From Pseudomonas syringae (GTDB lineage: Bacteria; Pseudomonadota; Gammaproteobacteria; Pseudomonadales; Pseudomonadaceae), in assembly GCF_021606685.1 (NCBI RefSeq), contig NZ_WKCB01000021.1:1-64000 (forward strand): a DNA stretch of 64,000 nucleotides. Direction: 5' to 3'. Numbering within the stretch: position 1 is the first letter of the stretch; each line of letters starts with the position of its first letter. Shown piece by piece: positions 1-64,000 of this stretch. The notes under the pieces are model-generated. The model worked only from the letters and a program-made list of their open reading frames with translations. It had not been told where the DNA came from and did not search any database. A program made the position numbers and the translations under genes.

Positions 1-2
1 CC

Positions 3-617
3 GTCACCCCGCGCAAACCCCGTGCCCGCAGCCAGGCTCGGATCGACGCGATACTCGATGCCGCCCGCACCTTGCTGGCCGCCGAAGGCGTGGCCGGTTT
101 GTCGATCTACAGCGTGGCCGAACGAGCGCAGATTCCACCGTCGTCGGTGTATCACTTTTTTGCCAGTGTGCCGGCGTTGCTGGAGGCACTCACGGCAGAC
201 GTGCACGCGGCCTTTCGCGCAGCCATCCAGGCGCCCATCGAGCACGCGTCACTCAAGCACTGGCGCGACCTGTCCTGCATCGTCGAGCAGCGCATGCTCG
301 CCATCTATGACCAGGATGCCGCTGCGCGCCAGTTGATCCTGGCCCAGCATGGGCTCACCGAAGTGACTCAGGCCGACCGCCAGCATGATCTGGAGTTGGG
401 GGATTTGATGCTGGAAGTATTCAACCGCCACTTCGAGGTGCCGACGCTACCCAGCGATGTGGACGTGTTTGCCCTGGCCCTGGAACTGAGCGACCGCGTG
501 TATGCGCGCTCGGTGCATCAGCATGGGCTGATCACACCGCGCATGGCGGATGAGGGGATGCGGGTGTTTGATGCGTATGTGGGGTTGTATTTGCCGGCCT
601 ACCTGCCCAAGCGCTGA
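3..617 (+). CDS. TetR family transcriptional regulator (5' end outside window)
   Basis: The frame is open from base 3, so the start lies upstream of the window; at least 204 residues are visible. An N-terminal TetR-type helix-turn-helix is seen (LSIYSVAERAQIPPSSVYHF, then FASVPALLEAL), followed by a helical ligand-binding part of the usual length. It sits just past the end of the ssu operon and runs convergent to it. From memory, a TetR gene is found at the same place next to ssu in P. putida, so a role in sulfonate metabolism is possible but not shown. The ligand is unknown. Confidence 0.85.
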   Translation, partial: VTPRKPRARSQARIDAILDAARTLLAAEGVAGLSIYSVAERAQIPPSSVYHFFASVPALLEALTADVHAAFRAAIQAPIEHASLKHWRDLSCIVEQRMLAIYDQDAAARQLILAQHGLTEVTQADRQHDLELGDLMLEVFNRHFEVPTLPSDVDVFALALELSDRVYARSVHQHGLITPRMADEGMRVFDAYVGLYLPAYLPKR

Positions 618-640
618 GGCTTGTAGTGGCTGGGATGGCC

Positions 641-716
641 TCATCGGGGGCAAGCCCCCTCCCACATTTGATCGCATTCACTCGGTCAAGGTGGGAGGGG
701 GCTTGCCCCCGATGGC
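641..716. repeat. REPIN (paired REP palindromes), GGGGGCTTGCCCCC class
   Basis: Two inverted copies of the element GTGGGAGGGGGCTTGCCCCC, ending in GAT, occur at 643-665 and 691-713 and are separated by 25 bases. The pair lies between the stop codons of the convergent TetR and ssuF genes. Confidence 0.9.
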
Positions 717-730
717 GGCCTCAAGCGCGA

Positions 731-946
731 TCACAACTTGGCGATCGACACCTCAGTCGACTTCACAAACGCAATCACTTCGCTGCCAATCACCAGCTCC
801 AGCTCTTTGACCGAGCGGGTGGTGATCACCGACGTGACGATGCCGGACGCGGTCTGCACGTCGATTTCCGACAGCACGTCGCCTTCGACGATTTCCTTGA
901 TGGTGCCTTTGAACTGGTTACGTACGTTGATGGCTTTAATAGTCAT
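731..946 (-). CDS. ssuF: SsuF, molybdopterin-binding (Mop/TOBE) protein of the ssu operon
   Basis: This 71-residue single-domain Mop/TOBE protein opens MTIKAINVRNQFKGTIKEI and contains the TSVITTRSVKELELVIGSEV core of the family. Such proteins bind molybdate or molybdopterin. It is the last gene of the six-gene ssu operon, 27 bases after ssuB, as in the described Pseudomonas ssuEADCBF order. In P. putida ssuF is reported as needed for use of some organosulfur sources, but its biochemical role is unclear. The length is complete for the family. Confidence 0.9.
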   Translation of the reverse strand: MTIKAINVRNQFKGTIKEIVEGDVLSEIDVQTASGIVTSVITTRSVKELELVIGSEVIAFVKSTEVSIAKL

Positions 947-973
947 GTTGTTCTTCCTTCAGGGACAAGTGAG

Positions 974-1780
974 TTATTGAGCCCAACGCAATTGCGTAGG
1001 CAGCGGTGAAACAGGTTCGGGTTCCGGCGGCGTGCCGGGCAACGACAGCACACGGTTAAGCACTTGGGCTTCCAGCGCAGCCAGGCGATGTGAGCCCCGG
1101 GCACGCGGACGTGGCAGGTCGACGGTCAGGTCGAGGCCGATTTCGCCGTCTTCGATCAGGATCACGCGGTCGGCAATCGCCACCGCTTCGCTGACGTCGT
1201 GGGTCACCAGCAACACGGTAAAACCGTGCTTCTGCCAGAGGTTTTCGATCAACTGCTGCATCTCGATGCGGGTCAGCGCATCCAGTGCGCCCAAGGGCTC
1301 GTCGAGCAGCAGCAGGCGCGGCTGGTGAATCAACGCACGGGCCAGGGCCACGCGCTGCTTCTGGCCACCGGACAACGCCGCCGGCCACTCCTCGGCGCGC
1401 TCGGCCAAGCCAACGGCTTCCAGGGCGTCCAGCGCTTTGGGGCGCCAGTTGCCCTTGAGGCCCAGGCCCACGTTGTCGATGATCTTTTTCCACGGCAGCA
1501 GACGCGCTTCCTGGAACATCAACCGCGTGTCTTCAATCGCTTCGCTCAAGGGCGCGGAACCAGCCAGCAGCTCGCCGCCGCTGGCTTTGTCGAGGCCGGC
1601 CAGCAGGCGCAGCAAGGTACTTTTGCCGCACCCGCTGCGACCGACCACGGCCACGAACTGGCCTGCTGGAATATGCAGGTCAATCTCTTTGAGTACTTCC
1701 CGCGCACCAAAGGCCTTGCGCAACTTGCGCACCGCCAGCGGAATGCCTTTGAGCAGACGCGGAGGTTGTTGAGCGGTCAT
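974..1780 (-). CDS. ssuB: SsuB, aliphatic sulfonate ABC transporter ATPase
   Basis: This 268-residue ABC ATPase energises import of alkanesulfonates through SsuC. Walker A is GRSGCGKST (about residues 47-55), the signature LSGGQ is at 136-140, and Walker B LLLLDE is at 156-161, followed by the D-loop and the switch histidine in LLVTHD. It belongs to the nitrate/sulfonate/taurine importer subfamily. The start overlaps the end of ssuC by four bases, indicating translational coupling. A short C-terminal extension rich in Pro and Glu follows the ATPase core. Confidence 0.95.
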
Positions 1781-2565
1781 GCCGCACCTCCTTTATTCAC
1801 TTGATACGCCGGATGCCAGCGCAGCCACACACGCTCCAGGCCGCGCGCTGCGAGGTCGGCCAGCTTGCCGAGGATGGCGTACATGACGATGGCCAGCACC
1901 ACCACGTCGGTTTGCAGGAATTCACGGGCGTTCATCGCCAGGTAACCGATACCGGAACTGGCCGAAATGGTTTCCGCCACGATCAACGTCAGCCACATAA
2001 AGCCCAGCGCGAAGCGCACGCCCACCAGGATCGACGGCAGTGCGCCCGGCAAAATCACTTGCCAGAACAGGCTGAACCCGGACAAACCGTAGCTGCGCGA
2101 CATCTCCACCAACGCCGGGTCGACGTTGCGGATGCCGTGGTAGGTGTTGAGGTAGATCGGGAACAGCGTGCCGAGGGCGACCAGGAAAATCTTCGCCGTC
2201 TCGTCAATCCCGAACCACAGGATCACCAGCGGGATCAGCGCCAGGTGCGGCACGTTGCGGATCATCTGCACCGAGCTGTCCAGCAGGCGTTCGCCCCACT
2301 TCGACAGGCCGGTGATAAAGCCCAGGGCGAGGCCAATACTGCCGCCGATCACGAAGCCCAGGCCGGCACGCCAGCCGCTGATGGCCAGGTGAGTCCAGAT
2401 TTCGCCACTGGCCACCAGGTTGATCCCGGCTTCAATCACGGCACTCGGCGCCGGCAGGATGCGCGTCGACAACCAGCCCGCCGACACCGACAACTGCCAC
2501 ACCGCCAGTAATAGAACCGGCAGTACCCAAGGGGCCACACGGTGGCTTAGTTTTTCATAGTTCAT
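1777..2565 (-). CDS. ssuC: SsuC, aliphatic sulfonate ABC transporter permease
   Basis: This 262-residue inner-membrane permease belongs to the binding-protein-dependent transport family. Several hydrophobic segments are visible. The conserved EAA-type loop that contacts the ATPase is seen as [19 protein letters not shown] and the residues after it. It would form the channel for sulfonates delivered by SsuA. The gene starts 8 bases after ssuD and overlaps ssuB by four bases. Confidence 0.95.
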
Positions 2566-2573
2566 AGCACTGC

Positions 2574-3722
2574 CTAGCTCTGTGACGCAGCTTTGGGAAG
2601 GATGTCGTTGGCGACCATTTCGCCGAACGGGCTCACGTAACCGGCGCTTTTGGGCAGCTCTGGACGCTCGATATCCAGGTGTGGGAACAGCAACTCCGCG
2701 ACGCGATACGACTCTTCCAGGTGTGGGTAACCGGAGAAAATAAAGGTATCTATGCCCAATGCTGCGTATTCCTTGACCCGTGCCGCCACGGTTGGACCGT
2801 CGCCCACCAGCGCGGTACCCGCACCGCCACGCACCAGGCCGACGCCGGCCCAGAGGTTGGGGCTGACTTCGAGGTTGTCGCGGTTGCCGCCATGCAAGGC
2901 CGCCATGCGCTGCTGGCCGACAGAATCGAAGCGCGCCAGGGAGGCCTGGGCACGCGCGATGGTGTCGTCGTCCAGATGGGAGATCAGTTTGTCGGCGGCT
3001 TTCCAGGCTTCATCGTTGGTTTCACGCACGATCACATGCAGGCGAATACCGAAACGCACGGTGCGCCCCAGTTTCGCGGCCTTTGCCCGTACCTGTTCGA
3101 TTTTTTCCGCCACCGCAGCCGGCGGCTCGCCCCAGGTCAGGACCATTTCCACCTGTTCGGCTGCCAGGTCCTGGGCCGCTTCGGAGGAGCCGCCGAAGTA
3201 CAGCGGCGGGCGCGGTTGCTGGATCGGCGGGTACAGCAGCTTGGCGCCTTTGACGCTGATGTGTTCGCCGTCGTAATCCACGGTTTCGCCTTCCAGCACA
3301 CGGCGCCAGATGCGGGTGAATTCCACCGACGCCTGGTAGCGCTCTTCGTGCGTAAGGAACAAGCCATCGCCGGCCAATTCTTCCGGGTCACCGCCGGTCA
3401 CCAGGTTGAACAGCGCACGGCCACCGGACAGGCGGTCCAGGGTCGCCGCCTGACGCGCGGCGACCGTCGGGGAAATGATCCCGGGGCGCAGCGCGACGAG
3501 GAATTTCAAACGCTGGGTCACCGGGATCAGCGAAGCGGCCACCAGCCACGAGTCTTCGCAGGAGCGCCCGGTAGGGATCAACACCCCGCCAAAACCCAGG
3601 CGGTCAGCGGCCTGGGCCACTTGCTGCAGGTAACCGTGGTCGACGGCGCGAGCGCCTTCGGCGGTGCCAAGGTAATGGCCGTCGCCGTGGGTAGGCAGGA
3701 ACCAGAAAATATTGAGGCTCAT
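2574..3722 (-). CDS. ssuD: SsuD, FMNH2-dependent alkanesulfonate monooxygenase
   Basis: This 382-residue member of the bacterial luciferase-like TIM-barrel family has the length usual for SsuD. The enzyme uses FMNH2 from SsuE and O2 to split alkanesulfonates into an aldehyde and sulfite in the cytoplasm. Recognisable stretches are [20 protein letters not shown] at the N-terminus, the conserved [18 protein letters not shown] and the [12 protein letters not shown] segment. It lies between ssuA (25 bases upstream) and ssuC (8 bases downstream), so it is translated within the ssu operon. Confidence 0.96.
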
Positions 3723-3747
3723 GGAGTTGTCTCCTGAAGAAATCGGA

Positions 3748-4716
3748 TTACGGCGCTTTGGCCACAGCAGCGGGTGGCGTCCAGATCACGTCCTTGATGT
3801 TCAAGGGTTTGGGGATCAATTTGAGTTGGTAGAAGCTGTCGGCGATTTTCTGCTGGGCGGCGACCACTTCCGGGGTCAGGAACAGTGCGCCGTAGCCCTG
3901 GCGTTTCACCGAGGTCAGGGTGATGTCAGCCGGCAGCCCGAGCAGCGGCGCCACTTGGTCGGTGACTTCCTGCGGGTTGGCCTTGGACCATTCGCCCACC
4001 GCGCGCACTTCTTCAATCAGCGCCTTGACCACCTCGGGATTTTTTTCCGCGTAAGGCTTGGTGGCCAGGTAGAACTGATGGTTGTCGGCGATGCCGGTGC
4101 CGTCACGCAGGGTGCGCGCTTGCAGTTGTTTCTCGGCGGCGGCCTGGTACGGGTCCCAGATCACCCACGCATCCACACTGCCGCGCTCGAACGCAGCACG
4201 CGCATCGGCGGGCGGCAGGAACACGGTCTGCACGTCGGTGTACTTCAGGCCGGCGTCTTCCAGGGCACGAACCAGCAGGTAGTGCACGTTGGAGCCTTTG
4301 TTGAGCACCACTTTCTTGCCCTTGAGCTCGGCCACCGATTTGATCGTCGAGTCTTTCGGTACCAGGATCGCTTCACTGGTCGGCGCTGGCGGCTCGTAGG
4401 CCACGTAGAGCAGGTCGGCACCGGCGGCCTGGGCGAAGACCGGCGGGGTTTCGCCGGTAACGCCGAAGTCGATCGAACCGACGTTCAGGCCTTCAAGCAG
4501 TTGAGGGCCACCGGGAAACTCGGTCCATTGGACGTTTACGCCCTGGGCCGCCAGGCGTTTTTCCAGGGTGCCCTTGGCTTTGAGCAGCACCAGGGTGCCG
4601 TATTTCTGATAGCCGATCCGCAGGGTTTCGGCCGCTTGTGCTTGAACAATGGCGCCTAAGGACACAGCCGCAGCAAACAGTGCGACCAGACCACGACGCA
4701 AGATGACAGTGCGCAT
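3748..4716 (-). CDS. ssuA: SsuA, periplasmic aliphatic sulfonate-binding protein
   Basis: This 322-residue substrate-binding protein has a Sec signal peptide ([20 protein letters not shown], cleavage likely after AQAAE). The mature start, [20 protein letters not shown], is typical of SsuA. It captures alkanesulfonates in the periplasm and hands them to SsuBC. It is the second gene of the operon, 94 bases after ssuE, with a clear GGAGAG ribosome-binding site just before its ATG. Confidence 0.95.
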
Positions 4717-4810
4717 GGCGCTCTCTCCAAATAATGCGATTAGGGGGGTGGCTGCACCTGCTTGGCCGTTGGCGGCTGAGTAAGGTGAGTACTACAACAT
4801 CCGGTAAGGC

Positions 4811-5404
4811 TTAAATGCTCCAGCGAGCACTCAACAAACGTTCATTCAACACATTGGGGTCCAGCGGTTTCGGGCGACGGGCCATGGCGCCGTAAAGCGT
4901 CTCCAGGGCCTCGTGCAAACGGTGTTCGAGTACCGGCACCAGCTGCGCCTGCGCGCTGCCTTCGCCATAGGCGATCTGGCTGTCTTCGGCAAAAATGCCG
5001 TGGAGCAACTCCTGGGCCTTGAGGGCCGACAACACCGGCTTCAAGGCGTAATCCACCGCCAACATGTGGGCGATGCTGCCGCCGGTGGCCATCGGCAATA
5101 CGATTTTGTGGGCCAGGGCGCGTTCGGGCAGCAGGTCCAGCACGGTTTTCAGCGCGCCGGAGAACGAAGCCTTGTACACCGGCGTGGCAATCACCAGGCC
5201 ATCGGCGTTAGCCACCTGTTGCAGCAGGTCAATGACCTTGGGGCTGTCGAAGCGTGCGTGCAGCAGGTCTTCAGCCGGGAAGTCCCGTATCTGGTAACTC
5301 ACTACCTCTACGCCTTTGTCTTGCAACCACTGACGGGTTTTATCCAGCAACACCCCGGAGCGGGAACGCTGGCTGGGACTGCCTCCAAGTGTTACGACCA
5401 ACAT
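4811..5404 (-). CDS. ssuE: SsuE, NAD(P)H-dependent FMN reductase
   Basis: This 197-residue flavodoxin-like reductase supplies FMNH2 to the monooxygenase SsuD. The N-terminus [20 protein letters not shown] carries the phosphate-binding GSPS(x)RS loop of the family, and [20 protein letters not shown] is the conserved central stretch. It is the first gene of the minus-strand ssu operon. The upstream 5410-5540 region is AT-rich and probably holds the sulfate-starvation promoter. Confidence 0.95.
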
Positions 5405-5409
5405 GCAGG

Positions 5410-5545
5410 AATTCCTTGAGCTAGTGCCGGCGGTTCGCTGTGTGGCGATGGCGCCAAGATGGAACAGACCTTATCAGCAGATTTATATATCTTTAAATCT
5501 TATTTTTTCATGTGTTTATTCTATAAATGCATAAGCGATTCAAAA
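5410..5545 (-). promoter_or_regulatory. AT-rich promoter region of the ssu operon
   Basis: The stretch upstream of ssuE, especially 5478-5540, is strikingly AT-rich compared with its surroundings. It lies between the ssuE start and the lsfA terminator. In other Pseudomonas ssu operons transcription is induced by sulfate limitation, typically through CysB-type regulators. I cannot define exact operator or -35/-10 boxes here. Confidence 0.4.
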
Positions 5546-5556
5546 ATCACCAGGCG

Positions 5557-5582
5557 AAAAAAAAGGCCGTAAAAACGGCCTG
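5557..5582 (-). terminator. Intrinsic terminator downstream of lsfA
   Basis: On the minus strand, GGCCGT, four bases and ACGGCC form a stem (5565-5580), followed by an eight-T run (5557-5564). It separates lsfA from the ssu promoter. Confidence 0.8.
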
Positions 5583-5617
5583 AAACCCTTGCATTGAATA
5601 GTGGCGTATCTATAGAC

Positions 5618-5685
5618 GCCATCGGGGGCAAGCCCCCTCCCACAGGGGAACACGCTCAACTGTGGGGAGCTTGCCCCCGATGGGG
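5618..5685. repeat. REPIN, GGGGGCTTGCCCCC class
   Basis: Inverted REP copies are seen: ATCGGGGGCAAGCCCCCTCC at 5621-5640, and a slightly degenerate opposite copy (GTGGGGAGCTTGCCCCCGAT) ending about 5682. The pair lies just after the lsfA stop. Confidence 0.85.
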
Positions 5686-5693
5686 TGTCAGCC

Positions 5694-6332
5694 TTAGCGA
5701 TTAGGCTGCGGGGTGAGCCGCAGGTACGGCTTCACCGCGCGGTAACCCTTTGGAAAGCGTTTCTTGATCTCTTCCTCGTCCTTGAGCGACGGCACGATCA
5801 CCACTTCATCACCGTCCTGCCAGTTGGCGGGGGTGGCGACCTTGTGATTGTCAGTCAGCTGCAGCGAGTCGATGACCCGCAGGATTTCATGGAAGTTGCG
5901 GCCGGTACTGGCCGGGTAAGTGATGGTCAGACGGATCTTCTTGTTCGGGTCGATCACGAACAGCGAGCGCACAGTAAGGGTGTCACTGGCGTTCGGGTGG
6001 ATCAGGTCGTACAGGTCCGAGACCTTGCGGTCGGCGTCGGCCAGGATCGGGAAATTGACGACAGTATTCTGGGTTTCGTTGATGTCTTCGATCCACTTGT
6101 GGTGCGAGTCCACCGGGTCCACCGACAGCGCGATAGCCTTGACGCCGCGCTGGGCGAATTCGTCCTTGAGCTTGGCGGTGAAACCCAGCTCGGTGGTGCA
6201 CACCGGGGTGAAGTCCGCCGGGTGGGAAAACAACACACCCCAGCTATCGCCCAGCCATTCGTGGAAACGAATCGTGCCGGCGCTGGAATCCTGTTCGAAG
6301 TCGGGGGCGATATCGCCCAGTCTTAGGCTCAT
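5694..6332 (-). CDS. lsfA: 1-Cys peroxiredoxin LsfA
   Basis: This 212-residue Prx6-type peroxiredoxin has one cysteine, Cys45, in HPADFTPVCTTE; no resolving Cys is present, which fits the 1-Cys class. It reduces hydrogen peroxide and organic hydroperoxides. Pseudomonas LsfA was originally identified as a sulfate-starvation-induced protein, and its place directly upstream of ssuE on the same strand agrees with co-regulation. A separate terminator and REPIN lie between it and ssuE, so the two are probably separate transcripts. Confidence 0.93.
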   Translation of the reverse strand: MSLRLGDIAPDFEQDSSAGTIRFHEWLGDSWGVLFSHPADFTPVCTTELGFTAKLKDEFAQRGVKAIALSVDPVDSHHKWIEDINETQNTVVNFPILADADRKVSDLYDLIHPNASDTLTVRSLFVIDPNKKIRLTITYPASTGRNFHEILRVIDSLQLTDNHKVATPANWQDGDEVVIVPSLKDEEEIKKRFPKGYRAVKPYLRLTPQPNR

Positions 6333-6430
6333 GGTGTGGCTCCTGGTGAGTGCTTATGGAGCCCACTGTGCATGGATTACGGATTATTTAAAAAGAATAA
6401 ATATCGATTTATCTAGACGATAAAGGAATA
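6333..6430 (-). promoter_or_regulatory. AT-rich upstream region of lsfA
   Basis: From about 6380 to 6430 the sequence upstream of lsfA is unusually AT-rich, resembling the AT-rich tract upstream of ssuE. It is probably the lsfA promoter. The exact boxes are not assigned. Confidence 0.35.
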
Positions 6431-6569
6431 TTAAAAATGTGTTCACTGGACCCGGGAACGGGTGGGGGTCAACATTCGTTTCAAGGTTCGAGAAGGCCTT
6501 GAGACGCTGTAAAAAAGAGGGGTTCAGGAAGGGCCTGCGGGGGTTTGGCCCGACTTGAAAGGCAAGACA

Positions 6570-6595
6570 CCTTGCCCGGCGTGCGCCGGGCAAGG
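6570..6595 (-). terminator. Strong hairpin after the OprD-family porin gene
   Basis: CCTTGCCCGGC and GCCGGGCAAGG form an 11-bp stem with a GTGC loop, 11 bases after the porin stop. No clean T-run follows on the minus strand, while TTTT follows on the plus strand. It may act as a transcript-end stabiliser or a weak terminator. Confidence 0.5.
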
Positions 6596-6605
6596 TTTTA
6601 CGCAG

Positions 6606-7961
6606 TTACTTGAACGCGTAGGTGTAACTTACGATTACACGGTTTTCGTCTTGATCGCGCGCAGAAGCAACATCGTTGCGCCACATAGCGTTTTTCCAGG
6701 CGACGCCGACGTTTTTGAACGGGCCTTCTGGGACTACGTAAGCAACAGTGATGTCGCGCTCCCACTCGGTCTGGCCAGTCGACTCAACTTGAGTACGGGA
6801 GACGGTGTCGATGTCTGTACCTTTCAAGTAAACAACACCTGCGGTCAAACCCGGTACGCCAACCTTGGCGAAATCATAGGAGTAGCGAGCCTGCCAGGTA
6901 CGCTCGCCGGCACGGGCGAACTTAGCAATCTGCATGTCAGTAGTCAGGTAAGCCGACGAACCGTCGCCTTGGTTCAACCAAGGGAAGTCGCTGCTACCGT
7001 TGCTGACCTGGTAACCACCACCGAAGGTGTGACCGGCAACGGTGTACAGGAACAGGCCGCTGTACAGGTTGTTATCGACCTTGCCACGACCAGAGTTGAC
7101 GCCGCTGTAGTTACCCGACGAGAAGTACTCGGATTCTTTACCGTTTCGACCATCGTCGGAGCTGTTGAAGTAGCGCAGGTCAGACTTCAATACGCCCGGG
7201 CCGATCGCCCAGTTGTGGGTCAGACCCAGGAAGTGCTGCTTGTAGAAATCTTCCAGGTTGCCGTAGTAGTACTGGGCAGTCAGGTCCTTGGTGATTTTGT
7301 AGTCACCACCGGCGTAGTAGAACTTGTTGCTGTCACGCCAGCTGGCGCCACGGGAGTTGGCACCAGAAATCGACAGGTTGTCGACGTTGCTGGAGTTACG
7401 ACCCTTGGCTTTTTCGATCTGACCAGCAACCAGCGTCAGGTCTTTGATTTCGTTGGTGGTGATCTGACCACCCTGGAAGGTCTGCGGCAGCAGACGACCA
7501 TCGTTGGTCACGATAACCGGCAACTTAGGCTGCAGAGTGCCCAGCTTGAGCTCGGTTTCAGAGATCTTGGCTTTGGCAGTCAGACCCAGGCTCGAGAAGT
7601 TATCAACGGCTTTGCCGTTGGACTCGCTCGGGAACACAGTACCGCCGTAAGAAGTGCCGGTAGCGCCGTTGGTGCCACCACCAGAATCCAGGCGAACACC
7701 CAGCAGGCCGATAGCATCAAGACCGAAGCCTACAGTGCCCTGAGTGAAACCGGAGATGAAGCGCAGATCGAAGCCTTGACCCCACTCTTCCAGCTTGTTT
7801 TGCGCGTTGGCAGCTTTAGTGCCGCTGTCGCGGTTATCGGTGTTGATGTAAAAGTTACGCAGACCCAGAGTTACTTTACTGTCATCGATGAAACCGGCAG
7901 CGCCTGCTTGCTGGGCGATTGCGCCCAACGTTACAGCCAAAGCCAAGGTGGACTTCTTCAT
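6606..7961 (-). CDS. OprD-family outer-membrane porin (OprE-like)
   Basis: This 451-residue outer-membrane barrel has a clear signal peptide (MKKSTLALAVTLGAIAQQAG, cleavage near AGAA). The mature start GFIDDSKVTLGLRNFYINTD and the C-terminal VIVSYTYAFK are typical of OprD/Occ channels. These pass small anionic or amino-acid-like solutes. It stands between lsfA and a tauA-like gene, so a role in sulfonate entry is a reasonable guess but not shown. From memory, a porin annotated OprE occupies this position in P. putida. Confidence 0.88.
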   Translation of the reverse strand: MKKSTLALAVTLGAIAQQAGAAGFIDDSKVTLGLRNFYINTDNRDSGTKAANAQNKLEEWGQGFDLRFISGFTQGTVGFGLDAIGLLGVRLDSGGGTNGATGTSYGGTVFPSESNGKAVDNFSSLGLTAKAKISETELKLGTLQPKLPVIVTNDGRLLPQTFQGGQITTNEIKDLTLVAGQIEKAKGRNSSNVDNLSISGANSRGASWRDSNKFYYAGGDYKITKDLTAQYYYGNLEDFYKQHFLGLTHNWAIGPGVLKSDLRYFNSSDDGRNGKESEYFSSGNYSGVNSGRGKVDNNLYSGLFLYTVAGHTFGGGYQVSNGSSDFPWLNQGDGSSAYLTTDMQIAKFARAGERTWQARYSYDFAKVGVPGLTAGVVYLKGTDIDTVSRTQVESTGQTEWERDITVAYVVPEGPFKNVGVAWKNAMWRNDVASARDQDENRVIVSYTYAFK

Positions 7962-8036
7962 GTACCGCTCCTCTCATTTCTAATTTTTGTATTTCTTTGG
8001 TCTTGGGTCTAACGCCCTCGATCCACAGATGCGCGA

Positions 8037-8065
8037 TTAGCACCGCATAGTGACTGACAAGTCAA
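8037..8065 (-). promoter_or_regulatory. Candidate sigma-70 promoter of the porin gene
   Basis: On the minus strand TTGACT (8060-8065) and TGCTAA (8037-8042) are separated by 17 bases, about 75 bases before the porin ATG. Confidence 0.5.
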
Positions 8066-8282
8066 TCGTAACCTTGTGTGTCTACTACCTTCGTCTAATC
8101 GCAGTTGATTTGGTCCCTGCAGGGTAATGAGTTTTTCATACACCCAAAAAGAATTATTTCATTCTTTTTCATACGATCCAGGAATAAGCCTTTTCACGAC
8201 GCGAGCATGCCTGGATGGGCAAACCGCTCCATAAGCTAATTCCTAAAGGGTATTTGTTGACGCTTTTTTAGATCGATTAGTG

Positions 8283-8298
8283 TGGCCGTTCTGTTGCA
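8283..8298 (+). promoter_or_regulatory. Candidate sigma-54 promoter before the tauA-like gene
   Basis: TGGC at 8283-8286 and TTGCA at 8294-8298 stand at the exact -24/-12 spacing of RpoN promoters. They lie 33 bases before the ATG. The central bases deviate from consensus. Confidence 0.45.
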
Positions 8299-8331
8299 TA
8301 CGTCACTCACGATCAAAAAGGCGACGCCATC

Positions 8332-9318
8332 ATGGCCAAACGCATATCCTCCCGTCAATTTGTTACAGTTTTTGTGTCACTAATTCTTTCTTTTGGTGTC
8401 AAAGCCGCCGATTTAACCATCGGCTACCAAACCGGCATTGACCCCAGCAAGGTTCCACAGGCTGATGGGCTGTATGAAAAGGCCATTGGCGAGAAGATTG
8501 CGTGGCGTCGATTCAACAGTGGGCCGGAAGTCGTCACGGCTATCGCCTCGGGCGATGTGCAAATCGGCAACCTCGGCTCCAGTCCTCTCGCGGCAGCGGC
8601 TTCGCGCAATTTGCCTATCGTCGCGTTCATCGTATCGGCGCAGATCAACAGTTCTGAAGCCCTGGTGGTACGCAACGGCAGCGGTATCGACAAACCTGAA
8701 GACCTGGTGGGTAAAACCATCGCCACACCCTTTGTATCAACCTCTCATTACAGTTTGTTGGGCGCGTTGAAACACTGGGGGCTGGATACCAAAAAAGTCA
8801 AAGTAGTGAACCTGCAACCCGCTGAAATCGCAGCAGCGTGGAAACGTGGCGATATCGACGGCGCCTTTGTGTGGTCACCGGCGCTGGGCGAGATCCGCAA
8901 GACCGGCAAAACCCTGACAGACGCGGCGCAGGTGGGCCAGTGGGGCGCTCCGACCTTTGAAGTGTGGGTGGCCCGCAAGGATTTCGCGGAAAAACATCCT
9001 GACGTAGTGGCCAAGTTTGCCAAGGTCACCCTGGACTCCTTTGCCGACTACGCCGCCCACAAAGACAACTGGACGGTGGACTCCGAGCCGGTGCAAAAAA
9101 TCGCAAAATTGACAGGTTCGAATGCCGCAGATATTCCAGAGCTGCTGGCCGGCACTACCTTCCCGGATGCGCAGGCACAGCAAACCGACGCACTGCTCAA
9201 GGGCGGCACGGCGAAGGCAATTGGGGAAACGGCGAAGTTTTTGAAGGAACAGGGCAAGGTTGAAAATGTGCTGCCGGACTATTCGGCCTTCGTAACCGAT
9301 AAATTCATCAGCCACTAA
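8332..9318 (+). CDS. tauA: TauA-like taurine/sulfonate-binding periplasmic protein (orphan)
   Basis: This 328-residue protein has a signal peptide (MAKRISSRQFVTVFVSLILS, cleavage after VKAA). The mature sequence, starting LTIGYQTGIDPSKVPQADGL with FNSGPEVVTAIASGDVQIGN, is characteristic of TauA. It would capture taurine in the periplasm. No tauB, tauC or tauD follows: the gene is succeeded by a REPIN and then argA on the other strand. It must use another permease or has a residual function. The reading frame is complete, and the substrate is inferred from the family. Confidence 0.85.
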   Translation: MAKRISSRQFVTVFVSLILSFGVKAADLTIGYQTGIDPSKVPQADGLYEKAIGEKIAWRRFNSGPEVVTAIASGDVQIGNLGSSPLAAAASRNLPIVAFIVSAQINSSEALVVRNGSGIDKPEDLVGKTIATPFVSTSHYSLLGALKHWGLDTKKVKVVNLQPAEIAAAWKRGDIDGAFVWSPALGEIRKTGKTLTDAAQVGQWGAPTFEVWVARKDFAEKHPDVVAKFAKVTLDSFADYAAHKDNWTVDSEPVQKIAKLTGSNAADIPELLAGTTFPDAQAQQTDALLKGGTAKAIGETAKFLKEQGKVENVLPDYSAFVTDKFISH

Positions 9319-9331
9319 ACCCGGTCAACAA

Positions 9332-9422
9332 TGTGGGAGGGGGCTTGCCCCCGATGGCAGTGGGTCAGTTAACCCATAAGTCACTGACAGACTGCCATCG
9401 GGAACAAGCCCCCTCCCACATT
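9332..9422. repeat. REPIN, GGGGGCTTGCCCCC class
   Basis: GTGGGAGGGGGCTTGCCCCC begins at 9333, and the opposite copy (GGGAACAAGCCCCCTCCCAC, one internal change) ends at 9419. The pair fills the gap between the convergent tauA-like gene and argA. Confidence 0.9.
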
Positions 9423-9427
9423 TGGAT

Positions 9428-10729
9428 TTACAGGGCCTTCTCGAAGATCTTCGAATTGCGCTGGTAGTTGTACAACGAGGCCCGCGCCGAGGGCAGCCGG
9501 TCGACGCTGCTCGGCACAAAACCCCGCTCACGGAACCAGTGGGCGGTCCGGGTGGTGAGGACAAACAATGTCTTCAACCCCTGGGCACGGGCACGGGTCT
9601 CGATACGCTCCAGCAACACATCACCGCGCGCGCCGTGGCGGTATTCAGGGTTCACCGCCAGGCACGCCAGTTCGCCCGCGTCCGAATCCGCGATCTGATA
9701 CAGCGCCGCACAGGCGATGATCATGCCTTCGCGTTCCACCACGCTGAACTGTTCGATCTCGCGCTCCAGCACTTCCCGCGAACGGCGCACCAGGATGCCC
9801 TGCTCTTCCAGCGGGCTGATCAGATCGAGCAAGCCGCCGACGTCCTCAATCGCCGCCTCGCGCACCAGCTCGAACTGCTCCTGGGCCACCAGCGTACCGC
9901 CGCCGTCCCGGGTGAACAGTTCGGTGAGCAGTGCACCGTCTTCGGCATAGCTGACAATATGGCTGCGCCCTACCCCACCCCGGCACGCCTGGGCAGCCGC
10001 GTCGAGCAGTTCGGCCTGGTAGTTGCTGCTGCCCAGGCGTTGCAGGTGCGCTGGCACTTGCTGCGGGCGCAATTCGCGCACCAGGCGACCATTTTCGTCG
10101 ATCAACCCGAGGTCGGCGCCAAACAGCAACAACTTGTCGGCGCCTAGGTCGATGGCGGCGCGGGTGGCGACGTCTTCGCAGGCCAGGTTGAAAATCTCAC
10201 CGGTAGGCGAATAGCCCAAGGGCGATAGCAGCACGATGGAGCGCTCGTCCAGCAGGCGATTGATGCCCTTGCGGTCGACGCGGCGCACTTCACCGGTGTG
10301 GTGGTAATCCACGCCTTCAAGCACACCGATCGGCCGTGCCGTGACCAGGTTGCCGCTGGCCACACGCAGGCGCGAGCCCTGCATCGGGGACGAGGCCATG
10401 TCCATGGACAGGCGCGCTTCAATGGCAATTCGCAAGTGGCCGACCGCGTCGATCACACATTCCAGAGTCGCCGCATCGGTGATGCGCAAGCCTTCATGGT
10501 AAGCCGGGGTCAGGCCGCGCGCCTCAAGGCGCGCTTCGATCTGTGGGCGCGAACCGTGCACCAGCACCAGCCGCACGCCCAGGCTGTGGAGCAGCACCAG
10601 GTCGTGGACGATATTGCCGAAGTTGGGATGTTCCACACCATCGCCGGGCAGCATGACCACAAAAGTGCAGTCGCGGTGAGCGTTGATGTAGGGCGAAGCG
10701 TGACGAAGCCAATTGACGTATTCGGGCAT
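9428..10729 (-). CDS. argA: ArgA, amino-acid N-acetyltransferase
   Basis: This 433-residue two-domain enzyme carries out the first step of arginine synthesis, N-acetylglutamate from glutamate and acetyl-CoA. It has an N-terminal amino-acid-kinase-like domain (about residues 20-280, with LVLVHGSRPQIEARL) and a C-terminal GNAT acetyltransferase domain (EYRHGARGDVLLERIETRAR). In pseudomonads ArgA mainly replenishes the acetyl cycle and is feedback-inhibited by arginine through the kinase-like domain. It lies 133 bases after argE on the same strand and has a complete family length. Confidence 0.95.
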   Translation of the reverse strand: MPEYVNWLRHASPYINAHRDCTFVVMLPGDGVEHPNFGNIVHDLVLLHSLGVRLVLVHGSRPQIEARLEARGLTPAYHEGLRITDAATLECVIDAVGHLRIAIEARLSMDMASSPMQGSRLRVASGNLVTARPIGVLEGVDYHHTGEVRRVDRKGINRLLDERSIVLLSPLGYSPTGEIFNLACEDVATRAAIDLGADKLLLFGADLGLIDENGRLVRELRPQQVPAHLQRLGSSNYQAELLDAAAQACRGGVGRSHIVSYAEDGALLTELFTRDGGGTLVAQEQFELVREAAIEDVGGLLDLISPLEEQGILVRRSREVLEREIEQFSVVEREGMIIACAALYQIADSDAGELACLAVNPEYRHGARGDVLLERIETRARAQGLKTLFVLTTRTAHWFRERGFVPSSVDRLPSARASLYNYQRNSKIFEKAL

Positions 10730-10862
10730 AACACCTGGGCCTGTAATAAAAAGCAGCCGAAAAAGGATGAATCGTGAAAACGCACAGCGGGCTGATGGTT
10801 ATCGTCGGAACAGGCTTGGCGACACGCTCGCTCTCCTTATGTACGAATGGACAAGGGTTAAT

Positions 10863-12011
10863 TTATGCAGGCTTGAGGCAGTAATGCTCGATCAGTTCCC
10901 GCAATAGACGCACTGTAGGCGTCAAGCGTGACATTTCGAGGTACTCGCCCGGCTGGTGGGCGCAGGCGATATCGCCAGGGCCCAACACCAGGGTTTCACA
11001 CCCAAGGCGCTGAAGATAAGGCGCTTCGGTGCCGAACGCTACTGCTTCGGCACGATGGCCGGTCAATCGTTCCGCTACGCGCACCAACTCGGCGTCTTCC
11101 GCTTGTTCGAACGGCGGCACTTCGGGAAACAATTGCGCGTAGTCGATCTTGACCTTGTGGCGTTCGGCCAAGGGTTCAAGCTTCTGTCGGATGGCGGCGC
11201 GCAGCACTTGAGGGTCCATGCCCGGCAAGGGGCGCAAGTCGAACTCCAGGGAGCATTGGCCGCAGATGCGATTGGGGTTGTCGCCGCCATGAATACACCC
11301 AAAGTTCATGGTCGGTTGCGGCACGCTGAATTGCGCGTTGCGGTACTCGCGCTGCCAGGCCAGGCGCAGGCCGCGCAGTTCACCGATGGCGTCATGCATG
11401 GCTTCAAGGGCGCTATGGCCCAGGCTTGGGTCCGACGAGTGGCCGCTTTGGCCGAGGATGTCGATACGCTCCATCATCACGCCTTTGTGCAGGCGGATCG
11501 GCTTGAGGCCGGTCGGCTCGCCGATCACCGCCGCACGACCCAGCGGGCGGCCCGCCTCGGCGAGTGCGCGGGCACCGGACATCGAGCTTTCTTCGTCACA
11601 CGTGGCAAGAATCAACAGCGGCTGCTTGAACGGCTGGTCCAGCAGCGGCAACACGGCTTCAATCGCCAGGGCGAAAAAGCCCTTCATGTCGCAACTGCCT
11701 AAACCTACCCAGCGGCCGTCGACTTCCGTCAACTTGAGCGGATCGGTCTTCCACAACGCCGCGTCATACGGGACGGTATCGCTATGCCCGGCCAGCACCA
11801 GGCCGCCGGGGCCACTGCCCAAGCTGGCCAGCAGGTTGAACTTGCCGGGGCTGACTTGCTGGATATCGATGGCGAACCCCAGGTCGCCCAGCCAGCCGGC
11901 GAGCAAATCGATCACCGGGCGGTTGGTCTGGTCGAGGGACGCTTGGGTGCAACTGACCGACGGCGCGGCGATCAGCGCGGCGAACTGCTCTTTCATGGAC
12001 GGTAACGGCAT
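10863..12011 (-). CDS. argE: ArgE, acetylornithine deacetylase
   Basis: This 382-residue M20-family zinc hydrolase removes the acetyl group from N-acetylornithine in arginine synthesis. The metal-binding histidine is in LVLAGHSDTVPYDAALW, with the DEESSMSGA acidic cluster near residue 140. I chose the ATG at 12011 (MPLPSMKEQFAAL) because it gives the family length and has a GAGGGA ribosome site. An in-frame start 39 codons upstream would add an unrelated tail. Upstream, 12012-12169 is the divergent promoter region with the CYTH/CHAD gene. Confidence 0.92.
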   Translation of the reverse strand: MPLPSMKEQFAALIAAPSVSCTQASLDQTNRPVIDLLAGWLGDLGFAIDIQQVSPGKFNLLASLGSGPGGLVLAGHSDTVPYDAALWKTDPLKLTEVDGRWVGLGSCDMKGFFALAIEAVLPLLDQPFKQPLLILATCDEESSMSGARALAEAGRPLGRAAVIGEPTGLKPIRLHKGVMMERIDILGQSGHSSDPSLGHSALEAMHDAIGELRGLRLAWQREYRNAQFSVPQPTMNFGCIHGGDNPNRICGQCSLEFDLRPLPGMDPQVLRAAIRQKLEPLAERHKVKIDYAQLFPEVPPFEQAEDAELVRVAERLTGHRAEAVAFGTEAPYLQRLGCETLVLGPGDIACAHQPGEYLEMSRLTPTVRLLRELIEHYCLKPA

Positions 12012-12169
12012 GCGCGGTCCCTCAACTTCCCGGATGAGCCCCACTATAGAGCCATCTGCACGACACAATAAACCGTTGCGGCGCGTTGCCGGGCTCAGTC
12101 CTGTACACTGCACGACCTTGGCAGCCACTCTTTTCCCCGGCTGCGCTCCCGATCCTGGATTTTCCGGCC

Positions 12170-13537
12170 ATGCAGAAAGAAACCGAAATCAAGCTCCGCG
12201 TCAGCCGCGAAACACTCGTCGCGCTGCGTGAGCACCCGCTACTGAAAAAACGCAACAAAAGTGGCTGGGAACGCCGTGAGTTGATGAACCAGTACTTCGA
12301 CACCCCTGAACGCGACCTGGCCCAGGCCAAGGTTGCCCTGCGTTTGCGCAAGGACGGTGACGATATCATCCAGACCCTCAAGACCCGTGGCCAAAGCGTC
12401 GCCGGCTTGTCGGAACGCAACGAGTACAACTGGGACCTGCCCAAAGCCAAGCTCGATGTGAAAAAACTCGACGGCGAATGCTGGCCCGAGCAACTGGCCG
12501 AGCTGGACAAAAAGACCCTCAAGCCGATTTTCACCACCGATTTCGTGCGTGAACGCGCCGAAATCGCCTGGGGCCGTGGCAAGGCCAAAGTCGTGATCGA
12601 AGCCGCCCTGGACCTGGGCCATGTGGTGGTCGGCAAGCAGAAAGAAGAAATCTGCGAGCTGGAACTGGAACTGCGCGAAGGCGAACCCGCCGCCCTGCTG
12701 GAGTTGGCCGCCGAGCTGGCTGCCACCCTGGCGCTGATGCCGTGTGATATCAGCAAGGCCGAGCGCGGCTACCGCCTGTACGACGCCAGCAGTTACTCGT
12801 TGAGCCTGCCAGCGCCGCAGGTCCACGCCGAAATGCCGCTGGACGATACCTTCGCTGCGATCATGTGGCACTTGTTGGGCAGCAGCCAGCGTCTGGCTGA
12901 GCAATATCGTTTTAATGGCCACTGGCGCCTGCTGCAAGACTGGGTCGAGAACCTCGGCGAACTGCGCGCCCTGATCGGCAGCCTCGGCCAGGCCGCACCG
13001 CGCCAATCCACCAGCGAACTGCGCAGCGCACTCGATGCCCTGCTGGAAGACTGGCGCCCACTGGTCCAGGCCGGTGACGACGATGAAGACATTCGCAAAG
13101 CGGCGCCGGAGCAGTTCGTCGAAGAATTGGACGACGTGCGCTGGGGCCTGTTCTCACTGAACCTGTCGCGCTGGCTGCTGGCTCGCACCTGGGCCGCCGA
13201 CCGTAACGTGCGTGGCAACCGCCAGGGCGCTGCGCAAATCACCAACTGGTTGCCGCGCTTGCTGGCCGACGACGCCGTCGCCCTGCAACTGCAGCGCTAC
13301 CAGCAGCAACCGGAAGACCTCGCCGAACAACTGCCGCGTATCGAGCGCATCCAGGCCTGGCTGCACCATGCGCGTCACGTGGTGGACATCCCGGAATTGG
13401 ACCGCCTGTACGGCGAGCTGAACAAGTTGGCCCAACTGGCCAACCAGCCGATCACCGATGAATCGCTGGATGCGCGTATGCACCAGGCGATTGCGGTGTA
13501 TCAGAACCGTGCGTGGAAGACGTTGCTGCGCCTGTAA
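12170..13537 (+). CDS. CYTH and CHAD domain protein, probable inorganic triphosphatase
   Basis: This 455-residue protein has an N-terminal CYTH domain bearing the ExExK signature (Glu4, Glu6, Lys8 in QKETEIKLRV) and the tunnel residues LRLRKDGDDIIQTLKTRG. The C-terminal CHAD helical domain (from about residue 220) has a histidine-containing helix near HARHVVDIPEL. E. coli YgiF has this architecture and hydrolyses inorganic triphosphate. The ATG at 12170 places ExExK at the N-terminus as in the family. Polyphosphate genes ppx and ppk lie 40 kb away in this window, but no direct link is evident. Confidence 0.9.
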   Translation: MQKETEIKLRVSRETLVALREHPLLKKRNKSGWERRELMNQYFDTPERDLAQAKVALRLRKDGDDIIQTLKTRGQSVAGLSERNEYNWDLPKAKLDVKKLDGECWPEQLAELDKKTLKPIFTTDFVRERAEIAWGRGKAKVVIEAALDLGHVVVGKQKEEICELELELREGEPAALLELAAELAATLALMPCDISKAERGYRLYDASSYSLSLPAPQVHAEMPLDDTFAAIMWHLLGSSQRLAEQYRFNGHWRLLQDWVENLGELRALIGSLGQAAPRQSTSELRSALDALLEDWRPLVQAGDDDEDIRKAAPEQFVEELDDVRWGLFSLNLSRWLLARTWAADRNVRGNRQGAAQITNWLPRLLADDAVALQLQRYQQQPEDLAEQLPRIERIQAWLHHARHVVDIPELDRLYGELNKLAQLANQPITDESLDARMHQAIAVYQNRAWKTLLRL

Positions 13538-13541
13538 GATC

Positions 13542-13637
13542 GCCATCGGGGGCAAGCCCCCTCCCACAGTGGATTGGGTTCACAACTTTCTATTTGTGAA
13601 CACAGTCAGTGTGGGAGGGGGCTTGCCCCCGATAGGG
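13542..13637. repeat. REPIN, GGGGGCTTGCCCCC class
   Basis: Inverted REP copies lie at about 13545-13567 and 13611-13633. The spacer contains its own inverted repeat, TTCACAA...TTGTGAA (13579-13600). It sits between convergent genes. Confidence 0.9.
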
Positions 13638-13646
13638 TCGGCCCTG

Positions 13647-14117
13647 TCAGCGCAATACTGGCAGGCTGGTCGTGGACTTGATCTCCGACAACGCCACAAT
13701 CGAATTAACCTCCTGAATCCCCGGTACCATCGACAGCTTGTCGAAGAAGAACCGCTCGTACGCCTCGATATCCGACGCAACGATCCTGAGCAGAAAATCC
13801 ACCGCCCCCATCAGCACGTAACACTCCAACACTTCCGGAAACCCGCGAATGGCCTCGGTGAACTCGGTGAAGTTGGATCGGCCGTGGGCGTTGAGTTTGA
13901 CCTCGGCGAAGATCTGCGTGTTGAGACCGATTTTCTTGCGGTCCAGCAAGGTGACCTGTCCCCGGATCACGCCCTCCTCCTTGAGCCGCTGGATACGCCG
14001 CCAGCACGGCGACTGGGACAGCCCAACCTGCTCGGCGATCTGTGCGCTGGAGAGCGAGGCGTCCTCTTGCAGCAACGCCAGGATACGGCGGTCGTAGACG
14101 TCCAACTCACTGTGCAT
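13647..14117 (-). CDS. Lrp/AsnC family transcriptional regulator
   Basis: This 156-residue regulator has an N-terminal winged helix (LDVYDRRILALLQEDASLSS, then AQIAEQVGLSQSPCWRRIQR) and a C-terminal RAM ligand-binding domain with VLMGAVDFLLRIV. Such proteins sense amino acids and often control a divergent gene. Here the divergent gene is a 112-residue protein of unknown function. I chose ATG 14117 (MHSELDVYDRR) because an upstream in-frame start would add 18 unconserved residues. A nested inverted repeat in the shared upstream region is a candidate operator. Confidence 0.9.
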   Translation of the reverse strand: MHSELDVYDRRILALLQEDASLSSAQIAEQVGLSQSPCWRRIQRLKEEGVIRGQVTLLDRKKIGLNTQIFAEVKLNAHGRSNFTEFTEAIRGFPEVLECYVLMGAVDFLLRIVASDIEAYERFFFDKLSMVPGIQEVNSIVALSEIKSTTSLPVLR

Positions 14118-14170
14118 AAAAATACCTTCGTTCCCATACCCGCTGGATTGCTTGATTCGTTTTATCGCCA

Positions 14171-14202
14171 AACGGACCTATCTTAGATAAAAAATCTCCG
14201 TT
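14171..14202. promoter_or_regulatory. Nested inverted repeat between lrp-type gene and divergent gene
   Basis: AACGGA (14171-14176) and TCCGTT (14197-14202) flank an inner palindrome TATCT-T-AGATA (14179-14189). It is a candidate binding site for the Lrp-type regulator. Confidence 0.4.
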
Positions 14203-14244
14203 CCAGCATGTAAAAATTTCTCCAGTCAAATCCGGAGAGCCAGC

Positions 14245-14583
14245 ATGTACGCCGTCGAAACCCCTCACGCCCCTGCCCGTGTCGACGCATGGGCGGTCAA
14301 CAGCGCCCATTGCCAGGCGCATTATCGGATCGTCGCCGAAGCTGAGCCCGATGTGCTGTGCCGCGTACTCAACTTTTTTGCCTTGCAGTTCCTGACGCCC
14401 AGCCAGGTTACGGTGAACCGGGAAGACGACCTGCTGCACCTCGACATCCTGATGGATGGCCTGAGCTGGCACCGCGCCCGAGTGATCGGTGAAAAGATTC
14501 GAAACCTGATCAGCGTGTGCACGCTGGAACTGCGCCCAGCTGATTCCATGGGGCTTCAAGCGGCACTGGCCGCCACTCGGTAA
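14245..14583 (+). CDS. Conserved hypothetical protein, ACT-like size and layout
   Basis: This 112-residue protein starts MYAVETPHAPARVDAWAVNS, with a good GGAGAG ribosome site. It has no signal peptide or membrane segment. The stretch VLCRVLNFFALQFLTPSQVT and the DDLLHLDILMDGL segment suggest a small alpha/beta fold of the ACT type that could bind an amino acid. It is divergent from an Lrp-type regulator with 127 bases between them, so it is probably that regulator's target. I do not recognise a specific function. Confidence 0.6.
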   Translation: MYAVETPHAPARVDAWAVNSAHCQAHYRIVAEAEPDVLCRVLNFFALQFLTPSQVTVNREDDLLHLDILMDGLSWHRARVIGEKIRNLISVCTLELRPADSMGLQAALAATR

Positions 14584-14666
14584 AGGGTTGCAATACTCGC
14601 GCGAAGGCAGAGATTTAGAGGCTGGCTAGCCTGGGATGTACGTCCTATACCGCCCTGGAAACCTGC

Positions 14667-16346
14667 ATGCCCGCTGATCAACGATTGGAACTGCTTGCGC
14701 TGTTGCCGCCTTTGCTCGATGCAAAGCTGATCACGCCCGACATTGCACAGCGCCTGTCGAGCCTGCCGACCGACCCTGCGCGACACCCCCTGGAGTGCGT
14801 CGCCGCCGAAGGCCCGTGCCTGGAAACCCTCACCCAGTGGCTGGCCACACAGGCGGGGCAGCCCTATCTGCGTATCGACCCGTTGAAGATCGACGCGGCG
14901 ACGGTCGTGCCGCTGATGTCCTATGCGTTTGCCCAACGGCACGCCATCCTGGCGGTGGCCGTGGACGCGCAGACCGTCACCGTCGCCAGCGCCCAACCCC
15001 ATGTCAGCGGTTGGGAGGCCGGGCTCGCGCAGGTGCTCAAGCGCTCGATCACACGGGTGGTTGCCAACCCCCAGGACATTGCACGCTGTATCGGCGAGTT
15101 CTACCGGCTGGCGAAGTCGGTCAGCGGCGCCGATCAAAAAGTCGCGGCGCAGGGTACGGTCGACCTCCTCAACCTCGGCGCCGGCGACCAGGAGCCGGAT
15201 GCCAATGACGCGCATATCGTCAATATCGTCGACTGGTTGCTGCAGTACGCCTTTGGCCAGCGGGCCAGTGATATCCATGTAGAACCGTGCCGTGAGCAGG
15301 GGCGTGTGCGTTTTCGCATTGATGGGCTGCTGCACGACGTTTATCAGTTCCCGCCCCAGGTCACCATGGCGGTGGTCAGCCGCCTGAAAAGCCTGGGCCG
15401 CATGAACGTGGCGGAAAAACGCAAACCCCAGGATGGGCGGGTCAAAACCAAAAGCCCGACGGGCGCGGAAGTCGAGCTGCGGCTTTCAACCCTGCCCACT
15501 GCCTTTGGCGAAAAACTGGTGATGCGGATTTTCGACCCACAGGTACTGCTCAAGAACTTTGACCAGTTGGGTCTCTCCCCTGTGGACCAGCAGCGCTGGC
15601 AGGCCATGACCCGGCAAGCCAACGGCATCATCCTGGTCACCGGGCCTACCGGCTCAGGCAAGACCAGCACGCTCTACACCACCCTCAAGCAGTTGGCGAC
15701 CCGGGAGGTCAACCTGTGCACGGTGGAAGACCCCATCGAGATGGTCGAACCGGCGTTCAACCAGATGCAGGTGCAGCACAACATCGACCTGACCTTCGCC
15801 AGCGGCATCCGCGCCCTGCTGCGCCAGGACCCGGACATCATCATGATTGGCGAGATCCGCGACCAGGAAACCGCCGAAATGGCGATTCAGGCCGCGCTGA
15901 CCGGGCACCTCGTGCTGTCGACCCTGCATACCAACGACGCCCCGGGCGCCATCAGCCGACTCCAGGAACTGGGCATCGCGCATTATTTGATCAAAGCCAC
16001 CTTGCTGGGCGTGATGGCGCAGCGCCTGGTAAGACTGTTATGCCCGCACTGCAAGCGCGCGGCGGGTGACGCCCATGAGGCCATTGGCTGCGGGGAATGC
16101 AGAAACAGCGGCTACCGGGGCCGCGCCGGGGTCTACGAGATCATGGTTTTGAACGACGACCTCAAAGCGTTGATCACGCCCGGTGTCGACGTGCAGGCAT
16201 TGCGCCAGGCAGCCATTGGCCAGGGCATGTGCAGCCTGCGCATGGCCGGCCTGCAAAAAGTGAAGACCGGGCTAACCACGCTGGGTGAAGTCCTGCGGGT
16301 GACACCCGGGGATTCAGTAACAAATCCTTTTGCTGTTACGGGGTGA
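14667..16346 (+). CDS. GspE/PilB-type secretion or pilus assembly ATPase (orphan)
   Basis: This 559-residue AAA-type ATPase has an N-terminal MshEN-like region, then Walker A GPTGSGKT (about 326-333), the Asp box, Walker B DIIMIGEIRD and a His box. Four cysteines (459, 462, 475, 478; CPHC and CGEC) form the zinc module typical of GspE/PilB. Such ATPases drive type II secretion or type IV pilus extension. No secretin, pseudopilin or inner-membrane partner gene is nearby. From memory, P. aeruginosa has a similar isolated gene here (PA5210). Its partners are unknown. Confidence 0.88.
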   Translation: MPADQRLELLALLPPLLDAKLITPDIAQRLSSLPTDPARHPLECVAAEGPCLETLTQWLATQAGQPYLRIDPLKIDAATVVPLMSYAFAQRHAILAVAVDAQTVTVASAQPHVSGWEAGLAQVLKRSITRVVANPQDIARCIGEFYRLAKSVSGADQKVAAQGTVDLLNLGAGDQEPDANDAHIVNIVDWLLQYAFGQRASDIHVEPCREQGRVRFRIDGLLHDVYQFPPQVTMAVVSRLKSLGRMNVAEKRKPQDGRVKTKSPTGAEVELRLSTLPTAFGEKLVMRIFDPQVLLKNFDQLGLSPVDQQRWQAMTRQANGIILVTGPTGSGKTSTLYTTLKQLATREVNLCTVEDPIEMVEPAFNQMQVQHNIDLTFASGIRALLRQDPDIIMIGEIRDQETAEMAIQAALTGHLVLSTLHTNDAPGAISRLQELGIAHYLIKATLLGVMAQRLVRLLCPHCKRAAGDAHEAIGCGECRNSGYRGRAGVYEIMVLNDDLKALITPGVDVQALRQAAIGQGMCSLRMAGLQKVKTGLTTLGEVLRVTPGDSVTNPFAVTG

Positions 16347-16423
16347 ATCCGCTCTTATTGGTGACAACACCGTTACAATCGGCCCACTGTCATTTCACTG
16401 GCACCATCAGATAAGGAATCGAT

Positions 16424-17344
16424 ATGCAGATCGGAACAGTGCTGCTGCTTTTTGTGGGCTTGGCCATCGCCATCCTGTTCATGGGCTTCAAGGTGGTACC
16501 CCAGGGCTACCAGTGGACCGTCGAGCGCTTCGGCCGCTACACCAACACCCTCAAGCCTGGCCTGAACATCATCATCCCGGTCATGGACCGCATCGGTCGC
16601 AAGATCAATGTGATGGAAAGCGTGCTGGATATTCCGCCGCAGGAAGTCATCACCGCCGACAACGCCACCGTGCAGATCGACGCCGTGTGCTTCTTCCAGG
16701 TGGTCAATACCGCCCAGGCTGCCTACGAGGTCAACAACCTCGAGCACGCCATCCGCAACCTGCTGCAAACCAATATCCGTACCGTGCTCGGCTCCATGGA
16801 GCTGGATGCCATGCTCAGCCAGCGTGACGGCATCAACGAAAAACTTCTCAAGACCGTCGACGAAGCCACCGCGCCATGGGGGATCAAGATCACCCGTATC
16901 GAGATCAAGGACATCAGCCCGCCCGCCGACCTGATGGCCGCGATGTCGGGCCAGATGAAAGCCGAGCGCATCAAGCGCGCGCAAATCCTGGAAGCCGAAG
17001 GCCTGCGGGCGTCGGCAATCCTGACGGCTGAAGGGAAAAAGCAAGCGCAGATCCTGGAGGCCGAGGGTAGCCGGCAGGCGGCGTTTCTGGAGTCAGAAGC
17101 CCGCGAGCGTCAGGCCGAAGCGGAAGCCCGCGCCACCCAGGTGGTGTCGGAGGCGATTGCCTCGGGCAACGTGCAGGCGGTTAACTACTTTGTTGCGCAA
17201 AAATACATCGACGCCTTGGGCAAGCTGGCTTCGGCCAATAACAGCAAGGTCATCCTGATGCCGCTCGAAGCCAGCCAGGTAATCGGCGCGGTCGGCGGCA
17301 TCGGCGAGATCGTCAAGGCAACGTTCGACAGCAAGAAAGGCTGA
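16424..17344 (+). CDS. SPFH/band 7 membrane protein (QmcA/stomatin type)
   Basis: This 306-residue protein has one N-terminal membrane anchor ([20 protein letters not shown]), an SPFH domain (from about residue 20, [20 protein letters not shown]) and a C-terminal coiled coil rich in Ala/Glu ([20 protein letters not shown]). Such proteins form large oligomeric rings in membrane microdomains and often influence protease or membrane quality control. It is followed 10 bases later by an NfeD protein, its usual partner. A strong AGGA ribosome site precedes the ATG. Confidence 0.92.
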
Positions 17345-17354
17345 GGCCATCGCC

Positions 17355-17801
17355 ATGTGGGAGTTCCTGCAGCATTTATCATTCTGGGATTGGTTGGCAC
17401 TGGGCACGGTGCTGTTGATACTTGAGGTATTCGGCGCCGGGGGCTACCTGCTGTGGATGGGTATCGCGGCGGCGGCGGTGGGCGTGATCAAGTTTCTGGT
17501 TCCGCCTTTGGGGCTGGAGTGGCAGCTGCTGCTGTTTGCCCTGTTGTCGATACTGACGGCGGTGTACTGGTGGAAGCGCCAGCGCAGCAGTGCCAAAGCC
17601 AGTGACCAGCCGGGGCTTAACGAGCGTGGCTCGGAGCTGATCGGCCGCACCTTCATAGTGCATCAAGCCATTGTAGATGGCCGGGGCAAGGTCAAGGTCG
17701 GCGACGGGGTATGGATGGTGACCGGCCCCGACAGTCCTGTAGGCGCGCAGGTAAAGGTGATTGGCCAGGACGGGGTGGTCCTAAAGGTTGTAACTGTTTA
17801 A
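17355..17801 (+). CDS. NfeD family membrane protein (YbbJ type)
   Basis: This 148-residue protein has three hydrophobic segments in the first 75 residues (LALGTVLLILEVFGAGGYLL, MGIAAAAVGVIKFL, LLLFALLSILTAVYW) and a C-terminal OB-fold domain ending VIGQDGVVLKVVTV. Short NfeD proteins act with SPFH proteins in the membrane, and the pairing here (10-base gap) is the classic arrangement. It lacks the serine-protease domain of long NfeD proteins. Confidence 0.9.
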   Translation: MWEFLQHLSFWDWLALGTVLLILEVFGAGGYLLWMGIAAAAVGVIKFLVPPLGLEWQLLLFALLSILTAVYWWKRQRSSAKASDQPGLNERGSELIGRTFIVHQAIVDGRGKVKVGDGVWMVTGPDSPVGAQVKVIGQDGVVLKVVTV

Positions 17802-17870
17802 TCAGTCAGGGAACTCGGCTGGGTTAACTACAATCATAGAGTACAGATAACCCACCCGGAGTCACCCATC

Positions 17871-18188
17871 ATGCGTCTTAAATATGCTGTCGCAACCCTT
17901 GCTGTGCTTTCCCTTCCTGTCGGTTCAGCGATGGCCGACAGCTTCTGGCGCAATGTCATCTCGTCGGGCGCCACTACCGGCTCGACGTACCTGACCTTCA
18001 AGGACCACAAGCTGGTGGTCGCTGCACAAGACGACGCCGGCAGCTTCGTTGCCAGCGACGGCGGCATCCGCGGCCCGTACCTGGAAGCCGCCATGCAGAA
18101 AGTCCGCGCCGATAACCCTGGCCTGCAGGCCACGGACATGGAACTGGCCAACGCCATCCTGGCGAAAAACGCCATTGCTTCCGAGTAA
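17871..18188 (+). CDS. Small exported DUF2388-type protein
   Basis: This 105-residue protein has a signal peptide (MRLKYAVATLAVLSLPVGSA, cleavage after AMA). The mature part has the DUF2388 pattern common in Pseudomonas: SFWRNVISSGATTGSTYLTF, then a run ending in AILAKNAIASE. The function is unknown; the protein is presumably periplasmic. The gene has its own strong terminator immediately downstream, so it is monocistronic or last in a transcript. Confidence 0.8.
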   Translation: MRLKYAVATLAVLSLPVGSAMADSFWRNVISSGATTGSTYLTFKDHKLVVAAQDDAGSFVASDGGIRGPYLEAAMQKVRADNPGLQATDMELANAILAKNAIASE

Positions 18189-18205
18189 TACCGCCTGACC
18201 AAACA

Positions 18206-18233
18206 AGCCGCTCTTCATGAGCGGCTTTTTTTT
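18206..18233 (+). terminator. Intrinsic terminator after the DUF2388-type gene
   Basis: AGCCGCTC and GAGCGGCT form an eight-pair stem with a five-base loop, followed by eight T residues. Confidence 0.9.
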
Positions 18234-18350
18234 GCGCTCTTTTCCTGCAACCGGGCTCAAGGACGACTGAATAGGAAAAGTCCTCTCGATCGCCTGACTC
18301 GCCCAGTAACAAGCTATCGGTTCCTAACGTCACCCAGTGAATCGAGAACC

Positions 18351-19016
18351 ATGGGAAAACTACCTGCCATCCTGCTCCTCGCCGCTATCGCCAGCCCCTA
18401 TGCACAAGCAGAAGGCTGGTACGGCTCGGCAAAGCTCAACAGTGCCCGCCAGAACCTCTCCAGCTCACTGTTGACCAGCCCGCGCGTTACCCATCAAGTG
18501 GCGGCGCCTGATAGCAACAAAGCGTTCACCGGTTCATTCGCCGCAGGGTATGCCTTCACCAATGGCTGGCGCCTGGAGGGCGAATACACCACCCCCAACA
18601 GCTCGACGTTCGACTCCCACTGGGCGCCCTTCAATGCCAACGTCAATCGCCTTGACGTCGACAGCCAGCGCTTGATGATCAACGGGTATAAAAATATCCC
18701 GATCAATGACTGGCTATCGTTTTACGGCATGGCCGGTGTGGGTATGGCGCAAATTGATGCCGAAGGTTATCAGGGCAATAACACCCGACGCTTCGCCAGC
18801 AACCGCCAATACAATTTCGCCTACAGCGTGGGCCTGGGCCTGGACGCCAAGGTCAGCGAAAGCCTTACCGTGGGCGCTGGCTGGCGTTACGTGGACATGG
18901 GCGATGTTGAAACCGGCTACAACACCTTCGCGAACCGGATAAACGCGCGCGACGAGCAGCTCAAAGGCAAGCTCAAGGAACAGAACGTGTTTCTTGAAGC
19001 GCGCTTATCGTTCTGA
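18351..19016 (+). CDS. Outer-membrane beta-barrel protein (OmpA-like/Opa-like porin family)
   Basis: This 221-residue protein has a signal peptide (MGKLPAILLLAAIASPYAQA) and alternating-residue strands ending in the outer-membrane insertion signature EQNVFLEARLSF with terminal Phe. The pattern WYGSAKLNSARQNLSS, followed by repeated YGMAGVGMAQIDA and YSVGLGLDAKVSESLTVGAG strands, resembles eight-stranded barrels of the Opa/OmpW/Ail type. The specific role is unknown. It is monocistronic, with a terminator on each side. Confidence 0.8.
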   Translation: MGKLPAILLLAAIASPYAQAEGWYGSAKLNSARQNLSSSLLTSPRVTHQVAAPDSNKAFTGSFAAGYAFTNGWRLEGEYTTPNSSTFDSHWAPFNANVNRLDVDSQRLMINGYKNIPINDWLSFYGMAGVGMAQIDAEGYQGNNTRRFASNRQYNFAYSVGLGLDAKVSESLTVGAGWRYVDMGDVETGYNTFANRINARDEQLKGKLKEQNVFLEARLSF

Positions 19017-19027
19017 CCTGCAGTTAA

Positions 19028-19057
19028 AAATGCCGCTGATAAAGCGGCATTTTTTTG
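19028..19057 (+). terminator. Intrinsic terminator after the beta-barrel gene
   Basis: ATGCCGCT and AGCGGCAT form an eight-pair stem with a five-base loop, followed by a T7 run. Confidence 0.9.
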
Positions 19058-19175
19058 CCCGCCACATGACGATTCATTCACGCACGACAGGCTATATTCA
19101 GTCGAACCATGCAACCATGCCGGTACTGCTACCTCGTCTACTCATCGCCAACCTGAAACGGATGCCTTCGTCGTT

Positions 19176-20318
19176 ATGAGCCAACAGCCCTTCCTGCCGT
19201 TTTCCAAACCCACTATTGATGAAGCCACCATCTCGGCGGTTGGCGATGTATTGCGCTCGGGCTGGATCACCAGCGGGCCGAAAGTGCAGGCATTCGAGGC
19301 ACAGTTGTCGGAATATTTCGGCGGGCGGCCGGTGCGTACGTTCAACTCGGGCACCTGCACCATGGAGATTGCCTTGCGCATTGCGGGCATCGGGCCAGGT
19401 GATGAAGTCATCACCACGCCGATCTCCTGGGTCGCCACGGCCAATGTGATTCTCGAAGTGGGCGCCACGCCAGTGTTCGCCGATATCGACCCGGTAACGC
19501 GCAATATCGACCTGGCCCAGGTGGAAGCCGCGATCACCGCGCGCACCAAGGCGATCATTCCGGTGTACCTGGCCGGCCTGCCCCTGGATATGCCGATGCT
19601 TTACGCGCTGGCCAACAAGTACAACCTGCGCATCATCGAAGACGCCGCCCAGGCGCTGGGTTCCAGCTGGGATGGCGAACGCATTGGGGCCACTGGTGAT
19701 TTCGTGTCGTTCAGCTTCCAGGCCAACAAGAACATCACCTCGTCCGAGGGCGGCTGCCTGGTATTGAACAATGCCGAGGAGGCGCGCCTCGCGGAGAAAT
19801 ACCGTCTACAAGGCGTTACCCGCACCGGCTTCGACGGCCTGGACGTGGATGTGCTGGGCGGTAAGTTCAACATGACCGATATCGCCGCAGCCATCGGCCT
19901 GGGGCAGTTTGCCCATATCGAGCAGATCACCGCTCATCGCCAAAGCCTGGCCCGGCACTACTTCAAGTGTTTTGGCAGCGATTTCGAGGAAAAATACGGC
20001 GCGCAATTGCCGCCGGCGGATTTCGAAAACAGTAACTGGCACCTGTTCCAACTGGTGTTGCCAGAGCGCCAGGACGGCCTGCCGGCGCGCGCAACGTTCA
20101 TGGAGCAGATGCAGGCCCATGGCGTTGGTATCGGCTATCACTACCCGCCGATCCACCTGCTGAGCTTGTATCGGGCACAAGGGTTCAAGGAAGGCATGTT
20201 CCCGGAAGCGGAGCGTGTTGGGCGTTTGATCGTGTCGTTGCCGATGTTTACGGCGATGACGGAGGCAGATGTGGAGCGCTCGGTAGCGGCGGTTAAAGCG
20301 GTTTTGACAGCGAACTGA
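19176..20318 (+). CDS. DegT/DnrJ/EryC1/StrS-type PLP aminotransferase
   Basis: This 380-residue enzyme belongs to the sugar aminotransferase/ArnB family. The PLP-binding lysine is Lys185 in FSFQANKNITSSEGGCLV. The substrate-side signature FNSGTCTMEIALRIAGIGPG and EDAAQALGSSWDGERIG are clear. Family members transfer an amino group to keto-sugars of nucleotide sugars for surface polysaccharides or lipid A. No other sugar or LPS gene is adjacent, so the substrate cannot be inferred. It is transcribed alone and ends at a REPIN facing gcvH. Confidence 0.88.
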   Translation: MSQQPFLPFSKPTIDEATISAVGDVLRSGWITSGPKVQAFEAQLSEYFGGRPVRTFNSGTCTMEIALRIAGIGPGDEVITTPISWVATANVILEVGATPVFADIDPVTRNIDLAQVEAAITARTKAIIPVYLAGLPLDMPMLYALANKYNLRIIEDAAQALGSSWDGERIGATGDFVSFSFQANKNITSSEGGCLVLNNAEEARLAEKYRLQGVTRTGFDGLDVDVLGGKFNMTDIAAAIGLGQFAHIEQITAHRQSLARHYFKCFGSDFEEKYGAQLPPADFENSNWHLFQLVLPERQDGLPARATFMEQMQAHGVGIGYHYPPIHLLSLYRAQGFKEGMFPEAERVGRLIVSLPMFTAMTEADVERSVAAVKAVLTAN

Positions 20319-20339
20319 ATACTCACAGCTGACACTGTC

Positions 20340-20433
20340 CAATGTGGGAGGGGGCTTGCTCCCGATGGCGGTGCATCAGTCACTGATTAGTAGACTGACA
20401 CTCCGTCATCGGGAGCAAGCCCCCTCCCACATG
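20340..20433. repeat. REPIN, GGGGGCTTGC class
   Basis: GTGGGAGGGGGCTTGCTCCC at about 20344-20363 and its inverted copy ending at 20430 lie between the convergent aminotransferase and gcvH genes. Confidence 0.9.
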
Positions 20434-20443
20434 GGTTCTGCGT

Positions 20444-20827
20444 TTACTCGCCGATGGCAGCTTTGTAACCAGCAGCGTCCAGCAGTTTCTCAAGGTCAGC
20501 CGGGTTGCTTGGCTTGAGCTTGAAAATCCACGCGCCGTACGGGTCGGAGTTCAGCAGCTCAGGGCTACCGCTCAGTTCTTCGTTCACGGCAATCACTTCG
20601 CCAGCCACCGGGGCGTAGATGTCAGAAGCGGCTTTCACCGACTCAACCACACCCGCCTGGCCTTGCGCTTCGAACGTAGCGCCGACTTCGGCCAGCTCAA
20701 CAAACACCACGTCACCCAACGCTTCCTGAGCATGATCGGAAATACCGACGGTCACGCTGCCGTCCGCTTCCAGACGGGCCCATTCGTGACTTTCGGCAAA
20801 ACGCAGGTCGGCAGGGATATCGCTCAT
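20444..20827 (-). CDS. gcvH: GcvH, glycine cleavage system H protein
   Basis: This 127-residue lipoyl-carrier protein shuttles the aminomethyl group between the P, T and L proteins. The lipoylated lysine is Lys65 in [15 protein letters not shown] chose the ATG at 20827 ([10 protein letters not shown]); an in-frame start five codons upstream is not conserved. It follows gcvT by 52 bases on the same strand. No gcvP is found after it: a REPIN and a convergent aminotransferase gene follow instead. Confidence 0.95.
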
Positions 20828-20879
20828 AGTCTGTGTCCTCAAGAAGAAATGTCAGCGGCCATTGGCCTGCCGTAAATAG

Positions 20880-21962
20880 TTAGATCAAGGTTTTGCCATG
20901 GCGCACGAAGGTCGGCTTGACCACTCGAACCGGGTACCACTTGCCGCGGATTTCCACTTCGGCCCGATCGGCAGTCGCCGTCGGTACACGCGCCAGGGCA
21001 ATGGATTTGCTCAGCGTAGGAGAGAAACTACCACTGGTGATCTCTCCTTCGCCAACATTGGCGATACGAACCACCTGGTGAGCGCGCAAAACTCCGCGTT
21101 CTTCCAGCACCAGCCCGACCAGTTTGTACTGCACACCCGCCGCCAGCTCGGCCTCCAGCGCAGCCCGTCCGATAAAGTCACGCTCGGCAGGCGCCCAGGC
21201 GATGCTCCAGGCCATGTTGGCCGCCAGTGGCGAAACGTCTTGGTGGATATCCTGACCGTACAGGTTCATCCCGGCTTCCAGGCGCAGGGTATCGCGGGCG
21301 CCGAGGCCAATGGGTGAGATGCCCGCGCCCACCAGGTCGTTGAAGAACCCGGGGGCCTGATCGGCCGGCAGCACGATTTCCAGGCCGTCTTCACCGGTAT
21401 AGCCGGTGCGGGCGATAAACCAATCGCCGTCGGCCTGGCCTTCAAAGGGCTTGAGCTGATGGATCAGGGTGCCACGGGACTGGGTGACCAGCTCGGCAAT
21501 CTTCTGCCGGGCATGCGGGCCTTGAATGGCCAGCATGGCCAACTCGGGACGTTCATGCAGCTGCACGTCGAACGCGCCCAGTTGGGCTTGCATCCAGGCC
21601 ATGTCCTGGTCACGGGTGGCGGCGTTGACGACCAGTCGGTAACCGGCCTCGGTGCGGTAGACGATCATGTCGTCCACCACGCCGCCCTGCTCGTTGAGCA
21701 TGGCGCTGTAGAGCGCACGGCCGCAGCCATGCAAACGATCGACGTCATTGGCCAGCAGGTGCTGGAGCCATTCCTTGGCCTGGGGGCCGGTGACATCGAT
21801 CACGGTCATATGAGATACATCGAACACCCCGCAGTCGCGTCGCACCTGATGGTGTTCTTCAACTTGCGAGCCGTAGTGCAGAGGCATATCCCAACCGCCA
21901 AAATCGACCATTTTCGCGCCGAGGGCGAGATGCAGGTCATACAGAGGCGTACGCTGTCCCAT
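20880..21962 (-). CDS. gcvT: GcvT, aminomethyltransferase (glycine cleavage T protein)
   Basis: This 360-residue protein transfers the methylene group to tetrahydrofolate and releases ammonia. It opens [20 protein letters not shown] with the conserved [17 protein letters not shown] and [12 protein letters not shown] stretches, and ends with the GCV_T C-terminal barrel ([17 protein letters not shown]). A strong AAGGAG ribosome site precedes it. No glycine riboswitch was recognised in the 156 bases upstream. It is the first gene of gcvT-gcvH. Confidence 0.95.
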
Positions 21963-22118
21963 GGGTTTCTCCTTCCGGGCTTGGCGAAGGTGCGCAGCGT
22001 AGCCGTTCGTGCCCTACGCCCTGTATTACAAGGCCTGCAGCCACGCACAGCGACTCGATCCGAAAGACGGACCGCACCGAATGCCGCGCATTGTAGCCGC
22101 AAGCCGTAGGACTGGCAC

Positions 22119-23735
22119 CTAACCGATTTGACGGGCAGAGCGTCGGATCAACCCAATGACCGGCAATAGGCCGACCAACACCAGGGTCAGCGCCGGCAAC
22201 GAGGCTCGCGCCCACTCGCCTTCACTGGTCATTTCAAAAATCCGCACGGCCAGCGTGTCCCAGCCAAACGGGCGCATCAGCAGGGTTGCGGGCATTTCCT
22301 TGAGCACATCGACGAACACCAGCAGCGCCGCGCTCAGCGTCCCGGGAAGTAACAGCGGCAGATACACTTTGCAAAACAGTCGTGGGCCGCTCACCCCAAG
22401 ACTGCGCGCCGCTTCCGGCAAGGACGGGCGGATTCGCGCCAGGCTGTTTTCCAGCGGCCCATAGGCCACCGCCAGGAAACGCACCAGATACGCCAGCACC
22501 AGCGCCGACAAGCTGCCAAGCAGCAAGGGTTTGCCCGCGCCACCCAGCCAACCCGACAGCGGCACTAACAGTTCACGGTCGAGGTAACTGAACGCCAACA
22601 TGATCGACACTGCCAGCACCGAGCCTGGCAAGGCGTAGCCGACGTTGGCCAGGCTGACCCCGGAGCGAATCGCCCGGGTCGGCGCCAGGCGGTTGGCGAA
22701 GGCCAGCAGCAGCGCCACGCTGACGGTAATCAGCGCCGCGATGCCGCCCAGATAGAGCGTGTGGACGATCAGGCCCCAATAGCGCTCATCCAGGTCGAAC
22801 CGACCGCGCTGCCAAAACCAGGCGACCAGTTGCAGCATCGGAATGACAAAAGCACACGCGAATACCAAACCGCACCAGGTACTGGCCGCCGCCGCCTTGA
22901 AACCGCGCAGGTGGTACAGGGCTTTGCCCCGAGGCCGCTCATTGCCGACACGGCTGGTGCCTCGGGCGCGCCGTTCTCCGTACAGCACCAGCATCACCAC
23001 CAGCAGCAACAGGCTGGCGAGTTGGGCCGCGCTGGACAGGCTGAAAAAGCCGTACCACGTTTTGTAGATCGCGGTGGTAAAGGTGTCGAAATTGAATACC
23101 GAAACCGCGCCGAAATCCGCCAGGGTTTCCATCAATGCCAAGGCCACGCCTGCGCCAATCGCCGGCCGCGCCATGGGCAGGGCGACGTGCCAGAACGCCC
23201 GCCACGGCGATTGCCCCAACACCCGTGCCGCTTCCATCAAGCCTTTGCCCTGGGCCAGAAAGGCGGTGCGCGCCAACAGGTAGACGTAGGGGTAAAACAC
23301 CAGCACCAACACGATGATAACGCCGCTGGTGGAGCGTACCCGGGGCAAGCGCAACCCTGCGCCGAACCACTCGCGCAGCAACGTTTGCACGGGGCCTGCG
23401 AAGTCCAGCAACCCGACAAACACAAACGCCAACACATAGGCCGGGATGGCGAAGGGCAGCATCAATGCCCAATCCAGCCAGCGCCGGCCAGGGAATTCGC
23501 AGAGGCTGGTGAGCCAAGCCAGGCTGACGCCCAGCACCGTCACACCGACGCCCACACCCAGTACCAGCATCAGGGTATTGCCCAGCAAACGCGGCATCTG
23601 GGTTTCCCAGAGATGGGACCAGATTTGGTTGTCGATGCTTTGCCATGACAGCAACAGCACGCTCAGCGGCAGCAGCACCAGGGCGGCGACACTGAAGACC
23701 GGCAGGTACCAGCGGCGTTGGTCGGGGTGGGCCAA
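22119..23735 (-). CDS. Iron(III) ABC transporter permease (FbpB/SfuB type)
   Basis: This 538-residue permease has two fused halves, each with a binding-protein-dependent transport domain (EAA motifs at EAARVLGQSPWRAFWHVALP and EAARSLGVSGPRLFCKVYLP) and about 12 membrane segments. This layout is typical of ferric-ion importers. The first possible start in the open frame is TTG at 23735, immediately after an in-frame stop. The binding-protein gene lies upstream on the same strand, with a REPIN in the 155-base gap. No ATPase gene is present nearby. Confidence 0.9.
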   Translation of the reverse strand: MAHPDQRRWYLPVFSVAALVLLPLSVLLLSWQSIDNQIWSHLWETQMPRLLGNTLMLVLGVGVGVTVLGVSLAWLTSLCEFPGRRWLDWALMLPFAIPAYVLAFVFVGLLDFAGPVQTLLREWFGAGLRLPRVRSTSGVIIVLVLVFYPYVYLLARTAFLAQGKGLMEAARVLGQSPWRAFWHVALPMARPAIGAGVALALMETLADFGAVSVFNFDTFTTAIYKTWYGFFSLSSAAQLASLLLLVVMLVLYGERRARGTSRVGNERPRGKALYHLRGFKAAAASTWCGLVFACAFVIPMLQLVAWFWQRGRFDLDERYWGLIVHTLYLGGIAALITVSVALLLAFANRLAPTRAIRSGVSLANVGYALPGSVLAVSIMLAFSYLDRELLVPLSGWLGGAGKPLLLGSLSALVLAYLVRFLAVAYGPLENSLARIRPSLPEAARSLGVSGPRLFCKVYLPLLLPGTLSAALLVFVDVLKEMPATLLMRPFGWDTLAVRIFEMTSEGEWARASLPALTLVLVGLLPVIGLIRRSARQIG

Positions 23736-23780
23736 GGGTTAATTCTCAAAGAATGAAGATTTTAGACACACCGCGAACCA

Positions 23781-23876
23781 AAATGTGGGAGCGGGCGTGC
23801 TCGCGAAAGCGGTTTATCAGTCACACCTATATCGACTGACACGACGCTTTCGCGAGCAAGCCCGCTCCCACATTTG
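23781..23876. repeat. REPIN, GCGAGCAAGC class, inside the iron-transport gene pair
   Basis: GTGGGAGCGGGCGTGCTCGC at 23785-23804 pairs with the inverted GCGAGCAAGCCCGCTCCCAC ending at 23871. This is a second REP class, distinct from the G-run class. Confidence 0.88.
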
Positions 23877-23890
23877 GAACTGCGGTGCTT

Positions 23891-24895
23891 TTAGTTCCAG
23901 CCAGCCCGATCCATCAACCGAATCGCCTCAGCCTGGCGCTTGCCTGCCACTTCCACCGGCAAGGTATCCGCCACGAACTTGCCCCAGGTCGCCACTTCGG
24001 CCGATGGCGGCACGGACGGGTTGGCCGGGAATTCCTGGTTCACGTCGGCAAAGATCTTCTGCGCCTCAGGCGTAGTCATCCACTCCACCAGGGCCTTGGC
24101 CGCTTCCGGGTGCGGCGCGTGTTGGGTCAGGCCGATGCCCGACAGGTTCACGTGCACGCCACGGTCGCCCTGGTTCGGCCAGAACAGCTTCACCGCGAGG
24201 TCCGGCTTCTGCTTGTGCAGACGGCCGTAGTAGTAGGTGTTGACGATCCCTACGTCGCACTGCCCGGCATTGATGGCTTCAAGCACCGCGATGTCATCGG
24301 AGAACACGTCGGTAGACAGGTTGTTGACCCAACCCTTGACGATTTCTTCGGTCTTGGCCGCGCCATGGGTTTCGATCAGGGTGGCGGTCAGCGACTGGTT
24401 GTAGACCTTTTTCGCCGTGCGCAGGCACAAGCGGCCTTCCCACTGCTTGTCGGCCAGGGCCTCGTAGGTGGTCAGGTCACCCGGTTTTACCCGGTCGGTG
24501 GAGTAGGCGATGGTCCGCGCGCGCAGGCTCAGGCCAGTCCAGGCATGGGTGGAGGAGCGATATTGCAGGGGGATGTTCTTGTCGATCACCGCAGAGGTGA
24601 ACGGCTGCAGGATGCCCATTTGCTCGGCCTGCCACAGGTTGCCGGCGTCGACGGTCAGCAGCAGGTCGGCGGTGGCATTTTCGCCCTCGGCCTTGATGCG
24701 CTGCATCAGCGGGGCTTCCTTGTCGGTGATGAACTTCACCTGCACGCCGGTCTTTTTGGTGTAAGCGTCGAACACCGGCTTGATCAATTCGTCGATGCGC
24801 GAGGAGTAGACCACGACTTCGTCGGCTGCCTGCACGGTAGTGCTGCCGATGAGGGTGAGTGCCAGGGCAGTCAGGAGGCGCTTGGGTGCCAACAT
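23891..24895 (-). CDS. Ferric iron ABC transporter periplasmic binding protein (FbpA type)
   Basis: This 334-residue protein has a signal peptide ([20 protein letters not shown], cleavage after VQAA). The mature start [20 protein letters not shown] and the [14 protein letters not shown] segment with paired tyrosines, the iron ligands in FbpA/FutA proteins, support ferric-ion binding. It lies upstream of the permease gene on the same strand. An inverted repeat CCAAATG-N11-CATTTGG lies 29 bases before the ATG and may be an operator. No clear Fur box was recognised. Confidence 0.9.
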
Positions 24896-24924
24896 GGGTG
24901 CGGTCTCTCATTTGCAAAAAGAGG

Positions 24925-24949
24925 CCAAATGATAGGGACTCACATTTGG
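24925..24949. promoter_or_regulatory. Inverted repeat upstream of the iron-binding protein gene
   Basis: CCAAATG (24925-24931) and CATTTGG (24943-24949) are separated by 11 bases. The site overlaps a TATCAT -10-like sequence on the minus strand and is a candidate operator. Confidence 0.4.
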
Positions 24950-25038
24950 TAGCGCTTGGTGGAGGCGTTACCAGATGTTGCATAGCAGGGATTTGCGCGG
25001 GATGGGCTGGTCCACTTCAAAAGCAGACACATTCCCCT

Positions 25039-25169
25039 GTGGCGAGCGGGCTCGCCCGCGTTGGGCTGCTTCGCAGCCCCAAAACCAGGCGCTGCGGTTT
25101 TTCCGGAAAAAACTCAGTGACTTTACTGGGGCTGCTTCGCAGCCCAACGCGGGCAAGCCCGCTCGCCAC
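25039..25169. repeat. Long inverted repeat, GTGGCGAGCGGGCT class
   Basis: Arms of about 42 bases are nearly perfect inverted copies: 25039-25080 begins GTGGCGAGCGGGCTCGCC, and 25128-25169 ends GGCAAGCCCGCTCGCCAC. Each arm holds an inner GGGCTGCTTCGCAGCCC hairpin. This is the third REP-like class; a relative is at 60365. Confidence 0.88.
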
Positions 25170-25221
25170 AACAGCGACAAAAGCCCATCTGCCCATCTGC
25201 CCATCGGGGGCCTATTTCAAT

Positions 25222-26445
25222 TCAGGGCTTGGCGAGGTCTGGCAGGTCGCCGGTGAGGCCGAGGGCCTGGCGCACAAATACGGCCTTGGCTTCGGGCATC
25301 TGATCGACCAGTTTCAAGCCTGCATTACGCAACCAGCGCAATGGCAGTTGATCGGCCTGGAACAGGCGTTCAAAGCCTTCCATCGCCGCCATCAGCGCCA
25401 GGTTGTGCGGCATGCGCCGACGCTCGTAACGGCTCAGCACCTTCACATCCGCCAGGCGTTCGCCACGTTCGGTCGCCGCCAGCAGCACCTCGGCCAGCAC
25501 CGCTGCATCGAGGAACCCGAGGTTCACGCCCTGCCCCGCCAACGGGTGGATCACGTGGGCCGCATCGCCGATCAGTGCCAGGCCTTCGGCCACGTAACGC
25601 TTGGCATGCCGTTGACGCAACGGCACGCACACACGCGGATCGGCGCAGACCACGGTGCCCAGGCGCCCTTCAAAGGCGCGTTCCAGTTCACGGCAGAAGC
25701 TTTCGTCATCCAGCGCCATCAGGCGTTCGGATTCCGCCGGCGTGGTCGACCAGACGATCGAACACCAGTCCTCCTGGCCATCGCGCACCAGCGGCAAAAA
25801 CGCCAGCGGGCCGGTGTCGGTGAACCGTTGCCACGCGGTACGCAGGTGCGGCTGGCTGCTGCGCACGCTGGTGACGATGGCGTTATGCAGGTAATCCCAT
25901 TCGCGGGTCGCGGTGCCGGTCAGGCGGCGCACGGCGGAGTTGGCGCCATCGGCGGCCACCACCAGCGGTGCACGCAGCTTGCGGCCATCGGCCAGGGTCA
26001 GCAGCCAGTCATCGCCAGAGCGGCGCATCTGCTCCAGGCGTGCGTTGGCCAACAGGCCGAGGTCGCAGTCGTGCAGGCGGTCGAGCAAGGCATCCTGCAC
26101 CACACGATTCTCGACGATATGCCCGAGCACTTCGGCGTGCACGCTGGCTGCCGAAAAGTGAATCTGCCCAGTGCCGCTGCCGTCCCACACCTGCATCTCG
26201 CCATAGGGGCTGGCGCGCCGTTCGACAATGCCCTCCCACACGCCGAGGCGCTCCAGGATGCGCTGGCTGGCGGCCGACAAGGCGCTCACACGGGGCTCGA
26301 AGGCCGCGTCATGGTCGAACGGCTTGACGCTCAGCGGGCTGCCGTCGAGCAGCAGCACCTGCAGGCCACTGCCCTGCAACGCCAGCGCCAGCGCGCTTCC
26401 GACCATTCCGGCCCCGACAATCAGCACATCTGCGCGCATGTCCAT
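25222..26445 (-). CDS. ubiI: UbiI/VisC-type FAD-dependent ubiquinone-biosynthesis hydroxylase
   Basis: This 407-residue flavoprotein of the UbiH/UbiF/UbiI family opens MDMRADVLIVGAGMVGSALA, with the FAD dinucleotide-binding GAGMVG. The conserved ALIGDAAHVIHPLAGQGVNL second FAD motif is near residue 280. It would hydroxylate the polyprenylated ring in coenzyme Q synthesis. Which carbon it modifies cannot be told from sequence alone, so the symbol is tentative. It is the last gene of the pepP-ubiH operon. A second in-frame ATG lies at 26439. Confidence 0.82.
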   Translation of the reverse strand: MDMRADVLIVGAGMVGSALALALQGSGLQVLLLDGSPLSVKPFDHDAAFEPRVSALSAASQRILERLGVWEGIVERRASPYGEMQVWDGSGTGQIHFSAASVHAEVLGHIVENRVVQDALLDRLHDCDLGLLANARLEQMRRSGDDWLLTLADGRKLRAPLVVAADGANSAVRRLTGTATREWDYLHNAIVTSVRSSQPHLRTAWQRFTDTGPLAFLPLVRDGQEDWCSIVWSTTPAESERLMALDDESFCRELERAFEGRLGTVVCADPRVCVPLRQRHAKRYVAEGLALIGDAAHVIHPLAGQGVNLGFLDAAVLAEVLLAATERGERLADVKVLSRYERRRMPHNLALMAAMEGFERLFQADQLPLRWLRNAGLKLVDQMPEAKAVFVRQALGLTGDLPDLAKP

Positions 26446-26448
26446 GCT

Positions 26449-26934
26449 TTAAGCCTGCTTTGCTGGCGGCTTGCGCCGCACGTAAAGGGTTTTGTCGACT
26501 CGCGCCACCAGGGTGCCGGAGCCGTCATGTATCTGCACCTTGAGGTGGGGCAAGTATTTCTCGCCACCCTCGGTCTGCCGACGAACCTCCTCCAGCAAGG
26601 CTTCGTCGATGGAAAATTCGGCGTACACCGGGCCTTTGCCCGGCGACACGAAGTCGATGCTCGCAGCCTTGTCCCAGACGATGTAGTCGCGGCCCAGGTT
26701 CTCCATCAGCATCAGCATGTAGAACGGGTCGACCATCGAATACAGGCTGCCGCCAAACTGCGTGCCGACGTAATTGCGGTTGTACCAGCCCAGGCCCATG
26801 CGCACTTTGACGTGCCGAAAATCGGCGCTCATGTGCTGCACGCTGACGCCGGCGCCCAGGTACGGCGGGTACAGGGTCATCACCCAGCGCAGCAGCCGCG
26901 CCTTGCCCACACGCTCGATCAGCCACTTACGCAT
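26449..26934 (-). CDS. DUF4442 hotdog-fold protein, thioesterase-like
   Basis: This 161-residue protein starts MRKWLIERVGKARLLRWVMT, has a central NRNYVGTQFGGSLYSMVDPF typical of DUF4442 hotdog proteins, and ends YVRRKPPAKQA. These are thioesterase-like folds with unproven activity. The ATG at 26934 overlaps the ubiH stop by eight bases (ATGCGTAA), which supports translational coupling. It sits between two ubiquinone hydroxylase genes, so a role in lipid or isoprenoid acyl metabolism is conceivable. Confidence 0.8.
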   Translation of the reverse strand: MRKWLIERVGKARLLRWVMTLYPPYLGAGVSVQHMSADFRHVKVRMGLGWYNRNYVGTQFGGSLYSMVDPFYMLMLMENLGRDYIVWDKAASIDFVSPGKGPVYAEFSIDEALLEEVRRQTEGGEKYLPHLKVQIHDGSGTLVARVDKTLYVRRKPPAKQA

Positions 26935-28114
26935 CGGGGCGCGTACCCAGGCCCATCGCCTGACGAGCGAACCAGCGCTTGGCCGGCGGCAGCAGGTCCA
27001 GGCCCAGCAGGCCCATGTTGCGGCCCAGCGCCACAAGCGGTTGGGCACTGCCGAAAAGCCGCGTGACCTGGTCGGAGAAGCCCACGGTCAACTTTTGATC
27101 CATGCGCTGGCGCTCGCGATACGCCTGCAAGGTCGCCAGGTCGCCCGGCACTGCCGGCCCGGCCAGCAAGGCCTCGGCCAAGGCATGCGCATCGCGCAGG
27201 GACAGGTTGAACCCCTGCCCGGCAATCGGGTGCAGGCTATGGGCGGCATTGCCGAGGATGGCCAGGTGCGAACGCACTTGCTCTTCGGCTTCCACCAGGG
27301 TCAACGGGTACAGGTGGCGCGCGCCCACTTGCTTTAGGGTGCCCAGGCGGTAGCCGAACACGCCCTGCAATTCACTGAGGAAACTGCGCTCGTCGAGGTT
27401 GGCCAGACGCTGGGCGTCCATGCCGATACGGGTCCAGACCAGCGCGCAACGGTTGTCCGGCAGCGGCAGCAGGGCCATCGGGCCGTCATCGGTGAACCGC
27501 TCAAAGGCTTCGCCGTTGTGGGCTTCGCTCGGGGTGATGTTGGCGATCAGCGCGCTCTGGTTGTACGGGCGGGCTTTTACGCCGATGCCCAACTGCTCAC
27601 GCAAACCGGAACGGCCGCCATCCGCCAGCACCGCGAGGTCGCACTCCAGCACGGTTTCATCGTTGAGGGTCAGACGATAGCCGTCGGGCAGTGGCTCCAT
27701 ACGCGTGACTTCCGCCGGGCAGCGCCAGCTCACCACGTCCTTGTCCAGGCCCTGCCACAGGCATTGGCCGAGCCAGGCGTTTTCCACCACGTAGCCGAGG
27801 GCCGGTACGCCTTCTTCCAGGGCGGACAGGCGCGCGGTAGAGAAGCGCCCACGGTCCGACACATGAATCTGCTTGATCGGTTCGGCGCGGCGCGAGATGG
27901 CCTGCCAGATGCCCAGGCGCTGGTAGATCTGCCGCGCGCCAAACGACAGCGCCGAGGAACGCGCATCGTAGCTCGGCTGGTAACTGTCACCCGGCGCGAA
28001 GGGTTCGATCAGCACGATTTTCCAGCCACGCGCCTTGGCCCCGGCCTGCAACGCCAACGCCAGGCTGGCGCCCACCAGGCCGCCGCCGATAATCGCCAGG
28101 TTGACCCGGCTCAT
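26927..28114 (-). CDS. ubiH: UbiH, 2-octaprenyl-6-methoxyphenol hydroxylase
   Basis: This 395-residue FAD monooxygenase of coenzyme Q synthesis has the FAD motif GGGLVGASLALALQAGAKAR at the N-terminus, AILGNAAHSLHPIAGQGFNL around residue 285, and the DG-containing central motif DLAVLADGGRSGLREQ. It overlaps pepP by four bases and the DUF4442 gene by eight. The pepP-ubiH-second hydroxylase order is the classic proteobacterial arrangement. Confidence 0.92.
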   Translation of the reverse strand: MSRVNLAIIGGGLVGASLALALQAGAKARGWKIVLIEPFAPGDSYQPSYDARSSALSFGARQIYQRLGIWQAISRRAEPIKQIHVSDRGRFSTARLSALEEGVPALGYVVENAWLGQCLWQGLDKDVVSWRCPAEVTRMEPLPDGYRLTLNDETVLECDLAVLADGGRSGLREQLGIGVKARPYNQSALIANITPSEAHNGEAFERFTDDGPMALLPLPDNRCALVWTRIGMDAQRLANLDERSFLSELQGVFGYRLGTLKQVGARHLYPLTLVEAEEQVRSHLAILGNAAHSLHPIAGQGFNLSLRDAHALAEALLAGPAVPGDLATLQAYRERQRMDQKLTVGFSDQVTRLFGSAQPLVALGRNMGLLGLDLLPPAKRWFARQAMGLGTRPDA

Positions 28115-29433
28115 CGGGCAGCCGCCATCAGCGCTTCAATCTCGGCGACGGTCTTGGGCACGCCGCCGGTCAGAATTTCACAGCCTTGCTTGGTCACCAC
28201 CACGTCGTCCTCGATGCGCACGCCAATGCCACGCCATTTCTTCGCCACGCTCTGGTTGTCCGGCGAAATGTAGATCCCCGGCTCCACGGTCAACGCCATG
28301 CCGACTTCCAGCACACGCCACTCACCGCCCACCTTGTACTCGCCCACATCATGCACATCCATGCCCAGCCAGTGGCCGGCGCGGTGCATGTAGAACGGTT
28401 TGTAGGCTTCGCTGGCGATCAACTCGTCCACGTCACCTTGCAGCAGCCCCAACTTGACCAGCCCGGCGGTGATGACGCGCACCGTCGCCTCATGGGCCTG
28501 GTTCCAATGTTTGTTCGGCGCGATCTCGGCAAACGCGGCTTCCTGGGAAGCCAGCACGATGTCGTAGATCGCCTTCTGTTCCGGCGAAAACTTGCCGTTG
28601 ACCGGCCAGGTGCGCGTGATGTCGCTGGCGTAGCAGTCGATCTCGCAACCGGCGTCGATCAGCACCAGGTCGCCGTCCTTGAGCACCGCGTCATTCTGCT
28701 GGTAATGCAGGATGCAGCTGTTGCGCCCGGCAGCGACGATGGAGCCGTAGGCCGGCATTTTCGCGCCGCCCTTGCGGAATTCGTAATCCAGCTCGGCTTC
28801 CAGGCTGAATTCATGCAAGCCGGCGCGGCTGGCCTGCATCGCCTTGACGTGGGCGGCGCAGGAAATCCGCGCAGCCTCGCGCATCACCTTCACTTCTGCC
28901 GCCGATTTATACAGGCGCATGTCGTGAAGCAGATGATCCAGGGCAACAAATTCGTTCGGCGGCTGGGCGCCGAGGTGCGCTTTAGAGCGGATCACGTTGA
29001 TCCACTCCATCACATGCCGGTCGAACTCGGCATTGCTGCCCATGGCTGAATACACCCGGTCGCGGCCTTCGATCAGGCCGGGCAGGATGTCGTCGATATC
29101 AGTGATGGGGAAGGCGTCGTCGGCGCCGAAGTCACGGATCGCGCCTTCGGTGCCGGCGCGCAGGCCGTCCCACAGCTCGCGCTCGGCATTGCGTTCGCGA
29201 CAGAACAGCACGTACTCGCCGTGCAGGCGACCGGGCATCAGCACGATCACCGCTTGCGGCTCGGGGAAACCGCTGAGGTACTGGAAGTCGCTGTCCTGGC
29301 GGTACACGTGCTCGACATCGCGATTGCGGATGGCCACGGCGGCGGCCGGCAGGATCGCGATGCTATTGGGTTCCATCTGCGCCATGAGCGCCTTGCGACG
29401 CCGGGTGTATTCCGCTTTGGGGATATGGATCAT
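28111..29433 (-). CDS. pepP: PepP, Xaa-Pro aminopeptidase P
   Basis: This 440-residue M24 metallopeptidase, nearly the same length as E. coli PepP, removes N-terminal residues preceding proline. It has an N-terminal AMP_N domain (MIHIPKAEYTRRRKALMAQM) and a C-terminal pita-bread domain. Metal ligands are visible in LVLIDAGCEIDCYASDITRT, HRAGHWLGMDVHD and ALTVEPGIYI. It is the first ubi-operon gene after the YecA-family gene, 20 bases downstream. Confidence 0.95.
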   Translation of the reverse strand: MIHIPKAEYTRRRKALMAQMEPNSIAILPAAAVAIRNRDVEHVYRQDSDFQYLSGFPEPQAVIVLMPGRLHGEYVLFCRERNAERELWDGLRAGTEGAIRDFGADDAFPITDIDDILPGLIEGRDRVYSAMGSNAEFDRHVMEWINVIRSKAHLGAQPPNEFVALDHLLHDMRLYKSAAEVKVMREAARISCAAHVKAMQASRAGLHEFSLEAELDYEFRKGGAKMPAYGSIVAAGRNSCILHYQQNDAVLKDGDLVLIDAGCEIDCYASDITRTWPVNGKFSPEQKAIYDIVLASQEAAFAEIAPNKHWNQAHEATVRVITAGLVKLGLLQGDVDELIASEAYKPFYMHRAGHWLGMDVHDVGEYKVGGEWRVLEVGMALTVEPGIYISPDNQSVAKKWRGIGVRIEDDVVVTKQGCEILTGGVPKTVAEIEALMAAAR

Positions 29434-29453
29434 GGGCAGACGGGTTTCCTTGC

Positions 29454-30011
29454 TTAGTGCAGCGACGGCTTGGGCGTAGCAGGCTCAGCGGACTTCTTGG
29501 TTTCGGTGAACAGCAGCAGCGGCGCGACGCGCAGGTATTCCATGACTTCCATGTAATCGCTTTCGCCGTCTTCGGACTCTTCCAGGGCATCTTGTACCTG
29601 GGAGATCGCCGCGAGGTCCTGCAGCACTTCCTGAGCGTCGGTGCTCAGGTCCAGGCCGCCGGCATTCACGCCGAAGCCGTGCAGGAAACCCTGGCACCAT
29701 TGGCCCAGGGCGGCGGCGCGCTCGGCGAGCGGTGCGTCGTCGGTCGGCAGCAGCAGGACCACGGTGACGTCATCACCGGTCAGTTCGCCCTTGACCATTT
29801 CCTGCAGGCCGATCAGCGCATTGCGCACGTTATCTTCTGGCTCTTTCTCCAACAACTCGGCCACATCGGCCAGCCAGTTGTCGGCATCGAAGCCTACGCC
29901 GGTGCAGCTGCGGCCCAGCAACACGCCGTGCAGTTCGGCAGGCGAGCATGGGTGACCGCTGGTGCTCAGCAGTTTGGAAAAAGCGTCGTACGGGGAGTTC
30001 TGAATGGGCAT
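29454..30011 (-). CDS. UPF0149/YecA family protein
   Basis: This 185-residue YecA-like helical protein ([57 protein letters not shown]) matches the YgfB/UPF0149 family. It lacks the C-terminal SEC-C zinc motif of long YecA proteins. In E. coli ygfB is likewise upstream of pepP-ubiH. The molecular function is not firmly established. It is divergent from the small zapA-linked gene with 138 bases between. Confidence 0.88.
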
Positions 30012-30149
30012 GGTGAGCTAGGCGCCAGACGGCGCAATGTCTAGAATGGAGCGCTGTATCCTAGCACCGGCAGACGTACCAAGACTATCGAGGGCGTCAG
30101 ATCGTTTATCCTGCAGTTGCCATTCATCAGACAAATCCAGTGGAACCCA

Positions 30150-30359
30150 ATGGAAGACACCGACCTGCAAGCGCTGATGGCCAGACTCGAATTGCTAATT
30201 ACCCGGGTCGAGCAACTTAAAAGTCAAAACGGACTCCTATTAGCTCAGGAAAAGACCTGGCGCGAGGAACGCGCTCACCTCATTGAAAAAAACGAAATCG
30301 CCCGGCGTAAGGTCGAATCGATGATTTCGCGCCTGAAGGCCCTGGAGCAAGACTCATGA
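30150..30359 (+). CDS. Small coiled-coil protein upstream of zapA (TIGR02449 type)
   Basis: This 69-residue protein, MEDTDLQALMARLELLITRV followed by heptad-rich helices, is predicted to be one continuous coiled coil. It resembles ZapB-like division factors in size and character. I chose ATG 30150 because the upstream alternative adds 11 residues without heptads. It overlaps zapA by four bases (ATGA), so the two are translationally coupled. A link to cell division is inferred from that coupling. Confidence 0.8.
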   Translation: MEDTDLQALMARLELLITRVEQLKSQNGLLLAQEKTWREERAHLIEKNEIARRKVESMISRLKALEQDS

Positions 30360-30673
30360 GTTCAAGCAATAGCGTCACCGTGCAGATCCTCGACAAAGAG
30401 TATTCGATCATCTGCCCCCAGGAAGAGCGCAACAACCTGGTGAGCGCCGCCCGCTACCTGGATGGCAAGATGCGTGAAATCCGCAGCAGCGGCAAAGTGA
30501 TCGGCGCCGACCGCATCGCCGTGATGGCCGCGCTGAATATTACCCACGACCTGCTGCATAAGCAGGAACGCCCTGACGTGCAGGCCAGCGGCTCGACCCG
30601 TGAGCAGGTGCGCGACCTGCTGGAACGTGTGGATCTGGTCCTTTCCAGCGATTCAGACACACCCAAGGGCTGA
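30356..30673 (+). CDS. zapA: ZapA, FtsZ-ring stabilising protein
   Basis: This 105-residue ZapA starts MSSSNSVTVQILDKEYSIIC and has the family's PQEERNNLVSAARYLDGKMR and MAALNITHDLL helices. It bundles FtsZ filaments at midcell. It is coupled to the preceding coiled-coil gene and followed by 6S RNA and the folate cyclo-ligase. This zapA-ssrS-fau order is widespread in gamma-proteobacteria. Confidence 0.95.
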   Translation: MSSSNSVTVQILDKEYSIICPQEERNNLVSAARYLDGKMREIRSSGKVIGADRIAVMAALNITHDLLHKQERPDVQASGSTREQVRDLLERVDLVLSSDSDTPKG

Positions 30674-30692
30674 TTGCCGCGACGGTTTAAGG

Positions 30693-30698
30693 TATACT
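30693..30698 (+). promoter_or_regulatory. -10 box of the 6S RNA promoter
   Basis: TATACT lies 6-8 bases before the expected 5' end of 6S RNA. A weak -35 (TGATTG at 30671) stands 16 bases upstream. Confidence 0.6.
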
Positions 30699-30704
30699 CG
30701 CCCC

Positions 30705-30882
30705 ACTCCCTGGCGTGCTTGCCAGTCGGCGATGTCCCGGAGCCGATTCGCACTACCCTGGAAGTTGCACGTTGGGCTGGTGTGCATGTCCGCTAGACGG
30801 AAAGCCTTAAAGCCTACTGCTTCTTCCACCTTGAACTTTCGGGTTCAAGGGCTTAGTCGACAGCGGTTCTGTCGGGGAGCCT
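30705..30882 (+). ncRNA. ssrS: 6S RNA
   Basis: The roughly 178-base region between zapA and fau matches pseudomonad 6S RNA. It has complementary ends (TCCCTGGCG near the 5' end, CGGGGAGCC at the 3' end), a central bulge region, and the conserved GTGCATGTCCGCTAGACGG and TTGAACTTTCGGGTTCAAGG hairpins. 6S RNA sequesters sigma-70 RNA polymerase in stationary phase by mimicking an open promoter. End positions are estimates to within a few bases. Confidence 0.92.
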
Positions 30883-30895
30883 GAATTCCCAAACT

Positions 30896-30925
30896 CAATG
30901 CCAGTCCTCGGACTGGCATTGTTTT
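30896..30925 (+). terminator. Terminator-like hairpin between 6S RNA and fau
   Basis: CAATGCCAGTCC and GGACTGGCATTG (30896-30921) form a near-perfect stem followed by TTTT. It ends directly at the first possible fau start codon (30926), where it would also cover the ribosome-binding site. Confidence 0.75.
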
Positions 30926-31570
30926 ATGAGCCGAAAAACCATGACCGAACCTGCGCCGCTTTCCCGTCCGCAACTTCGACGCATGTTGCGCAACGCCCGC
31001 CGCGCCCTCACGCCGAGCGAGCAGCGCCAGGCCGCCCAGGGCCTGTATCGGCAACTGGCACAGCACCCGCTGTTTCGCCGGGCCAAACATATCTCTTTGT
31101 ATCTACCGACGGACGGTGAAATCGATCCGCGCCTGCTGCTGCGTGCTGCGCAGCGCCGGGGCAAGGCCACCTACCTGCCGGTGCTCAGCGCCTGGCCCAG
31201 GACCAAGATGGTGTTCCAGCGCGTACGGCCTGGGGAAAAGCTGCTGCCCAACCGGTTTCGCATTCTTGAGCCCCGGGTGAATATCAGCCGGCAACGCAAG
31301 GTGTGGGCATTGGACCTAGTGTTGCTGCCGTTGGTGGGGTTCGATGACACGGGGGGGCGCCTGGGCATGGGCGGCGGCTTCTATGACCGCAGCCTCGCTT
31401 ACCTGGCCCGTCGCCAGAGCTGGCGCAAGCCAACCTTGTTGGGCCTGGCCCATGAATGCCAGAAAGTCGAGCGGCTGGTGCAGGCGAGCTGGGACGTGCC
31501 GCTGGCGGGCACTGTCACCGATAAGCAATGGTATATCGCAGAGACGCCACTGGAATCAGCGGCGCCTTGA
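30926..31570 (+). CDS. fau: 5-formyltetrahydrofolate cyclo-ligase
   Basis: This 214-residue (or 209 if started at ATG 30941) enzyme converts 5-formyl-THF to 5,10-methenyl-THF with ATP. Family features are RRMLRNARRALTPSEQRQAA near the N-terminus, ISLYLPTDGEIDPRLL, and the ATP-binding GGRLGMGGGFYDRSLAYL. The terminator hairpin overlaps the region just before ATG 30926 and no ribosome site is visible there, so the real start may be 30941 (MTEPAPLSRPQL). Its link with 6S RNA is conserved in many bacteria. Confidence 0.92.
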   Translation: MSRKTMTEPAPLSRPQLRRMLRNARRALTPSEQRQAAQGLYRQLAQHPLFRRAKHISLYLPTDGEIDPRLLLRAAQRRGKATYLPVLSAWPRTKMVFQRVRPGEKLLPNRFRILEPRVNISRQRKVWALDLVLLPLVGFDDTGGRLGMGGGFYDRSLAYLARRQSWRKPTLLGLAHECQKVERLVQASWDVPLAGTVTDKQWYIAETPLESAAP

Positions 31571-31577
31571 AGAAGGG

Positions 31578-31727
31578 TTAACGCTTGAACGGTTGCGGTT
31601 GCTGCTGAGTCAATTCAACAGGGGCATCTGTCTTGTTCGACCACAGGCTTTGCGCATACCCGGTGGTCACGACACCCAGACCAAACAAAATCACCAAAAT
31701 CCATAGTAAATCCGGCTTACGTTGCAT
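31578..31727 (-). CDS. Small single-pass membrane protein (49 residues)
   Basis: This ORF of 49 residues begins MQRKPDLLWILVILFGLGVV and continues TTGYAQSLWSNKTDAP to a Gln/Pro-rich tail ending QPFKR. One hydrophobic segment (residues 7-24) is flanked by an N-terminal basic patch and a polar tail. AGGGGGG precedes the ATG at ribosome-site distance. It is convergent with fau, with a gap of seven bases. The function is unknown. Its coding character and ribosome site make it a credible gene. Confidence 0.7.
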   Translation of the reverse strand: MQRKPDLLWILVILFGLGVVTTGYAQSLWSNKTDAPVELTQQQPQPFKR

Positions 31728-31921
31728 CCATTGCCCCCCTCAGGCACCTCGCACACTGTGATTACAACGGTCCACAGTAGCCCGTTGCAGCGGTGTCAAG
31801 CTTAAAATCCCGGCATTCTGCGTTAACGTGAACCAACACGCAAACCTTGACGCCAACCGACTGTCGGTTTGTCATAAAATTGCCCGACAACTTGCCCACT
31901 GCCTTTTTCAGGAGCCCAAAA

Positions 31922-32371
31922 ATGGCCTACTGGCTAATGAAATCCGAGCCCGACGAACTCTCCATCAAGGGTCTGGAAAAGCTCGGCGAAGCGCGCTGGG
32001 ACGGCGTACGCAACTATCAGGCGCGTAACTTCCTGCGCACCATGGCGGTGGGTGATTCGTTTTTCTTTTACCACTCCAGTTGCCCCGAGCCGGGTATTGC
32101 CGGCATCGGCAAGATCGTCGAGGCAGCCTACCCGGACCCCACCGCCCTGGAGCCGGACAGCCACTATTTCGACGCCAAGGCCAGCCCGGAGAAAAACCCG
32201 TGGAGCGCAATCAACGTGGCCCACGTGGAAACGTTCCCCAAGGTGCTGGGCCTGGGTTACCTCAAGCAGCAGACGGCGCTGGCCGAACTGCCCCTGGTGC
32301 AAAAGGGTAGCCGCCTCTCTGTGATGCCGGTTACGGCCGAGCAATGGTCGGCGGTACTCGCGCTGCGCTAA
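31922..32371 (+). CDS. EVE domain protein (PUA-like fold)
   Basis: This 149-residue single-domain EVE/thymocyte-nuclear-protein-1-like protein opens MAYWLMKSEPDELSIKGLEK and contains WDGVRNYQARNFLRTMAVGD and the FFYHSSCPEPGIAGIGKIVE core. EVE domains bind modified bases in DNA or RNA, though the bacterial role is mostly unknown. ATG 31922 is chosen because the family begins with the YWLMKSEP motif; AGGAG-like sequence stands upstream. Confidence 0.92.
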   Translation: MAYWLMKSEPDELSIKGLEKLGEARWDGVRNYQARNFLRTMAVGDSFFFYHSSCPEPGIAGIGKIVEAAYPDPTALEPDSHYFDAKASPEKNPWSAINVAHVETFPKVLGLGYLKQQTALAELPLVQKGSRLSVMPVTAEQWSAVLALR

Positions 32372-32580
32372 AGCGATGCGAGAGTCAGCGGGGTGTGCCG
32401 GGCATGCTCGCGCTGACGGTAATCGGGCTGTTGTTCTTTGCGATGGCGCTGGCCAGGTTGCGTAAAAGCCTGGCGTCCTGAGCGGGAAATACGCGCACGC
32501 ATACCTGTCCGAACGGCCAGTCGTCGCACGCGTCGGGTTGGGGCAGAATCACTGCCCCGCCCACTGAACAGGAAGGCCGC

Positions 32581-34587
32581 GTGTCCGGCAGCGCTCCCCC
32601 TTGCAAGCACGCCTACACGCCCGCCATCGACGGCTTGCGTGCGATCGCCGTGCTCAGCGTGATCCTCTTCCACCTGGATTTCGTCGACTGGCTGCCGGGC
32701 GGCTTTACCGGCGTGGACATGTTTTTCGTGATTTCCGGGTATGTGATCAGCCAGTCGCTGTGGGTACGTCGCGAGTTGACCCTGGGCCGCTACCTGGCGG
32801 ACTTCTACAGGCGCCGCCTGTTGCGCATCATGCCCGCCCTGCTCGTGGTGCTGAGCGTCAGCAGCGTGCTGTCGGCGATGCTGATGCCGCCTTTCTGGCT
32901 CAGCGACCTGTTCAACAGCACCGGTCTGGCGGCCTTTTTCGGCCTGAGCAATTTCGTGCTGGCCTGGAACACCGACACCTACTTTTCGCCGAGCGCCGAA
33001 CTCAATCCTTACCTGCATACCTGGTCGCTGGGCGTTGAAGAACAGTTCTACATAGTCTTCCCGGTCCTGTTCTTTATTTGGCTGCGCGCTGGGCACCGCG
33101 CTGTTTACGCCCGCGCGTTGCTGCCACTGGCGGCCCTTGCCTCGCTGCTGGTGGCCGCTTATCAGGTGAGCGCCCAACCGCTGTCGGCGTTTTACCTGTT
33201 ACCGGGGCGGTTCTGGGAGCTGGCCGCCGGCGCGATATTGTTTCAGCTCATGTTCACACGCGGCCCGGCACGGCGCCTCGCACCGTGGTTGCTGGCCGGT
33301 GGTCTTGTGCTGGTGATGACGGGCTTGCTGGTTGCCGATCCGCGCCAGTTTCCGTTCCCTTGGGCGTTGGTGACGGTGGCAGGTTCGCTGCTGATGATCG
33401 CGGGGATCGTGCAGCGCGGCGACAGCCCACCCGGCCCCTTGCAGCGTCTGCTGCAAACGCCATTGCTCACCTACACCGGGCGGCTGTCCTATTCGCTGTA
33501 CCTGTGGCACTGGCCGGTACTGGTGTTGCTGCGCTGGACCACCGGGCTGGAGTTGCTGGCGGTACAGCTGCTGTATCCGTGCCTGGTGCTGGCGCTCGCC
33601 GCAGCGTCCTACCACTGGATAGAAACACCCGTGCGCAGCGGCAGGTCGGCTATCCAGCGCAGCGCATGGCTGACGCTGGCCATTACCGTGCTGGTGACAG
33701 GCCTGCTCTGGCGCGGCGCAGTATGGGTATCCAGCGACCCCACACGCCTGTCCATCAGCCAGACCCGCGACACCTACACCTGGTACGCCTACAAACATTA
33801 TCCCCAGGAAGCGTTCGAGACGCTCGACGACCCGGCCCTGGCTGGCCGCCAGTTGTTTGTCATAGGCGACTCGCACACAGCGGCTTATCGCACCTTGTTG
33901 AACCTGGTTTCGCTGAAACTTGGCATCAAGGTGCAGGACTATGAGCGCGGCGGTTGCAGCGTGCTGAGCCTGATAGGCCCCGACCCGGCAAACTGTGCCG
34001 TGGCCCGCGAAGCCCAGCTTGAGGAGATCGAGGCGCGTGCCAGACCAGGGGACATCGTGTTCCTGGCGTCCTTGCGCATGCCGGAGCTTGCGGGGCGCGA
34101 ATGGAAGCAGGGTGAACAGGCGATGGTCGATGAGGCACTGAGCGAACTGACCCCCACGGCTATCGACGCGGCGCGCATCGACGCCCAGGCGCTTTTAAGC
34201 CGATTGCAGGCGGCGCGCCTGACCGTGCTGATCGACGCGCCCAAACCGCTGTTCAAGGCTGCACCCAACCGTTGCTCGGATGGGTTCAACCGCATGAACC
34301 CGGTCTGTGCGCCGGGCCTGAGCATGCAGCGCGACCAGCTTGAACGGCTGCGTGCGCCGCAAATACACTTGCTGCAACAACTGAGCGCCGAGTATCCGGC
34401 GTTGCAGGTCTGGGACCCGTTACCGCTGCTGTGCCCCGGCGCGACTTGCTCGGCCTATGACCAGAACGCCAAGCCACTGTATTTTGACTCCAACCACCTC
34501 AGCGGCCACGGCAACCGCGTGCTGGAGCCAGACTTCACGGCGACCTTGCTGCGAATCTGGAGAGCGACGGCGCCGCTTACTGAATGA
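32581..34587 (+). CDS. Membrane O-acyltransferase with C-terminal SGNH domain (OafA type)
   Basis: This 668-residue protein has an acyltransferase-3 membrane domain of about ten segments (YTPAIDGLRAIAVLSVILFH at the N-terminus, with the catalytic-type His; GGFTGVDMFFVISGYVISQS). It is fused to a periplasmic SGNH domain with a GDSH serine motif near residue 429 and a SNHLSGHGN His motif near residue 637. Such proteins O-acetylate surface sugars such as LPS O-antigen. The start is GTG with an AGGAAGG ribosome site. It stands alone; its stop overlaps the convergent fliL-like gene by 11 bases. Confidence 0.9.
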   Translation: MSGSAPPCKHAYTPAIDGLRAIAVLSVILFHLDFVDWLPGGFTGVDMFFVISGYVISQSLWVRRELTLGRYLADFYRRRLLRIMPALLVVLSVSSVLSAMLMPPFWLSDLFNSTGLAAFFGLSNFVLAWNTDTYFSPSAELNPYLHTWSLGVEEQFYIVFPVLFFIWLRAGHRAVYARALLPLAALASLLVAAYQVSAQPLSAFYLLPGRFWELAAGAILFQLMFTRGPARRLAPWLLAGGLVLVMTGLLVADPRQFPFPWALVTVAGSLLMIAGIVQRGDSPPGPLQRLLQTPLLTYTGRLSYSLYLWHWPVLVLLRWTTGLELLAVQLLYPCLVLALAAASYHWIETPVRSGRSAIQRSAWLTLAITVLVTGLLWRGAVWVSSDPTRLSISQTRDTYTWYAYKHYPQEAFETLDDPALAGRQLFVIGDSHTAAYRTLLNLVSLKLGIKVQDYERGGCSVLSLIGPDPANCAVAREAQLEEIEARARPGDIVFLASLRMPELAGREWKQGEQAMVDEALSELTPTAIDAARIDAQALLSRLQAARLTVLIDAPKPLFKAAPNRCSDGFNRMNPVCAPGLSMQRDQLERLRAPQIHLLQQLSAEYPALQVWDPLPLLCPGATCSAYDQNAKPLYFDSNHLSGHGNRVLEPDFTATLLRIWRATAPLTE

Positions 34588-34984
34588 TCAGGTTGTTGAA
34601 CAACAGGTCTTCCACCACCGGCTTGCCCGTTTCGTCGTTCATCACTTGCTGGGTTTGCTTGAGGGCTTCCTGACGCAGCTTTTCCTTGCCGTCGACGGTG
34701 CTCATGGTTTCGTTGGTCTGCTGCGTGAACAGCGCCACCAACTGGTTACGAATCAAGGCGTCGTTGGCCTTTACCGCCGCGGCCGCTTCGGTGCCGGTCA
34801 CGCGCAGGGCGATATCGGCTTTAAACACCTTGAGTTTCGCCGTGCCATCCAGGCCATAGTTGCCCACAAAGGGCGGGCTCAGGCTGATATAGCTGACCTT
34901 GGGCGCCTCGCCTTCTTTGGCCTCTTCGGCCTGGGCTGCCATCGGCAAGGTCAGGGCCAGCATCAACAGGATCCACGCTTTCAC
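34577..34984 (-). CDS. FliL-like protein with signal peptide
   Basis: This 135-residue protein has an N-terminal hydrophobic signal (MKAWILLMLALTLPMAAQAE). The C-terminal FliL-type domain includes KVSYISLSPPFVGNYGLDG and RNQLVALFTQQTNETMST. Canonical FliL is a membrane-anchored flagellar stator-associated protein; here the hydrophobic part looks like a cleavable signal, and no flagellar genes are nearby. It may be a periplasmic paralogue. It is divergent from the quinone reductase gene. Confidence 0.85.
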   Translation of the reverse strand: MKAWILLMLALTLPMAAQAEEAKEGEAPKVSYISLSPPFVGNYGLDGTAKLKVFKADIALRVTGTEAAAAVKANDALIRNQLVALFTQQTNETMSTVDGKEKLRQEALKQTQQVMNDETGKPVVEDLLFNNLIIQ

Positions 34985-35134
34985 AGTTCATTCCTCACAT
35001 TCGGTTGCCGGGTAGCATAACGCTAGCAAGGCTAAGCACAAGCTTATGGCGACTTATCAGGCCCGGGCATGCTCGTTGACCCACGGGCTTACCCTCCTAC
35101 ACTTATCGGCCACGACGCCAAAAGGAATAGTCCG

Positions 35135-36112
35135 ATGAAAGCTGTGCTGTGCAAAGCCTTCGGCCCCGCCGAAACCCTGGTGCTGGAAGAAATCGCCAGC
35201 CCGGCGATCAAGAAGAACGAAATCCTGCTGGACGTGCATGCTGCCGGGGTCAACTTCCCGGACACCCTGATCATCGAGGGCAAGTACCAGTTCAAGCCGC
35301 CCTTTCCGTTCTCGCCGGGTGGCGAAGCGGCGGGCGTGGTCAGCGAAGTGGGGGAAAAGGTCAGCCACCTGAAAGTCGGTGACCGGGTCATGGCGCTCAC
35401 CGGTTGGGGCAGCTTTGCCGAACAGGTCGCGGTGCCGGGCTACAACGTGCTGCCGATCCCGCCGAGCATGGACTTCAACATCGCCGCCGCCTTCAGCATG
35501 ACCTACGGCACCTCGATGCACGCGCTCAAGCAGCGCGCCCACCTGCAGCCCGGCGAAACCCTGTTGGTGCTCGGCGCTTCCGGCGGTGTAGGCCTGGCCG
35601 CCGTGGAAATCGGCAAGGCCATGGGCGCCCGCGTGATCGCTGCAGCCAGCAGCGCCGACAAACTCGCCGTGGCCAAGGCTGCCGGCGCCGATGAGCTGAT
35701 CAACTACAGCGAAACCAGCCTCAAGGATGAGATCAAGCGCCTCACCGACGGCAACGGTGCCGATGTGATCTACGACCCGGTGGGCGGCGACCTGTTTGAC
35801 CAGGCCATTCGCGCCATCGCCTGGAATGGCCGCCTGTTGGTCGTGGGCTTTGCCAGCGGGCGCATCCCGGAGCTGCCGGTGAACCTGGCGCTGCTCAAGG
35901 GCGCGGCGGTGGTCGGGGTGTTCTGGGGGGCGTTCGCCCAACGCCAACCGCAGGACAACGCGGCGAACTTCCAGCAATTGTTCACCTGGTATGCCGAGGG
36001 CAAGCTCAAGCCGTTGGTGTCGCAGCTGTATCCGCTCGAACAAGCTGCCCAGGCGATCAATGATCTGGGGCAGCGCAAGGCCGTGGGCAAGGTCGTAGTC
36101 CAGACTCGCTGA
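35135..36112 (+). CDS. Zinc-independent NADPH:quinone oxidoreductase (MDR family)
   Basis: This 325-residue enzyme of the medium-chain dehydrogenase/reductase superfamily has the quinone-reductase pattern: MKAVLCKAFGPAETLVLEEI, GEAAGVVSEVGEKVSHLKVG, and the nucleotide-binding LGASGGVGLAAVEIGKAMGA near residue 150. It lacks the zinc-binding cysteines of alcohol dehydrogenases. The ATG at 35135 matches the family start. The substrate is likely a quinone or enone. It is monocistronic, followed by a REPIN. Confidence 0.9.
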   Translation: MKAVLCKAFGPAETLVLEEIASPAIKKNEILLDVHAAGVNFPDTLIIEGKYQFKPPFPFSPGGEAAGVVSEVGEKVSHLKVGDRVMALTGWGSFAEQVAVPGYNVLPIPPSMDFNIAAAFSMTYGTSMHALKQRAHLQPGETLLVLGASGGVGLAAVEIGKAMGARVIAAASSADKLAVAKAAGADELINYSETSLKDEIKRLTDGNGADVIYDPVGGDLFDQAIRAIAWNGRLLVVGFASGRIPELPVNLALLKGAAVVGVFWGAFAQRQPQDNAANFQQLFTWYAEGKLKPLVSQLYPLEQAAQAINDLGQRKAVGKVVVQTR

Positions 36113-36130
36113 CAGCCTTGAAATGCAGTC

Positions 36131-36224
36131 AATGTGGGAGGGGGCTTGCTCCCGATTGCACTGGATCAGTTGGTACATCTGCTGACTGAATCACCGCCAT
36201 CGGGGGCAAGCCCCCTCCCACATT
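36131..36224. repeat. REPIN, GGGGGCTTGC class
   Basis: GTGGGAGGGGGCTTGCTCCC begins at 36134, and its inverted copy ends CCCCCTCCCAC at 36221. It lies between two plus-strand genes (quinone reductase and glpT). Confidence 0.9.
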
Positions 36225-36277
36225 TGATCTTCATACTTCAAAAAATCCAGTAACGACGACTAGTTATCTATTAGCGA

Positions 36278-36297
36278 CATGTTCATAAGAGAACATG
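36278..36297. promoter_or_regulatory. Candidate GlpR operator upstream of glpT (site 1)
   Basis: CATGTTC and GAACATG form an inverted repeat with a six-base spacer, close to the ATGTTCG...CGAACAT operator pattern of GlpR repressors. It lies about 110 bases before the glpT ATG. Confidence 0.6.
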
Positions 36298-36342
36298 CAA
36301 TTGCTCTCATTTCCTGTGTTTGCCACCAAGAGGCGATGCTAT

Positions 36343-36356
36343 TTTCGGTAACGAAA
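36343..36356. promoter_or_regulatory. Candidate second GlpR-type operator upstream of glpT
   Basis: TTTCG-GTAA-CGAAA is a palindrome with the TCG-N4-CGA core of GlpR sites, 49 bases before the glpT ATG and probably over the core promoter. Confidence 0.5.
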
Positions 36357-36404
36357 CTGTAACATTCGCATCCGCAGTCAAAACAAGAAATCTGGAGCTC
36401 TTGA

Positions 36405-37742
36405 ATGTTTGCTTTCTTTCGTCCTGCCGCGCACCAGGCGCCCCTGCCTGAAGAAAAAATCGACAGTACCTACCGACGTCTGCGCTGGCAGATCTTCGCG
36501 GGCATTTTCTTCGGTTACGCCGGTTACTACCTGCTGCGCAAAAACTTCTCCCTGGCCATGCCCTACCTGATCGACGAGGGCTACACCCGTGGTGAGCTGG
36601 GCCTGGCGATGTCGGCGATCGCGATTGCCTACGGCCTGTCCAAGTTCCTCATGGGCCTGGTGTCCGACCGCTCCAACCCACGTTACTTCCTGCCCTTCGG
36701 CCTGCTGGTGTCGGCGGGGGTGATGTTCATTTTCGGTTTCGCACCTTGGGCAACGTCCAGCGTGACCATGATGTTCATCTTGCTGTTCATCAACGGCTGG
36801 GCCCAGGGCATGGGCTGGCCGCCAAGTGGGCGGACCATGGTGCACTGGTGGTCGCAGAAAGAACGCGGCGGCGTGGTGTCGGTATGGAACGTGGCGCACA
36901 ACGTCGGCGGCGGCTTGATCGGGCCGCTGTTCCTGCTCGGCATGGCGTGGTTCAACGACTGGCATGCTGCGTTCTACGTGCCTGCGACCGTGGCGTTGGC
37001 CGTGGCGGCATTTGCCTTCATCACCATGCGCGACACCCCGCAATCGGTAGGCCTGCCGCCGATTGAAAAGTACAAGAACGACTACCCGGAAGGCTACGAC
37101 GCCAGCCACGAAGACGAATTCAGCGCCAAGGAAATCTTCGTCAAATACGTGCTGCGCAACAAAATGCTGTGGTACATCGCCTTCGCCAACGTGTTCGTCT
37201 ACCTGCTGCGCTACGGCGTGCTGGACTGGGCACCGACCTACCTCAAGGAAGCCAAGCACTTCACGGTCGACAAGTCGTCCTGGGCGTATTTCTTCTACGA
37301 GTGGGCGGGTATTCCGGGCACGCTGCTGTGCGGCTGGATGTCGGACAAGATCTTCCGTGGCAACCGTGGCCTGACCGGCATTGTGTTCATGGCGCTGGTG
37401 ACCGTGGCCACCCTGGTTTACTGGCTCAACCCGCCGGGCAACCCGATGGTCGACATGATCGCGCTGGTCTCCATCGGCTTCCTGATCTACGGCCCGGTGA
37501 TGCTGATCGGCCTGCAGGCGTTGGAGCTGGCGCCCAAGAAAGCCGCGGGCACCGCAGCGGGCTTCACCGGCCTGTTCGGTTACCTGGGCGGCTCGGTGGC
37601 CGCGAGTGCAGCCATGGGCTACACCGTCGACCATTTCGGTTGGGATGGCGGCTTCGTACTGCTGATCGGCGCCTGTGTGTTGGCGATCGCGTTCCTGATC
37701 CCAACGCTGTGGCACACCAACAGCGTCAGCTCGGCGCGTTAA
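36405..37742 (+). CDS. glpT: GlpT, glycerol-3-phosphate/phosphate antiporter
   Basis: This 445-residue major-facilitator transporter exchanges external glycerol-3-phosphate for internal phosphate. It begins [20 protein letters not shown] and has twelve predicted membrane segments. The conserved [20 protein letters not shown] first helix carries the Tyr/Arg substrate residues, and [20 protein letters not shown] is the central loop. Two GlpR-like operators lie upstream. Its stop shares four bases (TTAA) with the convergent ChaC-type gene. Confidence 0.96.
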
Positions 37743-38392
37743 CCGCCAGAGCAATCCTGTGCACAACGCTTGAGCCGCGCCTCCAGATTCTTATCTGGCA
37801 TGGCGTGGCTACGCAGGGCGTTGACGGTCTGCTCGACATAATCGCGAGTCGTGCCGTAACGCCCGCAAGCGCTTTGCAGCACGTGGTTCAGGATAACGTC
37901 GGGCAAATTACCGGCGTAACTGGGCAAGTGCCGCTCCAATACAAACCCCAGCGCCTGCACCTGACTGCCGTCTTCCAGACGACAGCTGAGCCAGTGCGGC
38001 CGGTACGAGGGGTAAGGCATCTCGCGCTGCCACAAGGCGTAGAGCGAGGCTTCCAGCTGATCCTCCGGCAAGCGGTAGGCGAACCCGCTGCAGGAGCCGC
38101 CACGGTCCAGACCGAACACCAGCCCCGGCAGTTCCGGCGTACCCCGATGCTCGTGGGACCACAGGTACAGGCCACGGTGATAGCCGTGCACCCGTGCCCG
38201 CACGCGCTCGGTGGACGAGCATTCCGGGCGCCAGATCAACGAACCGTACGCAAATAGCCAGACCGGCCCACCCTTGTGCCGGCTCATGGTGGCCTGCATC
38301 GAGCTCATCAATTGTTCGTGAGTGAGTTGCGGCCCAAGATCGAGCTGCGGAGGGTAAGCGAGTTGCAGAAGATCGGATTCAATGGCGGTCAT
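37739..38392 (-). CDS. ChaC-type gamma-glutamylcyclotransferase
   Basis: This 217-residue member of the ChaC family carries the YGSLIWRP motif ([17 protein letters not shown] near residue 45) that binds the gamma-glutamyl group. The catalytic Glu is expected in the [20 protein letters not shown] region. Characterised ChaC proteins degrade glutathione to 5-oxoproline and Cys-Gly. It is longer than eukaryotic ChaC but usual for proteobacteria. It converges on glpT with overlapping stop codons. Confidence 0.9.
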
Positions 38393-38612
38393 GGCAAAAA
38401 GCGGTGCGCCTCCTGTGTGTTACCAGTTGCGAGCAACTTTACCGCAATAAAACGGTGCCGCTCTAACCGTACGGCGAAAAATGCCCCTGTCCACGTCCAT
38501 ATAGCCTAATGAGATTCGGCCCACATAAGTAATACCTTAATCACATAAGCATAGGCGACGATGCTTTCAGCGCAGGTTCAGGCCGCGCAGACCCTTTACC
38601 GTCACACTGTAG

Positions 38613-38656
38613 ACGACTAGCGACCCCCCTTAGCCGCCCATTCAAACGACTAGCGA
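38613..38656. repeat. Direct repeat ACGACTAGCGA upstream of the PagP-like gene
   Basis: Two exact 11-base copies start at 38613 and 38646, 33 bases apart (about three helical turns), in the leader of the PagP-like gene. They may be a regulator binding site. Confidence 0.45.
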
Positions 38657-38665
38657 GGTCGAACC

Positions 38666-39142
38666 ATGAAACACCTGTTTTTCGGCACGCTGCTGTTGAC
38701 GCAAGGCGCCACCGCCTTGGCCACGGAGGCTGCCACCCAAGACGACAAGGGCTTCTGGTACGCGCAAACCAGCCTTTACACCCGGCACTTTTCACCCGAC
38801 CCACAGCACAACAACCATCAGGACCTGATCAACCTGGAGCGCAACGAAGCATCAGGGCTCGTGTATGGCGCAGCGACGTTTCGCAACTCGTTCAGGCAGC
38901 GTTCGTATTACGCCTACGCGGGCAAACGCTATGACATGCCGGGCTATCCGGTGTATCTCAAGCTGACAGGCGGGGCTATCCAGGGCTATCGCGGCAAGTA
39001 CCGCGACAAGATACCCCTGAACCGCTTCGGCGTGGCGCCGGTGATCATTCCGTCTGTGGGCACCCATTACGGGCCGGTGGCAACGGAATTGGTGTTGCTG
39101 GGGTTCAATGCGGCGATGGTGACGAGCGGATTGCGATTCTGA
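38666..39142 (+). CDS. Small outer-membrane barrel, PagP-like
   Basis: This 158-residue protein has a signal peptide (MKHLFFGTLLLTQGATALAT). The mature part begins with an aromatic helix-like stretch (DDKGFWYAQTSLYTRHFSPD), then strands ending AAMVTSGLRF. The HFSPDPQHNNHQDLIN segment, GATFRNSFRQRSYYAYAGKR and the length recall the non-canonical PagP (lipid A palmitoyltransferase) of P. aeruginosa, but I recognise this from memory only. The start is supported by GCGAGG upstream. A direct repeat in the promoter may bind a regulator. Confidence 0.6.
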   Translation: MKHLFFGTLLLTQGATALATEAATQDDKGFWYAQTSLYTRHFSPDPQHNNHQDLINLERNEASGLVYGAATFRNSFRQRSYYAYAGKRYDMPGYPVYLKLTGGAIQGYRGKYRDKIPLNRFGVAPVIIPSVGTHYGPVATELVLLGFNAAMVTSGLRF

Positions 39143-39154
39143 GCGGGCACGGCC

Positions 39155-39250
39155 CAATGTAGGAGCGGTCTTGCTCGCGAATGCGCAGGGTCAGTTTGCA
39201 AATAGGTCGACTGTCACACCGCCTTCGCGAGCAAGCTCGCTCCCACATTT
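39155..39250. repeat. REPIN, GCGAGCAAGC class
   Basis: A degenerate left copy (TAGGAGCGGTCTTGCTCGCG at 39160) pairs with GCGAGCAAGCTCGCTCCCAC ending at 39246, between convergent genes. Confidence 0.85.
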
Positions 39251-39284
39251 TGATGGGCGTACACCCGGGATGGGTGTGGTCCAG

Positions 39285-40253
39285 TCAAGGGCGTGGCGCG
39301 TAAGCGAATACGTCGGCGCGCATCTGGTGTGCATCCATGCCTGCGTCGACCAGAGCGTCGAGGGTGCCGTAGATCATCGCCGGTGAGCCGCTGGCGTAGA
39401 CGTGCACGGCTTTGAGGTCGGCAATGTCTTCGCACACCGCTTCATGCAGCAAGCCGCACCGCCCTTCCCAACCGCACAGGTCGCTGACCACCTTGTGCAG
39501 GAACAGATTAGGCAGCTGCAGCCATTGGTCCCAGTGCTCGATCTCGTAGAAATCTTCCGGGCGACGCACGCCCCAGTACAGGTGCACCGGGTGTTTGAAA
39601 CCGGACGCGCGGCAGTGTTCGATCAAACTGTGCATCTGTGCCATGCCAGTGCCGGCGGCGATCAACACCAGCGGGCCGTCCGGCAGTTCGGCCAGGTGGG
39701 TGTCACCGAACGGCAGCTCCACACGCGCCATCTGGTTGCGTTGCAGTTGCTCAAGCAGGCTGCGAGCGCTGTCCTCGCGAGCCAGCACATGCAGCTCCAG
39801 CTCGCGCCCGGCGTGCGGCGCCGAGGCCAGGGAAAACGCGGATTTCTCGCCGTTCTCCCGCTCGATCATCAGGTACTGGCCTGCGTGGTAACGCACCGCC
39901 TTGCCGGCCGGGGCGCGCAGGCGCACGCGCCACACATCGCCGCCCACTTCCACACATTCACTCAATTGGCATGACAACTTGCGCAACGGCAACTCTCCCG
40001 GCGCCAACACGCCATCCCACAACACAATGCAATCTTCCAGCGGTTCGGCGATGCAGGTGTAGAACTCACCGTGGTCGCGCACCTCACCGGCCTGCTGCAC
40101 CCGGCCCTCCACCAGCAATGCCGCGCACACATGGCACACGCCATTGCGGCACGCTTGAGGGCACTCGTAGCCCAGGCGGCGCGCGCCTTCGAGGATTCGC
40201 TCGCCGGGCACCAGCTCCAATATGGCGCCGGAAGGTTGCAGGGTTACACGCAT
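39285..40253 (-). CDS. Plant-type ferredoxin/FNR fusion reductase
   Basis: This 322-residue protein has an N-terminal plant-type [2Fe-2S] domain (Cys35, Cys40, Cys43 in CRNGVCHVC, plus a later Cys in FYTCIAEP). An FAD/NAD(P)H ferredoxin-reductase domain follows (RYHAGQYLMIERENGEKSAF, then LIAAGTGMAQMHSLIEHC). This is the CDP-glucoseen-reductase/phenol-hydroxylase reductase layout. Its ATG overlaps the ubiD stop (TGATG), so it is coupled to ubiD. Supplying electrons or reduced flavin in ubiquinone synthesis is an inference. Confidence 0.88.
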   Translation of the reverse strand: MRVTLQPSGAILELVPGERILEGARRLGYECPQACRNGVCHVCAALLVEGRVQQAGEVRDHGEFYTCIAEPLEDCIVLWDGVLAPGELPLRKLSCQLSECVEVGGDVWRVRLRAPAGKAVRYHAGQYLMIERENGEKSAFSLASAPHAGRELELHVLAREDSARSLLEQLQRNQMARVELPFGDTHLAELPDGPLVLIAAGTGMAQMHSLIEHCRASGFKHPVHLYWGVRRPEDFYEIEHWDQWLQLPNLFLHKVVSDLCGWEGRCGLLHEAVCEDIADLKAVHVYASGSPAMIYGTLDALVDAGMDAHQMRADVFAYAPRP

Positions 40254-41719
40254 CAATCTATTCCCAATTCTTTCCAGATCGCATCGACACGTGCCGTCAC
40301 GGCTTCATCCTTGACGATCACCCTACCCCACTCGCGAGTGGTTTCACCCGGCCATTTGTGGGTGGCATCCAGGCCCATCTTCGAGCCCAAACCCGACACC
40401 GGCGAGGCGAAGTCGAGGTAGTCGATCGGCGTGTTATCGATCATCACCGTGTCGCGCTTGGGGTCCATGCGCGTGGTGATGGCCCAGATCACGTCGTTCC
40501 AGTCCCGGGCGTTGATGTCGTCGTCGGTGACGATAACGAACTTGGTGTACATGAACTGTCGCAAAAACGACCACACACCCAGCATGACCCGCTTGGCATG
40601 GCCCGGGTACGACTTCTTCATGGTCACAATGGCCATGCGGTACGAGCAACCTTCCGGCGGCAGGTAGAAGTCGGTGATTTCCGGGAATTGCTTCTGCAGG
40701 ATCGGCACGAACACTTCGTTGAGTGCCACGCCGAGAATCGCCGGTTCATCGGGTGGACGGCCGGTGTAGGTGCTGTGGTAGATCGGTTTGATCCGATGGG
40801 TGATGCGCTCAACGGTGAACACCGGGAAGCTGTCGACTTCGTTGTAGTAGCCGGTGTGGTCGCCGTACGGGCCTTCATCGGCCATCTCGCCGGGATGAAT
40901 CACGCCTTCGAGGATGATCTCAGCGGTGGCCGGCACTTGCAGGTCGTTGCCACGGCACTTCACCAGCTCGGTGCGATTGCCCCGCAACAGGCCGGCGAAG
41001 GCGTATTCGGACAGGCTGTCCGGCACGGGGGTAACGGCGCCGAGGATGGTCGCCGGGTCAGCGCCCAGGGCCACGGAAACCGGGAACGGCTGGCCAGGGT
41101 GTTTTTCGCACCACTCACGGAAGTCCAGGGCGCCGCCGCGGTGGCTCAGCCAACGCATGATCACCTTGTTGCGGCCGATCACTTGCTGGCGATAGATGCC
41201 GAGGTTCTGGCGGTCCTTGTTCGGGCCTTTGGTGACGGTCAGGCCCCAGGTGATCAGCGGGCCGACGTCGCCGGGCCAGCAGGTCTGCACCGGGAGCATC
41301 GCCAGGTCGACGTCATCGCCTTCGATGACGACCTCCTGGCACACCGCGTCCTTGACCACTTTGGGCGCCATGGCAATGATCTTGCGGAAGATCGGCAGCT
41401 TCGACCAGGCATCCTTGAGGCCCTTGGGTGGCTCGGGTTCCTTGAGGAAAGCCAGCAGCTTACCGATCTCGCGCAGCTCGCTGACCGACTCGGCGCCCAT
41501 GCCAAAGGCAACGCGCTCAGGGGTACCGAACAGGTTGCCGAGCACCGGGATGTCAAAGCCGGTCGGCTTCTCGAACAGCAGCGCCGGGCCCTTGTTGCGC
41601 AGGGTACGGTCACAAATCTCAGTCATTTCCAGCACCGGTGAAATCGGCATCTGGATACGTTTCAACTCTCCGCGCTGCTCAAGTTGCTGCACGAAATCCC
41701 TAAGATCCTTGAATTTCAT
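40253..41719 (-). CDS. ubiD: UbiD, 4-hydroxy-3-polyprenylbenzoate decarboxylase
   Basis: This 488-residue enzyme carries out the decarboxylation step of ubiquinone synthesis using prenylated FMN made by UbiX. It starts [20 protein letters not shown], and the conserved E(x)[10 protein letters not shown] motif ([20 protein letters not shown]) is present. ATG 41719 is chosen because the next in-frame start upstream adds only four non-conserved residues. It is transcribed with the reductase gene downstream. Confidence 0.95.
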
Positions 41720-41825
41720 TAACCATGCCACCCGTAAAATAGGCGTACATCCTACCTGCTCTGAACGCGGCTGGCAGCCTTATCACGGCGCAATTGACGG
41801 CCAGGCGTCGTTAAAAATCCCAGGC

Positions 41826-41853
41826 AAAAAAATGGCGCCCCACGGGGCGCCAT
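41826..41853 (-). terminator. Intrinsic terminator of rho
   Basis: GGCGCCCC and GGGGCGCC form an eight-pair stem (41834-41851), followed on the minus strand by a seven-T run. It lies 24 bases after the rho stop. Confidence 0.9.
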
Positions 41854-41876
41854 TCTTTCGGACCAGAAACGTCGTA

Positions 41877-43136
<1,260 letters not shown>

Positions 43137-43331
43137 ATAGGAATGACGTAATCATTTATGGAGGGGGGAAATTAAGCTTTTGGCTTAATGAGGCCGCGCC
43201 GCAGAGAAGGCGACAGGATCGCGTACTAATCGAAAAGGAGTGCGTCGGCGACGGCTTGCAGGGGGCAGTGGAGAAACCAGTGCGGGGCCGAATGTACCAC
43301 CTGAATTTCGGAGCGTCTAGCCCTGTTTCAC

Positions 43332-43362
43332 GAAAAAGCCCCGCAATTTGCGGGGCTTTTTT
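43332..43362 (-). terminator. Bidirectional terminator between trxA and rho
   Basis: AAAAAGCCCCGCAA and TTGCGGGGCTTTTTT form a strong stem with T-runs on both strands, 8 bases after the trxA stop on the minus strand. Confidence 0.92.
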
Positions 43363-43370
43363 GACGACGC

Positions 43371-43700
43371 TTAGATGTTCGCGTCGAGGAAAGCTTGCAG
43401 CTGGGACTTCGACAGCGCGCCCACTTTAGTGGCTTCTACGTTGCCGTTCTTGAACAGCATCAGCGTAGGAATACCACGCACGCCATGCTTGGCCGGGGTT
43501 TCCTGGTTTTCGTCGATGTTCAGCTTGGCAACGGTCAGCTTGCCTTCGTAGGTGGTTGCAATGTCGTCCAGAACAGGGGCGATCATTTTGCAAGGGCCAC
43601 ACCATTCAGCCCAGTAGTCAACCAGCACCGGGCCTTGAGCCTTGAGTACTTGTTCCTCAAAGTTCGCGTCGGTGACGTGCTTGATAAGATCGTTGCTCAT
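43371..43700 (-). CDS. trxA: TrxA, thioredoxin 1
   Basis: This 109-residue thioredoxin carries the WCGPC redox site (33-37, with Cys34 and Cys37) and the conserved cis-Pro motif in [11 protein letters not shown]. It reduces disulfides in the cytoplasm. ATG 43700 ([14 protein letters not shown]) matches family starts; an upstream in-frame ATG would add 14 unconserved residues. It precedes rho on the same strand, with a strong terminator between them. Confidence 0.97.
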
Positions 43701-43821
43701 GGATGTCTCCGGATTGTAAGCAAAAAAAACGTGGCCCATCATAGCCGCCCTTCCCCTGTTCAGGAAGCCGCCTCTGATTGAGTCTTGCTATGGCGGTGCA
43801 TGAGTTTGGGTATAGACCCTC

Positions 43822-44517
43822 TCAAGGCGTCACAGGCGTGACGAAGGCAATGCCGGTGCGCAACGCCGCATTGCGTACGTGCTCCTGCATGGTTTTCTGC
43901 GCCGCCGCGCTGGCACGCCGGGCCAGGGCGCGCAGGATCTTGCGGTGTTCCTGCCAGGTTTCCATGGCCCTCTCCGGCCGGATGAACGGTAGTTTCTGGC
44001 TCTCCAAGAACACCTCCGCGCTGGCACTCAGAATGCTCACCATCGCCTGGTTACCACTGGCCAGCAGGATGCGTTGGTGGAACTCGAAGTCCAGCCGCGC
44101 TGCCGCTTCGAAGTCGCCGGCCTTGAGCACCTTGCGCATGGCTTCCACGTTGTCTTCCAGGCGGTCCAGCTCATCGATGCTCAAGGTCACCGCCGCCAGA
44201 CCCGCCGCGAACCCCTCCAGGGCGTAGCGCAACTGAAAAATATCCAGCGGCGTGGCCTGCGCCGCAAAAGGCCAGGCAAACCCTGGCGCTTCTTCTGCCG
44301 CCTGGACGAACACGCCCTTGCCCGGCTGCACGCTGACCACGCCCAAGGCACTCAGAGACGACAACGCCTCGCGCAACGACGCGCGGCTCACGCCCAACTG
44401 CACCGCCAGGTCGCGCTGGGACGGCAGCGCATCACCGGCGGCGAAGCCCTGTTCCTTGATCAGTTTGCGGATGGCCTGCAGGGCCGCTTCCGGTACGGCT
44501 TGGGCGATGGAATTCAT
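43822..44517 (-). CDS. FadR-subfamily GntR transcriptional regulator
   Basis: This 231-residue regulator has an N-terminal winged helix (MNSIAQAVPEAALQAIRKLI, then SQRDLAVQLGVSRASLREAL) and a C-terminal FCD all-helical ligand domain with metal-type His and Asp/Glu residues (LDFEFHQRILLASGNQAMVS). Such proteins bind organic acids or amino acids. It is divergent from an amino acid ABC transporter gene set (44773-47615), so it probably controls that operon. ATG 44517 is chosen on domain grounds. An inverted repeat lies just upstream. Confidence 0.9.
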   Translation of the reverse strand: MNSIAQAVPEAALQAIRKLIKEQGFAAGDALPSQRDLAVQLGVSRASLREALSSLSALGVVSVQPGKGVFVQAAEEAPGFAWPFAAQATPLDIFQLRYALEGFAAGLAAVTLSIDELDRLEDNVEAMRKVLKAGDFEAAARLDFEFHQRILLASGNQAMVSILSASAEVFLESQKLPFIRPERAMETWQEHRKILRALARRASAAAQKTMQEHVRNAALRTGIAFVTPVTP

Positions 44518-44536
44518 AGAAAACTCAAGGTTCCAG

Positions 44537-44556
44537 ACAACTGTGCAGCTAGTTGT
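44537..44556. promoter_or_regulatory. Inverted repeat upstream of the GntR-type gene
   Basis: ACAACT (44537-44542) and AGTTGT (44551-44556) are separated by eight bases, 20 bases before the regulator's ATG. It is a possible autoregulatory operator. Confidence 0.4.
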
Positions 44557-44772
44557 AAAGCTATTCGCAGCTGGCGGCAAGCCACGCCCCAAAGGGGCTC
44601 GCACGGTTTTGCCGACGCTCGAAAAGGGTGCGAAAAATTCGCGCACTGTTCAGACCAGTAAGACCACTGCAGCTCAACAAACGCCTGCACTCCAGGCCAT
44701 TAACGCGGTGATGGCATGGGCTGTGCACTGAGCAAACTCAGAAAATTCCTTCGCCCTTCTCGGAGAGTTGCC

Positions 44773-45558
44773 ATGACCAAACGCTACAGCGCCCTGCTTA
44801 CTGCCTTGTTCGCCAGCCTGATGCTGAGCCAGGCACCCGCCCAGGCCAATGGTCTGGATGACATCGTTGCCCGCGGCACCCTGAAGGTCGCGGTGCCCCA
44901 AGACTTCCCGCCGTTTGGCTCGGTCGGCCCCGACATGAAACCGCGCGGCCTGGACATCGACACCGCGAAGCTGCTGGCCGACCAGCTCAAGGTCAAGCTG
45001 GAGCTGACCCCGGTCAACAGCACCAACCGCATCCCGTTCCTCACCACCGGCAAAGTCGACCTGGTGATTTCCAGCCTGGGCAAGAACCCCGAGCGCGAGA
45101 AGGTCATCGACTTCTCCAAGGCCTACGCACCGTTCTACCTGGCCGTGTTCGGCCCGCCTGAAGCCGCGATCGGCAGCCTCGACGACCTCAAGGGCAAGAC
45201 CATCAGCGTGACCCGTGGCGCTATCGAAGACATCGAGCTGACCGCCGTGGCCCCCAAGGAAGCGACCATCAAGCGTTTCGAGGACAACAACTCGACCATC
45301 GCGGCTTACCTCGCCGGCCAGGTCGACCTGATCGCCAGCGGCAACGTGGTGATGGTAGCGATCAGCGAGCGCAACCCGAAACGCGTGCCCGCCTTGAAAG
45401 TGAAGCTCAAGGACTCGCCGGTGTACGTGGGCGTGAACAAGAACGAGCCGGCGTTGCTGGAGAAGGTCAACCAGATCCTGGTCGCAGCCAAGGCCGACGG
45501 CAGCCTGGAAAAGAACGCACTGCAATGGCTGAAAGAGCCGCTGCCTGCCGATCTTTGA
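44773..45558 (+). CDS. Polar amino acid ABC transporter binding protein
   Basis: This 261-residue periplasmic binding protein has a signal peptide (MTKRYSALLTALFASLMLSQ, cleavage after AQA). It belongs to the family-3 solute-binding (HisJ/GlnH-like) class: GTLKVAVPQDFPPFGSVGPD, RGLDIDTAKLLADQLKVKLE, and the PFLTTGKVDLVISSLGKNPE arginine-contact region. It precedes two permeases and an ATPase in one operon. The exact amino acid is unknown. GGAGAG stands before the ATG. Confidence 0.92.
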   Translation: MTKRYSALLTALFASLMLSQAPAQANGLDDIVARGTLKVAVPQDFPPFGSVGPDMKPRGLDIDTAKLLADQLKVKLELTPVNSTNRIPFLTTGKVDLVISSLGKNPEREKVIDFSKAYAPFYLAVFGPPEAAIGSLDDLKGKTISVTRGAIEDIELTAVAPKEATIKRFEDNNSTIAAYLAGQVDLIASGNVVMVAISERNPKRVPALKVKLKDSPVYVGVNKNEPALLEKVNQILVAAKADGSLEKNALQWLKEPLPADL

Positions 45559-45575
45559 TGCAACGGAGCTGACTC

Positions 45576-46244
45576 ATGGCGTATCAATTTGACTTTGTGC
45601 CGGTGCTGGCCAATACCGACCTGCTGTTGCGCGGCGCGCTGTTCACCCTTGAGCTGACGGCCATCGGCGCCATCCTCGGGGTGGCCCTGGGCACCGTCGG
45701 CGCCGTGGTGCGGGCGTGGAAGATCCAGCCGTTTGCCTGGTTCTTCGGGGTGTACGTCGAGTTGATCCGTAATACGCCGTTCCTGGTGCAGTTGTTCTTC
45801 ATCTTCTTCGGCCTGCCGTCCTTGGGGCTGAAGATCACCGAGTGGCAAGCCGCCGTGCTGGCCATGGTGATCAACCTGGGGGCCTATTCCACCGAGATCA
45901 TCCGTGCCGGCATCCAGGCCATCCCCCGCGGGCAACTGGAAGCGGCAGCCGCGCTGGCGATGACACGCTTCGAGGCGTTCCGCCACGTGGTGCTGCTGCC
46001 AGCGCTGGGCAAGGTGTGGCCGGCGCTGAGCAGCCAGATCATCATCGTGATGCTCGGCTCGGCGGTGTGTTCACAGATCGCTACCGAAGAGCTGAGCTTT
46101 GCCGCCAACTTTATCCAGTCGCGCAATTTCCGCGCATTTGAAACCTATGCCCTGACCACCCTGGTGTACCTGTGCATGGCGCTGATGATTCGCCAGTTGC
46201 TCAACTGGATTGGCCGCCGGTTTGTGATGAGGAACAGCCGATGA
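45576..46244 (+). CDS. Polar amino acid ABC transporter permease 1
   Basis: This 222-residue HisM/GlnP-type permease has about five membrane segments and the conserved IRNTPFLVQLFFIFFGLP stretch. The EAA loop GQLEAAAALAMTRFEAFRHV docks the ATPase. It overlaps the next permease by four bases (ATGA), so it is translationally coupled. It is the second gene of the operon, 17 bases after the binding protein. Confidence 0.92.
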   Translation: MAYQFDFVPVLANTDLLLRGALFTLELTAIGAILGVALGTVGAVVRAWKIQPFAWFFGVYVELIRNTPFLVQLFFIFFGLPSLGLKITEWQAAVLAMVINLGAYSTEIIRAGIQAIPRGQLEAAAALAMTRFEAFRHVVLLPALGKVWPALSSQIIIVMLGSAVCSQIATEELSFAANFIQSRNFRAFETYALTTLVYLCMALMIRQLLNWIGRRFVMRNSR

Positions 46245-46891
46245 GTGATTTTTCGTTCTGGGACATCGTGCGCAACCTGCTGACTGGCCTGCAATGGACC
46301 CTGCTGCTGTCGCTCGTAGCCTTTATCGGCGGCGGCCTGATCGGCCTGCTGGTGATGACCCTGCGTATCAGCCGCAAGGCCTTCCCACGCAATGTGGCTC
46401 GCACCTATATCGAACTGTTCCAGGGCACGCCGCTGTTGATGCAGCTGTTCCTGGTGTTTTTCGGCGTCGCCCTGCTGGGGGTGGATATTTCCCCCTGGCT
46501 GGCGGCAGCAATTGCATTAACCCTGTTTACCAGCGCCTACCTCGCCGAAATCTGGCGCGGCTGCGTCGACTCCATCGCCCACGGGCAATGGGAAGCCTCG
46601 GCCAGCCTGGCGCTTAACCCGCTTGAGCAACTGCGCTACGTGATCCTGCCCCAGGCGCTGCGCATTGCCGTCGCGCCCACCGTGGGCTTCTCGGTGCAGG
46701 TGGTCAAAGGCACCGCCGTGACCTCGATCATCGGCTTCACCGAACTGACCAAGACCGGCGGCATGCTCGCCAACGCGACCTTCGAACCTTTCATGGTCTA
46801 CGGCCTGGTGGCCCTCGGTTACTTCCTGCTCTGCTACCCCTTGTCCCTCAGTGCGCGCTACCTGGAAAGGAGACTGCATGCCTCTGCTTAG
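46241..46891 (+). CDS. Polar amino acid ABC transporter permease 2
   Basis: This 216-residue HisQ/GlnP-type permease starts MSDFSFWDIVRNLLTGLQWT. It contains ELFQGTPLLMQLFLVFFGVA and the EAA loop GQWEASASLALNPLEQLRYV. With the preceding permease it would form the heterodimeric channel. Its end overlaps the ATPase start by 14 bases. Confidence 0.92.
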   Translation: MSDFSFWDIVRNLLTGLQWTLLLSLVAFIGGGLIGLLVMTLRISRKAFPRNVARTYIELFQGTPLLMQLFLVFFGVALLGVDISPWLAAAIALTLFTSAYLAEIWRGCVDSIAHGQWEASASLALNPLEQLRYVILPQALRIAVAPTVGFSVQVVKGTAVTSIIGFTELTKTGGMLANATFEPFMVYGLVALGYFLLCYPLSLSARYLERRLHASA

Positions 46892-47615
46892 AATTTCCGC
46901 CCTGCATAAGTATTACGGCGATCACCACGTACTCAAAGGCATCGACCTGACGGTTGAAGAAGGCCAGGTGGTGGCGATCGTAGGCCGCAGCGGCTCGGGC
47001 AAATCCACCTTGCTGCGGACCCTCAATGGCCTGGAATCCATCAACGACGGCGTGATCGAAGTCGATGGCGAATACCTCGACGCCGCTCGCGCCGACCTGC
47101 GCAGCCTGCGGCAGAAAGTCGGCATGGTGTTCCAGCAGTTCAACCTGTTCCCGCACCTGACCGTGGGCGAAAACGTGATGCTCGCCCCGCAAGTGGTGCA
47201 GAAAGTGCCCAAGGCCAAGGCCGCCCAGCTGGCCAGGCAGATGCTGGAGCGCGTCGGGCTGGGCGAGAAGTTCGATGCCTTTCCCGATCGCCTGTCCGGC
47301 GGCCAGCAACAGCGGGTCGCCATTGCCCGCGCCCTGGCCATGTCGCCCAAGGTGTTGCTGTGCGATGAAATCACCTCGGCCCTGGACCCGGAACTGGTCA
47401 ACGAAGTGCTCAGCGTGGTGCGCCAACTGGCCAAGGACGGCATGACCCTGATCATGGTGACCCACGAAATGCGCTTTGCCCGCGAAGTGGGCGACAAGCT
47501 GGTGTTCATGCACCAGGGCAAGGTGCATGAAGTGGGCGACCCCAAGGTGCTGTTCGCCAACCCCAGAACGCCCGAGTTCGCCAACTTCATTGGCTCGGTG
47601 GAACAACCGGGCTGA
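46878..47615 (+). CDS. Polar amino acid ABC transporter ATPase
   Basis: This 245-residue HisP/GlnQ-type ATPase has Walker A GRSGSGKST (about residues 37-45), signature LSGGQ, Walker B VLLCDE and the switch MVTHEMRFAREVGD. It powers the importer. The ATG at 46878 (MPLLRISALHKYYG) matches family starts. Its last 29 bases overlap the 3' end of the convergent fimbrial gene, which is unusual spacing for unrelated operons. Confidence 0.93.
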   Translation: MPLLRISALHKYYGDHHVLKGIDLTVEEGQVVAIVGRSGSGKSTLLRTLNGLESINDGVIEVDGEYLDAARADLRSLRQKVGMVFQQFNLFPHLTVGENVMLAPQVVQKVPKAKAAQLARQMLERVGLGEKFDAFPDRLSGGQQQRVAIARALAMSPKVLLCDEITSALDPELVNEVLSVVRQLAKDGMTLIMVTHEMRFAREVGDKLVFMHQGKVHEVGDPKVLFANPRTPEFANFIGSVEQPG

Positions 47616-48138
47616 CCAGCTCGAAACTGCCCTGCCCCTCCAAACGCGTCTCGCCGCGCACGTCCAAGGCGGCAGAGGGCAGGTCGGTGTCGATATCGAC
47701 GAGGGCCGTCATTCGTCGACCGACCACCGCTACGCCAGCCGCCCACGCCACCCATGCCTGTCCGGGCAGCAATTGCCCGCCGACAGGCTCGCCGGAGAGG
47801 TGCGCAGCCGTCCCCTCCACCGCACGCCCGTCCACCTGGGCATGCTTGAGGCTCAGACGAAAACGCCCCAGGTGACCAAACCGAAACCCCTGCGCATCGG
47901 CCGCAACCCCGTTGAAGCGCAGCGCCATGACGGTAGGCGCTGTGCACACAACGTTCAGGTTCAACGAGCGCGTGCCCAGTGTCACGGCGGCACGCTCAAC
48001 AAACACCTCGCGGCGAATACCACCGTAGTCGATACGCGACTGGCTCAACCACAGCCGGCAGTTTTCGGCGCGCACACCCGGTGCTGCCAGCGCCGTGCTC
48101 AGCAGTAGCCAGGGCAGCAGTTTAAGCTTAAAGACCAT
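47587..48138 (-). CDS. Fimbrial-type subunit (DUF1120-like), last gene of the chaperone-usher locus
   Basis: This 183-residue protein has a signal peptide (MVFKLKLLPWLLLSTALAAP) and a pilin-like N-terminus (ENCRLWLSQSRIDYGGIRRE), with a second Cys in NLNVVCTAPT suggesting the usual disulfide. It resembles the major subunit at 51459 in its Cys-to-IDYG spacing. I take it as a minor or tip subunit; no separate receptor-binding domain is apparent. ATG 48138 lies within the end of the usher gene (11-base overlap). Confidence 0.75.
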   Translation of the reverse strand: MVFKLKLLPWLLLSTALAAPGVRAENCRLWLSQSRIDYGGIRREVFVERAAVTLGTRSLNLNVVCTAPTVMALRFNGVAADAQGFRFGHLGRFRLSLKHAQVDGRAVEGTAAHLSGEPVGGQLLPGQAWVAWAAGVAVVGRRMTALVDIDTDLPSAALDVRGETRLEGQGSFELVSPVVPPSQ

Positions 48139-50629
48139 GGCACACCGCCGATGTGGTTTCGTAGAACGTGTCATTCCCGGGCTTGGCCTGCAGATCAACG
48201 CGCAACTGGCAGCTAGAAGAATTGGGCAAGGAAACCCGCAGGTCTTGCGACTCATCGACGTCGTTCAGGAAAATCATGCCCTCACCCACCACGCTGGTCA
48301 GGAAACGGTCGCCCTTGCCGAACACGGCGGCGCCCTGAGGCAATGGCCGGCCCTGCTGATCAAGGGCGCTGAGCAACACGCGGCGTACCTTCACCACATC
48401 GAAACCCACCGTATTGAACGAGCCACGCCCCGCAGCGAGCACCTGGGTGCCGTTTTTCAGGTCAACGCGCCTGGGCAAGGAGTGGGTGTGCACCTCGACC
48501 CGACTGTTGGTATAGGCCGGCAAGCCTGCGATCACCGCCTGCCCGCTGAAGTCGGTCCATACCGGGCCTTGCGGCGTCTCGACTTTGGCCGAGCCAATGT
48601 CCCCCACCGAGACGATGCCGAACGTGTCCTGCACGGTATAAGGCGAGAACGTCAGCCCACCTGCGTGAGCCACCACCCCGCCCTGCAACTGCCCGGTATA
48701 GCTGTTGCCCAGAGGGTCGCGGCTGACGCCCAGGCCGACCCGTGTATAGCGCGGCAGCAGGTCCACCTGTGCGCGAACGGATTGCTCGCGGGCCCTGAGA
48801 TCACGCTCGGCGCCCACCTCGTAACTCACAGAGTCGTTGACCCGTTCGCTGAGCGCTGTACCCGCCGTGAGCTGATCCCCTCGGCGGCTGGTGTAGCTGG
48901 TCACACGTCGATCCCCGCCCAGCGGCACGCTGACCTGCAGCCGCACCGACAGGTCATTGTCCACGGCCCTGTCGCGCCGCTTGCCGCCAGGGTTGGCGTC
49001 ACGCGCAGGGCGCGCGCCGCCCACTTGCGAATCTGCGATCAACGCAACATCGGCGCGCCTGAAGGAATGGTTCCACGAGACAAACACATGTTCGGCCACT
49101 TGGCGGTCAAATTGCGAACTGCGGCTATAGCCTACGGCGAATACCCCCAGCGAGGGATCGGCCCAACTCAACCCTGCCGTGTACTGGTGCTTGAAGCGCG
49201 AATCCAATTCATCGGCCCTCAAGGACCGGCCCGCCTCAGCGACTTCGCGATACCCCCGCGTCTGGGCGGTTGCGCTGAGGTTGACGTCGATGTTGGCGTA
49301 CACCGGGCTGCTGGCGGATACGCTGCTGCGCGCGCCGGACAGCGCGTTCTTGCTGTCCCGAGACAGGTTATGCCGTGCGCCCAGGGAAACCCGCTGGAAA
49401 AACACGCTGCTCAGGGTGCCGCCGGCCGACCAGTAATCATCGGTGCTCAACACCCCGAAGCCGGCAGACGAATCGCGTCCCAGCCCCCAGGTGCCGCTGC
49501 CCATGGCAACCACTGCTGACGGCACCTCTTCGCCGGCTTTTTCACGCAGCGTTCCGAGCGAAAAATAATAACCTGGCGCCGTCGGCACAGCCCCGGCGAA
49601 AGACGCCGCAGGCACCACAAAACTGCGCCTGGCGCCGCGTGCATCAATCACGCTGACTTCAAGGTCACTGGTGCCATTAAGCAATGGCAAACCGGTCAGT
49701 CGAAAAGCCCCTTCGGGCACCAATGTGCTATGGATCAGAACCCCGGACTGGCGCACCTCGACCCGCGACTGACTCTGGGCAAGCCCCTCGACGACGGCAT
49801 GGTTGCTGCTCGCAGGCGCACGTGATTGGCCATCGGGTGAAAATTGCACGCCGGACAACTGGACGCCGCCAAACAACGGATTGTTGCTGGACAGCTGGCC
49901 GACCTGGAAAGTCGATTGCAGCGCGGCAATATCCCGCTGGGCATAAGCGTACAGGTGCTCGGTACGCGCCTTGCCGTTGTCGGACACATAGAACTGGCGG
50001 CTGCGCACAATCCAGTCCTCAAGGTTGAAGCCGGCCTCGGTGTAAGCCGACACAAACCGGCTGGGCCCACTGCGCGAGCGGCTGTCGAAACCCAGCACGT
50101 CATAGTTGAACAGCGCCGCCGCGCCGCCCCTGGAAAACTCGCCGGCGTCCCACTGGGGCTCGCGCAAGGACTGGGTCGGCACCACCAGCGCGACTTCATC
50201 CGTGCCGGGCCGCAGCCGCACCAGGGTCGTAGGGAATGCGCCCAGGAAGTCATGGCAAGCCTGGTCCGGCGCAGCCGCTTCGTGAATGATCGCGCTGGGC
50301 TTCACCAAACCGGCTTTGTCCAGCAGCCCCGGGGTGAAACACAACCGCCCCTGCTGGTCGAACCGTGCATCCACCAGCCCAAGCGGGTTGCCATTGACCC
50401 GCAGCCCCACCACCTGCGCACCCTCACGAAAACGCGCAGCGCTGCGAAAATAGTCAGACACCTTGGGGTCAATGCCGTGGGTAGTCAGTGCCGCGAGGTC
50501 GAACCCCTCCCCAAGCTCCAGTGCAGAGGCAAGGCCGGGCAAACTCCAGAGCGTCGCGAACCCAACGATCAGCGTGGGCCTGCACAGCCGCAAAGACGCG
50601 GCAATGCCTGCATTCGACGGGTGTGTCAT
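48128..50629 (-). CDS. Outer-membrane fimbrial usher (FimD/PapC family)
   Basis: This 833-residue usher has a signal peptide, an N-terminal chaperone-binding domain, and a barrel with plug. The ELGEGFDLAALTTHGIDPKV start and CQLRVDLQAKPGNDTFYETT C-terminus with paired cysteines are present. It secretes and polymerises pilins delivered by the chaperone. I chose ATG 50629, which follows GGGGTGAT at ribosome-site distance and begins seven bases after the chaperone stop. An in-frame start at 50653 would overlap the chaperone. Confidence 0.9.
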   Translation of the reverse strand: MTHPSNAGIAASLRLCRPTLIVGFATLWSLPGLASALELGEGFDLAALTTHGIDPKVSDYFRSAARFREGAQVVGLRVNGNPLGLVDARFDQQGRLCFTPGLLDKAGLVKPSAIIHEAAAPDQACHDFLGAFPTTLVRLRPGTDEVALVVPTQSLREPQWDAGEFSRGGAAALFNYDVLGFDSRSRSGPSRFVSAYTEAGFNLEDWIVRSRQFYVSDNGKARTEHLYAYAQRDIAALQSTFQVGQLSSNNPLFGGVQLSGVQFSPDGQSRAPASSNHAVVEGLAQSQSRVEVRQSGVLIHSTLVPEGAFRLTGLPLLNGTSDLEVSVIDARGARRSFVVPAASFAGAVPTAPGYYFSLGTLREKAGEEVPSAVVAMGSGTWGLGRDSSAGFGVLSTDDYWSAGGTLSSVFFQRVSLGARHNLSRDSKNALSGARSSVSASSPVYANIDVNLSATAQTRGYREVAEAGRSLRADELDSRFKHQYTAGLSWADPSLGVFAVGYSRSSQFDRQVAEHVFVSWNHSFRRADVALIADSQVGGARPARDANPGGKRRDRAVDNDLSVRLQVSVPLGGDRRVTSYTSRRGDQLTAGTALSERVNDSVSYEVGAERDLRAREQSVRAQVDLLPRYTRVGLGVSRDPLGNSYTGQLQGGVVAHAGGLTFSPYTVQDTFGIVSVGDIGSAKVETPQGPVWTDFSGQAVIAGLPAYTNSRVEVHTHSLPRRVDLKNGTQVLAAGRGSFNTVGFDVVKVRRVLLSALDQQGRPLPQGAAVFGKGDRFLTSVVGEGMIFLNDVDESQDLRVSLPNSSSCQLRVDLQAKPGNDTFYETTSAVCHGL

Positions 50630-50636
50630 GAGCCGA

Positions 50637-51353
50637 TCACCCCGCATCGGCATGGATCGGCGCGCGGTAGCTGTCTACCGAAAACCCATAGACCGTCGCC
50701 GGTTCAATCTCAACCTCGACAGCACCACCCAGCGGGCTGTCGACCTTCACCGTCAACACCTCGCCCGGCAAGATGTAGCTACGCGGCAACGTCGCCACGA
50801 GGCCTTGCGGCAGTAACCGCACCTCTGGCGCCAGACGCACGACATAGGCGCTGTCGTTGTGCACGGAGAGATGCTGCGCAGCCCGCATCCACTTCAACAG
50901 TTCCCAGGGGGTGTGGTGCCGAGGCAAGCCGCGTGGATGCAGGATCAGCGGCAAATTCTGGCGAAGGGTGATCCCAATGGTCGCACCGCTCGCCGTGCGG
51001 GCCTGGGGAATACCTTCAAAGGATACGCGCTTGAGCCGTTGAGTCTTGAGCGGCGCCTTCAAGGTGCTGATGAAACGCACCAATTGCGTGTCGCCCGCCT
51101 CCACACGCGTGATGGGCGGTGTGACAATCAGTAGCGGCTCCAGGTCTTCGGGTACGTGTTCCACAACCGAATGCAGCAGCGCAGGCCCCGCATCGGTATT
51201 CTTTATATTTATCGTGGCTTCGCCCTCTTCTTCATAGAGCACCACCACGGTGGTTTCCGGTTGCATGCCGTCTGCCACAGCAACTTCACTGAACAACATA
51301 CAAAAACTTGCACACCACACTAACGCACTGACTACTCTTGGAAAGCCACGCAC
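50637..51353 (-). CDS. Periplasmic pilus-assembly chaperone (PapD/FimC family)
   Basis: This 238-residue protein has a signal peptide (MRGFPRVVSALVWCASFCML) and two immunoglobulin-like domains. The SVVEHVPEDLEPLLIVTPPI and ITLRQNLPLILHPRG stretches hold the alternating hydrophobic G1 strand that donates to pilins. It would guide subunits to the usher. It lies 105 bases after the major subunit gene; a long hairpin in that gap may set the ratio of the two proteins. Confidence 0.9.
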   Translation of the reverse strand: MRGFPRVVSALVWCASFCMLFSEVAVADGMQPETTVVVLYEEEGEATINIKNTDAGPALLHSVVEHVPEDLEPLLIVTPPITRVEAGDTQLVRFISTLKAPLKTQRLKRVSFEGIPQARTASGATIGITLRQNLPLILHPRGLPRHHTPWELLKWMRAAQHLSVHNDSAYVVRLAPEVRLLPQGLVATLPRSYILPGEVLTVKVDSPLGGAVEVEIEPATVYGFSVDSYRAPIHADAG

Positions 51354-51409
51354 TCAATATTCCCCGCAACCGACAAAGTTGACTGTTGGCAGTCAAGCGC
51401 CCACAGAAG

Positions 51410-51449
51410 AACAGCCAATAAGAAAGCATTAACTTTCTGACTGGCTGTT
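51410..51449 (-). terminator. Intercistronic hairpin between pilin and chaperone genes
   Basis: AACAGCCA (51410-51417) pairs with TGGCTGTT (51442-51449), and an inner AGAAAG/CTTTCT stem extends it. It lies 10 bases after the pilin stop. The T-run is weak on the minus strand, so it is probably a partial terminator or mRNA stabiliser rather than a full stop. Confidence 0.6.
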
Positions 51450-51458
51450 TTTCGTTGT

Positions 51459-52106
51459 TTAGATGTAACTCAATACCAGCGTGGCGCGCCCATCAAGGGA
51501 GACATCGCGGCTCAGGTCCAGGTCCTGGGCTCTGTTGATGACAGCCCTCACCGCAAGGGTGCCGGTCAACTGATTGATCGCCGCTGGCGTAGCGGCTGCG
51601 CTGTTGCGCACCGAGTACTGGTTGGGTGATTGCGCGACTCGGCCATCGCTGGGCTGCCACGCACCGGTGCCAGTACGTACGATGGGAGCGAGCGCCACGC
51701 TGGAAGAGCGCAGATCCCTCAGGGTGATCGAATAACCACCGGTTCGCCGAGCGCCTACAGCACCCAAACCGTAATTCTGTGCTTCGGTAACGCCCGCACC
51801 CAGGATGCCTGTCACCTTGCTGCCCGCTTGCAGATCGGTAAAGGTCAGCCCGAACCGGGTGGGCGTGGCGCCGCAATTGACCACCAGGGAAGTGGTTCGC
51901 TCTTCGCGCGGGTTGTAGGCCGTCTGGGATAACTCGCCGGAGCGGATCGTGCCGTAATCGATAATGCCGCTGCCGGCCAGGCTGAGGTTACAAGCCGCCG
52001 GCATAATAGTGCCCCTGACCACCAATTGCGCGCTGGTGGTTGCCTGGGCAGTAAGGGCCGTAGCCAGGCATGCGATAGCGAGAGTCAAGCCAACAATTTT
52101 TTTCAT
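51459..52106 (-). CDS. Major fimbrial subunit, DUF1120-like
   Basis: This 215-residue protein has a signal peptide (MKKIVGLTLAIACLATALTA). Its mature pilin part has the paired cysteines (PAACNLSLAGSGIIDYGTIR and LVVNCGATPTRFGLTFTDLQ). It ends ATLVLSYI, the alternating pattern of a strand used in pilus assembly. It is first in the locus and precedes the chaperone and usher. The upstream 479-base region has no gene and holds a hairpin leader. Confidence 0.85.
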   Translation of the reverse strand: MKKIVGLTLAIACLATALTAQATTSAQLVVRGTIMPAACNLSLAGSGIIDYGTIRSGELSQTAYNPREERTTSLVVNCGATPTRFGLTFTDLQAGSKVTGILGAGVTEAQNYGLGAVGARRTGGYSITLRDLRSSSVALAPIVRTGTGAWQPSDGRVAQSPNQYSVRNSAAATPAAINQLTGTLAVRAVINRAQDLDLSRDVSLDGRATLVLSYI

Positions 52107-52585
52107 GTTTGTCCTGTCACTGTAAGTTATCAGGCGCTCTTAATTCCCGTCTCGGCGACTCCATCGCCCTACTCTTTACTGTCCTGAACAGACATAACGG
52201 TAAATAAATAACACCCAGGCAAAATTGCCGGGTGCCAGTCTGCGTGTCTGCTCCTCACTAAAGAATCAGACAAGCCGTTATTAGTTGTGAGAGGGATAAG
52301 CATATAGGGGTGTTCCACGCGACTTACCCAGTAGTCCAGAACAAAACAACGATGAGAATATTCAACAACTTACTGTAGGTAAATTCAGAGGCACTCTTAC
52401 AACAGTACCCAGTTAAAACCTCCTACAGCATCGAAGGGCTTAATCGCCATTCTTTAGAAAACACTCCTGCGTTTCCCACAAAATTCCCCCACAGACCGCA
52501 TCAGGGAAATTACTCAAGCACACGCGTTGGCGTCAGCGGTCGATCGTGGCACGATGGCTGGGTTATCGACCGAGACCACCAAACC
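52107..52585. other. Non-coding region between fimbrial operon and ppx
   Basis: The 479-base gap has no credible gene and is less G+C-rich than neighbours. It holds a terminator-like hairpin on the minus strand (52201-52234), 95 bases before the pilin ATG. The fimbrial and ppx promoters should be here, but no clear -35/-10 pair was assigned. The extent suggests regulation by several factors. Confidence 0.55.
52201..52234 (-). terminator. Terminator-like hairpin in the fimbrial operon leader
   Basis: On the minus strand, CACCCGGCAA and TTGCCTGGGTG pair (52212-52234, one bulge), followed by TTATTTATTTA. It lies between any distal promoter and the pilin ATG and could act as an attenuator. Confidence 0.5.
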
Positions 52586-54088
52586 ATGCCGCAATCCCAA
52601 GCCAAGAATCTGTCCCTGATCGCCGCCATCGACCTGGGCTCCAACAGCTTTCACATGGTCGTGGCCAAAGCCCAGAACGGTGAAATCCGTATCCTTGAGC
52701 GGCTCGGCGAAAAAGTACAACTGGCTGCCGGAATCAACGACGAGCGCCAGCTCAATGAAGAATCCATGCAGCGCGGGCTTGATTGCCTCAAGCGCTTTGC
52801 CCAACTGATCAACGGCATGCCCCTGGGCGCTGTGCGAATCGTCGGTACCAACGCCCTGCGTGAAGCACGCAACCGTGGCGAATTCATCCGCCGCGCCGAA
52901 GAGATCCTGGGGCATCCGGTAGAAGTCATCTCCGGCCGTGAAGAAGCGCGCCTGATCTACCTGGGTGTGTCCCACACCCTCGCCGACACGCCCGGCAAGC
53001 GCCTGGTGGCGGACATCGGCGGCGGCAGTACCGAGTTCATCATCGGGCAACGCTTCGAGCCCTTGCTGCGCGAAAGCCTGCAAATGGGTTGCGTCAGCTT
53101 TACCCAGCGGTATTTCAAGGACGGCAAGATCACCCCGGCACGCTATGCCCAGGCCTACACGGCTGCGCGCCTGGAAATCATGAGCATCGAGCACGCCCTG
53201 CACCGCCTCACCTGGGATGAAGCCATTGGCTCATCCGGCACCATCCGCGCCATTGGCCTGGCCCTCAAGGCCGGCGGCCATGGCACCGGTGAGGTCAACG
53301 CCGAAGGCCTGGCGTGGCTCAAGCGCAAGCTGTTCAAGCTGGGCGATGTGGAAAAAATCGACTTCGATGGCATCAAGCCCGACCGCCGCGCCATCTTCCC
53401 GGCCGGCCTGGCAATTCTCGAGGCGATCTTCGACGCCCTCGAACTGCAGCGCATGGACCACTGTGACGGCGCCCTGCGCGAAGGCGTGCTCTACGACCTG
53501 CTGGGCCGCCATCACCACGAGGACGTACGCGAGCGCACCCTCACCTCGCTGATGGAGCGTTATCACGTCGACCTGGAGCAAGCGGCACGGGTCGAGCGCA
53601 AGGCCTTGCATGCGTTCGACCAAGTGGCTGCGGACTGGGACCTGGAAGACGGCGTATGGCGCGAGCTGCTGGGCTGGGCCGCCAAGGTGCATGAAGTGGG
53701 CCTGGATATCGCCCACTACCATTACCACAAGCACGGCGCCTACCTGATCGAGCACTCCGACCTGGCCGGTTTCTCGCGGGAGGACCAGCAGATGCTCGCG
53801 CTGCTGGTGCGCGGCCACCGCCGCAACATCCCCAAGGACAAGTTTGCCGAGTTCGGTGATGAAGGCATCAAGCTGATTCGCCTGTGCGCACTGCTGCGCT
53901 TCGCCATCCTGTTCCACCACATCCGTGGCACCCAGGAAATGCCCCAGGTGAGCCTGCGCGCCAACGGCGAGAGCCTGGACGTGCTGTTCCCCAAAGGCTG
54001 GCTGGAAGAGAACCAACTGACCCAGGCGGACTTTGCGCAGGAAGCGGAGTGGTTGACGCGGGTTGGGTTTGCGCTGAACGTGCGCTGA
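52586..54088 (+). CDS. ppx: Ppx, exopolyphosphatase
   Basis: This 500-residue member of the Ppx/GppA family of the actin/Hsp70-type phosphatase fold opens with [20 protein letters not shown], the first phosphate-binding loop. It has [15 protein letters not shown] as the second loop, and a C-terminal HD-like region. It releases phosphate from polyphosphate ends. It faces ppk with a REPIN between; the convergent ppx/ppk arrangement is typical of pseudomonads. Confidence 0.95.
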
Positions 54089-54113
54089 CCCGTTCTAAAG
54101 AACACAGACAAAC

Positions 54114-54208
54114 AAATGTGGGAGGGGGCTTGCCCCCGATAGCTGGGGGTCAGTCACTACATCTGTGACTGCACCACCGCCATCGGGGGCAAGCCCCCTC
54201 CCACATTT
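54114..54208. repeat. REPIN, GGGGGCTTGCCCCC class
   Basis: GTGGGAGGGGGCTTGCCCCC starts at 54118, with an inverted copy ending at 54204, between the convergent ppx and ppk genes. Confidence 0.92.
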
Positions 54209-54226
54209 TCAGACCTATGTTGTCTG

Positions 54227-56455
54227 TTAGTTCACCGTCAGAATCGGGCTACCCAGCTTCTCCAACAACGTTGCCTGCGCACTGCGCGGGTTCTGGTTGC
54301 CGGTTGGCGTGTTACGCACATAGCGCCCATCCGACTGCAGGCTCCAGCTGTGGGTGTTGTCGGTGAGGTAGCTTTCCAGCTCCTTCTTGACCCGCATGAT
54401 CAGCTTCTTGCCTTCTACCGGGAAGCAGGTCTCTACACGCTTATCGAGGTTGCGCTCCATCCAGTCGGCACTGGAGAGGAACATCTGCTCCTCACCGCCG
54501 TTGAGGAAGTAGAACACCCGTGTGTGCTCCAGGAAGCGACCGATGATCGAACGCACATGGATGTTATGCGACACGCCGACAATACCCGGGCGCAGGCAGC
54601 ACATGCCGCGCACCACCAGGTCGATACGCACGCCGGACTGGCTGGCCTTGTACAGCGCGCGGATGATCTTGGGATCGGTCAGCGAGTTGAACTTGGCGAT
54701 GATGTGCGCCGGTTTGCCGTCTAGGGCGAACTGGGTTTCGCGGGCAATCATGTCGAGCATGCCCTTCTTGAGCGTGAACGGCGCGTGCAGCAGCTTCTTC
54801 ATGCGCAGGGTTTTGCCCATGCCGATCAACTGGCTGAACAGCTTGCCGACGTCTTCGCACAAGGCATCGTCGGAGGTCAGCAGGCTGTAGTCGGTATAGA
54901 GCTTGGCGTTACCGGCGTGGTAGTTACCGGTGCCCAAGTGCGCGTAGCGCACAATCTCACCGGCTTCACGGCGCAGGATCAGCATCATCTTGGCGTGGGT
55001 CTTGAAGCCGACCACGCCGTAGATCACCACCGCACCCGCCGCTTGCAGACGGCTGGCCAGTTGCAGGTTGGACTCTTCGTCAAAGCGCGCGCGCAGTTCG
55101 ATCACCGCGGTGACTTCCTTGCCGTTACGCGCGGCGTCGACCAGGGCGTCGACGATTTCCGAGTTGGCGCCGGAACGGTACAGGGTCTGGCGTACAGCGA
55201 GTACGTGCGGGTCCTTGGCGGCCTGGCGCAGCAGGTCGACCACCGGGGTGAAGGACTCGAACGGGTGCAGCAGCAGGATGTCCTGCTTGCTCACCACACT
55301 GAAAATGTTCTCGCTGTTTTGCAGCAGTTTCGGGATCTGCGGGGTGAACGGCGTGTATTGCAGCTCGGGGTGGCTGTCCAGGCCGGTGATGCTGAACAGA
55401 CGCGTGAGGTTCACCGGGCCGTTGACCTGGTACAGCTCGGTCTCGCCCAGGTTGAACTGCTTGAGCAGGTAGTCCGACAGATGTTTCGGGCAGGTGTCGG
55501 CCACTTCCAGGCGCACCGCATCACCGTAGCGCCGCGAGAACAGCTCACCGCGCAGGGCGCGGGCCAGGTCTTCGACGTCTTCGGAGTCCAGCGCCAGGTC
55601 GGCGTTACGGGTCAGGCGGAACTGGTAGCAGCCCTTGACCTTCATGCCCTGGAACAGGTCATCGGCGTGTGCGTGGATCATCGACGACAGGAATACATAG
55701 TTGTCGCCAGGGCCGCCCACCTCCTCCGGTACTTTGATGATGCGTGGCAACAAGCGCGGCGCCGGGATGATCGCCAGGCCGGAATCGCGACCGAAGGCGT
55801 CGATACCTTCCAGCTCGACGATGAAGTTGAGGCTCTTGTTCACCAGCAACGGGAAGGGGTGAGTCGGGTCGAGGCCGATCGGGGTGATGATCGGCGCGAT
55901 TTCGTCGCGGAAATAGCGACGCACCCAAGTCTTGATCTTGGTGGTCCAGTGGCGGCGACGAATGAAGCGGACCTGATGTTTTTCTAGTTCCGGCAGCAGG
56001 ATGTCGTTGAGGATCGCGTACTGGCGATCCACGTGGCCGTGCACCAGCTCACTGATGCGCGCCAGTGCCTGGTGCGGTTGCAGGCCGTCGGCGCCGGCTT
56101 GTTCACGGGCGAAGGTGATCTGCTTCTTGAGGCCGGCGACACGGATCTCGAAGAACTCATCCAGGTTGCTGGAGAAGATCAGCAGGAATTTCAGCCGTTC
56201 CAGCAATGGGTAGGACTCATCCAGCGCCTGCTCAAGTACGCGGATGTTGAATTGCAGTTGTGACAACTCACGATGGATGTACAGGCTGCTGTCATCCAGG
56301 TTGGTCACCGCCGCCACCGCCACCGGCGCCGGCACAGGCGGCTCGGCCACCACGGCAGGCGGGGCCGGCTCCAGCTCCGGCGGGGTCTCGGTGACTTGTT
56401 CAACCACCGGCTGAGCGTCTTTCACTGCAACTTCTGTAAGTCCTTGGGTATTCAT
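54227..56455 (-). CDS. ppk: Ppk1, polyphosphate kinase
   Basis: This 742-residue enzyme reversibly polymerises ATP gamma-phosphate into polyphosphate. It contains the N-terminal [20 protein letters not shown] segment and the paired catalytic histidines in the conserved [12 protein letters not shown] and C-terminal PLD-like domains. An N-terminal extension of about 55 residues rich in Glu/Pro/Ala ([18 protein letters not shown]) is present; such low-complexity tails occur in some Pseudomonas Ppk proteins. It lies 18 bases after hemB on the same strand. Confidence 0.95.
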
Positions 56456-56473
56456 CGAGTGTTCCTGTGAGGG

Positions 56474-57508
<1,035 letters not shown>

Positions 57509-57694
57509 TTACGGGCGAGCGTTGCAGTTATAAGCGGCCATTATGACGAAGGAATGACAGTTGTGCTTATCGATGCGACCTGTAGTCGCATTCGTCATTT
57601 ACGTAGGAATTGTTCACTTCGTGACACATCTCGATACTTTCATGAATCTTCGTGAAGGCGTAGGCTGCGCGTTCATTTCGCCAGCACCCAGACC

Positions 57695-58330
57695 ATGCTT
57701 CAACAATTTCTGCATGACTTCGGCTACTTTGCCCTCTTCCTAGGCACGTTCTTCGAAGGCGAAACCATTTTGGTTCTCGCAGGCTTCCTGGCGTTCCGTG
57801 GATACATGGATATCAACCTGGTGGTGGTCGTTGCCTTTTTTGGCAGCTACGCCGGCGACCAGCTGTGGTACTACATGGGGCGCAAGCACGGCCGCAAGCT
57901 GCTGGCGCGCAAACCGCGCTGGCAATTGATGGGCGACAAGGCCCTGGAGCACATCCGCAAGCACCCGGATATCTGGGTGCTGAGCTTTCGCTTTGTCTAT
58001 GGGCTGCGCACGGTGATGCCGGTGGCGATCGGCCTGTCCGGCTACCCGCCGATGCGCTATCTGATCCTCAACGGTATCGGCGCCGCGATCTGGGCCGCCG
58101 CCCTGGGTGCTGCGGCCTACCACTTCGGCGCAGTGCTGGAAGGCATGCTGGGCAGCGTCAAGAAGTACGAGCTGTGGGTGCTGGGCGCCTTGCTGCTGCT
58201 GGGCTTTGGCCTGTGGTTGCGCCGCCGCTTCAAGAACGCGCGCATCGCGCGTCAGGCTTGCGCCGATGCAAAGGCTCGGCTTGCCGCAGAGCCTGCACCG
58301 GTCGAACCGCCTAAGACGCCAGTCGAGTAA
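57695..58330 (+). CDS. DedA family membrane protein
   Basis: This 211-residue integral membrane protein has the DedA/SNARE-associated pattern: an N-terminal MLQQFLHDFGYFALFLGTFF segment, then GETILVLAGFLAFRGYMDIN, and the FRFVYGLRTVMPVAIGLSG re-entrant motif. DedA proteins act as lipid or proton-linked transporters such as undecaprenyl-phosphate flippases. It carries a C-terminal cytoplasmic tail rich in Ala and Pro. Its 3' end overlaps the convergent hydroxylase gene by 20 bases. Confidence 0.9.
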   Translation: MLQQFLHDFGYFALFLGTFFEGETILVLAGFLAFRGYMDINLVVVVAFFGSYAGDQLWYYMGRKHGRKLLARKPRWQLMGDKALEHIRKHPDIWVLSFRFVYGLRTVMPVAIGLSGYPPMRYLILNGIGAAIWAAALGAAAYHFGAVLEGMLGSVKKYELWVLGALLLLGFGLWLRRRFKNARIARQACADAKARLAAEPAPVEPPKTPVE

Positions 58331-59546
58331 GCCGGCTTCTACAACAGTAGAGGCCGATCAGGCTGAGCAGGCTGTAACTCGCCAGGCCCAGCCAGCCGAG
58401 GTTGCTGGCCGGCCATAGCCCGACCAGCGGCGCCAGCCACACCAGCGGCACATTCAGCGCCAGGCGCAGCAGCTCGGCCTTGAAGGCCCACGGGCGATTC
58501 TCCAGGGCCGCGCCCAAGGTAAACAAGCCCAGCGCCATCGTGCTCCACCCCAGGACCAAGGCCTGGGTGGGCAAGCCCTCGCCGAAATTCATCAAATAAC
58601 TGCCAAAACCTACATACGCCGCAAATTGCAGGGCGATGTAGATTTGCTGGCGCACGTCCAACGGCACCTCGAATTTGCGGAACTCGCTCAGGTCTGGCTT
58701 GGCCAGCGGGTATTTGGCCTGCACGTCAGCCGGGCGCCAGCCGGTGCGCATGAACCAGATGCGCAGCTTGTCCCACCGGCTCTCGGTACGTCGCGCATCG
58801 TTCCACAGCTGGGCATAAAACTGCAGGTTGGCCCACAGCGGGTTCCAGCTCGCCAGGGGCGTGGTCACGCCAAAGATCACGGGCTCGTTATCGTCTTCTT
58901 CCTGAAAGCTGCCGAACAGTCGGTCCCAAATAATGAACACCCCGCCGTAGTTGCGATCCATGTAAAGAGCGTTCTGTGCATGGTGGGCCCGATGATTGGA
59001 AGGCGTGACGAAGAACCACTCGAACCAGCCCAGCTTGGGCACATGGCGCGTATGCACCCAGAATTGGTAGAGCAGGTTGAGCGACGCCACACTGATAAAC
59101 ACCACCAGCGGCACACCCAGCACGGCCAGGGGCAGGTAGAAGACCCAGCTCAGCAGAAAGCCGGTGCTGGTTTGACGCAAGGCGGTACTGAGGTTGTAGT
59201 CCTCGCTCTGGTGATGCACCGAGTGTGCAGCCCAGAGGATATTGCGCTCATGGCCCATGCGATGCAGCCAGTAGTAGCAGAAGTCGTAGAGAACAAAGGC
59301 GAAGACCCAGGTCCAGATGCTGTGCGCGGGCAGATCGACGACCGCCAGATGCTTGAGGGCAAAGCCGTAGGTCAACAGCCCCACGCCCTTGGTCAACAGG
59401 CCAGTGGTGGTCGACAGCACACCGGTGCTGAGGCTGCTTATGGCATCCGCCACCCGGTAGTTGCGCGCGCCACGCCAGCGGTCGGCGAGCAACTCCACAA
59501 CGATCAAGGCGATGAAAAACGGTACCGCGTAAGGCACGAAGTCCAT
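58311..59546 (-). CDS. Sterol desaturase/fatty acid hydroxylase family membrane protein
   Basis: This 411-residue multi-pass protein of the fatty-acid-hydroxylase superfamily has histidine clusters (HRMGHERNILWAAHSVHHQS and NHRAHHAQN) that bind the di-iron centre. The family acts on lipid or sterol hydrocarbon chains; substrates in Pseudomonas are mostly unknown. It begins MDFVPYAVPFFIALIVVELL. It converges on DedA with a 20-base overlap of coding ends. Confidence 0.88.
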   Translation of the reverse strand: MDFVPYAVPFFIALIVVELLADRWRGARNYRVADAISSLSTGVLSTTTGLLTKGVGLLTYGFALKHLAVVDLPAHSIWTWVFAFVLYDFCYYWLHRMGHERNILWAAHSVHHQSEDYNLSTALRQTSTGFLLSWVFYLPLAVLGVPLVVFISVASLNLLYQFWVHTRHVPKLGWFEWFFVTPSNHRAHHAQNALYMDRNYGGVFIIWDRLFGSFQEEDDNEPVIFGVTTPLASWNPLWANLQFYAQLWNDARRTESRWDKLRIWFMRTGWRPADVQAKYPLAKPDLSEFRKFEVPLDVRQQIYIALQFAAYVGFGSYLMNFGEGLPTQALVLGWSTMALGLFTLGAALENRPWAFKAELLRLALNVPLVWLAPLVGLWPASNLGWLGLASYSLLSLIGLYCCRSRLTRLAS

Positions 59547-59662
59547 GGTCTGGTCCGGTCTGTTTTTGTTACAGCAAGATTAGGTGCAGCCTCGCGAGAT
59601 CCCATTGGCAACAGCTTACAAATTAGTAGACATTTAACGCCAAGACCCCAGGAGAAATGCCC

Positions 59663-60328
59663 ATGAGCAAAAAGATTGCAGTGATCCTTTCCGGCTGCGG
59701 CGTGTACGACGGCGCAGAGATCCACGAAAGCGTGATCACCCTGCTGCGCCTGGACCAGCGCGGCGCTCAGGTCCAATGTTTTGCCCCCGACATTGCGCAA
59801 TTGCACGTGATCAACCACCTCACCGGGGAAGAAATGCCCGAGACGCGCAACGTGCTGGTGGAGTCGGCACGCATCGCTCGCGGTGAAGTGAAGAATATTC
59901 AAGAAGCCAACGCCGACGAGTTCGACGCACTGATCGTGCCCGGCGGGTTTGGCGCGGCAAAGAACCTCTCGAATTTTGCCGTCGAAGGCGCGGGGTGCAG
60001 TGTCAACCCAGAGGTGCTGGCGCTGGCCGAGGCCTTTGCCGAAGCGGGCAAACCGGTGGGGTTGATCTGCATCTCGCCCGCCCTGGCCGCGAAGATCTAC
60101 GGCCCCGGCGTGACCTGCACCATCGGCAATGACGCCGACACTGCTGCCGCCCTGGACAAAATGGGCGCTACCCACCATGAGTGCGCGGTGGAAGACATTG
60201 TCGAGGACACGGCCCGCAAGCTGGTGAGCACACCGGCCTACATGCTGGGCAAGAACATCAGCGAGGTGGCGTCAGGCATTAACAAGCTGGTGGATCGGGT
60301 GCTGGAGCTGACCCACGAAAACGATTAA
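59663..60328 (+). CDS. elbB: ElbB, DJ-1/PfpI-like glyoxalase
   Basis: This 221-residue DJ-1/PfpI-superfamily protein starts MSKKIAVILSGCGVYDGAEI with the conserved GCGVYDGAEIHE motif. It contains the nucleophile elbow IVPGGFGAAKNLSNFA and the catalytic-type Cys in LICISPALA. E. coli ElbB (YhbL) is reported as a glyoxalase affecting isoprenoid synthesis. ATG 59663 is chosen because AGGAG is at the right distance; the ATG at 59657 is too close to it. Confidence 0.93.
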   Translation: MSKKIAVILSGCGVYDGAEIHESVITLLRLDQRGAQVQCFAPDIAQLHVINHLTGEEMPETRNVLVESARIARGEVKNIQEANADEFDALIVPGGFGAAKNLSNFAVEGAGCSVNPEVLALAEAFAEAGKPVGLICISPALAAKIYGPGVTCTIGNDADTAAALDKMGATHHECAVEDIVEDTARKLVSTPAYMLGKNISEVASGINKLVDRVLELTHEND

Positions 60329-60364
60329 CCGAGATGACCGCGCATGTATGGCGAGCGAGCTTAT

Positions 60365-60495
60365 GTGGCGAGCGGGCTTGCCCGCGTTGGGTGGCGAAGC
60401 CGCCCCAATCCAGGCGGCGCGGTGATTCAGATGGAACGGGGGTCGCTGAGTTTGGGGCTGCTGCGCAGCCCAACGCGGGCAAGCCCGCTCGCCAC
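60365..60495. repeat. Long inverted repeat, GTGGCGAGCGGGCT class
   Basis: GTGGCGAGCGGGCTTGCCC (60365-) and the inverted GGGCAAGCCCGCTCGCCAC ending at 60495 enclose inner GGGCTGCTGCGCAGCCC-type hairpins. It is related to the element at 25039. A partial extra copy of the left end (GGCGAGCGAGCTTATG) lies just before, at about 60350. Confidence 0.85.
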
Positions 60496-60533
60496 ACAAG
60501 CGCCCTATCCATGGCGAACGCTGTTGCCACAAA

Positions 60534-60989
60534 TCAGGTTTCGCGCATCAGCCGCGTCAGGAGGCGGTCCAGGGCATTGGCGAACGCCTGCTTGTCCTTT
60601 TCGCTGTGGGGCGGTGGCCCTCCGCCCATCTGGCCTTGCTCACGCAAGTCGGTGAACAGGTTGCGCACCGCCAGCCGCTCGCTCATGTTCGCCGGGCTGA
60701 ACTCCTTGCCGCGCGGGTCGAGGGCCGTGACGCCTTTCTTCACCAGACGGTCGGCCAGCGGCACATCGCTGCAGATCACCAGCTCGCCGGGCACGGCGTG
60801 TTCCACCAGGTAATCATCGGCCGCATCCGGGCCGCTGGGCACCACGATCAGCTTCACGCACGAGAAGCTCGGTTTGATCTGACTCTGCCCGGCCACCAGT
60901 ACAACCTCAAACTGACGCTTGAGGGCGAACTTCACCACTTGGTCCTTGGCCGCCCGAGGGCAGGCGTCGGCATCGATCCACACACGCAT
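60534..60989 (-). CDS. YaiI/YqxD (UPF0178) family protein
   Basis: This 151-residue protein starts MRVWIDADACPRAAKDQVVK, the signature UPF0178 start with the DADACP motif. The middle contains PSGPDAADDYLVEHAVPGEL and VICSDVPLADRLV, suggesting a PIN-like nuclease fold. The function is unproven. The ATG at 60989 follows the FTR1 stop by two bases, so the genes are coupled. A GTG at 60995 is an alternative start. Confidence 0.85.
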   Translation of the reverse strand: MRVWIDADACPRAAKDQVVKFALKRQFEVVLVAGQSQIKPSFSCVKLIVVPSGPDAADDYLVEHAVPGELVICSDVPLADRLVKKGVTALDPRGKEFSPANMSERLAVRNLFTDLREQGQMGGGPPPHSEKDKQAFANALDRLLTRLMRET

Positions 60990-60991
60990 GC

Positions 60992-62887
60992 TCACGCCGC
61001 CACTCGGCGTTTTTCCGCCAGGCGGCTGCGGCCGTAGAGCACCACGATTGCCAGGATCGCCACGGCCTGCGCACTCAACGAGTACGCATCGGCATGGATC
61101 CCCAGCCAGTCGAAGTCAAAGAACGCCACAGGCCGCGTGCCAAAGATGCCCGCTTCCTGCAACGCCTTCACGCCATGCCCGGCGAACACCACCGACAACG
61201 CACACAACAACGCGGCGTTGATGCCGAAGAACAACGCCAGCGGCAGTTTCGCCGAACCGCGCAGGATCACCCAGGCCAGGCCCACCAGCAGCACCAGCGC
61301 CGTGGCGCCACCGGCCAACACCGCGTTGTGCCCGGCCGGGCCTGCTTGCAGCCACAGGGTTTCGTAGAACAGGATCACTTCGAACAGCTCGCGATACACC
61401 GAGAAAAACGCCAGCATCGCAAAGCCGAACCGCCCGCCGCCGCCCACCAGGCTGCTTTTGATGTAATCCTGCCAGGCCGCCGCATGGCGTCGGTCGTGCA
61501 TCCACACCCCCAGCCACAGCACCATCACGCTGGCGAACAGCGCCGTGCAGCCTTCGAGCAATTCGCGCTGGGCGCCACTGACGTCAATCACATACGCCGC
61601 CAACGCCCACGTGGCCAGGCCGGCGAGCAATGCCAGCCCCCAACCCACGTTGACGCTGCGCACCGCCGATTGCTGGCCGGTGTTACGCAGGAACGCGAGG
61701 ATCGCCGCCAGCACCAGAATCGCTTCCAAGCCTTCACGCAGCAGAATCAGCAAGCCGGAGATGTAGCTCAACGACCAGCTCAAGCCATCGCTGCCCAGCA
61801 GGCCGGCGGATTCGCTGAGTTTGCCTTTGGCCACGTCCAGGCGCTGCTGCACCTGCTCGACCGGCAGGCCGTCCTGCAAAGACTGCCGGTACGCCATCAA
61901 GGCTTTCTCGGTGTCTTTGCGCACGTTGGCGTCGACGTTGTCCAGCGAGCTTTCCACCAGCTCGAAGCCCTCCAGGTAGGCGGCAACCGACAGGTCATAG
62001 GCCTGTTCGTGATCACCGTTGCGGAAGGCGGCAAGGCTTTTGTCCAGGGTGGTCGCGGTGTACTCAAGCAACTGCGCCGGGCCACGCTTGACCTGCGGCG
62101 GCTGCGCGCGCTGGGCGCGGAAGGTGGCGGCAGCGGTCGGGCCACTTGCGGCCAATACCTCATTGGGCGTTTGGCGGGCCAGGTCGGCAAGGTTGAAGGG
62201 TTGCTCACTCTTCGCGGCGGCCGGGTCGGCAGTAAAACCGGCAATGTAGGTGGCCAGGTCCCAACGCTGGCGGTCGTCCAGTTGGTCGGCGAAGGACGGC
62301 ATGTCAGTGCCTTCGACGCCCAGGCCCAAGGTGTTGTAGATCGCGTACAGGCTCAGCCGATCCAGCCGCACAGCATCGCGCAGGTTGGCCGGCGGCGGCG
62401 TCATGCCCACGCTGGCCGGGCCATCACCGGCACCCGCAGTGCCGTGGCACACCGAGCAGTGCTGGGCGTACAGCGGCGCACCGCGCGTGGGGTCGGGGGT
62501 GATCGCCGGTGCCTGGCTGACCTCATACGCCACGGCCAGTTGCGCACCCAACTGGCGCGCTTGGCGGGCGACTGTCGCGCCGTCCTGGCGCGCAGTTACA
62601 GCCGCTGACAGTTCTTCAACACCCTTCACCAACCCTGCGCGTTCCGGCCGCTGCGGCAGTTCTGCCACCAGGCCCTGCAACACGCCGAGAAACTCCCGCT
62701 GTTCGCGGTATTCGGATTCATCGATAACCTTGCCCGCCTCCACCGTCGGTGGGTAATCAGCGCCAATGTAGTCCAGCAAATGCAGGGCTTGCGGAGCGCC
62801 CTCGGCAGTTGCGGCCAACAGGTTGACGCTGCACGACATCAACGCCGGCACCAGCAGCCAGGCGAGAAAACGGAAGGGGGCAGTCAT
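60992..62887 (-). CDS. Cytochrome c / FTR1-type iron permease fusion
   Basis: This 631-residue protein has a signal or anchor region, then a periplasmic cytochrome c domain with the haem motif CSVCH (144-148) and distal Met196, then an FTR1-family iron permease domain of about seven segments. The permease holds REGLEAIL (384-391) and a second REL-FE-type motif (YRELFEVILFYE, about 498-509). FTR1 permeases couple ferrous oxidation with ferric transport. The cytochrome may be the electron acceptor. Confidence 0.9.
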   Translation of the reverse strand: MTAPFRFLAWLLVPALMSCSVNLLAATAEGAPQALHLLDYIGADYPPTVEAGKVIDESEYREQREFLGVLQGLVAELPQRPERAGLVKGVEELSAAVTARQDGATVARQARQLGAQLAVAYEVSQAPAITPDPTRGAPLYAQHCSVCHGTAGAGDGPASVGMTPPPANLRDAVRLDRLSLYAIYNTLGLGVEGTDMPSFADQLDDRQRWDLATYIAGFTADPAAAKSEQPFNLADLARQTPNEVLAASGPTAAATFRAQRAQPPQVKRGPAQLLEYTATTLDKSLAAFRNGDHEQAYDLSVAAYLEGFELVESSLDNVDANVRKDTEKALMAYRQSLQDGLPVEQVQQRLDVAKGKLSESAGLLGSDGLSWSLSYISGLLILLREGLEAILVLAAILAFLRNTGQQSAVRSVNVGWGLALLAGLATWALAAYVIDVSGAQRELLEGCTALFASVMVLWLGVWMHDRRHAAAWQDYIKSSLVGGGGRFGFAMLAFFSVYRELFEVILFYETLWLQAGPAGHNAVLAGGATALVLLVGLAWVILRGSAKLPLALFFGINAALLCALSVVFAGHGVKALQEAGIFGTRPVAFFDFDWLGIHADAYSLSAQAVAILAIVVLYGRSRLAEKRRVAA

Positions 62888-63057
62888 GAAAGAATCTCAA
62901 GGGGAAATACGAAGTAACACATTGTTAAGGCTTAACGGGTTTGACTCAAGGCGTAAGTGATTGGGTGGTTGAACGGAAGAGGATTTTTAAGCGCGGATAG
63001 TGGCGTTTTGTAGAGCGCATCACATCAAAAAGCCATTGTTTAGCCAGTAATGCCGCC

Positions 63058-63063
63058 TATAAT
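63058..63063 (+). promoter_or_regulatory. -10 box for the lipoprotein gene
   Basis: TATAAT (perfect) lies 16 bases after TTGTTT (63036-63041). The predicted start of transcription is near 63070, leaving an 84-base leader. Confidence 0.55.
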
Positions 63064-63087
63064 GCCGCGCCCTGTTAGTGCGAAAGG

Positions 63088-63116
63088 GAATTTCATTCCT
63101 CGTTTTTATGAGGAAT
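63088..63116 (+). promoter_or_regulatory. Mutually exclusive hairpins in the lipoprotein gene leader
   Basis: GGAAT (63088-63092) can pair with ATTCC (63095-63099), or ATTCCTC (63095-63101) can pair with GAGGAAT (63110-63116). The two hairpins cannot form together. Confidence 0.4.
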
Positions 63117-63153
63117 TACTACATCGGTTGACGACCTTCAGGGAAGAAGTTGC

Positions 63154-64000
63154 ATGGCATTTCGCGCCTTAACTCCGCTCGCGCTTGCGGCGGTCACGTT
63201 GCTCTCCGGCTGTTCGATGTTCCGCAGCTACGACGCCGAGCTGCAAGCCACCAACCAGCAATTGACCACCGGCAACGTCGACGGCGCCCTCACCCTGCTG
63301 GAAAAGAACAACACCGGCGACGAGAAGGACCTGCTCTACTTCTTCGAAAAGGGCGAGTTGTTGCGCGCCAAGGGCGACCTTACCGGCAGCCAGACCGCCT
63401 GGCGCAGCGCCGACCTGCAGGTCTACAAATGGGAAGAGTCGGTCAAGTTCGACAGCGAAAAGTACCTCGCTCAGTTCGGCACCTTTCTGGTCAACGACAA
63501 AGTGCGTCGCTACGAAGGCTATGACTACGAAAAAGTCATGCTGACCACGCAGATGGCCCTGAACCTGCTGGCCTTGAATGATTTCGACGGCGCCCGCACT
63601 GAAATCAAGAAGACCCACGAACGCGAAGCGGTAATTGCCGAGCTGCGCGACAAGGAATACCTCAAGCGCGAAGACGACGCCGAGCGCCAAGGCATCACCA
63701 CCCAGATGAAAGACCTGCGCGGCTACCCGGTGGAGGCTTTGGACGCGCCGGAAGTGGTCGGCCTGAAAAACAGCTACCAGAGTGCGTTCAGCCATTACCT
63801 GGCCGGCTTCGTCTACGAAGCCCTCGGTGAAAAGGACCTGGCCGCACCGGGCTACCGCAAGGCCGCCGAGTTGCGCCCCAACACGCCATTGCTGGAACAG
63901 GCCCTGCTGGACCTGGACAAATCCAAGGTCGGCGCCGATGAAACCGACGTGCTGATCGTGGTCCAGAGCGGCCTGGCCCCCGCTCGCGATTCGATCCGCC
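63154..64000 (+). CDS. Outer-membrane lipoprotein, COG3014-like (3' end outside window)
   Basis: The visible 282 residues start with a lipoprotein signal MAFRALTPLALAAVTLLSGC; the lipidated Cys is residue 20. The mature part is helical, with tetratricopeptide-like repetition (FSHYLAGFVYEALGEKDLAA, then AELRPNTPLLEQALLDLD). I recognise a COG3014-like protein of unknown function. It is divergent from the FTR1 gene. The ribosome site AGGGAAG precedes the ATG. The gene runs off the window edge. Confidence 0.8.
   Translation, partial: MAFRALTPLALAAVTLLSGCSMFRSYDAELQATNQQLTTGNVDGALTLLEKNNTGDEKDLLYFFEKGELLRAKGDLTGSQTAWRSADLQVYKWEESVKFDSEKYLAQFGTFLVNDKVRRYEGYDYEKVMLTTQMALNLLALNDFDGARTEIKKTHEREAVIAELRDKEYLKREDDAERQGITTQMKDLRGYPVEALDAPEVVGLKNSYQSAFSHYLAGFVYEALGEKDLAAPGYRKAAELRPNTPLLEQALLDLDKSKVGADETDVLIVVQSGLAPARDSIR

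Follow-up and report, generated by a model that had tools for sequence, protein, structure and literature searches.

In E. coli, taurine is said to travel via the TauABC importer and not via SsuABC (PMC6906117, in the part available). The same part of that source reports that Asp205 of the binding protein TauA gives taurine selectivity, and that the Asp205Ala variant binds taurine at 23 uM instead of 1.6 nM. TauA and TauC of P. aeruginosa are increased 2- to 6-fold under sulfur starvation, according to the accessible part of PMC12581299. A literature search outside which most subscription papers fell found no description of the TauA2 clade or of the splitting of the tau genes presented below.

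The window, the whole 64,000-nucleotide stretch of DNA that was analysed, contains a second TauA gene of its genome, here called tauA2, next to ssu (Table 1). The account that we favor, and consider probable as a whole, is that tauA2 was split from a tandem pair of receptor genes by an inversion, that the two halves are still switched on together, and that TauA2 acts as an accessory receptor for TauBC.

Table 1. Features of the window and of contig C131 of the same genome.
Feature	Position	Strand	Remarks
ssuB	974..1780	-	NF008420 473.6 bits, over cut-off
ssuC	1777..2565	-	NF008470 455.9 bits, over cut-off
ssuD	2574..3722	-	TIGR03565 632.8 bits, over cut-off
ssuA	3748..4716	-	NF008588 333.5 bits, over cut-off
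ssuE	4811..5404	-	TIGR03567 240.7 bits, over cut-off
1-Cys peroxiredoxin, LsfA type	5694..6332	-	Pfam AhpC-TSA and 1-cysPrx_C; NF009668 over cut-off
OprD-family porin	6606..7961	-	divergent from tauA2; PF03573 474 bits
Upstream element TAAGCTAAT(N4)AAA(N3)TATTT(N)TT(N9)TTAGATC(N2)TTAG	8232..8280	+	49 bp, before tauA2; like that before tauA1
tauA2	8332..9318	+	328-aa periplasmic substrate-binding protein, TauA-type; the genome's second TauA paralogue
Inverted REP-like pair	9330..9422		tauA2-argA gap, at the proposed inversion junction; 32-bp inverted repeat, at most 2 mismatches
argA (N-acetylglutamate synthase)	9428..10729	-	TIGR01890 716 bits; new neighbor after the proposed inversion
argE (acetylornithine deacetylase)	10863..12128	-	NF003474 594.5 bits, cut-off 460
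tauD	C131:10991-11788		245 bits
tauC	C131:11824-12597		384 bits, over cut-off
tauB	C131:12660-13424		454 bits, over cut-off
tauA1	C131:13457-14347		TIGR01729 450 bits, over cut-off; first gene of tauABCD

A TauA paralogue beside ssu and a complete tau operon elsewhere

In the list of open reading frames tauA2 is intact, as the preliminary description had it; it is a single frame with an ATG start, and its N-terminus (KR, a hydrophobic stretch, then VKA-AD) resembles an export signal by eye. The product scored 440.1 bits against TIGR01729, the taurine-binding equivalog (cut-off 304.25). It stayed below the cut-offs of NF008553, a narrower E. coli-type model (398.8 against 490), and of the SsuA-family model TIGR01728 (132.8 bits against 163.5). 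The best solved relative in a PDB search was E. coli TauA (6ssy; E = 2.5e-105). The window gene is real, complete and clearly TauA-type.

The same description placed argA next door on the other strand and saw no taurine ATPase, permease or dioxygenase gene following; both points hold, as the open reading frame list and family searches put none of tauB, tauC and tauD beside tauA2. The peroxiredoxin gene between porin and ssuE is taken to be lsfA. A short minus-strand frame after ssuB (731-946), presumably ssuF, is ssuF-like (molybdopterin-binding) by eye and matched no NCBIfam family at 1e-20. The GTG start given for argE is probably too early, since the family match starts at residue 40.

Other tauBC and tauD genes, which the preliminary description proposed to look for, were found by family searches of the window's own genome. 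Contig C131 carries tauA-tauB-tauC-tauD in order on one strand (10991-14347), with gshA upstream of tauA1 (TIGR01434 529 bits, cut-off 393). This operon rules out the suggestion of a tau module with nothing left but its substrate-binding gene. Two findings had been named that together would tell against the earlier reading, a full tauABCD set elsewhere and no effect of deleting the gene on sulfonate use; the first of these was found. TauA1 and TauA2 are 57% identical, and in a 57-row tree made by a quick method, where E. coli TauA forms a long outgroup, they fall into separate clades (19 and 37 rows, support 99 each). A recent tauA duplication is ruled out by this identity and these clades. 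The genome also has a second TauD-family gene (C74:9633-10451; L026), which scored 235.7 against the taurine dioxygenase cut-off of 313, i.e. under it, and lies close to ABC genes and a binding-protein gene of its own.

With TauA2 as query, 162 of 199 Pseudomonas genomes gave at least one match at E <= 1e-70. Matches of at least 70% identity were taken as the TauA2 clade, which is present in 80 genomes (in G076 the match spans residues 53-327 only); TauA1-type matches lie far below, at 55-59% identity among the matches listed. Across the class, the same query found no match at E <= 1e-100 in 274 genomes except in its own, and TIGR01729 at E <= 1e-85 matched only 2 other genomes in 369 of the class-wide set.

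In 49 of the 80 clade genomes tauA2 is convergent with argA. All 49 keep the order porin-tauA2-argA (the porin match is short or weak in G176) and have a second TauA match, which is TauA1-type among the matches listed with identity. Six genomes hold tauA1 and tauA2 together with tauBCD, in the order A2-A1-BCD (G086, G130, G076) or A1-A2-BCD (G154, G194, G064). Eleven have tauA2-tauBCD without a further TauA match (G001, G023, G043, G080, G120, G146, G147, G149, G161, G164, G181), so that tauBCD adjoins tauA2 in 11/11 genomes whose sole TauA is TauA2. Co-encoding with tauBC, absent at the window gene, is thus present for the clade in 17 other genomes. In one genome (G009) tauA2 is beside ssu but split from the tau genes, and in 13 it lies at other places (G051 and 12 genomes that form a subgroup with 70-73% identity). 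TauC was over its cut-off in 162/199 genomes and was encoded in 80/80 clade genomes (E <= 1e-105); no genome with TauA2 and without TauC occurred among these 80. In G060 and G075 there is a weaker TauC match, yet no TauA at 1e-90.

The named relatives comprised the best 80 loci, all from Pseudomonas. Porin-tauA2-argA was present in 78, and the other two (L065, L070) end before argA. At least part of ssu was present in 77, the exceptions being L065, L106 and L116 (SsuD was unscored in L091, L093 and L109). TauB was found at none of the 80, with a query set that did not include TauC and TauD. The porin-tauA2-argA layout is no local accident.

Some loci differ in detail. In G009 (L183) tauA2 is beside ssu and followed by unrelated genes, tauA1BCD is elsewhere and there is no argA within the stretch; this is apparently an independent split of the tauA2/tauA1 pair. 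G086 (L182) has an extra SsuA-like binding-protein gene (46% identity to SsuA) near 9321, in the porin-tauA2 interval, giving three receptor genes in a row. Evolution of the porin next to tauA2 is rapid (median dN/dS 0.184), and in 13/80 named loci another porin gene adjoins it.

Binding pocket and retention of TauA2

Pocket residues were taken from E. coli TauA as described in the available part of PMC6906117; Asn55, Asp84 and Ser109 were left out owing to a numbering mismatch. The alignment had 171 TauA2 rows, in which several genomes repeat, and 41 TauA1 rows, including the 215-aa L017, a cut copy of the genome's own TauA1. In the commonest TauA2 pattern (154/171 rows) Gln30, Ser60, Gly61, Gly79, Glu106, Thr132 and Trp176 are kept, together with Gly32, Phe204 and Glu205. 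These rows thus have all four sulfonate-coordinating residues (Gln30, Gly61, Gly79, Thr132) and the hinge residue Glu106. Phe204 is common to TauA1 and TauA2.

Position 205, residue 210 in TauA2 itself, separates the two proteins. It is Glu in 169/171 TauA2 rows, with a stop in the other two (G119 twice), and Asp in 41/41 TauA1 rows, which also have Thr32 in all but one cut row. Asp205 occurs in E. coli TauA and in both TauA proteins examined from other genera. Glu205 is probably the derived state, since E. coli TauA, TauA1 and these two other-genus TauA proteins carry Asp. Given the weakening caused by Asp205Ala in E. coli TauA, Glu may keep, weaken or redirect binding, and the ligand of TauA2 may therefore differ. 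The mismatch lowers the claim that TauA2 binds taurine and leaves its TauA-type identity untouched. Since TauBCD accompanies TauA2 in the 11 genomes that have no other TauA, the likeliest ligand is a substrate of TauD, either taurine or a closely related compound.

A stronger version can be put forward tentatively: TauA2 could be a receptor of changed specificity, marked by the Asp-to-Glu exchange and Gly32, that brings a different aminosulfonate to TauBC and TauD, with one importer served by two receptors and then divided by inversion into two units under one element. We regard it as possible and would not put it at even chances.

Two observations concern unusual pockets. The 12 TauA2-like proteins at 70-73% identity (L186-L197; genomes G196, G132, G141, G095, G085, G053, G059, G044, G068, G198, G048 and G107) have lost the sulfonate-binding Gln30, which is Ile in 11 and Val in one; their genes lie away from tauBC and, in G141, G048 and G107, immediately adjoin a TauD-like gene. 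In G119 (L139, L204) the in-frame stop falls on the Asp/Glu selectivity codon of TauA2.

Where it is kept, TauA2 is under purifying selection. Its median dN/dS over the 80 named loci was 0.052 (from 641 random pairs out of up to 800), compared with 0.059 for SsuA, 0.025 for ArgA, 0.034 for LsfA, 0.018 for SsuD and 0.184 for the porin. Loss does occur, and was read at named loci only, not counted over all 199 genomes. In G179, G165, G004 and G101 argA is beside the porin and the tauA2 gene is gone; at 82-92% identity the gaps still resemble the region upstream of tauA2 and its first codons, and that of G179 holds further tauA2 fragments. Among 17 genomes with the gshA-tauA1 junction, a sample chosen by score, 9 retain TauA2 on the argA side and 8 are without a close copy. 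In-frame stops were found in 1/80 named loci (L082, P. antarctica) and in G119.

These remnants, missing copies and stops could mean that TauA2 is a disappearing relic, with no role since it left the operon. This is unlikely: the dN/dS of TauA2 is close to that of SsuA and far from neutral, the upstream element and the pocket are conserved, and the other 79 named loci have no stop. Kept in some relatives and lost in others, TauA2 is useful but dispensable, and its dispensability counts against the favored account.

Proposed division of the tau locus and the common upstream element

In G086, G130 and G076, oprD-tauA2-tauA1-tauBCD forms a single array, which in G086 reads in full ssu-lsfA-oprD-(another binding protein)-tauA2-tauA1-tauBCD. 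In G086 gshA and argA are convergent neighbors, and both ancestral pairs, tauA2-tauA1 and gshA-argA, are thus found in one genome. Window-type genomes have argA-tauA2 and gshA-tauA1BCD. If the segment from argA to tauA1 is inverted, gshA> <argA and <tauA1 <tauA2 become gshA> tauA1> and argA> <tauA2, matching the orientations observed. In the proposed course of events, the ancestral Pseudomonas tau locus would have been oprD / tauA2-tauA1-tauBCD beside ssu, with two tandem substrate-binding genes. A chromosomal inversion with breakpoints tauA2|tauA1 and gshA|argA would then have brought tauA2 next to argA and tauA1BCD next to gshA; the event is deduced from these gene junctions.

The neighbor of argA on this side was read in 23 hand-picked genomes with argA located. 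It was gshA in 10, TauA2 in 2 and a TetR gene in 2. A porin like that of the window (74-90%) takes this place in 4, and one of 47% identity in 1. The remaining 4 show no such neighbor, and 1 of them lies at a contig edge. The upstream neighbor of tauA1 was gshA in 17 of the 30 best-scoring TauA1 loci. In single-contig derived genomes the halves lie on opposite sides of the record start, and in G175, for example, their distances to the two ends are 264 kb and about 311 kb. Such records by convention start near the origin.

Placement of the tau halves by duplication or transfer could be argued from the seven of 23 argA loci that have neither gshA, TauA2 nor a window-type porin beside argA. It is quite improbable, since both reciprocal junctions and both ancestral pairs were found in the orientations that one inversion demands. 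A literature search on a gshA/argA inversion gave no relevant title.

Inverted pairs resembling what we take to be REP repeats occur in both gaps of the window's own genome (32 bp in the window, where 30 shuffles gave at most 12; 30 bp on C131) and in the tauA2-argA gaps of G029 (25) and G099 (29). Some intact gaps have them too, namely gshA-argA in G086 (26 bp) and in G043 (18 bp), and tauA2-tauA1 in G076 (28 bp) and in G130 (23 bp). They are not in every intact gap, as the tauA2-tauA1 gap of G086 and the gshA-argA gap of G023 are at shuffle level (11 bp). REP-mediated recombination is a possible cause of the rearrangement.

The upstream element is common to both halves and is proposed to be a sulfur-starvation activator site with a promoter; that the regulator is CysB is a guess. 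When up to 3 mismatches are allowed, the 5.9-Mb genome has 3 sites for it and none for the reversed pattern. The pattern was derived from tauA1 and tauA2 sequences and matches these by construction; its rarity and the third site are independent. Within 300 nt upstream, and with at most 5 substitutions, it precedes 125/145 distinct TauA2 genes and 30/35 distinct TauA1 genes (4 are without it and 1 is cut); it was found in 0/1060 shuffles at the same tolerance. Because both halves retain their own copy, tauA2 and tauA1BCD would be expected to remain co-activated, with sulfur starvation as the probable trigger. No published support for this predicted co-regulation was found: the accessible part of a table of root-exudate-repressed genes has one TauA row, part of tauABCD, and no second TauA (PMC8079746).

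The third site precedes a 2OG-Fe(II) oxygenase gene followed by MetQ-, MetN- and MetI-like genes (C48:375-3714; L253, L254). The MetQ- and MetN-like products are under their family cut-offs and the MetI-like one is just at its cut-off. This is perhaps an unstudied organosulfur operon of the tau-element regulon.

Role of TauA2 and comparison with known systems

TauA2 is best read as a real, conserved and fairly ordinary second receptor. Once exported, TauA2 would bind periplasmic taurine or a closely similar aminosulfonate and, alongside TauA1, pass it to the TauBC importer that the other locus encodes; TauD would then free sulfite. Delivery to a distant Tau system was among the options of the preliminary description, and it gains from the complete tauABCD on C131, from tauBCD in all 11 genomes with TauA2 as sole TauA and from TauC in 80/80 clade genomes. 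No structure of a Tau importer came up when the PDB was searched with TauC.

Another of those options, that TauA2 shares the neighboring SsuBC importer, now looks very unlikely. Its argument is the neighborhood: ssu or lsfA is beside the porin in the 22 argA-adjacent genomes read with long flanks (the others, read with 1.5-kb flanks only, have the porin), and most named loci have at least part of ssu. This neighborhood is older than the split, however, as tauA2-tauA1-tauBCD is already beside ssu or lsfA in G086, G130 and G076, and nothing else speaks for sharing. Against it also stand the tauBCD genes adjoining tauA2 in every TauA2-only genome, the TauC of every clade genome, the sub-threshold SsuA-family score of TauA2 and the statement on E. 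coli SsuABC and taurine cited at the outset (PMC6906117, in the part available). That TauA2 is a taurine sensor, for example feeding a chemoreceptor, has only the absence of an adjoining importer to suggest it and is highly improbable, given that no receptor gene was recognized beside tauA2 by eye or by family search and that relatives have tauA2-tauBCD operons.

An orphan binding-protein gene beside ssu is likely to be misread as what is left of a lost taurine system; in the favored account this one serves as a second receptor, and its importer is encoded at another chromosomal site. The intact intermediates show a gene cluster cut between two receptor genes with neither lost; a separate copy of the control element at each gene would have made this possible. 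The conserved Asp/Glu difference offers a natural test of what sets the taurine selectivity of TauA.

SsuA of the window and TauA2 both match the Pfam families NMT1, OpuAC and NMT1_2, and TauA2 reaches the cut-off of neither SsuA model. TauA1 of the same genome is, like TauA2, over the TIGR01729 cut-off and preceded by the common element; it differs in sequence (57% identity), in keeping Asp205 and in heading a tauABCD operon. E. coli TauA (6ssy) belongs to the same family, and the available part of PMC6906117 allows a comparison by residue: Gln30, Ser60, Gly61, Gly79, Glu106, Thr132 and Trp176 are kept in TauA2, whereas Ser32, Leu204 and Asp205 are replaced by Gly, Phe and Glu. Unlike E. coli TauA, TauA2 of the window is not encoded with TauBC. 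The arrangement proposed for TauA2 is that of HisJ and LAO (ArgT), related binding proteins that serve one importer, HisQMP2; for these, sharing is stated as established in the accessible part of PMC5708682, whereas for TauA2 it is deduced from genomes.
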